In this document: piece after piece, positions 1 through 64,000 of the stretch
Numbering within the stretch: position 1 is the stretch's first letter
How the letters are laid out: the number at the start of each line of letters is the position of its first letter
NCBI GenBank assembly: GCA_014730275.1
Contig: WJIL01000061.1
Coordinates: 1 to 64,000 of the forward strand
Source of the DNA: Candidatus Lokiarchaeota archaeon
GTDB lineage: Archaea > Asgardarchaeota > Thorarchaeia > Thorarchaeales > Thorarchaeaceae
Length of the DNA stretch: 64,000 nucleotides
Direction of reading: 5' to 3'
The notes under the pieces: generated by a model
Databases searched by the model: none
What the model was told of the DNA's origin: nothing
What the model saw: the letters and a program-made list of their open reading frames with translations, nothing else
Made by a program: the position numbers and the translations under genes

Positions 1-467
1 TCAACAGTATCTTCTACTCGAGGCTTTTCTATGATTGCTCCTCGCTGATTTCCGTCTTTGTCGAAAATCGTCACCCACGGAATTGCGGTCACATTCCATT
101 CCTCGATTTCGGGGGGAGAGGGTGGAATCCTCCATTGTCGGTCTTTGTTGAGAGGGTCAGTCTTGATACCACCAAACACTCTCACGTCAAGTCCGGCTTC
201 TTCCTCCAACTTAGCAAGTGCTGGAACCATCTCTTTGCAGTCACCACACCATGCTGCGCTCATAACAACGAATACATAATCATCAGAAATCTCTGCAAGC
301 TTTTTTGTTGCTTCAGGAGCAAGTCTACATTCGTTATACTTCTCAAGGAACATATCGCCTTGCTTACCTTCCATCTTCTCAATGTACTCTTTTGCCGTGA
401 CAGTCCGGCTTCTAATATCGTCGAGATCAACCATATCGAATCGGATGTACGAAGACAGAGTTCCCAT
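1..467 (-). CDS. Thioredoxin-like protein (3' end beyond the window)
   Basis: The reading frame runs leftward off the window edge, so only about 155 N-terminal residues are seen. Near residue 77 there is a WCGDCK motif, a thioredoxin-fold CxxC site following a beta strand (YVFVVMSAA), and further on a cis-proline-like segment, AIPWVTIFD. This is the usual order of a thioredoxin domain. The roughly 50-residue N-terminal extension (start MGTLSSYIRF) resembles the bacillithiol/thioredoxin-like YphP and thiol-reductase families rather than short thioredoxins. A second ATG lies 11 codons downstream (position 434). It is probably a cytoplasmic thiol reductase; the substrate is unknown. Confidence 0.75.
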   Translation of the reverse strand, partial: MGTLSSYIRFDMVDLDDIRSRTVTAKEYIEKMEGKQGDMFLEKYNECRLAPEATKKLAEISDDYVFVVMSAAWCGDCKEMVPALAKLEEEAGLDVRVFGGIKTDPLNKDRQWRIPPSPPEIEEWNVTAIPWVTIFDKDGNQRGAIIEKPRVEDTV

Positions 468-523
468 AAAAGTTGTTGTCATCTGCAAAAATCAAGCTGT
501 TCAGGCTATTGGAATTGGTTCAT

Positions 524-961
524 TTACTCGAAAGGATTCCTAATCGTAAGAAATTCATATTTCTCAAAATCTCTAACATTTTCTGTAAGGAGCATTTTTA
601 CATGATTCTCTTTCGCAATCGCAGCCAATACACAATCAAATAATTCAGCCCCACTGATTCCGTGTTTCCTCGTGAGCTCAAATACCAAGCTGGGAGTTGT
701 GATTTGAGGTTCAATGATTTCTATTGCGCCACTAATCCACAAATCCTGGCAAATACTGGCGGCTTGATCAGTACTCAGGGGATGGTGCACCCTTCGAACA
801 TTGGTAACAACCGAAAAGAATTCGTATAGTATCTGAGAAGTTATGCAAACCTCTAACTGACCATCAAGCGCTTCACGAAGTACTCCTGCTGCTTTCTCTT
901 GATGTGGAGATGCGTGATTATGAGCGTGGACAAAGATATTAGTATCAAGCAACATCTTCAT
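524..961 (-). CDS. vapC: PIN-domain toxin (VapC-like ribonuclease)
   Basis: This is a 145-residue PIN-domain protein beginning MKMLLDTNIFVHAHN. The first acidic residue is the D of LLDTN. A conserved E lies in YEFF near residue 50, and further acidic residues occur in GAELFDCVLAA and ENVRDFE, which matches the metal-binding acidic cluster of PIN ribonucleases. I chose the ATG at 961 because the DTN motif must sit near the N-terminus. It overlaps the end of the antitoxin gene by 17 bases, a normal VapBC arrangement that implies translational coupling. VapC toxins of this family cleave tRNA or rRNA; the target here cannot be read from sequence. Confidence 0.85.
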   Translation of the reverse strand: MKMLLDTNIFVHAHNHASPHQEKAAGVLREALDGQLEVCITSQILYEFFSVVTNVRRVHHPLSTDQAASICQDLWISGAIEIIEPQITTPSLVFELTRKHGISGAELFDCVLAAIAKENHVKMLLTENVRDFEKYEFLTIRNPFE

Positions 962-1184
962 AGATTTCTTCCCTTCTGAGAGTACCTTTGATTTTCCCAA
1001 GATTGGGTGGCGCATCAATTCGTTCTAGAATCCGATTAGTAGCTTCAGTAGATTTTAGAACAATCAACTTTACACCATCATCTGTTAGATGAAACCGAAT
1101 AATATCTCCATCTCTCAACCTGAGTTTTTCACGAATCTCTCTCGGAACGTAGATTTTGTCCTTGTAGTACCTCGTCTCGTTCAT
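945..1184 (-). CDS. vapB: AbrB/VapB-type antitoxin
   Basis: This 79-residue protein starts MNETRYYKDKIYVPREIREK, a swapped-hairpin AbrB DNA-binding domain with the characteristic PREIREKL...GD pattern, followed by a C-terminal tail that would wrap the toxin. The start at 1184 is preceded by GAGGT on the coding strand. The frame stays open upstream to a TTG at 1205, but that codon lies inside the palindromic operator. The gene precedes and overlaps the PIN toxin gene. Transcription is probably autoregulated through the palindrome at 1197-1218. Confidence 0.85.
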   Translation of the reverse strand: MNETRYYKDKIYVPREIREKLRLRDGDIIRFHLTDDGVKLIVLKSTEATNRILERIDAPPNLGKIKGTLRREEIYEDVA

Positions 1185-1196
1185 TTCAACCTCACG

Positions 1197-1218
1197 ATTA
1201 CCCAATGTATTGGGTAAT
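1197..1218. promoter_or_regulatory. Perfect palindrome, probable VapB operator
   Basis: A 10-bp arm ATTACCCAAT is repeated as an inverted copy after a 2-base spacer, giving a perfect 22-bp palindrome 12 bases upstream of the VapB start. On the coding strand a TTATAA sequence, a likely TATA box, abuts its upstream edge. A dimeric AbrB-fold antitoxin binding here would block the promoter. The symmetry is seen directly; the regulatory role is inferred from family behaviour. Confidence 0.6.
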
Positions 1219-1378
1219 TATAACCTTTTGCAAGGAAATTGATAGATTACTAATTGCCCTGGAAATCACAATAAGCAGAGTTAACCAGTAAGGCATATGC
1301 TAACAGATAAGCAAAGCAAATGCTCGCCAAAGCATATTTGATAAGGGTGAAAATCGAAGTACAAATAAGTCAGAGTGA

Positions 1379-1762
1379 GTGGTTTCTAATCCAGTAGTGG
1401 ACTACATGGAGCGCAGCAGAGCTATCAGGTATAAACAGAAGATTGCCTATATCCTTACTTGCCTTGATGAAATTGACAGCGCTATGCCCAAACCAGAAGG
1501 GATTGTGTTAAAGGGAATATACTATGACCTCAGTTTCGCGATTGATGCGGCAATGGATATGATTGCCATGCTTTGAAAGGATTTAGGAATAATGCCAAGG
1601 GGAGACTATGAGAATATCGAGAGCTTAGAAGCGAAAAGCATTCTGAATGCTGATTTGGCAGAGAGGTTAGCAAAGTGCAATGGACTAAGGAATGTCCTAG
1701 TTCATCAATGCAATGGAATAGATGAGAACTTGGTTGCGGAGGAACATATTACCAAGCATTGA
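1379..1762 (+). pseudogene. hepT: HepT-like (DUF86) HEPN toxin interrupted by in-frame TGA
   Basis: Reading through a single TGA at 1574-1576 gives a continuous 127-residue HEPN protein of the HepT family. The first part (GTG start, MVSNPVVDYMERS) ends in MDMIAML. After the stop, the same frame continues with KDLGIMPRGDYENIE and then the HEPN active-site segment GLRNVLVHQCNG. Both halves match the usual HepT order. The RX4HXY motif of active HepT toxins is here RNVLVHQC: the tyrosine normally AMPylated by MntA is cysteine. The end overlaps the downstream mntA gene by 41 bases. It is probably an inactivated toxin; a sequencing error or TGA recoding cannot be excluded. Confidence 0.7.
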
Positions 1763-2135
1763 TGAAATTCGAGATAATTTGAGCTTCCTATCAGACAAAG
1801 GAGTTGTGCTTTTTGGTTCATACGCATCTGGAAAAGCTGGGCCTCAATCGGATATTGATGTAGCCATTGTTACACGTTTAGACGATCGAAAAGAAATGAT
1901 GCAGATTAGAATTGAAGCTGCTGGAAAGGCTCCGGATTATTATGATATTCAAGTATTCGAAGCTCTTCTACTGATTCTACAAGGAGCCATAATAGAGAAT
2001 TTCGTAGTTCTAATTGGCGATCCTCTTGAAATTGGAATGTATTTCTACCACATCAGAAAAATCTGGGATGATTACCGCCACAGGATTGAAGTTCCCACGA
2101 TAGATGAAATTCGCAAAGGAATAGCAGAAAGCTAA
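1722..2135 (+). CDS. mntA: MntA-like nucleotidyltransferase antitoxin
   Basis: This is a 137-residue minimal nucleotidyltransferase. The catalytic signature FGSYASGKAGPQSDIDVAIV fits the GSX10DXD pattern of MntA. The C-terminal segment (EALLLILQGAIIENFVVLIG, then YFYHIRKIWDDYRHR) is also typical, so the protein looks complete. MntA proteins neutralise HepT by transferring AMP to a toxin tyrosine. The gene overlaps the interrupted hepT gene just upstream. The ATG at 1722 is the only ATG before the catalytic motif; a GGAGG at 1738 has no well-placed start after it. Confidence 0.8.
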   Translation: MRTWLRRNILPSIDEIRDNLSFLSDKGVVLFGSYASGKAGPQSDIDVAIVTRLDDRKEMMQIRIEAAGKAPDYYDIQVFEALLLILQGAIIENFVVLIGDPLEIGMYFYHIRKIWDDYRHRIEVPTIDEIRKGIAES

Positions 2136-2222
2136 GAGGGAATTTGGAAACAGCAACATATACTTCCTAGTAAACACGGAAAAAAGAGGGGGAATGAGAC
2201 CCCCCTAAGACGATTCTACCAG

Positions 2223-3602
2223 CTATTTTGTTGCAGCGCTGAACGTACAGTCCTCAATTCTCACACTAGGAATGAATGTCGGTGTATTTACTTCCCACCA
2301 GTACACCTGCCTTCGATCATTCCCCAACGCGGAAATATTCGAGAACATCCGGAGAAGATTGTCGCTTATTCTCAGATTCTTGATAGGTTTCATTGCACCA
2401 TTCTTGATGAGGAACATCGCATCCCGCGGAATACTCGAAAACTCGCCGCTTTGGTAATTCTGGAATCGCGTGTACCAATTGCTTGTAACGTATATAGCGG
2501 GGTCATTCCCTTCTATCAATTCTTCAAAAGAATGATCGCCATTATCGAAAACCAGATTCGTAGGAGCTGGCAAAAGCATCTTGGTTCCTCGACCCAGCGA
2601 TACTGCATCCGAATTCCCGGTAGATTCTGTTTCATACATCCGAGCGGTACTCGTATTATGTATGAAGCTCTTTAGCACGCCGTCTCCAACAATTTCTGTT
2701 TCCTCTGTGGCTGTACCTTCCATATCGAATGTCTTGCTCGCCACTCCGCCTTCAACTTGAGGGGCATCTCGGACAGTAATAGATTCAGGAGCAATCTGCT
2801 CACCCATTTTGTCACCCAAGGGAGACATGCCTATGAGGACAAAGAATGGATTAGCAGCACCAGGAATATAGCCAATGAGATTCGCAGCAACAGTAGGACT
2901 GAAAATTACATCGTAAGTACCCGGCTCTCCTTGTTCCGCCCCTTCAGCCATTTTTGAAAGACGACCGGCTTTTCTGCCAGCGTTGACGAAATCATCTTCA
3001 GATTCGGAAGGGATGGTTCCGCATGTAAGACCTTGTCCGGAGTAGTCTAGTTCATCCTGAAAGGCGCGTATATTGAAATCATATTGCGTTCGTTTCTCAT
3101 CTGCCTCGGGACCAAAACTGGACCGGAAGAAAATTGTTTCCTCTGAAAACTTGAGCGCTCCAGCCACTCGCTTGGCACCTTTAGCAAGAGCCGCATCTAT
3201 GGCAGCATTGACATGCTCTGGCGCTTCCGCGGTGAAATCATCGATATTAGAATCATAGCAGCCAGACAATGATTCGTATTCCTGAGCACTATCCTCGACA
3301 CCTGCAAAGAATTTCGACTCGGGGAGTCGTTTGATGAAAGTAATGGCATCATCAATGGTTTCTTTGACTTCAGCCTCGCCGGTTACGGAGCGATTGGTAA
3401 AACCAGTTTTAGCACCTTCAACTATAAGAAACAGATCAAGTTCAAGTTCTTCCCAGCGTTTGCTAATGTCAATGGCATTTTGCGAAAAGCGAATCTGAGA
3501 ACCTGTTGAAATAGTTCCCCGAGCAAGGATGCCTTCAACCTTATCTTCTGCATAATCCACGGCTACGTCAACGTAATGCTTCAAGCGATCTATATCATGC
3601 AT
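2223..3602 (-). CDS. TldE/PmbA-like protease subunit
   Basis: This is a 459-residue member of the TldD/PmbA family without the HExxxH zinc motif, so it corresponds to the non-catalytic TldE (PmbA) partner. Typical stretches are ILARGTISTGSQIRFSQNAI near the N-terminus, FSPTVAANLIGYIPGAAN in the middle, and FDMEGTATEETEIVGDGVL near residues 290-310. The start at 3602 was chosen because ATG overlaps the TldD stop (TAATG) and the frame then opens with MHDIDRLKHYVD; upstream residues do not look family-like. TldD/TldE act as a heterodimeric metalloprotease on unfolded peptides. Coupled translation with the next gene upstream fits a 1:1 complex. Confidence 0.85.
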   Translation of the reverse strand: MHDIDRLKHYVDVAVDYAEDKVEGILARGTISTGSQIRFSQNAIDISKRWEELELDLFLIVEGAKTGFTNRSVTGEAEVKETIDDAITFIKRLPESKFFAGVEDSAQEYESLSGCYDSNIDDFTAEAPEHVNAAIDAALAKGAKRVAGALKFSEETIFFRSSFGPEADEKRTQYDFNIRAFQDELDYSGQGLTCGTIPSESEDDFVNAGRKAGRLSKMAEGAEQGEPGTYDVIFSPTVAANLIGYIPGAANPFFVLIGMSPLGDKMGEQIAPESITVRDAPQVEGGVASKTFDMEGTATEETEIVGDGVLKSFIHNTSTARMYETESTGNSDAVSLGRGTKMLLPAPTNLVFDNGDHSFEELIEGNDPAIYVTSNWYTRFQNYQSGEFSSIPRDAMFLIKNGAMKPIKNLRISDNLLRMFSNISALGNDRRQVYWWEVNTPTFIPSVRIEDCTFSAATK

Positions 3603-5014
3603 TAGCCAACACCTCCAAGCCGGATATTTCTGAATCGGATTTGCCCGCCTCCAGCATAAATCGGGACACCCTGCATCGGATCGCTTTTGCCGCACGTTCC
3701 AGGAAAGTCCAAGCTGAGTTCATCGGATACAGCGTCTACAGAGCTTAGCAAACCAACGCTTGTGGTCTCCAGAACGGGACGCTTAATCATTGTATCAGTA
3801 AGCTCTCCATCCTTTATCAGATACGCTTCAGAGCCCTTGTACTTGCTCTGATACCTCCTATCATCTATATTCCACTCAGCAAAGCTTCGCATGTACACGC
3901 CCAAATCCACATCCTCGATGAGCTCTTCAAAAGAATGGTCACCAGGTTCGAAATAGGTATTGCTCATTCGAATGATAGGCTCACGATTGAATCCGGAACA
4001 ACGTGCAGCTCCATTCGAGCCCATGCCAAATTTGACTCCGAATTCTCGATTCAGGAGCGGCTCATTCGCAATTCCATCCTTGATGAGTTCGCGTTTGCGT
4101 GCCTTCACACCTTCATCATCGTAAAGGTAGTAGCCGCCAGTATTCGGAATTGTGGGGTCTTCAGAGACGTTTACAACCTCGGATCCTACCCTCGATTCAC
4201 CAATATCTAGATCCCGCCAGAAACTCTCACCTGCCTGTGCCCCTTCTCTGCCCATGATTCGGTCACCTTCGCTAGGATGTCCGACATTCTCGTGGGCTAT
4301 GATGCCGGCAACTTCATGACCAACCACCATGTCAATCTCTTGTTCCATCAGTTCAGGAACTTCTTCAGCTTCTTGAGCAGCACTCTTGAGCCGCTCGACT
4401 TTGTCCTTCAGATCGTCAACTAGGTTAGTCTCTTCAATCCGTTCCCAGCCGCCACATTTCGTTAAATCGAAGAATTTCTGTTCCGTTCCGACTTTGGCTT
4501 TTGCGGTCAGTATGGCACTAATCAGGATGAAACTCTTGAAGGCAGAGATTTTGCAGCCCTCATTTGTTACCAAGTACTTCTCATATTCTGTTGGTGTCAT
4601 CATGAGAGTATATTGAGATAAGCCCTCCATCTGTTCATTAAGATCGTTGCAGACTTCCATGATGGTGTCATTATCAACATCTGAGACCCGTTGATCGACA
4701 TCTATTCTCCATTCTGCTTCCGTGTCTACTGGCTCACCAAAATCAATGGGTTCCTTCCGATTCGCGTTCTTCGCCATTTTGTAAGCAGCCTCAATGACTT
4801 CCTTGGCTAGGCCTTTTTCCATTCTATCAAAGGATCCAAAACCTAAGCCACCATCGGCAAGAACTCTGACACCGATTCCCTCAGCGGGTTGAAATCCTCC
4901 AGCCATTGGTTCGCCGTTTCTGTAAGCAAAAGATCGCGACTGTTGATTGATATAGCGAGCTTCTACGTAACTGCAGCCGAGTTCAGTACCGTAATCTATA
5001 CAGAATTCAGCCAT
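3602..5014 (-). CDS. TldD-like metalloprotease subunit
   Basis: This is a 470-residue TldD-family protein. The zinc motif HENVGH (HExxxH) lies in VGHEVAGIIAHENVGHPSEG near residue 250, with the family NTGGYYLYDDEG and AYLIKDGELT segments after it. The start at 5014 (MAEFCIDYGTELG) is preceded by GGAAAGGAT. The longer frame adds 28 residues that do not resemble family N-termini. It forms an operon with the TldE-like gene through overlapping stop and start codons. In bacteria the pair degrades small peptides and matures modified peptides; the archaeal substrate is unknown. Confidence 0.88.
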   Translation of the reverse strand: MAEFCIDYGTELGCSYVEARYINQQSRSFAYRNGEPMAGGFQPAEGIGVRVLADGGLGFGSFDRMEKGLAKEVIEAAYKMAKNANRKEPIDFGEPVDTEAEWRIDVDQRVSDVDNDTIMEVCNDLNEQMEGLSQYTLMMTPTEYEKYLVTNEGCKISAFKSFILISAILTAKAKVGTEQKFFDLTKCGGWERIEETNLVDDLKDKVERLKSAAQEAEEVPELMEQEIDMVVGHEVAGIIAHENVGHPSEGDRIMGREGAQAGESFWRDLDIGESRVGSEVVNVSEDPTIPNTGGYYLYDDEGVKARKRELIKDGIANEPLLNREFGVKFGMGSNGAARCSGFNREPIIRMSNTYFEPGDHSFEELIEDVDLGVYMRSFAEWNIDDRRYQSKYKGSEAYLIKDGELTDTMIKRPVLETTSVGLLSSVDAVSDELSLDFPGTCGKSDPMQGVPIYAGGGQIRFRNIRLGGVG

Positions 5015-5160
5015 ATCCTTTCCGTTGTTCAAGATTCTCTCCACGAGAATTGTAGATTGGTTACTAGAAATAAAGACTCCGAATATCTTTTTTCGCATAC
5101 TCTCCAGTTTAGATGTGAAATAATCAGCGATTTCTCACCAGTTTCCCAATGACGTAGATT

Positions 5161-5838
5161 CTATCCAGGAATCTTGACGCGTTCATAGATGATATTTAGA
5201 ACCTCTGCAATTGCAAAAATTGTTATCACATAACCGATCGCGACGAAAATATAGACTTCTAGAATTCTGTAGGTAAAATGGGCAATTGCCCACCCTGCAC
5301 TCAAAAAATCAAAGAAACCAATCAGAAGGCCAAGAGATGTCATTTTTGGCAGATATGTAGCCTCGTTTGACCAACCTGGAATCATTGTTCTAACTGCTTG
5401 CGGAATGACGATGTAGATTATCCCCTGTAGTTTGGTCATTCCAAGGGATCTCGCAGCTTCCATTTGCGTTCCCGCAACCCCCTCGATGGCACCCTTTATG
5501 TATCCTTCTTGGTAAGCACTACTATTCAACCCCAAAGCCAGGCACATTGCGGTGAAAGTATCAAATGCAAGAAAAGGATACTGCTCAATGAGACCTGAGG
5601 CGCCTCGGAGACCGAAATAGAGAATGAAGAGCTGAACTGTCAGGGGGGTGCCTCGGAATATCTCGACATAACCAGAAATAATAGTCTTGGAGATTCTCCC
5701 ACCAAATACTTCAACAATAGATGCTGGAAATCCTATAACAAACCCCAAAAGCAAGGCAATACCAGCTACCTGAAGAGTATGAATATACCCTTCAATTAGC
5801 ATATCTTGATAGATTGGATTTGTTAACCACTCAAACAT
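5161..5838 (-). CDS. Polar amino-acid ABC transporter permease
   Basis: This 225-residue integral membrane protein belongs to the HisM/GlnP family. The EAA loop, EAARSLGMTKLQGIIYIVIPQ, contacts the ATPase. The N-terminal segment YIHTLQVAGIALLLGFVIGF and the LRGTPL-like region FRGTPLTVQLFILYFGLRG are family hallmarks. It is the last gene of a four-gene minus-strand transporter operon, and its ATG overlaps the last base of the ATPase gene. With the second permease it probably forms the heterodimeric membrane channel. Confidence 0.88.
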   Translation of the reverse strand: MFEWLTNPIYQDMLIEGYIHTLQVAGIALLLGFVIGFPASIVEVFGGRISKTIISGYVEIFRGTPLTVQLFILYFGLRGASGLIEQYPFLAFDTFTAMCLALGLNSSAYQEGYIKGAIEGVAGTQMEAARSLGMTKLQGIIYIVIPQAVRTMIPGWSNEATYLPKMTSLGLLIGFFDFLSAGWAIAHFTYRILEVYIFVAIGYVITIFAIAEVLNIIYERVKIPG

Positions 5839-6578
5839 TAGTACCCCTTCAGTATTTCCAAGAAGCTCTTGGCTCTCTTACTCTCCGGATTCTCGCTGAA
5901 ATGCTGTGGTGTTCCCTGTTCAACTATCTGTCCATCTTCCAAGAACATCATTTCATCAGCCGCAGCCATAGCGAAGCCCATCTCATGAGTAACCAATATG
6001 ATTGTTCGTCCTTCTTCTGATAGTTCGCCCATCACATCAAGAACTTCACCCGTGAGTTCGGGATCTAGCGACGAGGAGGGTTCATCAAAGATTATGAGTT
6101 CAGGATTCATTACAAGTGCTCTGGCTATCCCCACTCGTTGTTTCTGGCCCCCAGACAGCTCTGCTGGATAGTGGCTTGCATGAGTTTCAAGTCTCACATC
6201 CTCGAGTGCTTTCATAGCCCTTTCTTCTGCTTCTTCCTTCGAAAGACCCATTACCCTCCTCGGACCAATACTAACATTTCCTAAAGCTGTCAGATGATGA
6301 AACAGATTAATGTTCTGGAAGACATACCCTATCCTTGCTCGGATTTTATTCAGGTCAGTCGAAGCAGAAGTTATTTCGATATCACCAAGCCATATCTCTC
6401 CCTTTGTTGGTATCTGAAGCATGGCTATACACTTAACAAGTGTACTCTTTCCACTTCCACTAGGACCGAAAAGGACTTTGGTTTCACCCTTGGCTAAGTC
6501 AAAGGATACCCCTTTCACAGCAGTTATGTCGGGGTATTCCTTCCAAAGGTCTCGAACTTTCAGGACTATGTCACTCAA
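5838..6578 (-). CDS. Polar amino-acid ABC transporter ATP-binding protein
   Basis: This is a 246-residue ABC ATPase of the GlnQ/HisP type. Walker A is GPSGSGKST, the Q-loop lies in GYVFQNINLF, the signature is LSGGQKQRVGIARAL, Walker B is LIIFDEPSSSLDPE and the H-loop is VTHEMGFA. These are all complete, so it should be an active ATPase. It sits between two permease genes with gaps of 9 and -1 bases. It energises uptake of an amino acid delivered by the binding protein encoded at 7357-8205. Confidence 0.92.
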   Translation of the reverse strand: MSDIVLKVRDLWKEYPDITAVKGVSFDLAKGETKVLFGPSGSGKSTLVKCIAMLQIPTKGEIWLGDIEITSASTDLNKIRARIGYVFQNINLFHHLTALGNVSIGPRRVMGLSKEEAEERAMKALEDVRLETHASHYPAELSGGQKQRVGIARALVMNPELIIFDEPSSSLDPELTGEVLDVMGELSEEGRTIILVTHEMGFAMAAADEMMFLEDGQIVEQGTPQHFSENPESKRAKSFLEILKGY

Positions 6579-6587
6579 TTCTATCCC

Positions 6588-7253
6588 TCATATACCTAAT
6601 TCCTTTCTTTTTCTAGTTGCCCACCAGTTGAGAGCTCGTGATATTGGCAGAGTTAGGCACATATATAGAATGGCGGCCAGTACATATGCCCAAAGCACAG
6701 GAATTGCCGGATTGGCTCTCAGGTAATCTGCCCTCCTCATAAGCTCGGCAATACCTAGTATATAGGCAAAGGATGAATCCTTCAGCACAACAGCGTATTC
6801 GCTTGACCATCCTTGGAGAGATACGGTGAGGGCTTGGGGCAGTATAATCAATCGTATAGCTTCGCCTTTCGTGAGTCCAATTGACCTTGCTGCATCCATC
6901 TGTCCTGTACTCACAGTATCAATCGCGCTTCTGAATATTTCTGATTGGTAGGCTCCACTTCGTATTCCAAGCGAAAAAGATGCAGCAGGAAGTGGTTGGT
7001 TGAAAAATGGAATGAACAAACCCAATACAAAATACGTTATCAAAATCAATGCGAGAATTGGTATTCCTCTAAGGATCCGTTCATAGCCTCTTGCAATTGC
7101 TCGTATTTCACGCCCACCATAAACTCGGCCAATAGCGACGATAAACCCAATGCCAATGCCAATCACAAGGGCAATTATGCTTATAAGGAGAGTCTGGGGA
7201 ATTCCTGGACCCAAGTAGAAAAGAATGTAAATCAATGAATCCAAGATAGTCAT
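6588..7253 (-). CDS. Polar amino-acid ABC transporter permease
   Basis: This 221-residue protein is the second HisM/GlnP-type permease. It has an N-terminal membrane helix (GPGIPQTLLISIIALVIGI), a LRGIPILALILITYFVLG region and the EAA loop DAARSIGLTKGEAIRLIILP. It ends nine bases before the ATPase gene starts. It is the paralogue of the permease at 5161-5838, and the two probably form a heterodimer. Confidence 0.88.
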   Translation of the reverse strand: MTILDSLIYILFYLGPGIPQTLLISIIALVIGIGIGFIVAIGRVYGGREIRAIARGYERILRGIPILALILITYFVLGLFIPFFNQPLPAASFSLGIRSGAYQSEIFRSAIDTVSTGQMDAARSIGLTKGEAIRLIILPQALTVSLQGWSSEYAVVLKDSSFAYILGIAELMRRADYLRANPAIPVLWAYVLAAILYMCLTLPISRALNWWATRKRKELGI

Positions 7254-7323
7254 TCGAGTCCCCTTGTATTTCTCTTTTGATTAGATATAGATAATAAGTG
7301 TGTTGAAAATCAGAATTGCAATC

Positions 7324-7358
7324 AAAAAAAAAGATTGGGAGGGGAATTGAAATTCCCT
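7324..7358 (-). terminator. Hairpin plus T-run after the binding-protein gene
   Basis: Directly after the stop codon of the amino-acid binding-protein gene, the transcript would fold GGGAATT-TC-AATTCCC, followed within ten bases by a run of nine T. Archaeal RNA polymerase terminates at T-runs, so this may stop part of the transcripts. That would leave more binding-protein mRNA than permease and ATPase mRNA, as is common in ABC importers. Confidence 0.5.
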
Positions 7359-8205
7359 ATACGTCCCATTTTGCTCTCAATTCGTCTATTGTTCCATCAG
7401 CTATCATATCAGTTATTGCTGCATTCATCTTTTTGCAGAGCATATCAAAGTCTTCATGGAGTAGGATTCCATATGGCCTTCCGCTACCTCTGAAGACAAT
7501 GGTCATTGCTGGTCCTAGCCAACTTGCCTTCTCAGAACCCTCAGCTATATCCTCAATAAAGGGTGCGTCCATGAAGGCACCATCAACTGGAACTGATGTT
7601 GAGTTCAATGCTGATACTATGGAGTCAGCCTTCTCGTAGGTTTCTATGTAGTCAGACAATCCCAAATTCAACATCCGTTCATGCTGGACGGTACCTGATT
7701 GAACAGCGATTGTGAAATCGTAGTCCTCAACTTCTGTTAGACTCGAAATTGAGCCATTGCAAGCCTCAGTAGCGCTTTCAGTAAGAACCAATGCCACACC
7801 ACCCGGAAGGTAGCCAAGAGTTGTTTGGATGGGGTTCCCTTCCAATCTTGATGCCTTGATGGTAAAAGCAGCTATAGCAGCATCGAAGTTCTTGTATTTT
7901 ATGTCAGGGATAATGGTGGTGAAAGACTTCTCAGACCATTCCAGGGTAAGATTCAATCTGGCCGAGATATTTCGCATGATGTCAGCGTCAAATCCTACAA
8001 TCTCGTCGCCTTCTTTGAATTCGAACGGCGGATAGTCAGGACTTGTCGCCACTGTTAGATAGCCGCGCTCTTGGATTTCTTCCCAACGCGTTGCTTCGGT
8101 TTCGGCTCCCATCGGGGAGAAGTAGAGAGCTGTCATTGCAGCACCCCAGATGATAGCCACAACCATCACAACGGCCAGAATTTTGTTCATTCTACCTGAT
8201 TCCAT
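7357..8205 (-). CDS. Amino-acid ABC transporter substrate-binding protein
   Basis: This is a 282-residue periplasmic-binding-fold protein of family 3. It has an N-terminal membrane helix (LAVVMVVAIIWGAAMTALYF) that acts as signal or anchor, then RGYLTVATSPDYPPFEFKEG, which is the family-3 opening, and GFDADIMRNISARL. The C-terminus, ITDMIADGTIDELRAKW, is also typical. I chose the ATG at 8205 because GAGGAG precedes it at normal spacing. It is the first gene of the importer operon. The ligand is an amino acid or similar small polar molecule and cannot be specified. Confidence 0.88.
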   Translation of the reverse strand: MESGRMNKILAVVMVVAIIWGAAMTALYFSPMGAETEATRWEEIQERGYLTVATSPDYPPFEFKEGDEIVGFDADIMRNISARLNLTLEWSEKSFTTIIPDIKYKNFDAAIAAFTIKASRLEGNPIQTTLGYLPGGVALVLTESATEACNGSISSLTEVEDYDFTIAVQSGTVQHERMLNLGLSDYIETYEKADSIVSALNSTSVPVDGAFMDAPFIEDIAEGSEKASWLGPAMTIVFRGSGRPYGILLHEDFDMLCKKMNAAITDMIADGTIDELRAKWDV

Positions 8206-8240
8206 ATTCACTCCTCATGCCTTAATAATGTGTAAACTCC

Positions 8241-8248
8241 CTTAAAAA
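8241..8248 (-). promoter_or_regulatory. Possible TATA box of the amino-acid importer operon
   Basis: On the coding strand a TTTTTAAG sequence lies about 36-43 bases upstream of the binding-protein start codon at 8205. An archaeal promoter would place transcription start about 25 bases downstream, close to the Shine-Dalgarno sequence GAGGAG. This rests on position and base composition only. Confidence 0.3.
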
Positions 8249-8464
8249 CATCCTCAAACCTGAATAATCAAATAAAAATCACATATAGCCCGATAGGTAG
8301 ATTATAGCTACATTATTCACTCAATTGGACCACTAATGACTACCAGAAATGCACAGCATTGTGAAATGCAGTTAGAAACGACACTTAGTAACCCTCGAGC
8401 AAGCTCATAGAAGATATAAAATAGGAAGAGGCACTATCCCAAAAAGAACATCGAGTGATGCAGC

Positions 8465-9808
8465 TTGGAAGACATACAGAACATAGAAGTTATCCGGAAC
8501 AGGAAGAACATAGCCATAGCCATATTCCTCATTTTAGATTTTATCCAAATCGCTTTTGTCTCCTTTCTTACGTTTGACGAGCAATCACCCCTGGTAATCG
8601 GATTTGATCTTGCAAGGGCAAATCCATACAGCTCCATATCGGTATTCACAAGTATTTGTGTAGCTCAGGTTTTGCTAATCTATCTGTTTGTTGCAAGCAT
8701 CATCAACAAGAAGGAAATGATTCAACTCTATCCTGAATATGATGAAAGCCAAAAACTGCCATGTGATTTTGCTCGTGACGAGATTGTTGATTGGACCCAG
8801 AAATTGGCCCAAGAAGCCTCAGTAGATGTTGATAGAATATTTCTGTTACACTCACCTATACCAAATGCATTTACATTCAGTTTGCCAATTGTGGGAAACG
8901 CGATTGTTCTTCATAGCAATACGCTTGATTTCCTGTTACCAAGTGAAGTAGAATCCATTATTGCTCATGAATTGGGTCATATTAAGAATAAGGATTCGAT
9001 AATCAACATATTGACACATATGCCAGGGTTCTTTGTGCAACTAATCTATCTGTATGTTTACCTTCGTTTAGGACTTGCTGCTGCTACCTCGTTCATAGTC
9101 GATTTCAATCCGCTATTCGGAATGCTCAGAATTGCAATTCTTGTTAGTTTCTTCTTTCTTTCAAGGTTCATGGTGAATCTAAGCAGGTTATTTACTAAGA
9201 AGGCATCAAGAGACGCAGAGCTTCTGGGCGATTTCTATTCTGCAGAGATGACAGAATCGAATCAAACAATGAACGCACTTATTCGACTAGGGCAAAGAGT
9301 TGAGACAGTTACGATTTTTGCAGAGGAGCTGAGATGGTTGGATTCGCTTAGTGAAGAGAATCGCTGTAAATTGACAGGAGAACAGCTTAGGGAAATCATA
9401 TTTTCATATCCACTGGACGAAATTGATGAAACGAACGCAAGAGAAGAGGCCCCAAGGATATACTTGACGAGGAAACTGGAGAATCTAAGAGAAGACTACA
9501 AACTGAAGATTTCAGATGAGGAGATTAAGGAAGCCATAGACCCTGCAGTGGAATCTCTTAGTCTAGCCAGAAAGACGAAGACAAAATTAGAAAATCTCGA
9601 AGATAAAACTGTCAACTGGAGAGAGGTGGACTACAACAGCGATAAGCGGCTTAACAAAGAAGAGCTCGCCGATTTGGTAAAGTTGTTGAAAAGCAACCCA
9701 ACCAAGCTGATGTTTACAAATGAAGTTGGAGCAAAGCTTCTGATGATTGATCATCCGGATTTCAGAAAGAGAATTCTAACGCTTGCCAAACACTTTCCAT
9801 TGGAATGA
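8465..9808 (+). CDS. M48-family membrane metalloprotease (HtpX-like)
   Basis: This is a 447-residue protein with two N-terminal membrane helices (about residues 15-36 and 58-80), then a zinc protease core with HELGH at residues 168-172. Two further helices follow, and the third zinc ligand is probably E252 in SRDAELLGDF. This is the HtpX/Ste24 layout. The C-terminal 190 residues are charged, predicted helical and not obviously part of the family. The start is TTG at 8465, preceded by GTGATG at short spacing; the nearby ATG at 8458 is out of frame. The likely role is membrane protein quality control. Confidence 0.83.
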   Translation: MEDIQNIEVIRNRKNIAIAIFLILDFIQIAFVSFLTFDEQSPLVIGFDLARANPYSSISVFTSICVAQVLLIYLFVASIINKKEMIQLYPEYDESQKLPCDFARDEIVDWTQKLAQEASVDVDRIFLLHSPIPNAFTFSLPIVGNAIVLHSNTLDFLLPSEVESIIAHELGHIKNKDSIINILTHMPGFFVQLIYLYVYLRLGLAAATSFIVDFNPLFGMLRIAILVSFFFLSRFMVNLSRLFTKKASRDAELLGDFYSAEMTESNQTMNALIRLGQRVETVTIFAEELRWLDSLSEENRCKLTGEQLREIIFSYPLDEIDETNAREEAPRIYLTRKLENLREDYKLKISDEEIKEAIDPAVESLSLARKTKTKLENLEDKTVNWREVDYNSDKRLNKEELADLVKLLKSNPTKLMFTNEVGAKLLMIDHPDFRKRILTLAKHFPLE

Positions 9809-9852
9809 AAACAACCAAACAACAGTAGCAACGAAAAGCATTGTGACGGTGC

Positions 9853-11142
9853 CTAATCCAGTGATTCAGTGAATGATGTAATTCTGTCACAGGCAGCCAC
9901 AACCCGTGGAGCTACAGTCATGATGAATTCTTGGTGGTTTTTATGGATTCTATCTTTTGAGTTCAAGAAGTTTTCAAGCGCTGAAGCTCCGTCATAATCC
10001 ACCGATGCTAGACGTAAACACAAGTCTTGCTCGGGCATGCCAAATTCCGAGCCGGGTAGACTAACAACACCGAGGTTTTTCAAGAAGAATTGTGCAAGTT
10101 CTTTTGAGGTAGAAACCCCTCTTTCTTGCAATGATGCTCGATGCTTGTTCCAATCAGGAAGAAGATAGAAGGCCCCTTCAGGTGCAGGACATCGAATGTC
10201 TGCTGAATCAAGACGGTTATGCACGTATTTTGTCATAATCTCATGAATGGAAGCACAGTCTTTGATGTAGTTGACCATCGTAGAGGCTGTACTATAGCCT
10301 TCTATGGCGGCATATTGAACAGGGGCTGCAACACAGGACCATGTCTCGCTGGCAATCGATGAAATAGCATCAACAAGTGTTTCCTCGCTTTCAGGAACCA
10401 GCATGACGCCCATCCGATAACCACCTAAAGATCTATCTTTAGCCATTCCTCCTGTAACAATCGTACCCTCAGGATAGTATTTTGCGATGCTTTGATGTAC
10501 ATTATCTCCGTATGATATGAGACCGTAAATCTCATCGGATATGACTATAATGTTGTTTTCTTGGGCAACTGTTGTTAGGGTTTTGAGGTCTGCGGCTGAG
10601 TATTCGTGACCAGTTGGATTATTCGGATAGTTGAGAAGTAGAATCTTCTGTTGGTCTCGAGAATAGTCCATTTCACTTAGTTTCCGTTCGAGAGTCCTAA
10701 CCTGCAATCGATAGGAATCCTCGTACATCGTTTTGAGGGAGAATGTCTCTTTGCCAACTAGTTTCGCCTGATGCTGATAACTTACCCACGAAGGAGCTGG
10801 TAGAAGAAGTGGCCCCTCAAGAGAAAGCAAAGCAGCATATATCAGAGTCTTACTTCCAGGCCCAACTACTATTTGTTCAGGAAGATATTCTAAATTGAAC
10901 ATAACACGATAAAATGTGGAGATTTGTTTTCTCAGCGGCAGAATTCCTTGAGAAGAGAGGTAACTTTTTTGATCTGCATTGTTGCAGAGGGCCTCCCTAA
11001 CAGACTGATTTACGGGGAATGGTGATTCTCCGAATCCCATGTGAAGCAATGTTTCACCCTTGGCGCGAAGGTTTTTCGCGAACTCGTTGATTGCCAAGGT
11101 AGCAGAGTGTTTTGTGTGCTTCACCCTTGAAGAAAGCTCCAT
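9853..11142 (-). CDS. Class I/II PLP-dependent aminotransferase
   Basis: This 429-residue fold-type-I aminotransferase has the family motif NYPNNPTG, the cofactor-binding region VISDEIYGLISY, and the PLP lysine in VTGGMAKDRSLGGYRMG. Arginines expected for carboxylate binding lie near the C-terminus (DLCLRLASVDYDG). The length is slightly above the usual 380-400 because of a longer C-terminal tail. It is probably an aspartate, alanine or aromatic aminotransferase. It is monocistronic with no pathway neighbours. Confidence 0.85.
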   Translation of the reverse strand: MELSSRVKHTKHSATLAINEFAKNLRAKGETLLHMGFGESPFPVNQSVREALCNNADQKSYLSSQGILPLRKQISTFYRVMFNLEYLPEQIVVGPGSKTLIYAALLSLEGPLLLPAPSWVSYQHQAKLVGKETFSLKTMYEDSYRLQVRTLERKLSEMDYSRDQQKILLLNYPNNPTGHEYSAADLKTLTTVAQENNIIVISDEIYGLISYGDNVHQSIAKYYPEGTIVTGGMAKDRSLGGYRMGVMLVPESEETLVDAISSIASETWSCVAAPVQYAAIEGYSTASTMVNYIKDCASIHEIMTKYVHNRLDSADIRCPAPEGAFYLLPDWNKHRASLQERGVSTSKELAQFFLKNLGVVSLPGSEFGMPEQDLCLRLASVDYDGASALENFLNSKDRIHKNHQEFIMTVAPRVVAACDRITSFTESLD

Positions 11143-11300
11143 TTTTGATACAATCCATAGTGAATAGGCAATCTAAAACAGATATACATGACGCTCATCT
11201 GTGCTGATTTGTAACAAACACTTGCTTCCGCGCTCTCAATTCATTTTTATGCAATGAAGTGTAAGAATAGGTGAGCTAAGGAATTGTTGAGGTTGAGACA

Positions 11301-11525
11301 GTGGTTGTAGTAATTGTGCTTATTCAAGTGAAAGCAGGAGCAGCTGAAAAAGTCGAGAAAGCAGTAGGTTCTTTCGACGAAATAGAACGCGCCCATATGG
11401 TGACCGGGCCTTATGATGTCATCGCCCATGGCGAACTGGAATCTAAGGCTGATTTTAGAAACTTCGTGGATAGAATCCATGAACTAGAGGGAGTCATTAG
11501 AACGGAGACCTGTATGGGAATCTAG
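11301..11525 (+). CDS. Stand-alone Lrp/AsnC ligand-binding (RAM) domain
   Basis: This 74-residue protein matches only the C-terminal effector-binding domain of Lrp/AsnC regulators. Matching stretches are VIVLIQVKAGAAEKVEKAV, HMVTGPYDVIAHGE and GVIRTETCMGI. There is no helix-turn-helix. The GTG at 11301 follows GGTTGAG at close spacing. Stand-alone RAM proteins form dimers or higher rings and may sense amino acids or modulate full-length Lrp proteins. It is encoded divergently from the aminotransferase, which could be a functional link. Confidence 0.85.
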   Translation: MVVVIVLIQVKAGAAEKVEKAVGSFDEIERAHMVTGPYDVIAHGELESKADFRNFVDRIHELEGVIRTETCMGI

Positions 11526-11632
11526 GAAGCTCCACTGAGTCCGTTCTGTGTTTGCGGGACTATCGTTCTGTTGGCCCTAACAGCTGGTTCAAACGCTCAT
11601 CAGCTCAGATGAGAGTTTGGGTCATGAGTCTC

Positions 11633-12502
11633 TTAAAATTCCGAAAGAGCACCTCTGGATCGTATGTTTCTCTCAGTTAAGCGGAAGAGAAGCAATCCAA
11701 TAACTATGAAAACAACATCCAAAACTACAAGTGCCACAACAGCATTCATTGCTGCAGAGAATGCAAGACCCTGCATCAGAAAACCTCTGAAACCCTCAAC
11801 ACTCCAAGTAAGAGGGGAAGCTAATGCTACATATTGAAGCAATGGAGGCAAAACTGCGAGTGGGTAAGACATTGGTGCAACAAGCAGAAGAATGCTAGAT
11901 AGAAACTCTACAACCATCCACGCCTGCTTGGCCACAAGCACTATACACACAACAGTCAGTACCAATCCCTGCATAGCTAGTATCGAAAGACCGACCACAG
12001 CAAGTGCAGGTAGAACACCCCATATACTTAGATTGACTCCAAAGAGCAGTACGGAAACACCTAGCTGAAGCACTACGCCTAGACCACCATGTTGTAAGTT
12101 ATGAAGTGTCGAGCCCCAGACAATTGTCTCACGTTTAATCGGAGTCGTCATAAGTGTCTCTAGGGTTCCAACGTTCTGCTCCCGTCGTAACGCGAATCCA
12201 GTTCCCCAGAGAAGGCTAATTGCCAAACCAGTATATGCAGTTCCAATTGCGACGTAACTGAGCCAGTCGCTTGTTCCTACTAGCTCTTGAAGAGAACCGG
12301 ATTCCATTCCGCCTGTTACTGATGTTCCTACTAACAAATAGGGAACGAGCCAGAGGATAGGCATGACAATAAACCAAAGAACACTAAGCGGATAGGAAAG
12401 CTCCACTTTCCACTGTTTTATTGCTAGGGCACTAGCAGCACGAATCTCTGCTCTTATGCCCTGTCGTTGCCAAATGCGTTCATGTATATTCTGTTTCTCC
12501 AT
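11633..12502 (-). CDS. ABC-2 type transporter permease
   Basis: This 289-residue protein has six likely membrane helices in the ABC-2 arrangement, with the conserved core FALRREQNVGTLETLMTTPI after the second helix. The ATG at 12502 was chosen because it overlaps the stop of the upstream permease (TGAAATG region) and the longer frame lies inside that gene. It is the third gene of a three-gene exporter operon with the ATPase at 13403-14395. The pair of permeases would form a heterodimeric efflux channel of unknown substrate. Confidence 0.83.
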   Translation of the reverse strand: MEKQNIHERIWQRQGIRAEIRAASALAIKQWKVELSYPLSVLWFIVMPILWLVPYLLVGTSVTGGMESGSLQELVGTSDWLSYVAIGTAYTGLAISLLWGTGFALRREQNVGTLETLMTTPIKRETIVWGSTLHNLQHGGLGVVLQLGVSVLLFGVNLSIWGVLPALAVVGLSILAMQGLVLTVVCIVLVAKQAWMVVEFLSSILLLVAPMSYPLAVLPPLLQYVALASPLTWSVEGFRGFLMQGLAFSAAMNAVVALVVLDVVFIVIGLLLFRLTERNIRSRGALSEF

Positions 12503-12503
12503 T

Positions 12504-13406
12504 TCAAAATCCCCCCATATGACCCCGTTTCTTCGTCCATCGTTCAGCATATTGGAATACAACAAGCCCGATTCCCCAGAGTAGAAGACCTAGCAGGCCA
12601 AGAACAGTCAGAGCTTGCAAGAACGACCAAATTTCAAATACTCCAGTAATGGCAATATGCCGAATCGTTACTAGTGCGATTGTAGTTGGCACAAGGTAAG
12701 CTAGAAACCGCACATTTCCGGGTAATGCTTGGAGAGGGTAATTGATTGGTGATACCATATACGTCGTCTCGGATATCAGCTGAGTCAATACGCTGGGATC
12801 TTTAAACACCATAATCAGACCTGCTAGCATGAAGCTGAATCCGTAGAGGGCCGTTACCATAATTGTGAGCAGGATTACAGTTGGAGCAATGGCTATAGCT
12901 GTATAGGTAACTCCAAACAGCAAAGTTGACAGACCTAACAAGACCAGTGCTTGAACGGTCCCTTGGATGGTGTCTGAGAAGGCCGCTCCTAGGAGGATAC
13001 TGATCCTTGGAACAGGTGCGAGGAAAAGTGGTTCTAGGGTTCCACTGAATTGCTCCCATCGGAAATTGTTTCCTACAGCCCAAATGCTATTGTCCAAGTA
13101 CATGAAGACAAACCAGCCGATAACACAGAATTGAATGAAATCGGTGAATCCTGAGAGCTCAATGAAGCTGGCCGAGGTTCCAAAACCTCCGACCGCATTG
13201 GCCATAAACAAATACGGTGAGAACCACAATATAGGAAGCAAACCCCAGACTAATAGATTGGCTGGATACCTAAGAGCAATCTTTAGGTTCTTGGTCGCAA
13301 AGACCTTTGCTGCAGACCAATCCATCAATTTTGGTTCAAACTCAGTGAGATAGCCATTGACTTCGTGCTCCCAAGATTCTTGGTCTTGAAATTCGGGTGC
13401 AGTCAA
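12504..13406 (-). CDS. ABC-2 type transporter permease
   Basis: This is a 300-residue ABC-2 permease with about six membrane helices and the family motif FRWEQFSGTLEPLFLAPVPR. It starts with TTG at 13406, which overlaps the stop codon of the ATPase gene (TTGA), and its stop adjoins the start of the next permease. It is homologous to that neighbour across its length. The substrate is unknown; drug, lipid or polysaccharide export are the usual roles of this family. Confidence 0.83.
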   Translation of the reverse strand: MTAPEFQDQESWEHEVNGYLTEFEPKLMDWSAAKVFATKNLKIALRYPANLLVWGLLPILWFSPYLFMANAVGGFGTSASFIELSGFTDFIQFCVIGWFVFMYLDNSIWAVGNNFRWEQFSGTLEPLFLAPVPRISILLGAAFSDTIQGTVQALVLLGLSTLLFGVTYTAIAIAPTVILLTIMVTALYGFSFMLAGLIMVFKDPSVLTQLISETTYMVSPINYPLQALPGNVRFLAYLVPTTIALVTIRHIAITGVFEIWSFLQALTVLGLLGLLLWGIGLVVFQYAERWTKKRGHMGGF

Positions 13407-14395
13407 TCTTCGATCCTCCTCCCAGTGAGCTGCAGAAACACATCGTCAAGTGTGGGTTCTTTTATCTCAAAATGTTCGACTTTCACGTCTGGAGTATTAT
13501 GCAAGTAGTTAAGCAATGTATGTGCCATATCGTAACCATCGTGTGCATTAACAACAATCTCAGAATGGCCATTCCTCGTGCTCATTGCGGTCGACATCAC
13601 ATTAGCAAAGCTCTTGATTTCATCAATATTTGGAACTCCTAGAACTCTGATCCGAACACTATCATAGTCACGAACATTTTCTTTGAGCTCATGCGGCGTG
13701 CCTAGACTCTGAAGTTCACCTTCGTTGATGAGGGCTATTTTGTCACAAAGCATATCGGCCTCATGCATGTAGTGGGTTGTCAATAGGATAGTTTTATCCC
13801 GCAGTTTGTTCTGAATGTAGCTTCTCAAATCTGTTGCAAATGTGGGATCCAATCCCTGTGTAGGTTCATCAAAGAGGAGCACCGGAGGATCATGGAGCAA
13901 CGACCGTGCAAATACAATCTTCATGCGCATACCATGGCTGAGGTTTTCCGCTTTCTCGTCAGACTTCTCAAGCAAGTCCATTCGCCCCAGAAGTTCATCA
14001 GCCCGTTCCTTTGCTTCAGATGTTGTCATGCGATAGAGTTTGCCAAAGAAAATCAAGTTCTCTCGAGCTGTAAGTTTCCAGTAGATGCTTCTTTCGTTTC
14101 CTTGGCATACACCCATAGAAGCTCGTGCATAGAATGATTCCTTCAGTACATCGAAACCGTTGACCTTTGCAGTTCCAGATGAGGGAAGAACGAGAGTTGC
14201 CAAGCACTTGATTAATGTGGTTTTGCCCGCGCCGTTTGGCCCTAGTAATCCATAGACTCTGCCTTTTGGAATGTCCAGTGATACACCTTTGAGCGCCTGG
14301 ACTTGTTTTCTTTGCGTGGGAATGACAATTGCTCTCCGTTTCACGCTCACAAATGTTTTGGACAGCTCCTCAATCTCTATGGCATTATTGTTCAT
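13403..14395 (-). CDS. ABC exporter ATP-binding protein (ABC-2 class)
   Basis: This is a 330-residue ATPase of the CcmA/NatA type. Walker A is GPNGAGKTT, the signature is ENLSHGMRMKIVFARSLL, Walker B is VLLFDEPTQGLDPTF and the H-loop is LTTHYMHEAD. The signature has H in place of the second G of LSGGQ, a change seen in some ABC-2 ATPases. A C-terminal extension of about 90 residues ends in EPTLDDVFLQLTGR, which is typical of drug/lipid exporters. The ATG at 14395 follows AGGTGG. It heads the exporter operon. Confidence 0.88.
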   Translation of the reverse strand: MNNNAIEIEELSKTFVSVKRRAIVIPTQRKQVQALKGVSLDIPKGRVYGLLGPNGAGKTTLIKCLATLVLPSSGTAKVNGFDVLKESFYARASMGVCQGNERSIYWKLTARENLIFFGKLYRMTTSEAKERADELLGRMDLLEKSDEKAENLSHGMRMKIVFARSLLHDPPVLLFDEPTQGLDPTFATDLRSYIQNKLRDKTILLTTHYMHEADMLCDKIALINEGELQSLGTPHELKENVRDYDSVRIRVLGVPNIDEIKSFANVMSTAMSTRNGHSEIVVNAHDGYDMAHTLLNYLHNTPDVKVEHFEIKEPTLDDVFLQLTGRRIED

Positions 14396-14727
14396 TTTTT
14401 CCACCTATGTGTTTCTTCGGCATTCGCAAATATGACCAGAAGGCATATTGTGAATTGCAGTGGTTCAGAAGAAATCTGCTCTTGACACACCTGAAATATC
14501 CGTGTCTATCTGGTTTTGGTCAGGTATAATGTAAGCATGTCAAGCAAACCCTAGTAGCGCTCTGCTGAATCCGCTATAAGGATTTCTACCAGAGCCATAC
14601 TCGTATCTATGAATGCTAAGTCCATGTGTGTAATAGAAATTGATTCGTGGCTTTCCCGAATGTCTCAAATCAAAAGGGATAACCTACTGAGATAGATTCA
14701 GGCCGCTAATAGCCAAGGAGGGGGAAT
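14396..14727. other. Gene-free stretch between ABC exporter and NifX-like gene
   Basis: These 332 bases separate two minus-strand genes. They should contain the exporter promoter (towards the left) and the end of the NifX-like transcript (right). I saw no convincing open frame, tRNA, repeat or stable hairpin. Confidence 0.5.
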
Positions 14728-15348
14728 CTACTTACTAAGTTCTTCAATTCGCTTCTCGATTCGCTTTAGCTGCTTCTGCATTTTGTCCATGCGCTTCTTC
14801 AGGTTCTCCAATTCCTGACTCTGTGAGGCAGAAGGCTGTGAGGTCGGAGCCTGAGGCATTGAACCCGTTCCAGCGAAGCGTCGAAAGCCCATTCCACGTC
14901 CACCGCCGCGGCCACCTCCACGACCCATCCCCATTCCATAACCAGCACCCGAACCTGGCGTTGGTGTTGTTCCGGTTCCTGTACTTGTGCCCATTGCAGT
15001 TCCAGAAGGTGCAGCTGTTGCGGAAGATTCAACGTCGCCGCTCTTGAAGCTCTCAACTGCATTTCGAACGGTTCCTGCCACTCCAGTGATCATCTGGATT
15101 CCTGCGGCAGACAATGCCTGAGTGGCATTTGGACCAAGATTCCCTGTTAGCACCGCCTGGACGCCTTTCTGTGCCATCATCTGTGCCGCTTGAATACCTG
15201 CTCCTCTTGCTGCACCAGCAGCTGTATTCTGTATGGCTTCAGATTGCATTGTATCTGAATCCACAATAACGAAATACTGGCATCGGCCAAATCTCGGATC
15301 TATTTGTGAATCCAAATCAGGTCCAGTTGATGATACTCCAAGCTTCAT
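14728..15348 (-). CDS. NifX/NifB-type iron-molybdenum cofactor-binding domain protein
   Basis: This 206-residue protein starts with a dinitrogenase iron-molybdenum cofactor domain: MKLGVSSTGPDLDSQIDPRF is the family opening, with QNTAAGAARGAGIQAAQMM and VLTGNLGPNATQAL after it. A low-complexity linker rich in Gly, Met and Arg follows (about residues 120-160), then a C-terminal coiled coil (LKKRMDKMQKQLKRIEKRIE). The start at 15348 fits the family N-terminus; the longer frame adds 22 atypical residues. Such proteins occur widely in anaerobes lacking nitrogenase and may carry iron-sulfur or metal clusters. Confidence 0.83.
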   Translation of the reverse strand: MKLGVSSTGPDLDSQIDPRFGRCQYFVIVDSDTMQSEAIQNTAAGAARGAGIQAAQMMAQKGVQAVLTGNLGPNATQALSAAGIQMITGVAGTVRNAVESFKSGDVESSATAAPSGTAMGTSTGTGTTPTPGSGAGYGMGMGRGGGRGGGRGMGFRRFAGTGSMPQAPTSQPSASQSQELENLKKRMDKMQKQLKRIEKRIEELSK

Positions 15349-15592
15349 TTGAATTACTCTCGGTACTTCGTATTTGTGTTTATGCACAAATAAGATAACA
15401 CTTGCGGTTTGCACATCGACTAAGTTCGATATCAGTGAGACACTAGCAATATCAAAAGCAAGACTACGAGTATTCTCTTCAAACCCGTGGATACTTAAAT
15501 GAAAAAGACAATCACCTGTAAAGCATTAGAGGTATCCACAGAAGGAGTTCGTTTGTCCTTCTGTGAATGATACTAAGATGCGAGGGATTATC

Positions 15593-15958
15593 ATGATTCA
15601 GAAAAAACGAATGGGTACTTCTATTTTGGCAGGCGCTCTGCTTGGAGTTCTCTGCATTATTGGAGTTGGCAGCAGGCTTGCGGGAGGATACATAGCAAAC
15701 GCGGTATTTCTTTTCGGCATGTGGTACAACAGAGTCATAATGGGAATACTGATTGGCTTTGCCGGCGAGATCAACCTGCTAGGTGAAGACGACCAGAAAC
15801 AGTTTGCTAATGCCGCAGTTAGAGGACTAATCCTTGGAATAATAGTTTCGTTTGCTATTTTCTTCTCCTCAGAATTCAGAGATCTTCCAGGTTTGCTCGC
15901 TGGATTCGCGTATGGACCAATTATCGATATCGTTGCGACTTATGTCGAGAAAAGGTAA
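15593..15958 (+). CDS. Small integral membrane protein, function unknown
   Basis: This 121-residue protein has at least three hydrophobic segments (SILAGALLGVLCIIGVG, VIMGILIGFAGEI, RGLILGIIVSFAIFFS) and a final GFAYGPIIDIVATYVE segment. I do not recognise the family. The ATG at 15593 is preceded by GAGGG; two in-frame starts lie upstream (15563 GTG, 15578 ATG). It is followed by three EamA transporter genes on the same strand but with a 67-base gap. Confidence 0.6.
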   Translation: MIQKKRMGTSILAGALLGVLCIIGVGSRLAGGYIANAVFLFGMWYNRVIMGILIGFAGEINLLGEDDQKQFANAAVRGLILGIIVSFAIFFSSEFRDLPGLLAGFAYGPIIDIVATYVEKR

Positions 15959-16025
15959 TGAGACAAGCGCACAACAGAAGGGGTTTGACCAGAAATATTA
16001 GCAGTAGGCCACTATTGCAACTGTC

Positions 16026-16934
16026 ATGGCCCCTCTGTCACCAGATTTGATCATTGGAGTTGCATCCGGGTTACTGCATGCCCTCTTCTTTGCGATTTCA
16101 GTAAACATCTACAAGGGTCAGCGTGAGGGAATCCACCCAGTAGCAGTTAGTGCACTGAAAATGTGGGTTGCATTCTTGCTAATGGGATTCATTGTCTTAG
16201 TCACTCTGAGGGCATCCGCACTACAAGTGCCTATGGATAATGTTGTGATTCTATCTATCAGTATGATTACTTCGATGGTTGTTGGGGATACGCTCTACTT
16301 GTTATCTCAAGAGCGGATTGGTGTGGCTTATGCGTATCCCATAAGCAATGTCTATCCGGTAGTAACATACATTCTATCCATGGCTCTTCTCGGTGAAGCT
16401 TTCGTGATGGCGCGATGGTTTGGAGCCATTCTAGCTGTAACCGGTGTTGTATTGCTTTCATGGGAACAAAATCGAAACAAACGCGAAGAGCTAGATGTCC
16501 GTGGAAGAACAATTGTAGGAATTGTTTTGGTTATCTTAGCAATACTCTGCTATGCTGCCGGTACTGTCCTCGTGCAAGTGGGTCTTGAAGGTGTTGACCC
16601 ACTTGATGCGAATTTCGTTAGAACAATGGTCTGCAGCTTTGTTTTTGTTCCGATATACGGCTTGGCTAGGTACAAGGGAATGGATCGACCAACCAAGAAG
16701 GCAACAAAAGTCACTGCAATAGCCGCCTTATTTGGTATGGGATTCGGTTCGTTGCTCTATGCAATAAGTGTAAAATACGTTGGAGCGACAACGATGTCAG
16801 TAATGGCCTCAATGGGTCCAATTTTCGGTCTTCCGATGTCAGTACATCACCTGAACGAAAAAGTGACGCTTCGAGCTGTTGTTGGAACGATTATCAGTAT
16901 CATAGGAGTCACCCTTGTGGTGATTGGGTTTTAG
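16026..16934 (+). CDS. EamA/DMT-family transporter, copy 1
   Basis: This 302-residue protein has ten predicted membrane helices arranged as two EamA repeats, which is the drug/metabolite transporter layout. Repeat 1 includes DTLYLLSQERIGVAYAYPIS and LLGEAF; repeat 2 includes GSLLYAISVKYVGATTMSVM and a C-terminal TIISIIGVTLVVIGF. It is the first of three consecutive homologous genes. The substrate is unknown; family members export amino acids, sugars or metabolites. Confidence 0.87.
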   Translation: MAPLSPDLIIGVASGLLHALFFAISVNIYKGQREGIHPVAVSALKMWVAFLLMGFIVLVTLRASALQVPMDNVVILSISMITSMVVGDTLYLLSQERIGVAYAYPISNVYPVVTYILSMALLGEAFVMARWFGAILAVTGVVLLSWEQNRNKREELDVRGRTIVGIVLVILAILCYAAGTVLVQVGLEGVDPLDANFVRTMVCSFVFVPIYGLARYKGMDRPTKKATKVTAIAALFGMGFGSLLYAISVKYVGATTMSVMASMGPIFGLPMSVHHLNEKVTLRAVVGTIISIIGVTLVVIGF

Positions 16935-17026
16935 CGTTCACCAAGAAGGCAAAATATCACGTTTCTGAAGCCGCCAAATGTCAGTACCCCCAATTGTAAA
17001 AGTAAGTGATGGGGGCATGAGTTACC

Positions 17027-17932
17027 ATGACACTCCTCACCCAAGGTCTGTTGATTGGTGTTTCTGCGGGATTGTTAGAAGCTGTTCTTTATGCGGCATC
17101 AGTGACAGTTTACAAATCACAAGAGGAGGGGATTCGTCCCATTGCAACAAGTGCAATCAAGATCTGGGTGACACTGGCACTGATGACAACGCTCGTTCTC
17201 ATCTTCTACGGAACACTCCCGCTTTTCATGTCACCTCCTACGCTGTTTCTTCTTGCATTAACAATCGTGGGTCCTGTGGTGGCCGATACACTCTATATTC
17301 AAGCACAAGACCGAATCGGTGTAGCTTTTGCGTTCCCCATTGCTTATGCCTACCCTATCATGACGTATTTGCTCAGCGTTACATTCCTAGGAGAATCGTT
17401 GCGACTAACTAGGTTAGGAGGAGTTGTTCTGGCAGTTGTGGGCATTGGCATTATTTCATACGAACGAAACAGGGAAACAGCCCAAGAATTCAAACTACAA
17501 GCAGATCGAATCGCGGGTGTACTGCTTGCCATTTGTGCTCTGATTGGATACGCCGTTGGTGTAGTGTTGCTGCAAGTCGGACTGCAGGGAATAGATCCCT
17601 TGCCTGCAAACTTCATTCGTTCCATTTTCGGTTCCATTGCCTTTTTGCCCATTTACGCAGGGGCGAGGATAAAAGGTATGAAGAAACCCAATAAGCGATC
17701 TGCTGCAATCGTTGCTGTCGCGGCTCTTTTCGGTTTCGGAATAGGCTCACTATTGTACACCATAGCGACGAAGTTTGTAGGAGCAACCATAACTTCGCTT
17801 TTGGATTCAATGGCTCCAATATTCGGTGTTATGATTGCTGTTCCTTTATTGGGAGAAAATGTTACAAAGAGAGTCATCTTGGGAACGCTGATGTCTGTCA
17901 CAGGAGTTGCAATCGTCATTCTCGGATTCTGA
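17027..17932 (+). CDS. EamA/DMT-family transporter, copy 2
   Basis: This is a 301-residue, ten-helix EamA protein, clearly paralogous to its two neighbours. It shares DTLYIQAQDRIGVAFAFPIA, a QVGLQGIDPL loop and GSLLYTIATKFVGATITSLL at equivalent positions. It begins with ATG at 17027, 92 bases after copy 1. The conserved motif D-T-x-Y-x-x-x-Q-x-R-I-G-V lies between helices 3 and 4 in all three copies. Confidence 0.87.
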   Translation: MTLLTQGLLIGVSAGLLEAVLYAASVTVYKSQEEGIRPIATSAIKIWVTLALMTTLVLIFYGTLPLFMSPPTLFLLALTIVGPVVADTLYIQAQDRIGVAFAFPIAYAYPIMTYLLSVTFLGESLRLTRLGGVVLAVVGIGIISYERNRETAQEFKLQADRIAGVLLAICALIGYAVGVVLLQVGLQGIDPLPANFIRSIFGSIAFLPIYAGARIKGMKKPNKRSAAIVAVAALFGFGIGSLLYTIATKFVGATITSLLDSMAPIFGVMIAVPLLGENVTKRVILGTLMSVTGVAIVILGF

Positions 17933-17999
17933 TTTAGGGGATATACAGCTGAATATCCCAAAGGAATAGATTTAATCAGCACCCATAGGAAATTCTGTT

Positions 18000-18902
18000 A
18001 TGCAGCTATCGCCAGATATCATCGCAGGAACAGTTTCTGGAGTGTTGGGTGCAGCTTTCTATGCATTATCTGTGGCAATATACAGAAGGCATGCAAATCA
18101 AATCGAAGCGATTGCTGTTGCTTCAATCAAGATGTGGATAGCTCTTCCATTCACGGCCATCTTGGCGTTTATTCTGTTCTTTCCTGCATTACCAACTATG
18201 TCATTCATGACCGTGCTTCTGCTTGGTCTATCGGTTCTTTTTGGAGCCGTTGTCGGAGATACAGTGTATTTGGTTAGCCAAGAACGAATTGGAGTATCAA
18301 TTGCATTTCCGATATCAATGAGTTATCCGGTTCTAACGTATTTCCTGACTGTCATATTCCTTGGTGAGGCGCTTATTCCTGTGAGATTGACTGGAGCGGT
18401 CATTGCCGTTGCTGGCGTCATTTTGATTTCCCGTGAACAGGATAGAGGCGGAGATGAAGAGAATCCCGAAGGGTACGATATCTTAGGCATCAGCTTCGCC
18501 TTTCTCACCTCGGTTCTCTATGCAGTCGGTGCAGTTGTGCTACAGGTAGGAGTTACGGATGTCGATCCAATCTCTGGAAATTTGGTTCGTGTGTTTTTTG
18601 GCTCCATTGCATTTATTCCTCTTTTTGCATTCGCTAGAAGAAGCGGCATGACCACGCCACCTCGCAAAGTTTTGAAATCCATAGCTATTGCTGCTTTGAT
18701 TGGAATGGCTATTGGCTCAATATTGTATGTAAATGCCACGAAGCTGCTAGGTGCAGCTACCACATCTGTGATTGTGTCCTCAGCCCCATTGTTCGCAGTC
18801 CCACTTTCAGTGAAGTACCTAGAAGAACGGGTAACACCGCCAATGCTCGTTGGCATAGTTCTAACTATTCTGGGTATTGCTCTTGTTGTCCTCACTTCAT
18901 AG
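18000..18902 (+). CDS. EamA/DMT-family transporter, copy 3
   Basis: This is the third tandem paralogue (300 residues, ten helices). It keeps DTVYLVSQERIGVSIAFPIS, QVGVTDVDPI and GSILYVNATKLLGAATTSVI. A TTTAAT sequence about 30 bases before the ATG could be a promoter giving a nearly leaderless message, so it may be expressed separately. The triplicate set points to local duplication with possible substrate divergence. Confidence 0.87.
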   Translation: MQLSPDIIAGTVSGVLGAAFYALSVAIYRRHANQIEAIAVASIKMWIALPFTAILAFILFFPALPTMSFMTVLLLGLSVLFGAVVGDTVYLVSQERIGVSIAFPISMSYPVLTYFLTVIFLGEALIPVRLTGAVIAVAGVILISREQDRGGDEENPEGYDILGISFAFLTSVLYAVGAVVLQVGVTDVDPISGNLVRVFFGSIAFIPLFAFARRSGMTTPPRKVLKSIAIAALIGMAIGSILYVNATKLLGAATTSVIVSSAPLFAVPLSVKYLEERVTPPMLVGIVLTILGIALVVLTS

Positions 18903-18970
18903 CTATCAGGCATTCAGAAAACAGAAGCGCTTATACACTACTAAACGCAGTTCTTCAGCCGTGTTTCAGT

Positions 18971-20320
18971 ATGATTCAAGCTATTCTTGAATACATTGAG
19001 GAGCATCTAGATGAAGCTATTGCTGACCTTAGCAATTTGTGTTCAATTCCCTCAGTTGCCGCAAAAGGAGAACACATGGAAGAAGCGGCTGAAGAAGTCA
19101 CTCGTCTTCTCGAATCTGTTGGCCTAGAAACTTCAGTGCACGAAACCTCTGGATTTCAGGTAGTTACTGGTGAACGTGACGTTGGTGCTGAGAAGACTCT
19201 TCTTTTCTACGATCATTACGATGTACAGCCTGCAGAGCCATTCAACCTATGGGAAACACCACCATTTGAAATTGACAGACGAAATGGAAGGCTTTACGGT
19301 CGAGGGGTAGCAGACAACAAAGGAGATTTGATTACAAGGGTCTGGGCCCTCAAAGCATTCCAAGAAACCAACACGAACCTTCCGGTGAATATCAAATTCA
19401 TAGCTGAAGGAGAAGAAGAAATCGGCAGTCCTCATCTGAACGAATTTGTAAAGGAAAAGGGCGATTTTCTGAGGGCTGATGGTGGTATCTGGGAATTCGG
19501 TAGCACAGACATAGACGGAAAGCAGGAAATGTGGTTGGGTCTCAAAGGGTTGTTGTACGTACAGCTAGAAATCGAAAGATTGGCTATGGATGCCCATTCA
19601 TCTTACGCATGCATGCTACCATCAGCTGCCTACCGTCTTGTGTGGGCTCTAAACTCACTCAGAAACGAAGATAACCAGATTCTAATCGACGGTTTCTATG
19701 ATGACGTGAAACCGCTTTCCGAAGCTGAACAGAAGGCTATTGAGAACATCAACATGCATGAAAAAGATGTGCGTGAGTTCTATGATATCCCCGAATTCCT
19801 CGATGGTATGAGTGGGATGGATTTGAAGAAAGCCTTCTACAATGCACCAACATGTAATATTGCGGGCATAGACAGTGGCTGGCAGGGGAAAGGAGCAAAA
19901 ACCGTATTGCCAGCAAAGGCCTCAGTCAAAATTGATTTCCGACTTGTTGAATCTATGCGGCCAGAAGACATACTACGAAAGCTACGAAATCACCTAGACA
20001 GGAAGGGATTCACAGATATCAGAATCGCTTGGAACCATGGCTATCCAGCGGCCAAAACACCGATAGATCATCCATTTGTTGACATAGTCCGAAAAGCAAC
20101 AGAGCAGATATTCGGTCATAGTCCAGTTGTACATCCAACAAGCCCCGGATCTGGGCCGCTATACCTTTTCAAAGAGTTGGTGCCAATGGTTTCTGTTGGC
20201 TGTGGTGATTTCGAATCAAGAGTGCACTCGCCAAACGAGTCCATTCGTGTTGATAACTTCCTGAAAGCAGCACAGAGAATAGCGGCAGTAATCCAGAAGA
20301 TGGAGCGAGAAGTCTTCTAG
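18971..20320 (+). CDS. M20-family metallopeptidase (dipeptidase-like)
   Basis: This 449-residue protein has the M20 di-zinc site: the first His-x-Asp lies in FYDHYDVQPAEPFNLWETPP, the bridging Asp in GRGVADNKGD, and the catalytic Glu plus ligand in AEGEEEIGSPHL. A C-terminal ligand region is in HSPNESIRVDNF. The dimerisation domain lies between (about residues 195-310). The length and the WETPPFE motif match cytosolic carnosinase/ArgE-type dipeptidases. Product: hydrolysis of small peptides or N-acyl amino acids. Confidence 0.88.
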   Translation: MIQAILEYIEEHLDEAIADLSNLCSIPSVAAKGEHMEEAAEEVTRLLESVGLETSVHETSGFQVVTGERDVGAEKTLLFYDHYDVQPAEPFNLWETPPFEIDRRNGRLYGRGVADNKGDLITRVWALKAFQETNTNLPVNIKFIAEGEEEIGSPHLNEFVKEKGDFLRADGGIWEFGSTDIDGKQEMWLGLKGLLYVQLEIERLAMDAHSSYACMLPSAAYRLVWALNSLRNEDNQILIDGFYDDVKPLSEAEQKAIENINMHEKDVREFYDIPEFLDGMSGMDLKKAFYNAPTCNIAGIDSGWQGKGAKTVLPAKASVKIDFRLVESMRPEDILRKLRNHLDRKGFTDIRIAWNHGYPAAKTPIDHPFVDIVRKATEQIFGHSPVVHPTSPGSGPLYLFKELVPMVSVGCGDFESRVHSPNESIRVDNFLKAAQRIAAVIQKMEREVF

Positions 20321-20341
20321 AGGAAAGAATGCTATCCCAGT

Positions 20342-20998
20342 TCAACCGATACTAGTGCCGCAGTATTCGCAGGCGACCATTTGTCCAGAACGCAATCTTT
20401 GTGCCAATTCAGGAGAGAATCTTGATCCACACAATGGACATAGCCAAGGCTTTGCTTCTTTATCTCGTAATTGAGCATCACCAGGTATCTCTGAATAGGC
20501 CCTTTTGGCCCATGAGGCAAATGCTTGCTGGTTCTGAGCTTGGAAGCTTGATAGCGCTTTTTGCAGATTACCCTTGGCTTCAGAGAGCTGACCTATTCCC
20601 CGCAATGAGTTTCCTAGACCAAAAGCGTTCCAAGCAGTATACCATTGGTCAGCAATACTTTCGGCTAGATTTAGGCCCTTCCTAAACCAGTTTGAAGCAG
20701 CCGTGTAATCCATTCGATGGGCTGCAACTTGACCAAGTCCCCAGCTGGCTGCAGATTGATACCATTTGCTGGGTGCTTCCTCCAACAGCTCCTCGTATAG
20801 CTGTTTTGCCTTGTCAAGATTACGCTGGTTTATGGTACAATCGGCCATAACACGCAATGCTTCAACAGCACGTTCTGGTTTCTTATCTTCCAAGAATGCG
20901 TTTCGTGCCTTTTCTGCTAGCTTGAACCCCTTCTCAAATTGTGAGCTCTGGTGCAGTTGTACAGCTTCTTCAAGAAGCGCTTCAGGATTCGATGACAT
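20342..20998 (-). CDS. TPR-repeat protein with C-terminal zinc ribbon
   Basis: This 218-residue protein is made of about four TPR-like helical pairs (for example AVQLHQSSQFEKGFKLAEKA, ASWGLGQVAAHRMDYTAASN, AWNAFGLGNSLRGIGQLSEA). It ends in a zinc ribbon with CPLC near residue 187 and CEYC near residue 211. The combination suggests a protein-protein adaptor. I do not recognise a named family. It is convergent with the M20 peptidase. Confidence 0.72.
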   Translation of the reverse strand: MSSNPEALLEEAVQLHQSSQFEKGFKLAEKARNAFLEDKKPERAVEALRVMADCTINQRNLDKAKQLYEELLEEAPSKWYQSAASWGLGQVAAHRMDYTAASNWFRKGLNLAESIADQWYTAWNAFGLGNSLRGIGQLSEAKGNLQKALSSFQAQNQQAFASWAKRAYSEIPGDAQLRDKEAKPWLCPLCGSRFSPELAQRLRSGQMVACEYCGTSIG

Positions 20999-21171
20999 GA
21001 CTAAGCTAGGTAGGATACAACCATATAAGGAGCTGCTATCATCCGATAAGATTCTTGGGAAGGCATTGATGACTAATTCATCACAAAAAACCGCAAGACT
21101 TCTATCTCATAATCAGACTCTTTACGGTAAGCTCTAAGATATAACATTGCTTCGTCTTTGGAGGAAGGACT

Positions 21172-22710
21172 ATGAGAGAAATACCACGCGACTGGTCATG
21201 GATTGGAAATTGGGCCGGAAAAAGGGCTACACTAACACCAGACAAGGAAGCCTTTCTAGACAATACAACTGACGAACCCTATACATTCGCAGATATGGAA
21301 AAAAGAGCTAACAAAGTGGCTCGGATTCTTAGAAACTATGGCATCGAGAAGGGAGATAGAGTAGCGACGTACTCGAAGAACCGGTTCGAGATGATTGATC
21401 TCTTTCTGGCGACGGGCAAAATCGGAGCTATTTTGGTCCCATTCAATGTTCGATTGGCACCGCGAGAAGTTGAATACCTACTTGGTAAGACTGAACCATC
21501 CCTCGTTCTTTATGATTCTGACATAGCGCAGAAATTTGAAGAAGTAAGGCCTGATATCGATATTCTAGCAATGGGGAAATCACCAGATACTGATGATTCG
21601 GATATCAACGAAATGTTGGCTGAGCAGTCAGCTCAACCCGTGGAGAGACCAAAACTCGAATTCGATGATCCGCACATGATTGTGTTCACCGGAGGGACTA
21701 CAGGACTACCCAAAGGGGCAATTCTCTCACACAGACTGATTTTTTGGAACTCGGTAAATACATGCATGAGTTGGGGGCTTCGTCCTGATGATATACAACC
21801 GCTCCTCTTTCCTCTTTTCCATACAGGTGGCTGGAATGTACTCCTTGTGCCATTCTATCATCTTGGTGCAAAAACGATACTCATGGGGGACTTCAATCCT
21901 GATGAAACGTTACGTGTTATCGAAGAGGAAGAATGCACCATCGTCATTGGCGTGCCAACCATGTTTCAAATGATGGCACAACAAGACAGCTTCAAAAAGA
22001 CAGATTTCAGTTCAGTAAGGGTCTTCATTAGTGGAGGGGCACCATGCCCTGTTGCAATTATGGAGAACTACTGGAATCGTGGTAAACCATTCAAGATGGG
22101 CTATGGTCTCACAGAAGTTGGCCCGAACAACTTTTACCTTCCAATAGACGAAATCAAAGAGAAACCCAACTCTGTTGGCTACCCCGTTATGCACTGTGAC
22201 ATGAAAATTGCAGATAAAGATGGCAACGAGGTGCCCCAGGGTGATGTCGGAGAGCTGCTTTTGAAAGGTCCGCATATATTCTCAGGATACTGGGATGAAC
22301 CGGAAGAAACCAAGAAAACAATTGAGCCAGATGGTTGGGTTCACACAGGCGACCTCTGCGAAAAAGACGAAGCTGGTGCTTACTATATCGTTGGTCGCAA
22401 AAAAGATATGTTCATCTCTGGCGGAGAAAACGTTTATCCCCCAGAAATTGAAGATGTCCTCTACAAGCATCCAGCAGTGATGGAGGCGGCAGTTATCGGC
22501 GTACCTCATGATAAGTGGGGTGAAGTTGGGAAAGCATTCATTATGTTGAAACCTAACAAATCTGCAACAGTTGAAGAAATACAAGACTACTTGGATGGCA
22601 AACTTGCAAAATACAAAATCCCGAAGCATTATGAAATCAGGGAGGATCTTCCTATGAGTGCGGCGGGTAAAATACTGAAACGTGAACTGGAAGAGGAGGA
22701 AAAATCATAG
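21172..22710 (+). CDS. Acyl-CoA synthetase (AMP-forming)
   Basis: This 512-residue adenylate-forming enzyme carries the P-loop TGGTTGLPKGAILSHR, the A5 motif YGLTEVGPNN, the A7/A8 region GWVHTGDLCEKDEAGAYYIV followed by GRKKDMFISGGENVYPPEIE, and the A10 lysine in SAAGKILKREL. All catalytic elements are present. It activates a carboxylic acid, likely fatty or aromatic, to its CoA ester. A strong GGAGGA site precedes the ATG. The stop codon is immediately followed by the ATG of the ketosynthase-like gene, so the two are coupled. Confidence 0.9.
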   Translation: MREIPRDWSWIGNWAGKRATLTPDKEAFLDNTTDEPYTFADMEKRANKVARILRNYGIEKGDRVATYSKNRFEMIDLFLATGKIGAILVPFNVRLAPREVEYLLGKTEPSLVLYDSDIAQKFEEVRPDIDILAMGKSPDTDDSDINEMLAEQSAQPVERPKLEFDDPHMIVFTGGTTGLPKGAILSHRLIFWNSVNTCMSWGLRPDDIQPLLFPLFHTGGWNVLLVPFYHLGAKTILMGDFNPDETLRVIEEEECTIVIGVPTMFQMMAQQDSFKKTDFSSVRVFISGGAPCPVAIMENYWNRGKPFKMGYGLTEVGPNNFYLPIDEIKEKPNSVGYPVMHCDMKIADKDGNEVPQGDVGELLLKGPHIFSGYWDEPEETKKTIEPDGWVHTGDLCEKDEAGAYYIVGRKKDMFISGGENVYPPEIEDVLYKHPAVMEAAVIGVPHDKWGEVGKAFIMLKPNKSATVEEIQDYLDGKLAKYKIPKHYEIREDLPMSAAGKILKRELEEEEKS

Positions 22711-23736
22711 ATGAAGAACAAGCCGATCGGTATTGAGGCAATTGGAACATATATTCCACCAGAGCGACATACAGCAGAATATATCTCGGAACGGTCTGGG
22801 ACCCCTGTCGATATTATGAAAACCAAAATCGGACTCAAAAGCAAGGCAGTCCCAGCAGAAGGTGACCATACTGTCGCAATGGGTGTGAAAGCGGCAAATG
22901 TGGCAATCGAACGAGCAGGCATAGACCCGGAGAAAGATCTCGACATGGTCATTTGGGCAGGAGAGGTGTATGCAGAACATCCTATGCAAACGTACGGAAT
23001 AAAGTTCCAAGGAGATATTGGAGCTAAGAACGCTTGGGCATTCGACATTAACCAGCGTTGTGGTACCATAATCGTTGCGATGATGGTCGCAAAGTCTATG
23101 ATGAGAACTCATGGCTATGAACGTGTAATGATTGGCAGCGGTTACAGAAACTGCGATCTAATCGATTATGATAACATCAGAACCCGCTTCATGCACGATC
23201 TTGCTGCTAGCGGAGCCGCAGTCATTCTACGGAATGATTATCCCGAAAACGTGATGAGGGAAGGAAGTGTCATATCGGATGGTCAATTTTCAGAATACGT
23301 GTACGTCCCAGCAGGGGGAACCAAAATGCCCATCACGTGTGAAGCTATAGAGAAAGGGCTTCATTACTTGGATGTTACAGATCCAAAGAAGCTGAAAGAA
23401 AATCTTGATGATGTATCTATGCAGAACTTCCTGAAGGTTGTTGATGAATCGCTGGAGAAAAGTGGCTACACACGCAAGGACATTGATTACTTGGGGCTGA
23501 TTCGAATGAAGCGAAGCGCCTTCGAGTACGTAGCGAAAGAGCTCGGTGTTGATCCGTATAAGGAATCCACCTACTTCGAGGAGTACGGCCACATGGGACA
23601 AAACGATGCAATTGTCTCAGTTGAGGAAGGCCTTCAAGATGGCAAGATTCATGATGGAGACCTAGTTGTTCTAACAGCCGCTGGTATCGGTTGGTCTTGG
23701 AACGCGCTAACAATTGAGTGGGGTAACCAACAGTAG
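22711..23736 (+). CDS. Ketoacyl-synthase III (FabH)-like protein with altered active site
   Basis: This 341-residue thiolase-fold protein aligns with FabH along its length. The nucleophile is C117 in DINQRCGTIIVAMM. By-eye alignment puts Ile264 (LGLIRMKRSAFEYVAKEL) where FabH has the catalytic His of HQAN, and His294 (EYGHMGQND) where FabH has the Asn of HGNTS. The usual Cys-His-Asn triad is therefore rearranged. It could be a thioester-transfer or condensing enzyme with an unusual mechanism. It is coupled to the acyl-CoA synthetase gene and followed by a MaoC-like hydratase, so an acyl-chain substrate is likely. Confidence 0.8.
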   Translation: MKNKPIGIEAIGTYIPPERHTAEYISERSGTPVDIMKTKIGLKSKAVPAEGDHTVAMGVKAANVAIERAGIDPEKDLDMVIWAGEVYAEHPMQTYGIKFQGDIGAKNAWAFDINQRCGTIIVAMMVAKSMMRTHGYERVMIGSGYRNCDLIDYDNIRTRFMHDLAASGAAVILRNDYPENVMREGSVISDGQFSEYVYVPAGGTKMPITCEAIEKGLHYLDVTDPKKLKENLDDVSMQNFLKVVDESLEKSGYTRKDIDYLGLIRMKRSAFEYVAKELGVDPYKESTYFEEYGHMGQNDAIVSVEEGLQDGKIHDGDLVVLTAAGIGWSWNALTIEWGNQQ

Positions 23737-23854
23737 TGGATTCGTCGTACGGGCCATCTGTGAAAGGACCGATTCTACAGTTCAGCCTGCATCTCCGTTA
23801 CCTTTATCCAACTGTACTCATTACCAAATTAAAAACATAGGGAGAGAACAGCCA

Positions 23855-24283
23855 ATGAATGAAATAGTAATTCCAAAGTATTCAGACATAGAAATAGGAC
23901 AGACCGCAGAAGTGAAGCATACCATAACTGATGATGATATTCAGACGTTTGGCGAACTGAGTGGCGACAAAAACCCCTTGCATTTCAATCAGGAGTGGGC
24001 AGAAACAACGATGTTCAAGGGCCGTATTGCCCATGGGCTCCTAACAGCAGCTTTTGTTAGTACTGCGATAGGGATGAAACTGCCAGGACCAGGCACAATC
24101 TACCTTAGCCAGCATATGAATTTCAGAAAGCCAGTGCACATCGGTGATACACTAACAACAACTGTAGAGGTAACGGAGAAGAACGATGAGAAAGAGCATA
24201 TCACCTTAACAACAACAGTACTCAATCAAAAGGGCAAAACAGTCTTGGACGGGTATGCAATTGTGACCTTGATGCGTGAATAA
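23855..24283 (+). CDS. MaoC-like (R)-specific enoyl-CoA hydratase
   Basis: This is a 142-residue hot-dog-fold protein. The hydratase motif with catalytic Asp and His lies in FGELSGDKNPLHFNQEWA, and the core helix is GRIAHGLLTAAFVSTAIG. The ATG at 23855 follows GGGAGAG; the longer frame begins inside the upstream gene and adds 47 non-family residues. It would hydrate enoyl-CoA to (R)-3-hydroxyacyl-CoA, or act as dehydratase. Together with the acyl-CoA synthetase and ketosynthase-like genes it suggests an acyl-CoA pathway. Confidence 0.87.
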   Translation: MNEIVIPKYSDIEIGQTAEVKHTITDDDIQTFGELSGDKNPLHFNQEWAETTMFKGRIAHGLLTAAFVSTAIGMKLPGPGTIYLSQHMNFRKPVHIGDTLTTTVEVTEKNDEKEHITLTTTVLNQKGKTVLDGYAIVTLMRE

Positions 24284-24291
24284 ACGCCCAT

Positions 24292-26115
24292 TCACGAGCT
24301 ATTCAAAGACTTCGGGAATCTGATTTCAAACATTGCACCATTAGTAACGGAATCCCCAAGCTCAAAACTTCCTCCATAGGCTTCGACCACCCTCTTGGAG
24401 AGATACAAGCCCATGCCCCCAGTCGCAGAACCTTTCCTTTGAAACAGAGTCGGACGTATGGATTCAGGAATGCCAGGCCCATCATCAACGAGTGTAACCA
24501 CGACATCGCTTTTCTCCTCGCTTATCTTGATTTCAACGGATGTATCAGAACCGGCATGTTGAGCAGCATTTCTGAGGATATTGTCGAATACAAGACCAAC
24601 CAACTCACCCATATTCAGGTTGATTTGATTCTTATTTTCTTCCAGATTCAGTGAAATCTGTAAATCTGGATGAGCTTCTTCAGATTGCTCAATAGAGGTC
24701 TGAATAACATCAATAAGACCTTCACTCTTACCCGTCTTGGCCTCAGTGAAAAGCTGAAGAAGTTTGCCCATTCGCTCACTAGCGGCACGAACCTGTGCAC
24801 ACTGAGTTTTGATCTCCTGCGGGTCATCTAGCATCTCAACATATTCAAGGCGATTGATGAGTATCTGCATGTCATTGGCCAAGTCATGCCTGAGAAGAGA
24901 GGTGTATATTTCAAGTTCTCTTTTGGACTTCTTCAATTCCTCTTGGGCTTTCTTTTGTTCAGTGATATTGATTGCAATCTCCAGACGTACCTGTCTACCA
25001 TCCGACCAGCGGATTATTCTATCTGTAATGAGTAAATCAATATCCAAAACAGGATTGTGATACTGCCAAGTATAGGGCTCGCCAGGATTATTCAAGATGA
25101 TTTCATTCGTGCAGAAGTCGCAAGGCTCATCAAAGTCCTGAAAAACTTCATAGCAGGTTCCACCAACCAAACCAGAACCGAATTGTTCTCGCATGTATTC
25201 ATTCACAAATAGCACTTCATTGGACTCAGGATCTACCACGTAGACAAACTCGTCTATACTATCGAATATTTCTAGTAGTTGTTCCCTTTCAGTCTGCAAT
25301 GCCTTCTGTGCTCTTTTCCTCTCAGTAATATCCATATGGGTTCCTGTTGCCCGAATTGGGTCACCATTTCTATTCCGTTCAACAACCATGCCCCGATCTT
25401 CTATCCAGACCCAATCTCCGTTTTTCGTTCTCATTTGATGCTCTGACACATAAGAATCGCTTTTACCCTTCAAATGGTCGTTCAGAATTTGCATGACCTC
25501 GGGTAAATCATCTGGATGAACTCGCTTCTTCCAAGCATCAAGGCTTGGTTCAATTTCCGAAAGCTCATATCCAAGCATAGTTGCCCATCTTTCATTGAAA
25601 ACTACGTCACCCGTTTGGACATTCCAGTCCCAGGTTCCGAGGCCAGAACCTTCGATGACGAGGCTCAAACGGTCCTTGCTTTCTTCCAGCTCCTTCTCAG
25701 CCTTCTTTCGCTTAGAGATATCACGTGCCACGCTAATGATGACTGGTTCGCCGTCATATTCGACTACTGTACTGGAAAGCTCTATCGGGATTCTTTGTCC
25801 ATCTTTCGTTACGTGTGCGGTCTCAAAAACTAGATGACCATCCTCCACGATTTTCTTCATGCGCGGTTCAATCATATCAGCAAAATCAGGCGAATCGATA
25901 TCTTGTGGTCCCATATTGAGGAGTTCTTCTCTACTGTATCCAAGTTGATTTACTGCTTGTGAATTTACTTCGAGGAAGTTTCCTTCAAAATCATGAACAA
26001 AAACCGCGTCATGTAGTGAGTTAAGCAGTGTATAGTAACGGTTGTAGAATCTTTGATCGAGCTTGTTTTCGGTGGTGTCGCCAGCCCGATGATTGGCGTC
26101 TGCATCGTTTAACAT
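24292..26115 (-). CDS. Triple-PAS sensor histidine kinase
   Basis: This is a 607-residue soluble kinase with no membrane helix. Three PAS domains follow one another at about residues 25-135, 145-270 and 280-395, each ending in a PAC-type motif such as SVARDISKRKKAEKEL. Then comes an H-box, SLLRHDLANDMQ, and a HATPase domain with N-box FDNILRNAAQHA, G1 DDGPGIP and G2 GGMGLYLSKRV. The third PAS has extra cysteines (CYEVFQDFDEPCDFCTNE) that could bind a cofactor. No response regulator is adjacent. Confidence 0.87.
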   Translation of the reverse strand: MLNDADANHRAGDTTENKLDQRFYNRYYTLLNSLHDAVFVHDFEGNFLEVNSQAVNQLGYSREELLNMGPQDIDSPDFADMIEPRMKKIVEDGHLVFETAHVTKDGQRIPIELSSTVVEYDGEPVIISVARDISKRKKAEKELEESKDRLSLVIEGSGLGTWDWNVQTGDVVFNERWATMLGYELSEIEPSLDAWKKRVHPDDLPEVMQILNDHLKGKSDSYVSEHQMRTKNGDWVWIEDRGMVVERNRNGDPIRATGTHMDITERKRAQKALQTEREQLLEIFDSIDEFVYVVDPESNEVLFVNEYMREQFGSGLVGGTCYEVFQDFDEPCDFCTNEIILNNPGEPYTWQYHNPVLDIDLLITDRIIRWSDGRQVRLEIAINITEQKKAQEELKKSKRELEIYTSLLRHDLANDMQILINRLEYVEMLDDPQEIKTQCAQVRAASERMGKLLQLFTEAKTGKSEGLIDVIQTSIEQSEEAHPDLQISLNLEENKNQINLNMGELVGLVFDNILRNAAQHAGSDTSVEIKISEEKSDVVVTLVDDGPGIPESIRPTLFQRKGSATGGMGLYLSKRVVEAYGGSFELGDSVTNGAMFEIRFPKSLNSS

Positions 26116-26348
26116 CGTTCATCATTATCCTAGTGAGTTTTGCGGTCCTTTTCACTGGGCATATCAAGAACCGTTAGGGTTCTACTAAGGTCACTTGCAA
26201 TTCGAATTTTCTTGGATTTTCTATAAAAACTATTGTAAGTGTATACATATGTTAGTTATTGTTACATATGATGTGCTTATGCCTTCAAATGAGTCTTATT
26301 GACACAAATTCATCCATTTAGAGCATCTCTGCCATCAATTCTGCGTTT

Positions 26349-27125
26349 CTAGTTTTCTTGTAAAAACGACGTAACATGATTGTTGAATTCTTCGGAATGA
26401 TCTAAGATTACAAGATGTCCAGCGTCTGGTATTGTAGTTAATCTTGAATTCGGTAACCATTCATGCAGCATCTCAGAAGCCCATACAGGTGTGGTAATAT
26501 CCTCTTCACCTACAATCAGGAGTGTAGGAATCTCCAAATCGCGAAGATGTTCACATATGTTGAATTTAGCGGATGCAGCTGTTGCGAGAAGGGCATCCTT
26601 CTTCGACATGTGGTCTGACATCTGCTTAGCTACCCATGTTGCAGTTTCTTCATCATAAGGGGATAAACCTCGCTTGCTGATGCCCATTGCGAAAGCATCA
26701 ACAGGATTATTCTTTACACGTCCCAAAACATCGGTGGTAGCTTCATCACTGACATAACAATAGGAGCTGCTAATCACCATCTTACTAACCGATTTCTTGT
26801 GTTCAAGAGCGTACACAAGGGCTACCATTCCACCTAGTGAATGACCTACGAAACTAAGCTCTTCATTCCATCCGAGATGATCAAGTAGGATTTCCATATC
26901 TGTAACATAGTCCCGGATAGTGAATCGTTCACCAGGCTTTATTGACCGACCATGGCCATGTAGATCAAAACGCAGTACGTGATACTCTGGTTCAAAGACA
27001 GGTAGCTGATACTTCCAGCAATCTGAATTCAAGAAAAGGCCATGAATCAAAATCAGTTTCTCACCATTCTCGTCTCCGCTTACCGTGTATGCAATTTTAG
27101 TGCCTTCTTTTTCCAGAATCTCCAT
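26349..27125 (-). CDS. Alpha/beta-hydrolase
   Basis: This 258-residue alpha/beta-hydrolase has the oxyanion segment LILIHGLFLNSD, the nucleophile Ser in FVGHSLGGMVAL, the Asp in LLIVGEEDITTP and the His in IPDAGHLVIL. All three catalytic residues are present in family order. It is probably an esterase or lactonase (RsbQ/3-oxoadipate enol-lactonase-like). It is a single gene without informative neighbours. Confidence 0.87.
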   Translation of the reverse strand: MEILEKEGTKIAYTVSGDENGEKLILIHGLFLNSDCWKYQLPVFEPEYHVLRFDLHGHGRSIKPGERFTIRDYVTDMEILLDHLGWNEELSFVGHSLGGMVALVYALEHKKSVSKMVISSSYCYVSDEATTDVLGRVKNNPVDAFAMGISKRGLSPYDEETATWVAKQMSDHMSKKDALLATAASAKFNICEHLRDLEIPTLLIVGEEDITTPVWASEMLHEWLPNSRLTTIPDAGHLVILDHSEEFNNHVTSFLQEN

Positions 27126-27251
27126 TGTCTTCTACCAGTTATACCGAACGGACACTTCCGCCATAAATATCAGTCGGTCAAACTGCAGACCATCCGATGC
27201 CTTTTAGTAGGGCCGTTAGTCTAAACGTGGTACTTGCTTGGGGTGAGATGA

Positions 27252-28427
27252 TTGACATCACCAGAGGATAAGAAATTGAAAGAAAGAGTGCTAATTCCTG
27301 AAAGCCAAGAAGCTCCAGTTGCAATGATTCCGAGATGGAAGCAGCCCGTATCGGGCATCGTTTCGCTGATCTTGGTCTTCGCAATTACATTCTTGGTATG
27401 GTTTATCCCAGGAGTAGCGACGTTGTCGTCAATACTTGCTGGTTTTGGAATTATGGGTGTTCTATTCGCCATTTGGGGAGAGAACTGGCCCATATCCAAA
27501 TTACGAGAACCGTGGAAAATAGGACTTGTAGCAACAATAGTGAACATCGTAATAGCATTCGTTTTCTTTTTTGTTGCTAATTGGTTCGCCATGGTCTATA
27601 GTCCATGGATTGGCGTCACAGACCCTGCAGCCTATATCGGTGTAGGATGGGCGATATTTGGATCGCTATCCGCCTCCATGTTCTCGTTCGCTGTATTATG
27701 GCTTGCCGGAAGTATGTATTGGCCATGGTTCGACAAGAAGCAACCAGCTCGGGGAATCAGGCTGTTTATTGTAGGATGGATCATCACGATTATCGTATGG
27801 CTCATACTGTTCTTCCCATACGGCAATCCTGATGCAGTTCCAACTGACGTCCAAAGCTGGGTACTGCCGCAATATGGCATCAGCATGGGATGGACCCAGT
27901 GGACGATTTTCTTCTCGCTACTTACGCTCATGGCCTTCGAATACTGGCCATGGGACAAGGCCGGGAAACAACCAAAAATCGGTGTAGCAGCTCTCATTGG
28001 GTGCAGCATCCTAGGTCTAATCATGGTTGTAGCTGCAGGCTTCATTGTTGGATTCATCTTTGTGCCTGTCTTTGCCTTGCTTGGCTACACGGTGCCAGGT
28101 ACTGAGCAGCTATTAGTAGGCATAGGCCTGATGAATGTAGGATATGCCGATTGGCTAATCGTTGCGGTAGTGGTTGTCTCGCTATTCTTTGACAACTGGC
28201 CGAAGAAATACAGTCAGGGAAAGAATCTTGCTATCCGATTCATAACCATTCTGGTTATTGGCACAGTACTCTTTGCAACATTCTACCTGTATTCACCATT
28301 CTTGGGTGCAGCCTATGTGGGTTCACCGTTTTATGATAATCCCACTAGCTTTTTGCTGATGCTCATATGGGTACAACTAATCTTCGCATATCTATGGAAG
28401 AAGTGGCCAGTAGCTGAGGCACTGTAA
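27252..28427 (+). CDS. Repeat-built polytopic membrane protein, unknown function
   Basis: This 391-residue protein starts with TTG at 27252 after GGGGTGAGATGA. It consists of five similar units of roughly 55-75 residues. Each opens with a basic Trp/Pro loop (PRWKQP, ENWPISKLREP, YWPWFDKKQP, YWPWDKAGKQP, NWPKKYSQGK) followed by a hydrophobic hairpin. The chain closes with WKKWPVAEAL. About ten to twelve membrane helices are expected. I do not recognise the family; the W-P-basic loops probably sit at one membrane face. Confidence 0.72.
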   Translation: MTSPEDKKLKERVLIPESQEAPVAMIPRWKQPVSGIVSLILVFAITFLVWFIPGVATLSSILAGFGIMGVLFAIWGENWPISKLREPWKIGLVATIVNIVIAFVFFFVANWFAMVYSPWIGVTDPAAYIGVGWAIFGSLSASMFSFAVLWLAGSMYWPWFDKKQPARGIRLFIVGWIITIIVWLILFFPYGNPDAVPTDVQSWVLPQYGISMGWTQWTIFFSLLTLMAFEYWPWDKAGKQPKIGVAALIGCSILGLIMVVAAGFIVGFIFVPVFALLGYTVPGTEQLLVGIGLMNVGYADWLIVAVVVVSLFFDNWPKKYSQGKNLAIRFITILVIGTVLFATFYLYSPFLGAAYVGSPFYDNPTSFLLMLIWVQLIFAYLWKKWPVAEAL

Positions 28428-28514
28428 ATCAGTATAATATGGGGAGAGGTAGTCTCTCCCCTAGTTTCCTTTTTCTACCGTTACGGTAATAAGTTAGCTA
28501 CAGTATTTTATGCA

Positions 28515-29441
28515 GTGAGGCCTAACCTTGTGACCGAAACGAAACCCGGGCAGTTACCTGTCATTCAAATGACTGTGGATATCCCAAAACCCCTCGAAGA
28601 AACATGGAATCTTTTCTTGAATGAACTTGTTATGCTGCAATGGCTAGGAAATGAGATTACGGCAAACCTGAAAGAAGGTGGAAAAATCCAATTCCTTGGG
28701 GACAACGCACCGCATTCTCCGGAGGTCGCTAGTCATTGGGAGATAAGAAAGATACGAGAGAAGAGGGCACTTTTACTTGAATGGGAGATTCTGGGAGTTG
28801 AGACGCTAGTAGTTTTCAAATTCAGTCCTATTGAAACCGGAACAGTAATCGAGTTGAATCATGGACCGGTTCCCAGTGCAGCACGGCCACTGAATATGCC
28901 GGAACACTGGACAATGATGCTTGCCAATTTCAAATCCTTTGTAGTGCTTGGGGAGCCAGCTCATCGATTTGATTACTCCGACTATCACCCCCTACGACCT
29001 ACGCGATACGATCCAAAAGAAGTCCGGCAGAGCGTGCTCATCAGAGCACCACCCGAATTACCATTCGACGTCTGGACTAATCCCGAGAAGCTGAAACGTT
29101 TCATCCAAGCAGAGGATCCCGTCGTTGATAGACGTTATGCGGGACTCTATACATGGTGGGCAGAGGGCAAGGGGCCGGTTGTCTTCAGGAAGCTTGAAGA
29201 AAACGAGGAAATCGAGTTCAGCTGGGTATACGGTGATGAGCCAGAAACCATCGTAAATGTTCGGTTCGAACAGGTAGAAGACGATACATTGGTTACTCTA
29301 CATCACCACGGATTCCGAAAACCAGAGGATGTAATTGGCTACCGTGTAGGATGGGCATCTGTACTATGTGAACTAAAGCTTGTTTGTGAGCTCGGAGACT
29401 CAGGAATTACACGCATAAGAGGATGGGGAGAAGGGCCTTAG
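28515..29441 (+). CDS. Tandem SRPBCC (AHSA1/START-like) domain protein
   Basis: This 308-residue protein contains two SRPBCC-like domains. The first runs from about residue 15 to 150 (MTVDIPKPLEETWNLFLNE to the AHSA1-type end HWTMMLANFKSFV), and the second from about 175 to 295 (SVLIRAPPELPFDVWTNPEK to GYRVGWASVLCELKLVC). Such domains bind hydrophobic ligands or Hsp90-type chaperones. The start could be GTG at 28515 or GTG at 28530. The 3' end overlaps the upstream open part of the next gene, so co-transcription is likely. Confidence 0.72.
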   Translation: MRPNLVTETKPGQLPVIQMTVDIPKPLEETWNLFLNELVMLQWLGNEITANLKEGGKIQFLGDNAPHSPEVASHWEIRKIREKRALLLEWEILGVETLVVFKFSPIETGTVIELNHGPVPSAARPLNMPEHWTMMLANFKSFVVLGEPAHRFDYSDYHPLRPTRYDPKEVRQSVLIRAPPELPFDVWTNPEKLKRFIQAEDPVVDRRYAGLYTWWAEGKGPVVFRKLEENEEIEFSWVYGDEPETIVNVRFEQVEDDTLVTLHHHGFRKPEDVIGYRVGWASVLCELKLVCELGDSGITRIRGWGEGP

Positions 29442-29506
29442 TAGTGACCAAGCTGACCCAGAAACACACATTAATCAATCACGACAGCAAAGGCGATGTT
29501 GAAAAC

Positions 29507-30217
29507 ATGATAGCCTTCACTCTTGCACCACCTACAATCTATGATTTCTTCCTCGCGGTTTTCTCCTTGGCAGCAATTTACGCCGCGTTGTACATTGCGG
29601 TTCTCCTGAATAACAAAGGTAAACCTGCCTGGGTAGGCCGAAAAGTGATTCATATTTCAGCTGGAACGATTATTGCTCTCATACTTGTTTCCTTTTCCAG
29701 CCTTTACGCACCTGCAATTACCTTGGTCTTCTTTCTCGGAAGCATACTTCTAGCCGCATTTTTCGATTTGGAAATCGTAGAAAGAATGGTTCGTGCAGCC
29801 TCAAGAGAAGAGGGTAGTCCATGGGGAACTATGGCAGCAGCGGTGGGGGCAGTGATATCATATGGAATTGTATTCTTTGTAACTACCGAGAAACCTTGGA
29901 TCTTCGTGGCCGCTGTACTGGCTGTATCGTGGGGCGATGGTGCTGGAGAGCTCATTGGGCGTCCTTTTGGAAGTAGGAAGTATTCAGTAGCAGAGACAAC
30001 CCGGTCACTGGAGGGCAGTCTTGCGGTCTTTGTTTTTACACTAGCTGCTTTAGCCATCTCTGCTTTTCTATTTCGAAATGGTCAAATCAATCTTCTTCTA
30101 TTCCCAATCATAGTCACGTCTGCAGTAGTTACTTTGCTCGAAGCAGTATCGCCATACTGGACAGATAACATATTCATTCCCCTTTCTGTTGCTGGACTTC
30201 TTCTCCTGTTATCATAG
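29507..30217 (+). CDS. Polyprenol (dolichol/phytol) kinase-like membrane protein
   Basis: This 236-residue protein has about seven membrane helices and the CTP-dependent kinase signature SWGDGAGELIGRPFG followed by RSLEGSLAVF. This matches the Sec59/VTE5 family of dolichol or phytol kinases. The conserved N-terminal GRKVIHISAGTIIALI is also typical. The ATG at 29507 was preferred because it starts directly before the first helix; the longer frame adds 28 polar residues. It may phosphorylate an isoprenoid alcohol for archaeal lipid or glycan-carrier metabolism. It converges with a paralogue only two bases away. Confidence 0.8.
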   Translation: MIAFTLAPPTIYDFFLAVFSLAAIYAALYIAVLLNNKGKPAWVGRKVIHISAGTIIALILVSFSSLYAPAITLVFFLGSILLAAFFDLEIVERMVRAASREEGSPWGTMAAAVGAVISYGIVFFVTTEKPWIFVAAVLAVSWGDGAGELIGRPFGSRKYSVAETTRSLEGSLAVFVFTLAALAISAFLFRNGQINLLLFPIIVTSAVVTLLEAVSPYWTDNIFIPLSVAGLLLLLS

Positions 30218-30219
30218 CA

Positions 30220-30951
30220 TTAGAAGAGAGTCATACTCGGGAAAATGAAGGCCCACATAAGGAGAGCTGTACCCAAAGGTAGGAGAAGATTATCCAACCA
30301 TCTTCTGCTCACAAACTCAAGCATAGAAATACAAAATCCTATGAAAAGGATACGAAAGGCAACATCAAAGATGGATATGGTTGCATACAGTAGTAGTGAG
30401 GCTATGCAGGCAAATACTGAAAAGAAAAACACAGCAGCCATTCCTTCGATTGATTTATCTCCAAATGGTCTAGGAATCAGAGCCCCACCAAAGGGCCTAC
30501 CAATAATCTCGCCGGCTGCATCTCCCCAAGAAACTGTAAGAATAGCAGATACCAAAATACTGGGCTGATTCAAGAACAAGAGGAATACAACACCAAACGA
30601 TGTTAGACCGAAAATGCCTGAAGCAAATGTACCGAGTGTATCCTCACCATCTCGGCTCCCAGCAAGAAGGAGATCCCAGATGAGATTGCTGTTATGAGCC
30701 CATGCGTACATCAAAAAGGCACAGAAAATACCGGTTGCGAGGAGGGGACCGGTCAAATTCGAGTAGCTCATAATGCTGAGTCCGATAATAGTCCCCATTG
30801 AAACGTGGACAAGTTTTCTCGCCTTCCAGCTTTCTGTACCGTTTTCATGCTGTCGGTAGGCTATAGCAAGGATAGTTGCCCCAGCTACTCCAGTAAAAAC
30901 TGCAAGGATAACATCCATACAGGTCAATTCACCGAAGAACAGCTGAACCAT
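30220..30951 (-). CDS. Polyprenol (dolichol/phytol) kinase-like membrane protein, paralogue
   Basis: This 243-residue protein is a paralogue of the convergent gene. It has ARKLVHVSMGTIIGLSIMSY near the N-terminus and SWGDAAGEIIGRPFGGALIP with FGDKSIEGMAAVFFFS as the nucleotide-binding signature. About seven membrane helices are expected. The loop after RPFG is longer than in the neighbour. I chose ATG 30951 (after TTGAGGA); ATG 30918 or TTG 31020 are alternatives. A shared isoprenoid-alcohol kinase activity is inferred from the family. Confidence 0.77.
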   Translation of the reverse strand: MVQLFFGELTCMDVILAVFTGVAGATILAIAYRQHENGTESWKARKLVHVSMGTIIGLSIMSYSNLTGPLLATGIFCAFLMYAWAHNSNLIWDLLLAGSRDGEDTLGTFASGIFGLTSFGVVFLLFLNQPSILVSAILTVSWGDAAGEIIGRPFGGALIPRPFGDKSIEGMAAVFFFSVFACIASLLLYATISIFDVAFRILFIGFCISMLEFVSRRWLDNLLLPLGTALLMWAFIFPSMTLF

Positions 30952-31020
30952 AGTCCTCAAGACGAAATTCCCACAAGCTCCCTTTTGTATATTATTGAGA
31001 TTTGCTCGTTCTTCTGCCAA

Positions 31021-31422
31021 GAATCAACAGTTGAAGGTTGCTAATCAACACATTTCTCCAATCGATGATTTCTCACAGTTGGTCATTCTTAGTGAAGCGT
31101 AATTGTTATTAGTAACGGTATTTTAACTATAGTTAATGACCACCATAAATAGAGGCTACATAATGACGCCAAGACAGCAAAGAGATGTTACCCGGAAAGA
31201 AGGAAAGCCAAATGAGATTGGCATTGGTTCGATCTGTAATTGGCCATCAAACGTTCTTCAAAGATATCAATTGACTGACAAAGATGCTAGGCCTTATATT
31301 GCTTTCTTTACAATTAGAAATGCCTGTAATGACTACGTTGCAGGTCCCACACTTGTAGATGACCATGAAATCCTTAAGAGTAACGTTGACCAATACAAAG
31401 TGTGCGTGGGAGGTTGAAGGCA
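31021..31422. other. Non-coding stretch before the small GTPase gene
   Basis: About 400 bases separate the kinase-like gene from the GTPase gene. They contain a perfect 14-bp palindrome (31123-31136) and a marginal open frame of 93 codons from 31136 that I do not trust. The GTPase promoter should lie here. No RNA gene was recognised. Confidence 0.4.
31123..31136. promoter_or_regulatory. Palindrome TTAACTATAGTTAA, possible operator
   Basis: This 14-bp sequence is its own reverse complement. A one-mismatch version lies at 32085-32098, upstream of the CopA-type ATPase, and both are followed by T or TG. A shared regulator for the GTPase and ATPase transcription units is possible. AT-rich palindromes also arise by chance. 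Confidence 0.35.
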
Positions 31423-32031
31423 TTGAGAGATCAAGATGACGGAAGCAAAATAGTAAAGTCAGTTCTAATTGGAGATGCAGCAGTTGGCAAAACCAGTATC
31501 CGAAAACAATACTTAGGAGAAGGCTTCCAAAAAGACCACTTACCAACCATTGGCGTGGATCTCGCCACTAAGAAAGTCTTGTTTAATGATGAGCTTGTGA
31601 AATTTGTGATTTGGGACCTAGCCGGACAACACAACTTCAAGTCGGTCAGAGGGCACTATTACCATGGCTCAAACGGAATTATCTTAGTCTACGATGTAGT
31701 CAATCGTGAATCGTTCTTCAATGCATCCAAGTGGCTGGTTGAAGCCTATAAGAACATGGGTCCACTCCCACCGACAATTATTGTGGGCAATAAAATTGAC
31801 CTCAGACGGAAACCAGAATATACTGATATGGTAACTACTGAAGAAGGGGAGGCCTTCAGACAGAAGTTCGTTGAGAAGCTCGATGTGCCAGCTGTTTTCA
31901 AGGAAACATCTGCTCTTACTGGCGAGAATATCGATGATACATTCAAAGAGCTTCTATCCATGATGGAAGAAGACAGAAAACAAGAAGCCACAGAAATCTA
32001 TCAAAGCAAGAGTGCCCCTCGAATCAAGTAG
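31423..32031 (+). CDS. Rab/Ras-like small GTPase
   Basis: This 202-residue GTPase carries all five G motifs: G1 GDAAVGKTS, the G2 threonine in LPTIGVDL, G3 WDLAGQ, G4 GNKIDL and G5 ETSAL. The body aligns with the Rab/Ras family over about 170 residues. The C-terminus (SKSAPRIK) has no cysteine for prenylation. The TTG start at 31423 has GGGAGGT at ideal spacing; the longer GTG frame would place that site inside the gene. Expanded small GTPases are a eukaryotic-signature trait of Asgard archaea, and roles in membrane or polarity processes are conjectural. Confidence 0.9.
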   Translation: MRDQDDGSKIVKSVLIGDAAVGKTSIRKQYLGEGFQKDHLPTIGVDLATKKVLFNDELVKFVIWDLAGQHNFKSVRGHYYHGSNGIILVYDVVNRESFFNASKWLVEAYKNMGPLPPTIIVGNKIDLRRKPEYTDMVTTEEGEAFRQKFVEKLDVPAVFKETSALTGENIDDTFKELLSMMEEDRKQEATEIYQSKSAPRIK

Positions 32032-32084
32032 GTGTTTGTGTAGCTAGCGAAGTTGCCAAATCATAACGATTATTAGGGAAATTG

Positions 32085-32098
32085 TTAACTATTGTTAA
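32085..32098. promoter_or_regulatory. Near-palindrome upstream of CopA-type ATPase
   Basis: TTAACTATTGTTAA differs at one base from the perfect palindrome at 31123-31136. It lies 54 bases before the ATPase start codon, a plausible operator position for a metal-responsive repressor or activator. Confidence 0.35.
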
Positions 32099-32151
32099 TG
32101 AGTATTGGCTCGCAGCAGTTATTCATACGCTTATTCTAAAGAGGGACAAAG

Positions 32152-34932
32152 ATGAGCAAGGACAAAGAGAAACAAAAGAAGCTATCACTAAACGTAGAAG
32201 GTATGCATTGTGCTTCGTGTGTCGCAACCATCGAAAAATCTCTCAAAAACGAAGACGGAGTAATCGATGCTAGTGTAAGCCTTCTTGATGAAAAGGCACT
32301 TGTTCAGTATGACGCTGAAAAGGTAGACCGATTCAAACTTGAGAAAGCAGTCGAGAATACGGGATACAAGGTCAAGAGAGCCGGAATAACCTACTCCATC
32401 AACCCAAATCCGGGAGAAGATGAGTGGGAAGAAATCGGATCTCATATGAAAGAAATGGATGGCATAATCACCGTCAATACATATCCAGAGACCGGACGTG
32501 TTCTCCTAGAATTCGACGAAGAGTTGCTTAAACCGCGGCGAGCCAAAAACCGTCTTACCGACATGGGATATGAGGTTCAAGAGAGTGGAGGATATGCAGC
32601 AGACCGTGAAGCATCTGCAAGAACGGAAGAAATAAGGAATTACTCTCGCCTTTTTGCGTTTTCACTAGTATTGACGATACCAGTTGTTCTCATCATGTTC
32701 AATGTCATCACACCATTCCTTCCCTCGTGGATGCCTCCAGAAATTTTGATGTTTGTGCTTACAACACCTGTTCAGTTCATTGCTGGATATCCATTCTACC
32801 AAGCAAGCTTCCGTGGACTGATTCATGGGAAGACAAACATGGATACACTGATTATGCTCGGAACGAGTGCCGCGTACTTCTATTCCGTCGCGGCCACGTT
32901 CATTTTCCCGTCATTTGCATCGTTCTATGATACGTCAGGTATGCTCATCACATTCATTCTTTTAGGTAGAACACTAGAAGCAATAGCCAAGGGAAGAACA
33001 TCAAAGGCTATCCGTAGTCTCATGAGCTTGCAGGCCAAAGTTGCTAGAGTAATCCGCGATGGCAAAGAAAAGACGATACCTGTAGAAGATGTACGCCGCG
33101 ATGATCTTGTGCTGATTAGACCTGGAGACAAAATTCCAGTAGATGGAGAGGTGATAGAGGGGCAATCCACTGTTGACGAGTCAATGATTACAGGTGAATC
33201 AATACCTGTTGAGAAGACACCAGGTGACTCAGTTGTAGGAGCTACAATCAACAAAAATGGCGTCCTAAAAGTAAGAGCAACAGAAGTAGGAGAAGATACG
33301 GTTCTATCTCAAATAGTGAAACTCGTGGAGCAAGCTCAAACCGAGAAACCTCCGATACAAAGGAAGGCTGACTCGATAGCGGAGGTCTTTGTTCCAGTAG
33401 TTCTAGTCATTGCGGCCATAACTTTTGGTGGTTGGCTCCTAATTGGTGCGGTTTCATGGACTCGTGCGCTAAGCTTCACTATTGCTGTATTGGTGGCGGC
33501 TTGCCCGTGCGCGCTGGGACTTGCTACTCCCACAGCGATAATGGTAGGTTTAGGTAAGGGAGCAAAGAATGGTATTCTTATCAAGGACGGATCAGCCCTG
33601 GAAGCGATTCCAACTATTGATACAGTTGTATTCGATAAGACAGGAACCCTTACTACCGGAAGACCAGAAGTCACAGATTTCGTTACTGTAGAAGACACAG
33701 ATGAAGACAGTCTACTTGCGAGCATAGCATCAATTGAGAGAAATAGTGAACATCCTCTGGCACAGGCCATAGTCGATTACGTAGAACAGCAATCACTTCC
33801 TGTTGATGACGTTGACAGCTTCAAAGCACTATCCGGAATGGGTGTAGAAGCGCGAATAGGCAACAATGAGTACTTGATTGGGAATCAGAGACTCATGGAA
33901 GAGAGATCTATCAGTATTCGTGAGCTCATACCCCACAGCGATGTCCTTGAGGAACAAGGAAAAACAACGGTTTACTGCGCACAGGACGGAATAGCCAAGG
34001 GAGTGTTTGGAATTGCAGATACACTGAAGCCGAGCTCAGAGGAGACTGTAAAGACTCTGAGTAAGAAAGGTATAGATGTCTGGATGATTACTGGCGACAG
34101 AGAACGAACTGGAAAAGCTATTGCCAAGAAAGTAGGCATTAGTAATGTGATGGCTGAAGTGATGCCTTCGGAAAAGGCACAGAAGGTCAAGGAACTACAG
34201 TCAAGAGGGAGGATTGTTGCCATGACTGGCGATGGAATCAATGATGCCCCTGCCTTGGCACAGGCCGATGTTGGAATCGCACTTGGATCAGGAACGGATG
34301 TATCTGTAGAAACGGGTGAAATAGTGCTCGTACGGGATAATCTTCTAGATGTCGTAAACGCCATCGAATTAGGCAGTCGTACGATGACGAAAATAAAACA
34401 GGGCTTCTTCTGGGCCCTCATCTATAACATGGCACTCTTACCGATTGCTGCAGGGTTATTATTCCCTGTTTTTGGGCTCGCACTCAGACCAGAATTTGCA
34501 GGACTTGCAATGGCGCTATCAAGTGTTAGCGTTGTATCGAATGCTCTCCTTTTGAATAGATTTGAACCAAGTCGCGATACTGAAGCAGAGGTAAAGACTA
34601 CTGATGAACGCCACGCGGTTGCGATAGATCCTGTGTGTGGAATGGAAGTTGATCCAGAGTCCTCTGAGCTCTATACAGAATACGAAGGCAATACATTCTA
34701 CTTCTGTGCTCCGGGTTGTAAGAAGAAGTTTGAAGACAATCCGAAAGAGTTCCTAGATTCTGATGATGAGAAACAAGAGTCGGTTGCAATCGATCCAGTA
34801 TGTAAGATGGAAGTGAATCCTCAGGAAACAGACCTTTTCACAGACTATAATGGCGAGAGATTCTACTTCTGCAATCCACACTGCAAAACAAGGTTTGAAG
34901 AACAGCCAGAAGAGTTTCTAGAAAATAAGTAG
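32152..34932 (+). CDS. copA: Copper-translocating P-type ATPase with two C-terminal YHS domains
   Basis: This is a 926-residue P1B-type ATPase. An N-terminal HMA domain has the metal site GMHCASC (Cys20, Cys23). A second HMA-like segment (about residues 83-142) lacks CxxC. The membrane metal site is CPC (about residues 451-453) in [12 protein letters not shown], with TGES, the phosphorylated Asp of DKTGTLT (about 494) and [11 protein letters not shown]. The CPC motif indicates Cu(I)/Ag(I) transport. Two YHS domains follow at about 823-865 and 878-920 (each PVC.MEV, then C-x3-C). Such domains usually bind metals. The ATG at 32152 follows GAGGG. Confidence 0.9.
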
Positions 34933-35016
34933 GTTCACCGTTCAGTTCTCAATCTAGAAAAGAAACTGACTCGGTAGAAATTAATATCGTGGTTCCATTT
35001 CATTCCACAAGCGTTA

Positions 35017-36405
35017 ATGCTTGAGGAAACGGAGTTGCTGACAAGACTTCAGAAAATTTACTACGGAATGGCCAGATTCGGTCCCAGTACCATGTTGGAT
35101 ATGTTGGACATGGCCACCTCGCTTTTTTACTTCTCTATTCAAAGACTCCCAGCCATATACACAGGTATCTCCATGGCGATGAGCTACATCGCGATAATGA
35201 TTTCCGAATTGGTTTTTGGTAATCTTTCTGACCGAACACACACAAGATGGGGTCGTAGAAAGCCCTTTGTTATGATAGGGGCACCAGGTATGGCCATATC
35301 GTTCACCTTGGTGTTCACACCGCATCTCTTCCTAGCTCAGGGAGATTTGATAGCACTCTTTCTCTATGCCCTCGTTACGCAGAGCCTCTTCAAGGCCTTT
35401 TATGGTATGACTATGACGCCCTTCCAAGCGTGGATGCCCGAACTCACAGAATCCGAAGAGAGACCAGCTGTCTCCCAGTGGCAGAATATTGCAAACTTCA
35501 TGGGTTTTGTTGTTGGAACGTTCGGTACAACACTTCTTGCTATCGAATCCCATCAATGGGGCTTGCCACCAGTTCTTGTCTATATGATACTCGCGTTCAT
35601 TGTCATTCAAATAGGTGGTTTCATTTTGCCCCTTGTTGGATTGAAAAAAGAAGGAAAGCACATCGACCAACCGGACCTCCTAAAAGATATAGGCCGGGCT
35701 CTTCATGACAGAGATTTCGTAGGTTGGATCCTAGCACAAGGTTTCTTGTCCATTGGTTTTGCTATGGTGATTAAATCCGCATTTCCTTTCATTAACGACT
35801 ATCTCCTTTTTGGTACCCTTGAATTCGTTATATTCGGTGCTGAGCTCTTGCTCGTTGTCTTCATTTTCTTCATGATCTGGCGTTGGATGATCAAGAATCA
35901 CGGAAAGGGGATAACACTACGAATAGCCATGATTGTTACAGCACTAAGCTTGTTCCTGACTTTGTTTGTCCAAACACCTTTGCAGGGTTTCCTGATGATT
36001 GCCATTGTTGGTTCAGGCCTCGCAGGCTATTATCTGATGCCATACATCGTGTATGCAGACTTCGCTAACAAGGATGAGATTCTAACAGGTGAATCGAGGG
36101 CAGGATTCTATACAAGCTTTCCATCTATCCCGCTCAACACATTCCAAGCAATTTCTGTGTTCTTATGGGGTTTCGTGTTTAGCCTACCTGAAGTTGCTCA
36201 GGTTCCACGAGCTCCGTCCGAAACAGTGACTTTGGGATATCTGTATTGGGGGCCTATCGCGGCTGTCTTCATTCTTCTGGCAGTAATTATTCTATTCCAA
36301 ATCAACATAGATCCCGATTTTGAGGCGTTAGAAAAAGAACACTATGGCAGTATACCCGGCGAGGATGAGCAGGAAGATTATGCAGATGAATCCGGTAAGT
36401 GGTAA
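35017..36405 (+). CDS. Sugar:cation symporter of the GPH/MFS superfamily
   Basis: This is a 462-residue, roughly twelve-helix transporter. The loop between helices 2 and 3 reads GNLSDRTHTRWGRRKPFVMI, the hallmark of the glycoside-pentoside-hexuronide:cation symporter family (MelB type). The segment MPELTESEERPAVSQWQN is the usual family loop. A TTAATA sequence about 30 bases before the ATG suggests a nearly leaderless transcript. It probably imports a sugar or oligosaccharide with H+ or Na+. Confidence 0.83.
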   Translation: MLEETELLTRLQKIYYGMARFGPSTMLDMLDMATSLFYFSIQRLPAIYTGISMAMSYIAIMISELVFGNLSDRTHTRWGRRKPFVMIGAPGMAISFTLVFTPHLFLAQGDLIALFLYALVTQSLFKAFYGMTMTPFQAWMPELTESEERPAVSQWQNIANFMGFVVGTFGTTLLAIESHQWGLPPVLVYMILAFIVIQIGGFILPLVGLKKEGKHIDQPDLLKDIGRALHDRDFVGWILAQGFLSIGFAMVIKSAFPFINDYLLFGTLEFVIFGAELLLVVFIFFMIWRWMIKNHGKGITLRIAMIVTALSLFLTLFVQTPLQGFLMIAIVGSGLAGYYLMPYIVYADFANKDEILTGESRAGFYTSFPSIPLNTFQAISVFLWGFVFSLPEVAQVPRAPSETVTLGYLYWGPIAAVFILLAVIILFQINIDPDFEALEKEHYGSIPGEDEQEDYADESGKW

Positions 36406-36515
36406 CCATAATCCTACGAACAGTGGAACTTCGCCAGTGACTCCTCTTCAATATGACCGTGTAAACTTAAATCACTTTCAATTTCTCAGGATATCGGAAA
36501 CGGAGAAGTGAGGAG

Positions 36516-38102
36516 ATGAACGAAGGTGAAGGGCCCTATGGTGTGATTGCATCAATTCGGAGGAAGGCAGTAGAGTCTATCAAACAACGGGCTTTGTTGC
36601 TTCTTCTTATTTCAGCAATAGTGATCACTCTTCCGGCCATACTTCATCAGCTCCTAGTCATGGCATCATGGGAAGTCTACGGCTTCTCTTTCGACGATTC
36701 ATGGATCCACGTTCAATATGCTCGAACCATATTCGAGGGTCATCCGTGGGAATACTCCGAAGGAATTCCAAGCACGGGTAGTTCTGCACCATTATGGTCA
36801 ATCATCCTCTCCCCAATCTTCCTTTTTGGAACTTCAAGAGCAGCAGTCGTTACATCGGTACTCACTATCTCGGCAATTCTATTTGTAGGTAACACAGTCC
36901 TCGCAGGTTTTCTCGCAGAATCACAAACTAACGATTGGAGAGCAGCTATCTTTGTACAAGTGGTATTTGTTCTAGTTCCTAGAAATGTGGGGCTTATGCT
37001 CTCCGGTATGGAAACTCCATTAGCTATGATGATTCTGTTGTTAATTCTTATTCTACTGCCAAAACGTGATTGGCGATTCGATCCTTTGTTAGGAATACTC
37101 GCCGGGCTAGCTTATCTCTGCAGACCCGAATTTGTGCTTGTAGCAGTCCTTTGTTTTCCAATCAGAGCACTACACGTATTCTACAAAGAAGGGTTTAGTA
37201 TACATAGATTCATTTCTTTATCGTCCATGTTCATCATAGCTCTTCTCACTGTGGCTCCGTGGGTGCTTCATTGTTTGAATGTAACAGGATTGCCACTCCC
37301 TGATTCATACTATTCAAAAATGCGCTGGAGTGTAAGCAGTGACGCCGTGAATCTTTGGAATTTCTTCTGGCTAAGAGTATGGCTTCCATCCGAACCATTC
37401 TTGATACTTGGATTCATTGGGGCCATTATACTGGCTTTCAAGCGACGACCGTACGAAGGTGTTCTCATCGCGGGAATGGTAATTCTTTATCGCCTTACAA
37501 TGCCAGGTATGGCACTCCTATTCGATGCAAGGTATCTTGTTCCTTTGTTCAGTCTATTGGCTCTTTCATTTGCAGGAGGTACTTCCATACTTTTCAGCGA
37601 AATTATCTTGAAGGTGATACCCGAGGAAAACATGAAACCAAATGAAGAGGGAATCATTGCGATATTGCTTTTATCTGTCTTATTCATCCCGTCCGTTATT
37701 TCCTATAATCATCACGTACAGATACATGCTAATCAGGCAAGCAACATACAAGAGATGCAGGTTACACTTTCCTTGTGGATTCGAGAAAATATTCCTGGCA
37801 ATTCGACAATCGCCACGTACGACGTTGGAGCCATAGGCTATTTTGCTCGTGGAAGAGTCATCGACCTCTACGGTCTGGTAACTCCGGAAATACTACATAA
37901 TCGTACTAGCATAGAGCAACGAGTTACCTATCTAAGGGAAATCAATTGTACCTACATTATGTTCTACGTACAGTGGTTCGCTGGCCTGAGATTCGGAATA
38001 TCCAGACAGAATGGAACAATTACTGAATTGACACGAGCACATCTCGATGATAATGTCGTTTGCGGGACTGATGATATGGCCGTCTACAGAATCACATGGT
38101 GA
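36516..38102 (+). CDS. GT-C type membrane glycosyltransferase
   Basis: This 528-residue protein has about ten or more membrane helices. The first external loop carries FSFDDSWIHVQYARTIFEG, the acidic DD motif of GT-C enzymes that use polyprenyl-phosphate sugars. The segment LSGMETPLAMMILL resembles arabinofuranosyl/mannosyl-transferase families. The last 100 residues form an external soluble domain (TIATYDVGAIGYFARGRVID). It probably adds a sugar to a glycan or glycoprotein at the outer membrane face. It follows the sugar symporter gene with a 110-base gap. Confidence 0.78.
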   Translation: MNEGEGPYGVIASIRRKAVESIKQRALLLLLISAIVITLPAILHQLLVMASWEVYGFSFDDSWIHVQYARTIFEGHPWEYSEGIPSTGSSAPLWSIILSPIFLFGTSRAAVVTSVLTISAILFVGNTVLAGFLAESQTNDWRAAIFVQVVFVLVPRNVGLMLSGMETPLAMMILLLILILLPKRDWRFDPLLGILAGLAYLCRPEFVLVAVLCFPIRALHVFYKEGFSIHRFISLSSMFIIALLTVAPWVLHCLNVTGLPLPDSYYSKMRWSVSSDAVNLWNFFWLRVWLPSEPFLILGFIGAIILAFKRRPYEGVLIAGMVILYRLTMPGMALLFDARYLVPLFSLLALSFAGGTSILFSEIILKVIPEENMKPNEEGIIAILLLSVLFIPSVISYNHHVQIHANQASNIQEMQVTLSLWIRENIPGNSTIATYDVGAIGYFARGRVIDLYGLVTPEILHNRTSIEQRVTYLREINCTYIMFYVQWFAGLRFGISRQNGTITELTRAHLDDNVVCGTDDMAVYRITW

Positions 38103-38141
38103 ATGTGAAATTTTTCCTACCACTATGTCTGCGCTAGTCTC

Positions 38142-38909
38142 TCAGAAAGCAAGCCAACCACCATCTACGGCAAGCACATGGCCAGTAATGTATCGGGCAT
38201 CATCGCTTGCCAAGAAGCAAATTGCTCCACGAATCCATTCCTTTTCGGCGAGCATGGGCAGTGCAGTGCGGGGTTCAATCATGTTCTTTCGGATTTCATC
38301 GTTGGTCATTGCATCGATGCTCTGATCCGTTGGGAAGAAGCCGGGCGCTATGGCATTGACTCGAATGTTGTATTCTCCAAGTTCAACAGCAAGAGCTTTC
38401 GTCAGGCTAACCACCCCGCCTTTAGCTGCATAATACCCGACAACGGGAAACTGGGTTGCACCATACGCGAAAGTAGAAGCCATATTCACTATCACGCCAG
38501 ATCTCTTTGGAATCATAACCTTTGCAGCTTCACGACTTCCAAGAAATGCGGAAGTAAGGTTCAGGTCGATAGCATAATGCCAATCTTCCAAGGTCTGTTC
38601 AATCAGCGGTTTGGATACATAGTTGCCTACATTGTTGACCATCAAGTCAAGCTTGCCAAATTCGTCGACAGCAGTATTGACCACACGCATGATATGGCTT
38701 TCCTTTAGAACATCAGTCTGTACCGCCAGAGCCGCCACATCAAAATCGCTCTCGATTTTTTCGGCATTCGCTTCAAGTTCTTCAATACTCCGTGAAGCTA
38801 GCACGACGTTGGCACCTGATTCAGCAAGAGCATACGAGAATTGCTCACCGAGCCCGGAAGACGCCCCAGTCACGATAGCTGTTTTTCCATCCAGATCATA
38901 GTCTGCCAT
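38142..38909 (-). CDS. Short-chain dehydrogenase/reductase
   Basis: This is a 255-residue classical SDR with the cofactor motif TGASSGLGEQF, the NNVG variant of NNAG, a catalytic Ser in NMASTFAYG and the YxxxK pair in GYYAAKGG. The C-terminal LAVDGGWLAF is typical. An Arg in ASRSIEEL after strand 2 favours NADPH. The ATG at 38909 was chosen over an upstream GTG. The substrate is unknown, with an FabG- or gluconate-dehydrogenase-like level of similarity. Confidence 0.88.
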   Translation of the reverse strand: MADYDLDGKTAIVTGASSGLGEQFSYALAESGANVVLASRSIEELEANAEKIESDFDVAALAVQTDVLKESHIMRVVNTAVDEFGKLDLMVNNVGNYVSKPLIEQTLEDWHYAIDLNLTSAFLGSREAAKVMIPKRSGVIVNMASTFAYGATQFPVVGYYAAKGGVVSLTKALAVELGEYNIRVNAIAPGFFPTDQSIDAMTNDEIRKNMIEPRTALPMLAEKEWIRGAICFLASDDARYITGHVLAVDGGWLAF

Positions 38910-38981
38910 CGTATACACACATCCAGTATCATATGCTCTACTGATATATGTGGTATTAATGCTTAAGGCGGAGGGTTCCAG

Positions 38982-39944
38982 CTACTCAGCCGGCACCTCG
39001 CATTCCTCATCGTCCTCTTTGATGAATTCTTCGCCAGCCTTTCTAATCTGATAGAACCGGAAAAGACCAATTGGTACAACAATGAATAGCCAGATAATGA
39101 TGTCACCAATTGTAGCAATCATTATACTCTGACCTGTAGGATCAAGCCAGATTTGCCCTAGCTTCATCATTTTCACGAGGGGAAATACAAGTACCAAGCC
39201 AAAAACACGTTTTAGGCCAACTGCATCGACATCACATGCGATTCGTGGGCCTATCTGGGCACCGACAATCATTCCTATACCCAAAGCGATAGCAAAGAAC
39301 GGATTGATGTGGCCGCCTACATAATTTCGAACTGTTCCCGCGCTGGCAGTGAATATCATTGTGAACATGGACGTAGCAACTGCTCCATGAATGGGCATTC
39401 CCATAAGAATCGTCAAAACTGGTACAACAACTGCACCGCCGCCAATACCAAGCAAACCTGCAGCCGCACCACCAACAAAACCGCCAAGCAAAGATATGGC
39501 AAGCCGTGTGTGGCTTATATCGGAAAAATCGAATAACGCCATATCCTCAGCAGAGGTGCCACGACGCTTTGCAAATAGCATTTTGAGAGCAACGGGGAAG
39601 AGAGAAATTCCAAAAATCAATCTGAGGATGTAATCATTGGGAATGATTTCTCGTAGGGCAACACCAACCAAGGAGCCCGGGATTGTAGTTATGGCTAGAA
39701 ATAGCCCCGCCTTTGGCACAATCGGGGATGGATTCTGTCTCGCATACGAAATCGTGCTTGCAACTGCAACAAACAAAGCTGCAACCAGAGCTGTTGCTGG
39801 CGCAGCCTGTTCGTCCAGCAAGAACACGATGATGAGCAAGGGTGTGTTGATAATTCCGCCACCGATTCCGACCATAGAAGCGATAGTTCCAACGGCTATG
39901 GCAAATATTGCTATTGGGAGAATGTCGAGCAGTAGTTGTTGCAT
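38982..39944 (-). CDS. TSUP-family (TauE/SafE) anion permease
   Basis: This 320-residue protein has about eight membrane helices in two repeats. Each repeat starts with a glycine-rich motif: GTIASMVGIGGGIINTPLLI near the N-terminus and GGAAAGLLGIGGGAVVVPVL near residue 165. This is the family signature. TSUP proteins move sulfite, sulfonates, thiosulfate or sulfoacetate. The C-terminus is acidic. No sulfur gene is adjacent except a DsrE-like gene 8 kb away. Confidence 0.85.
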   Translation of the reverse strand: MQQLLLDILPIAIFAIAVGTIASMVGIGGGIINTPLLIIVFLLDEQAAPATALVAALFVAVASTISYARQNPSPIVPKAGLFLAITTIPGSLVGVALREIIPNDYILRLIFGISLFPVALKMLFAKRRGTSAEDMALFDFSDISHTRLAISLLGGFVGGAAAGLLGIGGGAVVVPVLTILMGMPIHGAVATSMFTMIFTASAGTVRNYVGGHINPFFAIALGIGMIVGAQIGPRIACDVDAVGLKRVFGLVLVFPLVKMMKLGQIWLDPTGQSIMIATIGDIIIWLFIVVPIGLFRFYQIRKAGEEFIKEDDEECEVPAE

Positions 39945-40032
39945 TGAAGCCTTCCGTCCAGTAAGTTTCGAGCAAATACGCAGCTACTTAAAACGTACTA
40001 TGTCCCCAATTTCGTCCGAACAGGCTGATGCA

Positions 40033-40461
40033 CTACTGCGGAGTCTTTCTTGTGCCGAGATAGTAACATCCGCTCAGCATAATCGCGATGCCTATAAACA
40101 GCACAATTAGCATGAAGTTACTTGTCTCCATGTCCGCCGACAGAAGATATCCCGCCAGAGATATAGCCACAACAATGAATCCTATAGCAGCAGCAATTCT
40201 ACCGGGACGCGGATCGAATTTCATAAACGGAGGAACATCTTCGTCAGTAGATTTCACCTTATGCTCTATCTTTACATCGCGCTTGAAGAACCTCTGACCA
40301 TCATCTGTGATGTATCCTTTAAGCTCTCCTTTGTCAACTAGGTCTCTGAGCATTTCCCTCACCGCCTCATCATCCAAATTGAGTCGGTCAGAAATAACTT
40401 GGATAGAACTCAAATGCTCCTTCTTCACTGCTTCCAGTAGTTTTTCCCTCTGAGAGGACAT
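40033..40461 (-). CDS. Winged-helix membrane protein
   Basis: This 142-residue protein has an N-terminal winged-helix-like domain (about residues 1-60, with QVISDRLNLDDEAVREMLRD as the helix-turn-helix) and two C-terminal membrane helices (about 88-108 and 115-135). The domain resembles PCI or transcription-factor winged helices. A membrane-bound regulator is possible but no target is indicated. Confidence 0.7.
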   Translation of the reverse strand: MSSQREKLLEAVKKEHLSSIQVISDRLNLDDEAVREMLRDLVDKGELKGYITDDGQRFFKRDVKIEHKVKSTDEDVPPFMKFDPRPGRIAAAIGFIVVAISLAGYLLSADMETSNFMLIVLFIGIAIMLSGCYYLGTRKTPQ

Positions 40462-40561
40462 AGTTTTTTCAACTACCCTACTAGTTCTCCTCTATTATGA
40501 GCTGAAAAACTTATTGCTCAAATTGGAGGCTAGAATCTACGACTACCTGTTACACTACGTT

Positions 40562-40999
40562 TCATTGGTGATTAGAAAACGCCTTAACTATTTCATTGGC
40601 CCACTCCTTGGCTAGACTTTCTTGCTCATCAAAATTCCTTCTCCAAATCATATAGCCTTCAAAGAATTCTTGAGTTAGGGGTTCATCTGAAATCAATTGC
40701 AGAATCTGGTTCATATGACATTCTGGTTCTTTTGTCTCTTTGCAAACGATAAACGTGGCAAATGGTTTATCGGAGAGAATTGATTTGTTGTTAGTCACGA
40801 ATTCTAGTATATCAGCCTGAACTTTGCCGCCATACACTGCAGAACCTATCACAAGCCCATCAAAGGTCTCAGGATCCAATTCGCCTGGTCTATTTGCTTC
40901 AGCGTTAACACCTTCTTTTTCAAAAGCATTGAGTAACCATTCCACCACTGATACCGTGGCTTTCTCACGTTTCGTTGAGTAGATTATTCCAATTTTCAC
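40562..40999 (-). CDS. Flavodoxin-domain protein
   Basis: This 145-residue protein starts MKIGIIYSTKREKATVSVVE. The usual FMN phosphate loop is present as YSTKREKAT, and the second FMN loop is in LVIGSAVYGGKV. The layout resembles HemG/flavodoxin-like proteins with WxRRNF-type C-terminal segments (YMIWRRNFDEQE). The GTG at 40999 was preferred because GGGAG lies at normal spacing; TTG 41008 is an alternative. It is likely an electron carrier or oxidoreductase. Confidence 0.8.
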   Translation of the reverse strand: MKIGIIYSTKREKATVSVVEWLLNAFEKEGVNAEANRPGELDPETFDGLVIGSAVYGGKVQADILEFVTNNKSILSDKPFATFIVCKETKEPECHMNQILQLISDEPLTQEFFEGYMIWRRNFDEQESLAKEWANEIVKAFSNHQ

Positions 41000-41117
41000 T
41001 GAATTCAATCTCCCGTTTCGTAATTATGCAGTCTATTAAGAACTAGTCTTTTCGTTCAATAAGGGTTTCTACAGACAACACATCCCTTATCAAGCGACAT
41101 GCCCGGTAATCACTGTG

Positions 41118-41780
41118 ATGACTATGAATGACGAGGACATTTCGGTTGCAGCTCCCGAGGAATGGATGGGTGGCTGGAACAGGCATTATCGCGATTTGCT
41201 TGAGAAAGATACAGAAGAGCTCCTCGACTTCGTACCAGCACACCCAATAACGCGGCTTCGACACGCCCTTAAAATCGAAGATATCAATCCAAAGGAAATA
41301 GACGCTCTGGATCTCGCATGTGGAGATGGTAAGGCAGCATGCGCCATAGCGAAATGGGGAATAAATGTGACTGCAATGGATGCACTCGATTCTGCACTCA
41401 GGTTAGCAAAGAAGCGTGCAAAAGTCGCAGATGTGCTTGAGCGTATCAGATTCTTGAAAGGAGACATAGACTCGTGGCCTATTCCTTCGGATACATACGA
41501 TGTTATTGTTGCGGTCCAAATTCTTCAGTACCTTTTCGAACGAGCAATTCCACGGCTTGAAGAAATCAAACAAGCTGTAAAACCTGGGCGGTTTCTGGTG
41601 TATTCAGGCAATATCGAACCCCACTTCGAAACGGACCCAGAAATCCGATTCATCAAAGAGAGGGAGCTTAAAGACTCATTAGAAGATTGGAAAATTCACA
41701 GTTTCGGAAAAGAAGTGGTCCTCGTGAGGGAGGAGGACCGGAGGGGCTACATTTGGATTGTAGCCCAGAAGCCCTTCTAG
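41118..41780 (+). CDS. Class I SAM-dependent methyltransferase
   Basis: This 220-residue Rossmann methyltransferase has motif I in ALDLACGDGKAACAIAKWG, an acidic motif II (VTAMDALDSALRLAK), a GDIDSWP motif and VIVAVQILQYL as motif IV-like. The substrate is unknown. Several adjacent starts are possible (41115 GTG, 41118 ATG, 41124 ATG). Confidence 0.83.
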   Translation: MTMNDEDISVAAPEEWMGGWNRHYRDLLEKDTEELLDFVPAHPITRLRHALKIEDINPKEIDALDLACGDGKAACAIAKWGINVTAMDALDSALRLAKKRAKVADVLERIRFLKGDIDSWPIPSDTYDVIVAVQILQYLFERAIPRLEEIKQAVKPGRFLVYSGNIEPHFETDPEIRFIKERELKDSLEDWKIHSFGKEVVLVREEDRRGYIWIVAQKPF

Positions 41781-41802
41781 ATACTCGTCCAGATAAGACC
41801 AA

Positions 41803-42378
41803 TCAATCATTATCTTGGAAGAACATCATATCTACAACGATCGCCGCAGTTACACCATGAAGCCAGTCCATATATCTGCCAACAGTAACTCGGAATTCGT
41901 CGCGTAGGCTGATTACTTTCTTGTCCAATTTCAATGCAAAGTGTCCAGAGCTGCTATAGCCTTCAAACCCCCAGCCTAGAATGCCACCTTCGGCCTTGAT
42001 GACTTCGTCGCGATAAAGAATCTTGAATTTCTTGCCAAAGGAAAACCATGGGCGTTCAATGGCACCCACAACCTCACCAGACGGTTCGACGAGTTCAAAT
42101 TTCTTCTTGAACAAACCGCTCTTTGCGGTCAATAGTCTATTCTCATTTGGGTCTTCTATATGAATGGTGGATCTCAGAAAACTCAGCCATGTTTGTCTCC
42201 CAATGGCCACTTTCTTGTCAGAGGCTTCCTCGTAGATTTCGTAGACAGGTCTAAGCGATATAATCTTCTGCTTAACCCTGAATTGCCTTTCTTCTCCGGG
42301 TATTTGTTCGTTAGTCTCCAATGTGACTACTTCCTTATCTTCACATCTAGCTCGAGCCCTAATAAACGAAATTTGCAC
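41803..42378 (-). CDS. LURP-one/phospholipid-scramblase-like protein
   Basis: This 191-residue protein shows the repeated beta-strand pattern of the LURP-one-related/scramblase superfamily: FRVKQKIISLRPVYEIYEEA, LLTAKSGLFKKKFELVEPSG and VGAIERPWFSFGKKFKILYR. The C-terminal hydrophobic helix (MDWLHGVTAAIVVDMMFF) fits too. These Tubby-like folds are often associated with membranes. Start: GTG at 42378, four bases after the preceding gene, so the two are co-transcribed. A later TTG near codon 19 cannot be excluded. Confidence 0.7.
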   Translation of the reverse strand: MQISFIRARARCEDKEVVTLETNEQIPGEERQFRVKQKIISLRPVYEIYEEASDKKVAIGRQTWLSFLRSTIHIEDPNENRLLTAKSGLFKKKFELVEPSGEVVGAIERPWFSFGKKFKILYRDEVIKAEGGILGWGFEGYSSSGHFALKLDKKVISLRDEFRVTVGRYMDWLHGVTAAIVVDMMFFQDND

Positions 42379-42382
42379 AGAG

Positions 42383-43021
42383 TCAGGAGGTCTTCTTCAT
42401 TGCGAAAGTAATGCCGCCTCCAATTGGTAATATCGTGCTTTCCAGACCGGTAGAATCCGCCACCTTCTTGTTGAAAGTGTGTATTGATTCCATAGTATCA
42501 TCCCAATCCTCCCGATTCCGACGAAGCGGGATAAGGGCGTCATTTGCAAGAAAGAGGCCTCCCGGTTTCAGTACTCGGAGGCATTCATCTAGCAAAGGCG
42601 GATACAGTGCTTTGTCCGCATCCTGAAAAACTGCATCAAAAGATTCTCCTTCGAAATCAGCAATCAAGTTCTCTGCATCACCAATCTTGACTTCGATATA
42701 ATCTTCCAAATCCAATCTTTCGAAGTTCTTACGAGCGAAACTAGCTATATCCTGGTCGATTTCGATACTTGTAACATGGCCTCCATGTGCCTTCACAGTA
42801 TTTGCAATCGACGATGTCGAAAATCCAATGCTCATGCCAATTTCAAGAACATGTTTGGCTTTCACCAGCTGAAGAAGGACCCTGAAGAAATCAGCAACTT
42901 CATTTTCGATAACAGGCATGAAATCCGCAGTTAGTGTCCGTTCAAGATATTCTTGGTGCCTCGGTCTAGGGGTGTCAGCATATATCTGGGAGATGTAATC
43001 TGCAGCTTTTGAATAATCCAT
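42383..43021 (-). CDS. SAM-dependent O-methyltransferase
   Basis: This 212-residue protein matches the cation-dependent caffeoyl-CoA/catechol O-methyltransferase family. SAM motif I is HVLEIGMSIGFSTSSIA, motif II is VTSIEIDQDIASFARKNF, the metal-binding Asp lies in VFQDADKALYPPLL and a further acidic residue in LFLANDALIP. It is complete in length. The substrate is unknown. It is the first gene of a two-gene operon with the scramblase-like gene. Confidence 0.87.
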   Translation of the reverse strand: MDYSKAADYISQIYADTPRPRHQEYLERTLTADFMPVIENEVADFFRVLLQLVKAKHVLEIGMSIGFSTSSIANTVKAHGGHVTSIEIDQDIASFARKNFERLDLEDYIEVKIGDAENLIADFEGESFDAVFQDADKALYPPLLDECLRVLKPGGLFLANDALIPLRRNREDWDDTMESIHTFNKKVADSTGLESTILPIGGGITFAMKKTS

Positions 43022-43225
43022 TATGCCTCATCCTAATGTATTCCGTTGTCTTTTCCCTAGAAAACCATTTTCCTTACGAAGATAATCGGTCCGGTGATTC
43101 ATCTAAACCATGCAGTAACTAGGCAAAAGCAATCAGCACTAGAATTCGTCTTCATAACGATAGTATCTCGAAAGACAACGAAGCAGGTTTAGATCCTCGT
43201 TGCCTCATGAGGGTCTCTATGCGGA

Positions 43226-44290
43226 TTATTCTTCGTAGAAGTATTTGCCTTTCTCGTAGATGACTTCATCTCCAGCAAGAACCTTTCCTTCTTTCATGTC
43301 CTTAATCATGTCCACATGAACAGCACTGTCATTGGTTCCATTGCAATCCTTGTAGGCTCGACCTAACGCGCAGTGGATGGTGTTACCAATCTTCTCATCA
43401 AAGAGCATGTTCAAGGTATATTCCTTGATACCGCGGTTTGTTCCAATTGCCATCTCTCCAAGATAACGAGAGCCCTCGTCAGTATTGATTATAGACTCGA
43501 GAACTTCTTCATTCTTCTCCGCCGAGTAGTCCACAACCTCTCCATTCTCAAAGGTGAGTCGTACCCCTTCGATAACTTTCCCCTGCTGCATGAAGGGTAT
43601 ATCAAAGTAGATGTGTCCTTCAACAGTATCTTCTACGGGAGCTGTGAAGACTTCACCGCTGGGCATGTTATGCTTACCGTCAGAAGCAACCCAGATTCGT
43701 CCTTCTGTTGAAGCATGAAGATCAGTTTCTGGACCGATGAATCGGATATCATTATGGCTTTCAAGGTGCTCTTTCATGAGATACATGTTCTCACTTGCCT
43801 TTTCCCAGTCGATGAGCGTTGCAGAATACACAAAATCCTGGTATTCATTCAGAGACATATTGGCCTGCTGAGCCAGTGTTCTACAGGGATGGACGGTACC
43901 GCACCACCGCTTATCCATGATGATATCACTCAATTCCTTCCGCGTTTTGCGTGAAATCATCTGCCGTTTTGGATCCACATTCGCCATAGCTTTCGTATTT
44001 ACTGGCGAACTGACGCCGATAAATACATCAGCTGCTTCAACTGCTGCCTTCTGATGTTCGGGGAATATCTTCAACGTTTCATCTGATGCGCCATCAAAAA
44101 AGGCTCTAGAAGCTTCTTCACTGGACATAAGAACCATCGGAACTGCACCAGCTTTTGCTATTTCGCGGTTCAACGCAACGACAAGGTCATGCGCATCCGG
44201 ATGTGCACGAATAATGACCATATCGCCTTCTTGAACTTCTGTGGACCATTCGACCAGAATCTTTGCATGTTCTACTATCCTTGAGTCCAT
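43226..44290 (-). CDS. M29-family aminopeptidase
   Basis: This 354-residue protein matches thermophilic aminopeptidases of family M29. The metal ligands lie in MPSGEVFTAPVED, in LGEMAIGTNRGI, in IHCALGRAYKDCNG and in DSAVHVDMI, and together they hold the two-metal site. The N-terminal domain has VEWSTEVQEGDMVIIRA. It would release N-terminal amino acids from peptides in the cytoplasm. Confidence 0.88.
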   Translation of the reverse strand: MDSRIVEHAKILVEWSTEVQEGDMVIIRAHPDAHDLVVALNREIAKAGAVPMVLMSSEEASRAFFDGASDETLKIFPEHQKAAVEAADVFIGVSSPVNTKAMANVDPKRQMISRKTRKELSDIIMDKRWCGTVHPCRTLAQQANMSLNEYQDFVYSATLIDWEKASENMYLMKEHLESHNDIRFIGPETDLHASTEGRIWVASDGKHNMPSGEVFTAPVEDTVEGHIYFDIPFMQQGKVIEGVRLTFENGEVVDYSAEKNEEVLESIINTDEGSRYLGEMAIGTNRGIKEYTLNMLFDEKIGNTIHCALGRAYKDCNGTNDSAVHVDMIKDMKEGKVLAGDEVIYEKGKYFYEE

Positions 44291-44336
44291 TGAGAGTCAC
44301 GTCTATTTTACTCGAGAAAGACGAAGGTCATATAGC

Positions 44337-44951
44337 TTGCGAAAGCTGCGAAAATATTTTAGAACAAAAGGTCTTAGAAAGGACAGAGCAGCACATCGAC
44401 GGAGTTTCATTCTTTTGGCGCGCAAAAACACAGGGAACTGGTACATCAGTTGTGTTACATCGCTGATATTTCTTGGTGGAATCTATCTTGTCATCGTAGC
44501 GTTCACTGGCACGACAGACATATACACAAATCTCCCGTGGGCGTTTTATGCCTTCTTCCAGGTGGCCGTTATTGCAGCAGGTATCAGTTTTATCTGTAAG
44601 AGCTGGGGAATTCATAAAAAACGGGAGACGAAGTACGTCGAATTTGATACTAGCTTTCTTCGGCGTGTTATTGTAGACGAGCATACGGGCGAGGAATGCG
44701 TCGTTTTTGGTTCTCCTGAGAGCACGTTCAGAAAGGCTTGCAGGAGAGACTGGCCATTTGAAAACATCGATGAAGACGCAAATTGGATAATCGAAGACGC
44801 AAGAGGCAATGATATCACTCGAAAACGTTTGTCTGATTATGACGGCATCGCACGGATTGTCCCAAAATACGGTGTAGAAAGGGTGAGCGATTATCACAGC
44901 GAGGAGAGATCATATTCCTCAATAGAAGACAGTGTAGAATACTATGATTAG
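44337..44951 (+). CDS. Membrane-anchored protein with unrecognised domain, paralogue 1
   Basis: This 204-residue protein has two hydrophobic helices (about residues 37-57 and 66-88), then a soluble domain of about 75 residues. That domain shares an extensive pattern with the neighbour at 45111: FDTSFLRRVIVDEHTGEE, STFRKACRRDWPFENID and ARGNDITRKRLSDYDGI. The tail is acidic and Ser/Tyr-rich. I chose TTG 44337 (GAAGGT upstream) because the ATG frame from 44241 overlaps the divergent aminopeptidase gene. I do not recognise the family. Confidence 0.65.
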   Translation: MRKLRKYFRTKGLRKDRAAHRRSFILLARKNTGNWYISCVTSLIFLGGIYLVIVAFTGTTDIYTNLPWAFYAFFQVAVIAAGISFICKSWGIHKKRETKYVEFDTSFLRRVIVDEHTGEECVVFGSPESTFRKACRRDWPFENIDEDANWIIEDARGNDITRKRLSDYDGIARIVPKYGVERVSDYHSEERSYSSIEDSVEYYD

Positions 44952-45110
44952 GGATCATTTTCAGTCTCATGGCGAACATTGCCAAGAGTTACAATTATTC
45001 TGCACATCTGGCAGAGATTCTTCAATTACCTGGGCAAACCTATCATTCTTGGTGAAAACCATAAAAGCACAAAATGAAATAGTGACATGAATGTAGGAGG
45101 TTCAGACTAA

Positions 45111-45581
45111 GTGAACTACGAATCAATCAAGAACCTTGTGAAGCTTTTTGCAGTGGCTTTCGTTGTTACTGGAGCCTTCATCTTAATCTATCCACTCCTG
45201 GGAGCATACTTCCTATTTGGTGGACTGTTGAGCCCCCCGTTCAATTATATTTTGATGGCGCTCGTTACTGGGATTGGAGCAGTCATACTGCTTTCCTATG
45301 CCAATAGTCGAATAGGGGCTACAGATGAACGCTCCGGTGGATTCACCGAAGTGGACACCTCACGATTACACAGAGTGATTGTTGATAGCAAGACTGGAAA
45401 AGAAAAAATAATCACAGGCCACAAAGATGCAACTTTCCGCTCTGCGGCCAAAAAGAACTGGCCTTTCAAAGGCGTTGACCAAGACTCAGATTGGATGATT
45501 GTGGACGACCGCGGAAATGACATCACAGACAAGAAATTGAGTGATTATGACGATATATCACGAATACAACTGAAAACATAG
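45111..45581 (+). CDS. Membrane-anchored protein with unrecognised domain, paralogue 2
   Basis: This 156-residue protein has two N-terminal helices (about residues 10-32 and 44-66), then the same domain as its upstream neighbour: VDTSRLHRVIVDSKTGKEK, ATFRSAAKKNWPFKGVDQDS and DDRGNDITDKKLSDYDDI. The GTG start at 45111 follows a strong GGAGGT. The two genes look like a local duplication with divergent membrane segments. No function can be assigned. Confidence 0.75.
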   Translation: MNYESIKNLVKLFAVAFVVTGAFILIYPLLGAYFLFGGLLSPPFNYILMALVTGIGAVILLSYANSRIGATDERSGGFTEVDTSRLHRVIVDSKTGKEKIITGHKDATFRSAAKKNWPFKGVDQDSDWMIVDDRGNDITDKKLSDYDDISRIQLKT

Positions 45582-45648
45582 ACCAGAAAAAACCAGAGCA
45601 GAACTCGATCAATAGCACGTCTATGATGCATCAACGTACTGTATGCTA

Positions 45649-46296
45649 TCAGTTATCGTCTTTTGTCCTTTCAAGCAAGTCTCTCACTTCTTGATCTGTT
45701 GTTTGTGAGAAATCCTTGTACCAAGTTCCAACACCGAAGAAAGGTTTGGGACCAAGGAGGCTGATTGCTTCGTCTACCATTGATTCGATTTCTCTAAGGG
45801 TGTCAGGAGGGGCTGTTCCTACTGCAACGATCAAGCTCTTCACGCCAGCTCCTTTCAATCCTTTGATGGCAACCTGCATAGTCGCTCCCGTAGCCATACC
45901 ATCATCAACCAGAATGATGGTCTTCTCCTTCAAATCGTCTTCTAGAAGGCTGCTGCCATATTTCTCTTGCCTCTTTGCAAGCTCTTTCTGCTCTTTCTCA
46001 AACACCCTTTCGATAGCTTCTTCGGTGAGATTCGCCCGTCGCACCATATCATGGTTGATTATTTTTATTCCTCCTGACGCGATAGCACCGAATGCAACCT
46101 CAGGGTTATATGGCAGCCCAAGCTTTCGAACAATCAAGACATCAAGTGATACTTCCAGCTTCTGGCCGATTTCGAAAGCCACAGGAACCCCACCGCGAGG
46201 AAGACCTAGAACCATCAAATCCTTCATGCTTTTGTATTCCAGAAGTTTGTCCGCTAGCAGCCTACCAGCCTCACGACGATTCTCAAATCGATTCAA
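45649..46296 (-). CDS. Phosphoribosyltransferase
   Basis: This 215-residue type-I phosphoribosyltransferase has the PRPP-binding loop TIILVDDGMATGATMQVAIK and an N-terminal PRGGVPVAFEIGQKL segment. A flexible middle region (VRKLGLPYNPEVAFGAIASG) is typical of the predicted PRTase family COG1926. The start is TTG at 46296. The base or acceptor it uses is unknown. Confidence 0.83.
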   Translation of the reverse strand: MNRFENRREAGRLLADKLLEYKSMKDLMVLGLPRGGVPVAFEIGQKLEVSLDVLIVRKLGLPYNPEVAFGAIASGGIKIINHDMVRRANLTEEAIERVFEKEQKELAKRQEKYGSSLLEDDLKEKTIILVDDGMATGATMQVAIKGLKGAGVKSLIVAVGTAPPDTLREIESMVDEAISLLGPKPFFGVGTWYKDFSQTTDQEVRDLLERTKDDN

Positions 46297-46504
46297 TTCT
46301 TCCCATCTCTCTGATTCAGTTTTCTTCTTGGCACTGATTTACTCTTAGGTCTAGCAATTTTATTAGCTCAGAAGAAAAAGAAAACCCAATTAGCTTGAAT
46401 ATTCTATTGAATATGATGTGACAGACTTCAATCTCAGTTGGGACTGGAAGAGCGGAAATCGTAGCGGCAGATGAAGATTTGACGCCGAGAGAGGATTTCT
46501 ACTA

Positions 46505-46750
46505 TTAGACTAGAAAAACCTCGTCATGTTCTCGAACGCGGTTCTTTACCTTTATGGCAATTTCTTGGCCAGGTTTTCCGGTTTCAATCGGATCTCGATC
46601 AACTTCCATCGAGTCGATTTTCTGTTCGAAATCGGTGGTATGGCCTTTGATTCTAATGGTATCACCTACGTTCAGTTCATCTTCAAGCTCGATTGCTGCA
46701 ACATCTATGTTTGTGAAGTAATGGGTCACTTCGCCAATCTTTCTCTCCAT
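46505..46750 (-). CDS. EF-Tu domain-2-like small protein
   Basis: This 81-residue beta-barrel protein matches a stand-alone translation-factor domain 2: KIGEVTHYFTNIDVAAIELE, then LNVGDTIRIKGHTTDFEQKI and PGQEIAIKVKNRVREHDEVF. Proteins like this are commonly annotated as elongation-factor-like. The ATG at 46750 is preferred over the one at 46759. The role is unknown; nucleic-acid or protein binding is likely. Confidence 0.8.
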   Translation of the reverse strand: MERKIGEVTHYFTNIDVAAIELEDELNVGDTIRIKGHTTDFEQKIDSMEVDRDPIETGKPGQEIAIKVKNRVREHDEVFLV

Positions 46751-46819
46751 AATTATCATCCACAGTTCATAGATAGTTCTTTCCTAGAAAAAGTCTTTGT
46801 GTCGCACAAAAACCGATTT

Positions 46820-47815
46820 CTATCTGGGTTTTACGAAACCACGCCACTCAACCATATCCCAAACTGTTGATTCCAAATCCCATTTCGGACTGAATCCAAT
46901 CTTTTCGCGGATCTTGGTATCATCGATAAGATACTCAGATCCAAACATTTTCGCTCTGAAGGAAGTCAAGAGAGGTGCATTATCTCGACCAAACGCCCGA
47001 TATAGCGAGCCAAGAAAGCCGCCAACAGCCTTAGCAAGCCCATATGGGATTTCTCTGAATGATGGTTCCACACCAAGTTCTTCAGCGATTGCTGTCATGA
47101 GTTCTTTGAACTCGCAATTGAAACTTGTTACATTAAACGCCTCATTTTTCGCTGATTTGAAATTCTCTGCTGCCTTCACAAGCGCACGGGCAACATCATT
47201 CGCATGAACGAAGCTTTGTTCGTTGCTCCCATCTCCAAATACGACCATATTCCCGTTTTCAATCCGCTCAATGAACTGGGGCCCAGTGAACATGTCGCCT
47301 TCGCCTAGAACAACAGGCGGTCGAATCATCGAGGCTCCAATGCCATAGTCCGCAATGTATTCATGAATCAGCTCTTCCGAGGCCAGTTTCGACTCCTGAT
47401 ATGCATTGGCCGGATTCTTCTCATAGTCCTCAGTAATAGACTCAGAGATTTCAGGAAAGCCATAAACTGCTGTCGATGAGGTATGCATCAATTGGGGAAT
47501 CTCTTTACGTCGAATCACTTCGAGTATGTTCTCCGTACCTCCGACATTGACTGGGAAGTAATGCTCCTTTCCTCCCCAATCAGCCATGACTGCTGCGTTA
47601 TGGAAAAGCCATTGTGTGTCATTCGGAACACCTTCGAGAAGGCTTTCTAGATTCGTCACATCACCTACAACCGTTTGATAATCAAGCCCTTCTAGAAGCT
47701 CCAGACTCGAGTCCTCACGAATTAAGACGGTGATGTCATGTTGTTCTTCGAATAACTGCTTCACGATATGATGCCCGATGAATCCAGTACCACCGGTTAC
47801 AAAGCAATCAGCCAT
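46820..47815 (-). CDS. NAD(P)-dependent epimerase/dehydratase (extended SDR)
   Basis: This 331-residue extended SDR has the glycine motif TGGTGFIGHHIVKQL, catalytic Ser/Thr in MHTSSTAVYGFPE and the Tyr-Lys pair in AYQESKLASEEL. The C-terminal region is family-like (FGSEYLIDDTKIREKIGFSP). It resembles dihydroflavonol-reductase/3-beta-HSD-type enzymes. The substrate is unknown. Confidence 0.86.
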   Translation of the reverse strand: MADCFVTGGTGFIGHHIVKQLFEEQHDITVLIREDSSLELLEGLDYQTVVGDVTNLESLLEGVPNDTQWLFHNAAVMADWGGKEHYFPVNVGGTENILEVIRRKEIPQLMHTSSTAVYGFPEISESITEDYEKNPANAYQESKLASEELIHEYIADYGIGASMIRPPVVLGEGDMFTGPQFIERIENGNMVVFGDGSNEQSFVHANDVARALVKAAENFKSAKNEAFNVTSFNCEFKELMTAIAEELGVEPSFREIPYGLAKAVGGFLGSLYRAFGRDNAPLLTSFRAKMFGSEYLIDDTKIREKIGFSPKWDLESTVWDMVEWRGFVKPR

Positions 47816-47913
47816 TGGAATTCACCCAAACAACGAAGCACAACGTCTTAGGTCTTTCGAACACAAGAATATAATGCACAGAAGCTATTCATACAAGGCA
47901 AAAGGTGTGAAAC

Positions 47914-48246
47914 ATGACCTCGAAAGTCCTAGTGATAATAGCCAGCGGCAATCCCGATAAAGCTCTTGCAGGAATGATGTACGCTCGGAATGCAATTGTT
48001 CACGAATGGATGGAAGACGTTCAAGTCGTATTCTTTGGCCCATCCGAGGAACTACTGAGCTCCAATGAGCAAGTTGCCAAGTCGGCGGCCGCTCTTGCAG
48101 ATGTAACGGAACCGCTTGCCTGCAAATACATATCCGACCAACAAGAAACATCCGAAGATATTTCCGGATTGGGTATCGGAGTCAAATACGTAGGTACGGT
48201 CGTGTCAAATTTCATCAAAGAAGGCTATGTGCCTATGGTTTGGTAG
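47914..48246 (+). CDS. DsrE/DsrF-like protein
   Basis: This 110-residue protein begins VLVIIASGNPDKALAGMMYA and continues with VQVVFFGPSEELLSSNEQV, a pattern seen in the DsrE/F/YchN fold. One Cys is present in LACKYISDQ, which may be the sulfur-relay cysteine, although the surrounding motif is weak. GGTGTG precedes the ATG. Family members transfer sulfur or form small trimeric complexes. Confidence 0.72.
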   Translation: MTSKVLVIIASGNPDKALAGMMYARNAIVHEWMEDVQVVFFGPSEELLSSNEQVAKSAAALADVTEPLACKYISDQQETSEDISGLGIGVKYVGTVVSNFIKEGYVPMVW

Positions 48247-48317
48247 AAATTCACCCGTGGTCAACACGCAAATCTCACGTTGGCAGAGAATCCGCAATAG
48301 GCAACATGGAGCAGAGA

Positions 48318-49748
48318 TTACTCGTGATGGTGATGATGTTCTTGACCTTCAAGCGGAGCCATGCTACCTGCAGCTCTTTGCACAACCTCAGACAAAGCCG
48401 GATGAATATGAATAGCTTTCAATAAGGGCACGAAGCTCTGACTTTGGGTGTACATGAGATTAGCGACTTCTTGAATAAGAATTGGAGCATGCGGTCCGAT
48501 GATACTAGCTCCCAGTAGCCTGCCCGATTCCTGATCCGCAATAATCCTCACGAAACCCTCAGGATTGCCCATGGCCATGCCTTTAGCTGTATTTGTGTAA
48601 GAAGACTTCCCCACCAGCAATTTGTAATCTGTTTTCTTTGCTTGCCGCAGTGTCATGCCAACAGTAGCAATTTGAGGATGGGAGAAAACGGCTTTGGGAA
48701 CTGCATGATAGTCAGCTGGAACCAGTTCTTCATCACTGACATCTGGGTCGTTAATCGATTTCACCATATTATGCCAGACAATCTGTGATTCATCATTAGC
48801 GACGTGACGGAACATATGCTTTCCAAGAGCGTCCCCGAATGCCCAAATTCGTTCCTTTGAGGTTCGGAAGTAGTCGTCCACAACAATCCAGCCTTTGTCA
48901 TCGGTTTCTACACCGGTGTTTTCTGGTTTCAGTAAATCAGAGTTTGAACGTCGACCAGTGGCAACGAGAATTTCTTCGGCTTCAAACTCCAGTTCTCCTC
49001 CAGTCTGCCGATTCTTTGCGGTTACTTTCTTCATTCCATCTTCTTCTTTGACCCGAATTACTTCATGATTCGTGTGCACTTCCATCCTCTTGGAGAGCTC
49101 CGCTTTCAGCAGGTCGGAAACATCATGATCCTCATCTGGAACAAGATATTGATTCCTGCCCAGGATGGTTACATCAGTGCCTACGGCTGAGAAGAAATGA
49201 CCAAACTCAGCTGCAATGTAACCGCCGCCAACAATAATCAGTGAATCGGGTCGCTTATTGATTTCCAAAATGGTCTTGTTTGTAAGATAACCTACATCCT
49301 CGATTCCATCTATGGGCGGTATGAGCGGTCTAGCTCCACTCGCCAGCACAACATATGACGCCTCTATAGTCTCATCGCCGACTTTGATAGTATAGTCATC
49401 GATGAACTCGCCCGTTTCATTGTAAAAATCGTAGTCATCTGTTTCAGCAATGGATCGCTCAATTTCTTTTGAATCGCCCCATGTTTCTTCACGCATTCTT
49501 TCCATGAGTGACTTGAAATCAATTTCGTCAATGTGCGCCTTCAAATCAATGCTTTCAGCTTCTTCGATTCTTGTAATGATGTCGCCAACATAGGTCAAGA
49601 TTTTGGTTGGTATGCAACCTCTGTTGAGACACGTGCCACCGAACCTTCCGTTGTCAACGATAGCAACAGACAAACCCTGTTGATAAGCAGGCGCCCCGAC
49701 GTTTGCTCCAGCTCCAGATCCGACTACTAGCAAATCATATTGCTTCAT
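48318..49748 (-). CDS. Flavoprotein pyridine nucleotide-disulfide oxidoreductase (Lpd/Mer-like)
   Basis: This 476-residue protein starts MKQYDLLVVGSGAGANVGA, the FAD-binding motif. The redox-active disulfide is in GGTCLNRGCIPTK, the NAD(P) motif is in SLIIVGGGYIAAEFGHFF, and the C-terminal dimerisation domain with HPALSEVVQRAA contains the active-site His. ATG 49748 fits the FAD motif; the longer frame adds 40 unlikely residues. The last residues are EHHHHHE, a native histidine tail. It is likely a mycothione/dihydrolipoamide/mercuric-reductase-type enzyme with unknown disulfide substrate. Confidence 0.87.
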   Translation of the reverse strand: MKQYDLLVVGSGAGANVGAPAYQQGLSVAIVDNGRFGGTCLNRGCIPTKILTYVGDIITRIEEAESIDLKAHIDEIDFKSLMERMREETWGDSKEIERSIAETDDYDFYNETGEFIDDYTIKVGDETIEASYVVLASGARPLIPPIDGIEDVGYLTNKTILEINKRPDSLIIVGGGYIAAEFGHFFSAVGTDVTILGRNQYLVPDEDHDVSDLLKAELSKRMEVHTNHEVIRVKEEDGMKKVTAKNRQTGGELEFEAEEILVATGRRSNSDLLKPENTGVETDDKGWIVVDDYFRTSKERIWAFGDALGKHMFRHVANDESQIVWHNMVKSINDPDVSDEELVPADYHAVPKAVFSHPQIATVGMTLRQAKKTDYKLLVGKSSYTNTAKGMAMGNPEGFVRIIADQESGRLLGASIIGPHAPILIQEVANLMYTQSQSFVPLLKAIHIHPALSEVVQRAAGSMAPLEGQEHHHHHE

Positions 49749-49991
49749 AATCGTTAAGTCTCTAGATTTCAACATAAAGGTAATGGTACGGAAGGCCCTG
49801 TGTAAAAAGTCATACTGATATATCGGATTGACACACATTACTGTTCCGGATTGTCTGTATTCGTGCATAGGAATAGAGAATTAACTACTCATCTTGTCTT
49901 CTCACACTGATTCGGGCGACTTTTTCCACAGAGCTGGTACAGAAAGAGAAGATTTACTTATGCCAACACTTTTCACACCATTTTCAATATC

Positions 49992-50000
49992 TTAAATATA
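49992..50000 (+). promoter_or_regulatory. TATA-box candidate of the small protein gene
   Basis: TTAAATATA lies 20-28 bases before the ATG at 50020. This distance suggests an archaeal promoter producing a leaderless or very short-leader transcript. The surrounding 14 bases differ at one position from the palindrome at 31123-31136. Confidence 0.4.
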
Positions 50001-50019
50001 GTTAAGACGTGGTTAACGT

Positions 50020-50262
50020 ATGGAAGTTGTAGAGAAGGTTCTTAGGAAGGACATGAATGAAGTGATGGAAGAAGCCAAGGACTTCTTTGAAGGTGAGATT
50101 GGACTATCACTTCGCGATGAAATTGAGGATTGTTGCCTTGAGTTTATCACAAATCAGGGATTTGTAAATGTCCAAGTAAGTGAACGAAATGGAAAAACAG
50201 CGGTTACCCTAAGATCCAGAGAATACGAAAGAGAAGCAAACAGATTCATCAGAAACTTGTAA
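50020..50262 (+). CDS. Small alpha-beta protein, function unknown
   Basis: This 80-residue protein has a charged, probably helical first half (VLRKDMNEVMEEAKDFFEGE) and a likely two-stranded element (FVNVQVSERNGKTAVTLRS) before a helical tail. The composition and a good promoter position support expression. I do not recognise a family. Confidence 0.6.
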   Translation: MEVVEKVLRKDMNEVMEEAKDFFEGEIGLSLRDEIEDCCLEFITNQGFVNVQVSERNGKTAVTLRSREYEREANRFIRNL

Positions 50263-50380
50263 AAATAGCCTCCAAAGGATAAACCTGGACCTCATCGGTG
50301 AATATCAGCAATATGTGTGCAAAAATACCAAACAACATCTATAAGCCAGCGTAGCTACACCTATAGCTGGGTCGAGGTTC

Positions 50381-52204
50381 ATGAAGAGGGATAAACTAAC
50401 GATTTGTGTCATTTCTTTGCTCTTGGTGGGGGTCATACCGCTTTCTGTATTTGCCAACTCCAATACGACGAACTCTATCAAGAACGGTTTGTTTCTAGAC
50501 AAGATCATGTTTCACCACTTGAACGGAGAAGAAGCTATTCAGGCGCTTTTGGATGATGAAATTCAGCTCATAGGATATATGATTGACCCTACGCTTATGC
50601 CTGAATTAGAACAATCTGAAGGGATTGAGATTTCAGAAACTCTGAGAAATGGCTATGGATACATAACCATTAACTGCCGCAAATATCCGTTCAACATTAC
50701 CGCGTTCAGAAGGGCTCTTGCGTTCGCAATCGACAAAGAAGCCATCTGTGAGGATGTTTGGGTTGGCAAAGCCGAGCCACTTGATAGCCTTGTCCCAAAA
50801 ATCAATCCCTTCTCTATCGAAGAAGATCTCACATATCACTACTATTCTGCTAATGTCACAAAAGGGAATGAACTCCTTGACGCTGCTGGTTTCAATGACA
50901 TCGATGAGGACAAATACAGAGAAGCTCCAAATGGTGATTCCTTTAATGTCATAGTAGAAGTAGCTGAATCATCCGAAATTGCGATCGGAGTTGGTTCAAT
51001 CGTAGAAGAAGCTCTTCAATCTCTTGGAATCAACGGAACTTCAAAACCAACCGATTTCTATGAGTATTTGAACAAGCTATACTTTCACCATCAAGATTAT
51101 GACATTGCGTTTATGGGCGAATCTTTCTCTGATTTCAGTGTTGACTGGCTTGCTGATATACCTTGGCCGCAGTATGCTGGCGACAGCTGTCATTTCCCTC
51201 ACTTTACGAATGCAAGTTATGATTCTTGGAAAGACCAGTTGCTTCACAATACGACACTGGAAGGTGTGAAAGAGGCGGCCAGAGAGATGCAGGAAGTCTG
51301 GGTCTATCAGAGCCCAGAGATTATCTGCTATGAAACATATGAATACTCTGCTTACAGAAACGATAGGTTCGTAGGATTTGTAAATCAAGTCGATAGGGGG
51401 GTATTCTCATTCTGGACAAGCCTACAGACACATCTAAGAGAAGAACAAGGGGGCCCTTACGGAGGTACACTCCATAGGAGCTTCCCCCTAGATGTGGGAA
51501 CTTTCAACGTGTTTCAACAGCATTGCTACGGCGTTGAGCAGTACTATGAACTTCTCTACGATAGCTTGTTGCGTGAAGGACCAGATGGATATTTCATCCC
51601 ATGGCTTGCTGAATCATATTGCATTGAAACACATGAAGATAACGAGGAAGTACAACCAGGATATACAAGATTCACCTTCAATCTAGTTCAAAATGCGACT
51701 TGGACAGATGGTTCACCGCTTACCGCGGAAGATGTATCGTTCTCATTCAACTTTTTCAGAGATACAGTAGGCAATCGGTTTAGGTACGGACTGGAGGAAA
51801 TGAAAGCAGCCTTTGCGAAAACAGCGAATACCTTTGTCATTGAATTCAATACTACCTCATACTGGCATCTTCATAATATAGGAACAAAGCCTATCATCCC
51901 CAAGCAGGTGTACAATCAACTAGATCCAGGTGAATGGAATTCATACAATTTGAGTCCTCCAGAAGATGAGATGATAACTTCAGGGCCATATAATGTGTCA
52001 GACCGCCTTGATGACCATTACACGGAATTTAGCCGAAATCCGAATTACTTCTATCAATACAATGATGGTATATCAACACCTCAGACGACACCACCTCAGT
52101 TCATAGTAATCAACCCATTAGCAGTAGGAGTGCTAGTAACTGCTGTTGCGGGTATCGTTGGAGGTTCTGTAATGTGGATACGGGAGATACGATCCATGAG
52201 GTGA
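50381..52204 (+). CDS. Circularly permuted family-5 solute-binding protein, copy 1
   Basis: This is a 607-residue secreted protein: signal peptide (about residues 1-26) and a C-terminal membrane anchor (576-600) with a basic tail. Between them it is built from the two halves of the DppA/OppA fold in reversed order. Residues 38-340 match the second half of DppA (EAIQALLDDEIQ, FRRALAFAIDK at 109-119, LLDAAGF). Residues 357-558 match its first half (GGPYGGTLHRS, LLYDSLLREGPDG, WTDGSPLTAEDV at 441-452, TSGPYNVS, NPNYFY). It probably binds peptides or sugars at the cell surface. It is first in the array and has a short leader. Confidence 0.85.
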   Translation: MKRDKLTICVISLLLVGVIPLSVFANSNTTNSIKNGLFLDKIMFHHLNGEEAIQALLDDEIQLIGYMIDPTLMPELEQSEGIEISETLRNGYGYITINCRKYPFNITAFRRALAFAIDKEAICEDVWVGKAEPLDSLVPKINPFSIEEDLTYHYYSANVTKGNELLDAAGFNDIDEDKYREAPNGDSFNVIVEVAESSEIAIGVGSIVEEALQSLGINGTSKPTDFYEYLNKLYFHHQDYDIAFMGESFSDFSVDWLADIPWPQYAGDSCHFPHFTNASYDSWKDQLLHNTTLEGVKEAAREMQEVWVYQSPEIICYETYEYSAYRNDRFVGFVNQVDRGVFSFWTSLQTHLREEQGGPYGGTLHRSFPLDVGTFNVFQQHCYGVEQYYELLYDSLLREGPDGYFIPWLAESYCIETHEDNEEVQPGYTRFTFNLVQNATWTDGSPLTAEDVSFSFNFFRDTVGNRFRYGLEEMKAAFAKTANTFVIEFNTTSYWHLHNIGTKPIIPKQVYNQLDPGEWNSYNLSPPEDEMITSGPYNVSDRLDDHYTEFSRNPNYFYQYNDGISTPQTTPPQFIVINPLAVGVLVTAVAGIVGGSVMWIREIRSMR

Positions 52205-52374
52205 TGCTAATGCCCCATCTCCCAGATTGTCTTTTGTGCACAAAATGAGACTGAATCATTGTTCGCGGCCGATGTTCGACACTTTGCCGAAGACTAGAAG
52301 CCATACAAGGAATGTGTAGGTCCTAACAAAACAACAACAATAAGATATCTTCGTATTAATAGGAGGTGTCTTCG

Positions 52375-52725
52375 GTGTTTCTGATGGGATGGAAAGGAAT
52401 ACTGGTTGGATTCTGTTTGCTGTTGATAGCAATAGTCCCGTTTCTTGCTTTTCCTCAAATTCATGGCACAGAAATCACAAGAGGGGGGCCGTTCAATATC
52501 TCATCCTATGAGTTCGGCGAATGCATTGAACTAAGACGTAATTCAAATTACTTCTATCACTACTCTACTTGGGAGCCAACAAACATAACTACGAATCCTC
52601 TCGTTCCAATTCTTACTCCTTGGGCCGTGGGAATCGTAACTGCAATTGTAGTTAGCATTTCAGGGCATGCATACTCTGGGTACTGCGCACGAAAACAGGG
52701 GAGGAAGGGGAGTGAGAAACCGTAA
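52375..52725 (+). CDS. Miniature derivative of the permuted binding protein
   Basis: This 116-residue frame keeps the two ends of the array proteins. It has a signal peptide (MFLMGWKGILVGFCLLLIAI and following), then immediately GGPFNISSYEFGECIELRRN, the NYFYHYS element and a C-terminal membrane helix with a basic tail. Roughly 480 central codons are missing, and the frame is intact across the junction. The GTG at 52375 follows GGAGGTG at good spacing. Its last 14 bases overlap the start of the next copy. It may be a non-functional relic or a small membrane protein. Confidence 0.65.
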   Translation: MFLMGWKGILVGFCLLLIAIVPFLAFPQIHGTEITRGGPFNISSYEFGECIELRRNSNYFYHYSTWEPTNITTNPLVPILTPWAVGIVTAIVVSISGHAYSGYCARKQGRKGSEKP

Positions 52726-54556
52726 GAAGAGATTCTTGGGTATTCTATGCATCATTTGCATTGGAGTAATACCGCTATTTGCGAGTTCTCAGACCCATGT
52801 AGCAAACACCAGTCAAAACGGCCCATTCCTGAACCAGATCGTTTTCCATGACATGCATATGGGAGAAGGAATTCAAGCATTGTTAGACGATGAAATACAG
52901 CTTATCGATGAGTCCATCGATAATACGGCTTCAGCTGAATTAGGAGAATCAGAGCATATAGAAACCGCAGAAATACTCAGAAATGGATATGGCTATCTGA
53001 GTATTAATTGTCGACGTTATCCTTTCAATCTAAGCTCCTTCAGAAGAGCCTTCGCATACGCATTAGACAAACAGAAAATATGCGATGAAATCTGGGGAGG
53101 ATTCGCATATCCCCACGATAGCGTGGTTCCAAGGATCAATCCTTTTTCGATTGAAAACGAACTGAGAAATCACTATTACAATGGCAACATAACACTGGCT
53201 AACAGAACACTTGATTCTGGAGGATTTGCTGATATCAACAATGATGGATACCGAGAGGCGCCCAATGGTGAAAGCTTCGAAGTAGATGTTGATATGGGGA
53301 CCTGGTCAGCTATTGCTATCGAAATCTGTGAGATTGCAGCACAAACTCTCCGAAGCATGGGTATCAAAGCAGTTCATGAGCCACCTGAATACTATGAATA
53401 CTGGGGAAGAATACCTTACAATTATGATATCGTTTTCCTCGCTGTTTCATTCAATGATTTCACCCTCGATTGGCTTGGATATGAGTACTGGTCCGAATAC
53501 GCAGACGAAACCTACTGGAACTACCCCAAATTCGTAAATGCATCTTATGATTCGTGGATAGACCAACTATTGCACGCAGTAGAATACGAAAAGGTCTATG
53601 AAGCGGCTACGAATATGCAGGAGATTCTGCTTGAGCAGTGTCCAGTGGTCGTTTGTTATGAAAGTTTCAATGTTGCAGCGTACAGAAACGATAGATTCGG
53701 TGGCTTTGTAAATGATGTAGCCCATGGGCCGTCGAATTTTTGGTCGAGTCTGAAAATTCACCTTAGAGATGAGAGGGGGGGTCTGTTCGGGGGAACCCTG
53801 CATTGGAGTGACTTTCTTATAGTTAGATACCTTCGAAAGCCCCATTCTTGTTCGGACATCTACTATCAAGTATCCGACATATTCGATTTCCTATACGATA
53901 GTCTGCTTCGTCAAGGACCAGATGGTAATCTTGTATGTTGGCTTGCTAAGTCATACACCATTCAGACCCATGCGGATAACGAAGCTGTTCCAGTAGGACA
54001 TACCAGATTCACGTTTGAAGTAAGTAAGAATGTGACTTGGACAGACGGGAAGCGACTTACCGCACATGACGTAGTATTCACATTCAATTATTTCCGACGA
54101 GTGATGCCATGGTATGTATCCTCACTCAGGAATATGAATTCGATCTATGCCAAGACTGACTACACGCTCGTTCTTGAGTTTGAAACCGAGTCTTATTGGC
54201 ATCTTCATTCTATTGCATCTAAGCCAATTATTCCAAGACACATTTTCAGACAGCTGGATCCGGAGGAGTCAGAAAGCTGTGCCATTTCTCTATCGTCAGA
54301 TAATGTAACATCAGGACCGTTCAGCATATCGAATAATGAATTAGGAAACAAGGTGGAGCTGACTCGCAATCCACATTACTTCAAAAGATACATCCCGCCT
54401 GAAATGGATGAACCAACCACAACAACCGGTGGAAAATGGAACGCAATTGATGTCTTATCACCCTTTGTACTGAGTGCATCCATGATTATTTTCGTCGGGA
54501 CAACCGCAATATGTCTTGGAGATAGAAAAGAAGAAAATCACAGTCTCCGTCATTAG
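52712..54556 (+). CDS. Circularly permuted family-5 solute-binding protein, copy 2
   Basis: This is a 614-residue paralogue with signal peptide (FLGILCIICIGVIPLF) and C-terminal anchor (FVLSASMIIFVGTTAIC). It has the same reversed order: EGIQALLDDEIQLID and FRRAFAYALDKQK first, then GGLFGGTLHWSDFLI, FLYDSLLRQGPDG, WTDGKRLTAHDVVFTF and NPHYFKRY. AHDV replaces AEDV in the lobe-I motif. The GTG at 52712 follows GGAGGAAGGGGA, just inside the end of the mini-gene. Confidence 0.85.
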   Translation: MRNRKKRFLGILCIICIGVIPLFASSQTHVANTSQNGPFLNQIVFHDMHMGEGIQALLDDEIQLIDESIDNTASAELGESEHIETAEILRNGYGYLSINCRRYPFNLSSFRRAFAYALDKQKICDEIWGGFAYPHDSVVPRINPFSIENELRNHYYNGNITLANRTLDSGGFADINNDGYREAPNGESFEVDVDMGTWSAIAIEICEIAAQTLRSMGIKAVHEPPEYYEYWGRIPYNYDIVFLAVSFNDFTLDWLGYEYWSEYADETYWNYPKFVNASYDSWIDQLLHAVEYEKVYEAATNMQEILLEQCPVVVCYESFNVAAYRNDRFGGFVNDVAHGPSNFWSSLKIHLRDERGGLFGGTLHWSDFLIVRYLRKPHSCSDIYYQVSDIFDFLYDSLLRQGPDGNLVCWLAKSYTIQTHADNEAVPVGHTRFTFEVSKNVTWTDGKRLTAHDVVFTFNYFRRVMPWYVSSLRNMNSIYAKTDYTLVLEFETESYWHLHSIASKPIIPRHIFRQLDPEESESCAISLSSDNVTSGPFSISNNELGNKVELTRNPHYFKRYIPPEMDEPTTTTGGKWNAIDVLSPFVLSASMIIFVGTTAICLGDRKEENHSLRH

Positions 54557-54670
54557 AATAGGGGGCATTGGGTAGATATAGAAATTAGAACTAGCAGTAT
54601 TTGTGTATCAAGATACCACACAAGAAATAATACTCCATTGACGAATACATGTCTACGGTGATGAGTTTCC

Positions 54671-56494
54671 ATGAAGAGGGACATGGTGGCGATTTGTCTC
54701 GTTTCTGTACTTCTGCTAGCAACCATACCTCTGGGTATGCCTTCAACAGTCAATGCAACAAATGTAACTAGGAATGCCTTATTCCTAGACAAGATCGTAC
54801 TGGATTCGATATATGGAGAGGAGGCCATTCAGGCGCTTCTAGATGATGAAATCCAAGCTATCGATGATACTATACAGTGGCAGTATTTGGATGAACTATC
54901 CGAAGCCGAAAGCATCCGCATAGCTGAAATACCTCGGAACGGATATGGATACTTGTGCATCAACTGCCAGAAATATCCACTCAATCTTACTGCCTTTAGA
55001 AGGGCATTTTCTTTTGCGATAGATAAAGAAAGAATGTGCGATGAAACATGGGAAGGACATGCCTATCCACAGGACAGTGTGGTTCCAAGAAAGAGTCCAT
55101 GGTCAATTGAAGAAGATTTGCCGTATCACTACTATGAATCAGAGATTTCCCGTGCCAATCAAATACTGGATCATGCAGGCTTCGATGACATCGATGGCGA
55201 TTCATTCAGAGAGGCACCAAATGGAGAAGTCTTCAATGTGACCATAGAAACACCCGATTCAGCCTCATTTGCCATGGAAATCGGTGAGATTGCAGAACAA
55301 GCATTGCGTACAATCGGAATCAACGCAATATTCGTGCCTACTGAGTTTTATGATTATTTGAACAGGCTCTATTTTCATGGAGATTATGATATGGTTTTCA
55401 CTGGACGGACCTTTTCCGATTTCGACTTAGATTGGCTCGCCTACGAGTACTGGTCGGAATACGCGGACAAACCTTACTACAACTTTCCAAACTTTCAGAA
55501 TGACACCTATGATTCCTGGAGAGATCAGCTACTTCATGCAACAGAATATGACAAAGTGTACGAAGCTGCCAGAGAAATGCAAAAGATACTATTCTATCAG
55601 TGTCCTATTGTTCCCTGCTATTCGAATTTCGAAATCTCAGCTTACCGAAATGATAGATTTGAGGGTTTTGTGAACGATGTCAGTGAGGGGCCTATAAGCT
55701 TCTGGACAAGCCTACAAGTACATCTAAGAGAAGACCAAGGTGGGCCATTCGGTGGCACACTCCACCGAAGCTTTCCATTAGCTATTGGATCTTTCAACAT
55801 ATTTAAACAATGCTGCTATGGTGTAGAGCAGTTCTATACTCTATTCTACGATAGTTTGATGCGACGAGGACCTGATGGAAAGACCGTTCCTTGGCTTGCT
55901 GAATCGTATATAGTCGAAACACATGATGATAATGACTATATTTCACCGGAACACGTTCGATTTACCTTTGATTTGATTCAAAATGCAACATGGACTGATG
56001 GAAAACCAATTACAGCAGAGGATGTAGCATTCTCATTCAACTACTACGGCAATACGGTAGGCAATCCATTTCGACGGGGTTTAGAAGGCATGATCGCATC
56101 TTATGTAGAAGGCAACGACAAATTTGTAATCGAGTTCAATACGACTTCTTACTGGCACCTGCATACTATCGGATACAAGCCTATCATCCCAAAGCATGTA
56201 TTCAAGAATATCACTGGCACGGACTATCAACACTACTACTCAGTTCCTCCAGAAGAGGAAATGGTAACATCCGGACCATACAACGTATCAGCTCTGGAGA
56301 ATCGATATGTGGAGTTCAGTCGCAACCCAAATTACTTCTATCGATACACACCAAGCAATGCAAACGAAACGACATCAGAGAACCCCATTGCTTCATTCTT
56401 TAGCCCCTTGATGACAGGCGTGTCTGTAGCCTGCACAGTCATATTCGTAGGCACGGGTGTTCTCGAGATAAAAGAGGCTCGAGACAGGAACTAG
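54671..56494 (+). CDS. Circularly permuted family-5 solute-binding protein, copy 3
   Basis: This 607-residue protein is closest to copy 1 (same length, opening MKRDMVAICLVSVLLL). The reversed halves are intact: EAIQALLDDEIQAID, LTAFRRAFSFAIDKER, then GGPFGGTLHRSFPLAIGSFN, FYDSLMRRGPDG, WTDGKPITAEDVAFSF and NPNYFYRY. The last part (VSVACTVIFVGTGVLEIKE) is the membrane anchor. It ends before the convergent radical-SAM gene. Confidence 0.85.
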   Translation: MKRDMVAICLVSVLLLATIPLGMPSTVNATNVTRNALFLDKIVLDSIYGEEAIQALLDDEIQAIDDTIQWQYLDELSEAESIRIAEIPRNGYGYLCINCQKYPLNLTAFRRAFSFAIDKERMCDETWEGHAYPQDSVVPRKSPWSIEEDLPYHYYESEISRANQILDHAGFDDIDGDSFREAPNGEVFNVTIETPDSASFAMEIGEIAEQALRTIGINAIFVPTEFYDYLNRLYFHGDYDMVFTGRTFSDFDLDWLAYEYWSEYADKPYYNFPNFQNDTYDSWRDQLLHATEYDKVYEAAREMQKILFYQCPIVPCYSNFEISAYRNDRFEGFVNDVSEGPISFWTSLQVHLREDQGGPFGGTLHRSFPLAIGSFNIFKQCCYGVEQFYTLFYDSLMRRGPDGKTVPWLAESYIVETHDDNDYISPEHVRFTFDLIQNATWTDGKPITAEDVAFSFNYYGNTVGNPFRRGLEGMIASYVEGNDKFVIEFNTTSYWHLHTIGYKPIIPKHVFKNITGTDYQHYYSVPPEEEMVTSGPYNVSALENRYVEFSRNPNYFYRYTPSNANETTSENPIASFFSPLMTGVSVACTVIFVGTGVLEIKEARDRN

Positions 56495-56562
56495 CTACAC
56501 AGCCAAATCAGTCATTGAAGTAGCTTGACTGAAGCTACTCCGAGAATTTCCCGTCACTTACC

Positions 56563-58131
56563 TCATGATTCTAAGTAGCTACTTTCTACTTCTTCGCGAT
56601 GAATCGTGTTGTAGGTACAGAAGGGGATTATTCGTCCATCAGGTGTCGAGTAGTTGATGCTGCAGTGTTGAACACGCTCCAAATCCAAATTGAAAGGATC
56701 TTGAAAATGCATCATCCCAATCATGATGACGCGATGCATGAAAGCTGCGAGCGAATCGTAATCACCCTTGTTGAGAAACGCCTCAATGATTGGGCGCATG
56801 AAGGTCTTCTTCTTGATGTGCCTCAAGAAGCCCATGAGTTTGAATTTCGATCTGATACCGGCCAAGCGTTTTCTATCGACATAGAGATTGCAAACATCCT
56901 CCAGAACCTCTAGCAATTTCTCGATATCGAGGATTTCCGTTATTGGATAGTAATTGCCGTTCTTGTCAAAGAGCAGAAAAGTGGCCATGCCGCATGCGAA
57001 GTGCGAGTGCAGTTCAACCGTCGGTTCGCCTTTCATCAGCCCAAGAGCCCTTCCAACGTTCATCATCGCAGGAACCGGGTACCAGTCCTCTGTCGTAATC
57101 CGGTTATCCGTCTGTTCTTCTATCCTCTTGATAGCATCTGGTATTGTGATTCGCATCTCTTTCCGCTTCTCATAGTCGATTCTTCCTGTTATACTGACAG
57201 GCTGGAAGTTAATACAGCGAACAATATCGCGGTTATCTATGGCGTAGTTAACTATGTCACCGATTTCTTGGTCATTAACGCCTTTGACGATGGTTGGCAC
57301 AAGTACCACTCCGTCAAGACCGATTTCTCGGCAATTATCAAGCACCTTGTCTTTTACATTTCGAATGTCCCTACCGCGAGCAAGTTCGTATGGCTTAGCT
57401 GTCACACCATCAAATTGGAGATAGATCGTATTGAGACCTGCATCCATAAGCGATTGAAGATATGAAGAATCTCCAGCCATCTTCAAACCATTAGTTGCAA
57501 TCATGATGTGATTATATCCAAGTTGCTTAGCCCATTGGACGTATTTCAAAAGATGGGGGCTGACTGTTGGTTCACCTCCTGCAAATTGAATACCAGGGCA
57601 GGGAACTGGAAGATTACGTCTCAAATTACGAAGCATCTCAAGGATTTCAGACGGCTTCGGCTCAACCACTCTTCCGGACTCCGCAGCATTGGCAAAGCAG
57701 ATTGGACATCTCATGTTGCACCGATTTGTTACGTCAATAAGACCGAGTGCTGTGTGAGCACAATGATTTGGACACTGGCCGCAGTCCAACGGACATCCCT
57801 CTACAGTCTCTGTTCGCGGGTTATCAAGGCCAACTGTCTTGTACCAGTACTGCATAGACCGCCTAAACATGTCTGCATCGGACCAATAGATATCTTGGAA
57901 TGAACCGTGAATATCACATTCCTTTTTCATGAGAATTTTCGAATCCTCTTCGTACACGGTCGCGTCAATGACATTAACTCGATGATCATCAAGCCAGCAT
58001 GCAGGACATATAGACTTGGTTGAATATGGTAGAGTTCTTGCTTCGTATTTTTCGGGTCTGTATCGCTCAATTGTTGGTATATTGTGATGAAGCTCCCCAG
58101 CAGGTATGCGTCCAATTTCTTCATTGCCCAA
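56563..58131 (-). CDS. Radical-SAM protein resembling tetraether lipid synthase (Tes)
   Basis: This 522-residue radical-SAM enzyme carries its [4Fe-4S] motif CNMRCPICF at residues 138-146. Additional cysteines lie upstream (ICPACW at 41-46, KECDIHG, and GCPLDCGQCPNHC at 112-124) and near the C-terminus (ACGMATFLLF, FCTYN). This arrangement matches the COG1964/Tes family, whose member MJ0619 joins archaeal lipid tails to make tetraethers. The start is TTG at 58131. It lies on the opposite strand inside the binding-protein array. A related peptide- or lipid-modifying activity cannot be excluded. Confidence 0.72.
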   Translation of the reverse strand: MGNEEIGRIPAGELHHNIPTIERYRPEKYEARTLPYSTKSICPACWLDDHRVNVIDATVYEEDSKILMKKECDIHGSFQDIYWSDADMFRRSMQYWYKTVGLDNPRTETVEGCPLDCGQCPNHCAHTALGLIDVTNRCNMRCPICFANAAESGRVVEPKPSEILEMLRNLRRNLPVPCPGIQFAGGEPTVSPHLLKYVQWAKQLGYNHIMIATNGLKMAGDSSYLQSLMDAGLNTIYLQFDGVTAKPYELARGRDIRNVKDKVLDNCREIGLDGVVLVPTIVKGVNDQEIGDIVNYAIDNRDIVRCINFQPVSITGRIDYEKRKEMRITIPDAIKRIEEQTDNRITTEDWYPVPAMMNVGRALGLMKGEPTVELHSHFACGMATFLLFDKNGNYYPITEILDIEKLLEVLEDVCNLYVDRKRLAGIRSKFKLMGFLRHIKKKTFMRPIIEAFLNKGDYDSLAAFMHRVIMIGMMHFQDPFNLDLERVQHCSINYSTPDGRIIPFCTYNTIHREEVESSYLES

Positions 58132-58471
58132 GCATCTTCACATCCAGTATACGGAATGGAAAGTTGCAATTTAGACTGGAATGATTCAACTTAAAGCTTT
58201 CAGAATGCTAAGCATGACGCATTTTTGAATTTCAGAAGGACATACGCATAAACTTTGAACATGCATACTGGATAGATTTTCCCGTCACGGAACTCGACAA
58301 TTGGAAAGTGTTTCGGCCAGGTGCAGTAGATGACTCACTCGGGAAGTGTAGCGGACACCATCCTCGAAAACATGTTGTGGTTTATGAACTCGGTACAAGA
58401 TCGAGGAATAGCTGATGGTAGATTTATTAAACTCAAGAGACAATTTGGAGAAGTACTAAGGTGGGTGCACC
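58132..58471. other. Gene-free stretch between radical-SAM gene and copy 4
   Basis: This 340-base divergent region carries the promoters of the radical-SAM gene and of binding-protein copy 4. A TTTATTAAA element at about 58423-58431 lies 40-48 bases before the copy-4 ATG and is a likely TATA box. I saw no open frame of note and no RNA gene. Confidence 0.5.
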
Positions 58472-60574
58472 ATGGCCGATGTTAGCAGACCTGTGTTTGT
58501 TGGCATATTCTTGGTTTTGGGGCTTATTTTTCCTTCATACAGTCAAGTAGCAGGTTTGAGCACTATTCCACCACGAAATGCTTCTAATACCAATAGAGAT
58601 AGATTTGGCCCCTACGTTGATAGTGTTAGGTACGAAGTTATTTCGCAGGAGGATCAGGCTGTTCGGGCTCTGCAGGATGGCGATATCGACCTGATTGGAG
58701 ATCAAGTGGATCCCTCATTCGTAGCGGAATTGCAGGATGCAGATAACATTGAGATAGCTGAGACTCTGAGAAACGGCAATGGGTATCTCACTATTAACTG
58801 TCGGAAATACCCTTTCAATATCACCGCATTCAGGAGAGCACTAGCTTACGCTTTAGATAAGCAAGCCATTTCAGATAACCTCTGGGAGGGGTTTGCATAT
58901 CCACTCGATAGCTGTGTGCCCCGGAATAATCCCTTTTCTGCTGAAGAACACCTCGCGTATCATTATTACGAAAGAAATTACGAGACTGGGAACCAGCTTC
59001 TTGACACAGCAGGCTTCTACGATTCTGATAATGACAGCATCAGAGAAGCGCCAAATGGTGAGGATTTCGACGTATTGATAGAAGTTGCTTGCTCTTCAGA
59101 TATAGCAATAGAAACCGGTGAGATGGTTGCTAATGCCCTTCGGAATCTCTCAATAGATGCGGTCAGCGGATATGGGTGGAATATACTGAATAGGCTATAT
59201 TATCACGGTGATTACGATATAATATTCATTGAACAGTCTTTCACCGACTTTGATGTCGATTGGCTTGGCTACGAATACTGGTCAGAGTATTCCGACCAAC
59301 CATTCTACAATTATCCAAACTTCGAGAATTTGACCTATGATTCTTGGCGGAATCAGTTGCTTCATTCAACAGACCATGAAGAAGTCTATGAAGCAGCAAT
59401 AGAAATGCAGAAGGTCTTAGCTTATCAATGTCCAATTATCGTCTGTTACCAAAATATCGAGTTCTCAGCTCATAGAACAGACCGCTTTGAAGGATTCAAG
59501 AATGATATTGTAGAGGGCGTTCCAAGATATTGGACCAACTACAAAGTTCACCTGAAGGACTCAGAAGGTGGCCCATTCGGAGGAACCCTTACCCGTAGCA
59601 TTCCCCTCGATGTTGATACATTCAATTTCATGGTCAGCTCCTCTGCTTATACCTATGATGTTCTTGATATGATGCACGACAGTCTGATCAAACCTCATTG
59701 GAATGGCCAAGATATCAAATGGCTGGCTGATGACTATCAAATAGAAACTCACGATGATAACCCAAGCGTTACGGAAGGTCATACTCGAATCACATTTGAC
59801 CTGCTTTCCAATATCACTTGGAGTGACGGAGAAAGCCTGACAGCCGAAGACGTGGCCTTTACCATGTTTTTTTACCAAGAATCCCCGGGTAATCCTCTTG
59901 GAAGGGATCTTCGAAATATGACTGGTGCTTTTGCACTATCAAGAAACAGAGTAGCCATCGAATTCAACACTGAATCCTACTGGCACTTACATTCCGTGGG
60001 CTACAAACCAATAATTCCCCAACATGTATTCTCAACTATGGATTCTGACAAATGGATGGATTGGAATCCGAATCCACCCAATGAAGCTATGGTTACTTCA
60101 GGCCCATTCAATATCACTGAATACGAACCTAATGAATACTGCACAATGACCTACAATCCTAATTACTTCTTCAATGCGCGTTGTTTCGGACCGTCAATTA
60201 CTCATCCCGAGGATGTCCATTGTGATGTGTTTCATTCACCAGTATCAATCACATGGCATCTAGCCGACATTGATCCCAAGGAGTATCGCTTTATTGTTGA
60301 TAATACAGTGCAGCGAATAGAGTCATGGGAATCCCAGAATCAAACAGTCACATTTTCAATTGAGGTACTTCTGCCGGGCATCCACAATGTAACCATAATA
60401 GCTGTTGATTCCATGGGTAATCAATGCAGTGATATTGTCTTCATCTATGTAGAAGGGCCCGTAGCTACACTCCTAATCATCGCTGGCGTCGGAATCCTTG
60501 GTATTTGCATAGTCATAGTGCTTCGAGTTGCATATCAAGAAATTCGAGAAATCTCTAATTCCGAAGTCACTTGA
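58472..60574 (+). CDS. Circularly permuted solute-binding protein with Ig-like domain, copy 4
   Basis: This is a 700-residue protein. The signal peptide is FVGIFLVLGLIFPSYSQVAG. The permuted core includes AVRALQDGDIDLIGDQVDPS, AFRRALAYALDKQAI, then GGPFGGTLTRSIPLDVDTFN, MMHDSLIK, WSDGESLTAEDVAFTM and NPNYFFNAR. After the core, about 85 residues form an Ig-like beta domain (ITWHLADIDPKEYRFIVDN to DSMGNQCSDIVFIYVEG). It is followed by a membrane helix (ATLLIIAGVGILGICIVIVL) and a cytoplasmic tail. The Ig-like domain separates binding core and membrane, as in other archaeal surface proteins. Confidence 0.85.
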   Translation: MADVSRPVFVGIFLVLGLIFPSYSQVAGLSTIPPRNASNTNRDRFGPYVDSVRYEVISQEDQAVRALQDGDIDLIGDQVDPSFVAELQDADNIEIAETLRNGNGYLTINCRKYPFNITAFRRALAYALDKQAISDNLWEGFAYPLDSCVPRNNPFSAEEHLAYHYYERNYETGNQLLDTAGFYDSDNDSIREAPNGEDFDVLIEVACSSDIAIETGEMVANALRNLSIDAVSGYGWNILNRLYYHGDYDIIFIEQSFTDFDVDWLGYEYWSEYSDQPFYNYPNFENLTYDSWRNQLLHSTDHEEVYEAAIEMQKVLAYQCPIIVCYQNIEFSAHRTDRFEGFKNDIVEGVPRYWTNYKVHLKDSEGGPFGGTLTRSIPLDVDTFNFMVSSSAYTYDVLDMMHDSLIKPHWNGQDIKWLADDYQIETHDDNPSVTEGHTRITFDLLSNITWSDGESLTAEDVAFTMFFYQESPGNPLGRDLRNMTGAFALSRNRVAIEFNTESYWHLHSVGYKPIIPQHVFSTMDSDKWMDWNPNPPNEAMVTSGPFNITEYEPNEYCTMTYNPNYFFNARCFGPSITHPEDVHCDVFHSPVSITWHLADIDPKEYRFIVDNTVQRIESWESQNQTVTFSIEVLLPGIHNVTIIAVDSMGNQCSDIVFIYVEGPVATLLIIAGVGILGICIVIVLRVAYQEIREISNSEVT

Positions 60575-60763
60575 TGGATACTGAAATACACTGTAATTTG
60601 CAAAGGGTATGCAAGTATCTTGTTTTCGAAGACTTGGCTCAGTCAAACATAACAAGGCATCTACTGCGGAGTTGAAAGCGAATTCGGAATGTGATGCTGT
60701 TTTTCTAGCCAAACTTTTGATAATCTGGTTTTTCGTTATCTAAGGGTAATCAGGAAGGATATC

Positions 60764-61027
60764 ATGACTTTTCGAAGAGCTTTAGCTCGTGCAATTAGTA
60801 AATGGGAGATTGTTAACCAAGTCTTTGATGAGTTAGCTAACCCGCTAGATAGCTGTGTACCTAAAAATAATCCAGTTTCAGTCGAAAGTGAGTTATGGTA
60901 CCATTACTATAACGCAAATATCGCACAATCAAATGAGATGCTGGATACAGCTGGTTTCTTAAATGTTGATGGTGATAATCTCAGCATCATTTTGAAGTGT
61001 AATCAAGGACACAAAAAGATTGTATAA
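60764..61027 (+). pseudogene. Decayed remnant of a permuted binding-protein gene
   Basis: This 87-codon frame matches only the FRRAL region of the array proteins (TFRRALARAISKWEIVNQVF, NPLDSCVPKNNPVSVE, YHYYNANIAQSNEMLDTAGF), then loses similarity and stops. Weak similarity continues upstream of the ATG to about 60740 (RVIRKDIMTF against INCRKYPFNITAF). Signal peptide, second half and anchor are missing. It is best read as the relic of one array copy. Confidence 0.75.
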
Positions 61028-61062
61028 TATGAGGGATATTTTATTCCGGGAGGTCGGCCACA

Positions 61063-63207
61063 ATCAACAAAGGAATACTTCTTCTAGTTGGGGCGATAAT
61101 TTCTCTCTCTCCATTCTTGATATCTCTCAGTCTGGACGACCGGACCACGATTTCTCCAACCGAACTGGCATTTCCAAATAATCAGGAAAAGAGTGGTCCA
61201 TTTGTTGAAGAAATTGTCTATGATTTCACCCACAGTGACACTGAAAGCATAGTCGCTTTGCAAGATGGCGAAATCGACATGATAGGAGATATGATAGATC
61301 CAACATTTGTGGCCGAACTAACAGATGCAGAAGACATAGAGCTGAGGATTAGTCCGGGAAATGGTTACGGGTATATAGTCATCAACTGCCGGAAATACCC
61401 CTTGAATATAACTGCCTTTAGAAGAGCGTTAGCTTACGCTCTAGACAAGCACGCTATTTGTGCGGAAGTGTGGGATGGGCTCGCTCAACCTCTGGATTGT
61501 TGTATTCCGGAGATTAATCCTTTCTCTGCCGAAGATGAATTATCATACCATTACTACCAAGGAAAGGTCGAGCTTGGTAACCAGATACTGGATGAAGCCG
61601 GTTTTCATGATATTGACAATGACACCTTTAGAGAAGCACCGAATACAGAGGATTTCGAAGTACTTGTTGAAGCTTCTGATTCATCATCAATTTCTGCTGA
61701 TACAGTTACTTTAGTTGCATCTGCTCTTCAGGACTTAGCAGTGAATGCAACATCCTCATCAACATGGTATAACTTGCCTTCCCCGTACTGGAAAGACGAT
61801 TATGACATTGTATTTCTAAACGAAATGTTCGATGATTTTGATGTTGACTGGCTTGCCCATGAGTACTGGTCAGAATACGCTGATGAACCGTACTGGAATT
61901 CCCCGGGCTTCAAGAATGCCACATATGATTCTTGGCGAAACCAACTGCTTCACTCGCCAAGTCACCGAGAAGTTCTTGAAGCGGCCATCGAAATGCAGAA
62001 GATTCTGGCCTATCAGTCTCCGATTATCGTTTGCTATCAAGCCCTCCAAGTCTCAGCTCATAGGACGGACCGCTTTGAAGGCTTCAAGAAGGACCCCATA
62101 GAGGGCGTTCATGGATTTTGGACAAATTATAAGATTCGTCTAAGGAAAAACCAAGGCGGACCATTTGGAGGAGCATTTACCTGGAGTAATTCGCTGGATC
62201 CTGATACATTCAATTTCATGGTCACTTCTTCCTCGTATACAATGGATATCCTCGATATGCTATATGATAGTCTGATTACGCGTGACTGGGAAGGCGAAGA
62301 CATAGGATGGTTAGCAGAAGAATACCGTATCGAGATGCATGGCGATAATCCAAGCGTTCCTGTTGGATATACACGAATCACATTCGACTTGATCTCCAAC
62401 GCTTCTTGGAGCGATGGAGAGAAACTGACAGCAGAAGATGTGGCATTCACATTGAACTACTACCAGCAATCGCCTGGAAACCCTCTAGCTATGGATCTTA
62501 AGAATATGACCGCCGCTTTTGCAAAGACGGAAAAAAGCGTGGTTGTGGAATTCAATACTGAATCCTACTGGCACCTACATTCCGTAGGCTACAAACCAAT
62601 AATTCCTCAACATATATTCTCAGAAATCGGTCTCAATGGTTGGAATACATGGGACCCCATGCCACCTGAAGAGGCTATGGTCACGTCAGGTCCGTTCAAT
62701 GTCTCGGATTATTCCCCGGGCGAGTATTGTACAATCGGTCAGAACCCGAACTACTTCTACAGTGCTCGAGACATGGGGCCATCAATTAGTCAGCCTGAGG
62801 ATGTCCATTGTGATGTGTTTCATTCACCAGTATCAATCACATGGCATCTAGCGGACATTGATCCCTATGAGTATCAAATCATGTTTGACGGGAGAGTAGT
62901 GAAATCAGAAGATTGGACATCCCCAAACTACTCACTGACCTTCCCGATTGGCAATCTAGCCCCGGGGTGTCATAATCTTACCATCGTCGCATCTGACTCA
63001 ATTGGAAATCTAAATAGTGATACAGTTTTCATCTTCGTTGAAGGACCCATAGCAACAATCTTGACTGTTACAAGCATCGGAATCATCGGGGTATGCATAG
63101 CCATCGTCATTAGATTCGCGTATCAAGAAATGCAGGAGAACACCTCCCTCAACCGAAAACAAGAGCTTAGAAATCGTACAATCTTGCTCCTCATGCATCA
63201 GTCTTAA
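61063..63207 (+). CDS. Circularly permuted solute-binding protein with Ig-like domain, copy 5
   Basis: This is a 714-residue protein if it starts at the ATC at 61063. That codon lies nine bases after GGGAGGT and opens a good signal peptide (NKGILLLVGAIISLSPFLIS). No ATG, GTG or TTG occurs in frame between the upstream stop and the TTG at 61117, which would cut into the signal peptide. The core is permuted as in the other copies (FRRALAYALDKHAI; WSDGEKLTAEDVAFTL; NPNYFYSAR). It has the Ig-like domain (ITWHLADIDPYEYQIMFDG onward) and an anchor (IGIIGVCIAIVIRFAYQEM). Function depends on a non-standard start or TTG initiation. Confidence 0.75.
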   Translation: MNKGILLLVGAIISLSPFLISLSLDDRTTISPTELAFPNNQEKSGPFVEEIVYDFTHSDTESIVALQDGEIDMIGDMIDPTFVAELTDAEDIELRISPGNGYGYIVINCRKYPLNITAFRRALAYALDKHAICAEVWDGLAQPLDCCIPEINPFSAEDELSYHYYQGKVELGNQILDEAGFHDIDNDTFREAPNTEDFEVLVEASDSSSISADTVTLVASALQDLAVNATSSSTWYNLPSPYWKDDYDIVFLNEMFDDFDVDWLAHEYWSEYADEPYWNSPGFKNATYDSWRNQLLHSPSHREVLEAAIEMQKILAYQSPIIVCYQALQVSAHRTDRFEGFKKDPIEGVHGFWTNYKIRLRKNQGGPFGGAFTWSNSLDPDTFNFMVTSSSYTMDILDMLYDSLITRDWEGEDIGWLAEEYRIEMHGDNPSVPVGYTRITFDLISNASWSDGEKLTAEDVAFTLNYYQQSPGNPLAMDLKNMTAAFAKTEKSVVVEFNTESYWHLHSVGYKPIIPQHIFSEIGLNGWNTWDPMPPEEAMVTSGPFNVSDYSPGEYCTIGQNPNYFYSARDMGPSISQPEDVHCDVFHSPVSITWHLADIDPYEYQIMFDGRVVKSEDWTSPNYSLTFPIGNLAPGCHNLTIVASDSIGNLNSDTVFIFVEGPIATILTVTSIGIIGVCIAIVIRFAYQEMQENTSLNRKQELRNRTILLLMHQS

Positions 63208-63243
63208 GAATACGAAATACCACCATAGACACGGGTTCTCAAC

Positions 63244-64000
63244 ATGAGGATGCTTCAAATCCATAGTAACAGCTTTTCATTTGAGCTCAAAAAGAAGGCT
63301 CTGAAGAATGCTGAAGAAGTCGAAGATGAATCTATATCAATTTCGGATTCATGCTTAGTCAACTTCATCGCGGGAGAAAAAAGTGACAGTACAGATATCG
63401 AGCTTGTCACCGAAAAAACAACTCAGATGATAGCTAAAGCAGCAGAGGATGTAAATGAGAAGAGGATTGTTGTGTATCCATGGGTGCATCTTACCGAGGA
63501 TCCAAGCCCTCCACATGTTGCACTCGCACTTCTCCGAAACGTAGCCTCAAAGCTTCAGGAAATGGATTATGAAGTCACTAGGGTGCCATTCGGCTGGTAC
63601 AAGGAATTCTCTATTCATTGCAAGGGACATCCATTGGCTGAGAGATCCAAAGTGCTTGACATTTCAAAAGCTGAAGGACGAACAGAAGTAAAGGTATCTG
63701 AGGATCTGACAGCACTAGAAGCTGAAGAAGAAGCTAAGTCGGTATTCTACATAATGGAACCAGGTGGTGAGCTAACTGAAATTGATGACTATGATTTCAG
63801 TGACAAAGAAGAGCTACGAATGTATGTAGACTACGAGATAGCCAAGGATCGTACCGCCCACGAACCCCCAGGGCACATCGACATCATGAAGGACTTAGAG
63901 CTTGTAGATTACGAGCCTGGTTCTGATGCAGGCAACTTCCGCTGGCCACCACGGGGTCTCACACTCAAGAAAGCGGTAGAGAAGAGAGTGACCGCAGAAA
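63244..64000 (+). CDS. thrS: Threonyl-tRNA synthetase, archaeal type (3' end beyond the window)
   Basis: The frame opens with MRMLQIHSNSFSFELKKKAL, the D-Tyr-deacylase-like editing domain (about residues 1-145) found at the N-terminus of archaeal ThrRS. It continues with VYPWVHLTEDPSPPHVALAL and TRVPFGWYKEFSIHCKGHPL. The catalytic domain begins after DRTAHEPPGHIDIMKDLELV and is cut at the edge after about 252 residues. The enzyme charges tRNA-Thr and edits Ser-tRNA-Thr. This N-domain type supports an archaeal genome. Confidence 0.92.
   Translation, partial: MRMLQIHSNSFSFELKKKALKNAEEVEDESISISDSCLVNFIAGEKSDSTDIELVTEKTTQMIAKAAEDVNEKRIVVYPWVHLTEDPSPPHVALALLRNVASKLQEMDYEVTRVPFGWYKEFSIHCKGHPLAERSKVLDISKAEGRTEVKVSEDLTALEAEEEAKSVFYIMEPGGELTEIDDYDFSDKEELRMYVDYEIAKDRTAHEPPGHIDIMKDLELVDYEPGSDAGNFRWPPRGLTLKKAVEKRVTAE

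Follow-up and report, generated by a model that had tools for sequence, protein, structure and literature searches.

Circular permutation of family 5 solute-binding proteins in a Thorarchaeota gene array, with further permuted forms in other Asgard archaea

Among solute-binding proteins (SBPs), natural circular permutation has been described for TpMglB-2 (Tp0684) of Treponema, a glucose-binding protein of 'Type Ic / cluster Bc', and its authors, as we do below, relate the permutation to membrane tethering (PMC4990184). It is the only natural SBP permutation that we found described in the open-licence papers, to which our search was restricted, and it concerns a different SBP class (PMC4990184); no permuted SBP of family 5 (the DppA/OppA class, Pfam profile PF00496, SBP_bac_5) was found in the same literature. 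The canonical family 5 domain was divided here into three parts, S1 (profile positions ~1-143), S2 (~146-284), and S3 (~285-end). We analyzed a 64,000-nucleotide stretch of DNA, referred to as the window, whose Asgard source was upheld, and examined five SBP genes in which the sequence-only reading had seen a reversed order of the conserved blocks.

The five genes stand head-to-tail on the plus strand, and all have the order S2-S3-S1, preceded by a hydrophobic N-terminus and followed by a hydrophobic anchor at the C-terminus. Copy 1 (50381..52204, 607 aa; PF00496 E-value 1.4e-49 in two stretches of reversed order) starts with the canonical second part, S2+S3 (50486..51439, profile ~148-end), continues with the canonical first part, S1 (51449..52051, profile ~3-141), and ends with the anchor (52103..52159, hydropathy 2.37). 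In copy 2 (52667..54556, 629 aa, likely start GTG at 52712), S2+S3 occupies 52820..53767 and S1 53777..54382; in copy 3 (54671..56494, 607 aa), the respective positions are 54779..55729 and 55739..56338. Copy 4 (58472..60574, 700 aa) has S2+S3 at 58607..59557, S1 at 59567..60169, and a short additional domain before the anchor, which by eye resembles the Ig/PKD-like repeats encoded on two other contigs, L033 and L034. It is followed by a decayed remnant of a sixth copy on the same strand (60767..60994), recognized from its translation as an S2 fragment (profile 217-293; 30.1 bits, E-value 3.9e-7). Copy 5 (61063..63207) contains S2+S3 at 61195..62145 and S1 at 62155..62757. All ORFs were supported by PF00496 and their parts were delimited by segment HMMs. 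Five ORFs are thus present as the sequence-only reading had listed them, except that the start it assigned to copy 5 is not a standard one: the codon at 61063, behind a GGAGGT-like motif, is ATC rather than ATG, GTG, or TTG. A leader-like reading frame is present in this region (61030-61130), and the first standard start, TTG at 61117 (ORF 61117-63207), would truncate the signal peptide. Signal peptides and anchors were called from hydropathy alone, and on this basis both were found at the new ends, where they had been proposed. For the three pairs with measurable dS, dN/dS comes to about 0.1, the remaining pairs being saturated; the permuted order of the window copies is conserved and the copies are under purifying selection.

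Each of the five ORFs is matched by PF00496 in two stretches lying in one reading frame, in which the later profile positions precede the earlier ones, with E-values from 5e-39 to 3e-51 and scores of 135-175 bits versus the curated cut-off of 32.4. In a search with whole-genome coordinates, the first stretch in copies 1 to 5 covers profile positions 148-354, 146-362, 148-364, 145-364, and 143-363, and the second 3-141, 5-143, 2-142, 7-150, and 5-141, respectively. A collinear order was not seen in any of the five copies, so that the profile search suggested earlier as a check agrees with the reversed block order. Every rotation of each window protein was then scored against a profile of canonical-order Asgard proteins only. 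The best single match in the native order reaches 110-135 bits and covers part of the model, whereas rotation at the S3/S1 linker yields 163-196 bits over most of the model in all five copies; the score is maximal exactly at this linker and drops on both sides. Two canonical controls, themselves members of the training set of the profile, reach their maximum at zero rotation or no more than a few residues away from it. Together with the dN/dS ratio, the rotation scan places the observed order well outside what chance would produce. The proposed location of the cut, between the NPNYFY strand and the strand starting with LDKIVF, was confirmed.

Structure prediction, the second of the suggested checks, was done for copy 3 (54764-56359) by AlphaFold2 with 52 relatives and gave one compact domain (pLDDT 94.5, pTM 0.93), in which the lowest-confidence stretch within the chain is the linker. 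Foldseek, which needs collinear order, matched TM1223, chitooligosaccharide-binding protein, DppA, and NikA over ~300-335 of 532 residues with TM ~0.4-0.5, and no whole-chain collinear match occurs among the 50 structures listed; matches that are collinear and only partial are expected of a permutant. Two unrelated fused domains can be ruled out, since the halves complement each other within one family and a single full match is regained on rotation. Judged by profile and rotation analysis, the five genes encode natural circular permutants of a family 5 SBP, and the permuted copies are predicted by modelling to keep a single intact two-lobed SBP fold. Annotation with a collinear profile captures such transport proteins merely as a pair of disconnected partial matches.

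The reversed order could in principle be an artefact of ORFs straddling neighbouring canonical genes or of a scrambled assembly, and register errors are conceivable among five head-to-tail genes. We consider this practically untenable, as every window ORF comes with a leader, a stop, an anchor, and an intergenic gap of its own, and the same order is found in isolated single copies with unrelated neighbours (C95, C21, and C6) and in independently assembled MAGs, including high-completeness genomes of a single or few contigs. The isolated and cross-genome copies exclude a register or assembly error. The order of the window copies, hereafter type A (cut at ~143|146), was shared by 106 ORFs at many loci, some of them lone genes, and was observed at 47 loci in related MAGs; of 47 genomes belonging to the same family (Thorarchaeota), at least 39 have full-length type A hits among the matches listed. 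In the sampled Thorarchaeota genomes type A is commoner than the canonical type.

The genome studied here, a Thorarchaeota MAG judging from the nearest named relatives, encodes about 13 family 5 SBPs (the five window copies, C95, C21, C20, C138, C6, C89, C52/C96, and C1), and none of them has the canonical order. C1 (L030:7799-9532), which adjoins dppBCDF, was considered as the remaining canonical SBP and rejected: its own chain is permuted, at a different point, and begins with the S3 part (S3-S1-S2), and thus the genome lacks a canonical-order family 5 SBP. An additional permuted SBP gene, C44 (L036:7104-9040), is split by a frameshift into two ORFs and may be either a decayed gene or an assembly error.

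The proposed survey of other Asgard genomes recovered both permuted and canonical forms. Since it was limited to Asgard genomes, permuted forms elsewhere are not excluded; in a search of plasmids, the best 10 of 704 matching records were each two-piece matches, as expected for the canonical order. Three topologies coexist in other Asgard families: canonical, type A (families f1, f9, f21, and f28), and type B (S3-S1-S2, cut at ~284|289; f17, f23, f15, f14, f16, f21, and f9, in addition to C1). A third cut point at ~327|330 was seen once, in L136:789-2774 (f28) on a 3.2-kb contig. This recurrence at further cut points had not been noticed in the sequence-only reading. With three distinct cut points, no fewer than three permutation events are required, barring a second permutation of an existing permutant. 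Thus, the layout of this fold, assumed to be fixed, has been changed by natural re-cutting of the chain several times, and a single archaeal phylum contains a large SBP family with several permutation points.

On the tree of 93 re-linearised SBPs, type A needs two changes, with a single origin not excluded, and type B needs seven. A single type B clade is rejected by the AU test (p 6e-5); the inferences for both types carry the caveat of long branches. Two canonical-order proteins of f15 (L128 and L129) are nested among type B in this tree, which points to either a reversal or an independent permutation. The type A-associated permeases group in 78% of bootstraps of the DppB tree (moderate support), and their nearest neighbour is the permease of L137, whose SBP is canonical and C-terminally anchored; type A is grouped in both the SBP and DppB trees, with L137 as its nearest canonical relative in both. 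The position of this permease suggests, without proving it, that anchoring preceded permutation. The origin of the permuted genes by tandem duplication and new gene boundaries, as proposed initially, is plausible; no intermediate of the S1-S2-S3-S1 type was seen among 175 ORFs.

In the dereplicated set, hydropathy detected a C-terminal anchor in all 76 complete permuted proteins (53/53 of type A and 23/23 of type B) and in 7 of 14 canonical ones. This makes relocation of the tether a reasonable, unproven driver, and we infer only tentatively, at slightly less than even confidence, that the permutation is retained because the membrane tether moves to another face of the fold. The independent-pairs test had too few pairs, and the association of anchor and permutation is not phylogenetically independent. 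The permutation may instead be selectively neutral, having arisen by unequal recombination in arrays with new gene boundaries, at equal function and without relation to anchoring. This remains a serious possibility to which we lean no further than tether relocation: tandem arrays and decayed copies exist, several cut points occur within the same family, and some canonical proteins do have C-terminal anchors, whereas no permuted protein out of 76 lacks the anchor that half of the canonical ones lack, and type A outnumbers the canonical form in the sampled Thorarchaeota, with no canonical-order SBP in this genome. Relocation of the tether also enters a broader proposition, on which we are evenly divided, that permutation of the same SBP fold recurred in Asgard archaea, with three or more cut points and probably more than three events, and that entire lineages exchanged the canonical for the permuted form because the C-terminal membrane tether changes its place relative to the importer with every permutation. 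If this proposition holds, the family would be a naturally occurring set of circular permutants on which selection acts. Proteins of the canonical, type A, and type B forms can all be compared, together with their importers, making it testable why natural proteins permute and whether anchoring drives it.

Taken as a whole, the window genes are with good confidence interpreted as encoding secreted, permuted family 5 receptors of an Opp/Dpp-type importer, which would be tethered to the membrane at the C-terminus. A short linker, about TSLQVHLREDQGGPFGG, connects the old N- and C-termini; the new termini, where the NPNYFY strand passes to the LDKIVF strand, carry the leader peptide and the membrane anchor. 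The SBPs likely bind extracellular oligopeptides or oligosaccharides for delivery to an ABC importer of the Opp/Dpp type, and the window copies would be orphan receptors that share a transporter encoded elsewhere in the genome. The ligand may be a peptide or an oligosaccharide (oligosaccharides being the ligands of the nearest solved structures), and none of the NCBIfam equivalog cut-offs was reached.

The earlier statement that no ABC permease is adjacent holds for the window array, beside which there is no transporter gene, but not for the permuted type in general, which occurs in dppB/dppC operons in this genome and in other Thorarchaeota. Thirteen sampled type A ORFs lie less than 4 kb from dppB/dppC, a number in which a few genes are counted twice. 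In this genome, the C52/C96 SBP gene follows dppC-dppB-dppB, with divergent dppD-dppF; it is split across two contigs with an exact 141-base overlap, a join that could in principle be confused by the similar C138 gene. The SBP-dpp order was found on single contigs elsewhere (L042/L138, L047, L051, L055, and L079). The DppC of one type A-linked transporter (L039:3401-4918) has ~260 extra residues without a Pfam match between the first TM helix and the permease core, and DppCs of other type A operons are similarly long.

Of the two functional options offered initially, surface receptors or partners of a distant transporter, the operons favor the latter. Free-standing surface proteins, acting as sensors, as adhesins, or as the parts of surface proteases that present the substrate, would explain an array without an adjacent transporter, the excess of SBPs over permeases, and the fusion of relatives to subtilase and Ig/PKD-like repeats in several Thorarchaeota. 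We find this role unlikely for the window copies, given the operonic association with dppB/dppC across several genomes and the grouping of type A, with L137 as nearest canonical relative, in both trees. Moreover, one importer can be served by several SBPs in bacteria, for example by the OppA paralogues of Borrelia. The genome has two Opp-type permease sets for ~13 family 5 SBPs, and orphan receptors with a common importer are therefore the best interpretation of the window copies. Among the fused relatives, C20 (L033:5873-13414) is a 2513-aa protein composed of a permuted SBP, an S8 subtilase (PF00082, E-value 9.6e-35), Ig/PKD-like repeats, and a C-terminal anchor; the SBP-subtilase architecture is also present in three further Thorarchaeota genomes (L178, L179, and L180). 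Protease or Ig-like tails on some relatives could indicate roles other than import. These assignments bear on peptide and sugar feeding of Thorarchaeota, relatives of the ancestor of eukaryotes.

TpMglB-2 shares with the window SBPs its natural circular permutation, and it sits beside an ABC importer; it differs in having the Class I/cluster B sugar-binding fold with one cut inside the N lobe, and in being lipid-tethered and bacterial (PMC4990184). There is no homology between them in family or cut site, and the window SBPs are not of cluster B (MglB-like), as all fold and sequence matches listed belong to family 5/cluster C. The nearest solved relatives by both sequence and fold are the mannobiose-binding TM1223 of T. 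maritima and the chitooligosaccharide-binding protein of Vibrio, which differ in their canonical order, ~20% identity, and soluble, bacterial nature. With canonical family 5/cluster C proteins (DppA, OppA, NikA; PF00496), the window copies share homology along practically the entire chain after rotation, and DppBCDF-type importer operons of the kind that house the canonical proteins also house the permuted type in several genomes; the window copies are distinguished by the reverse order of the halves and by a leader and an anchor placed on the new termini.
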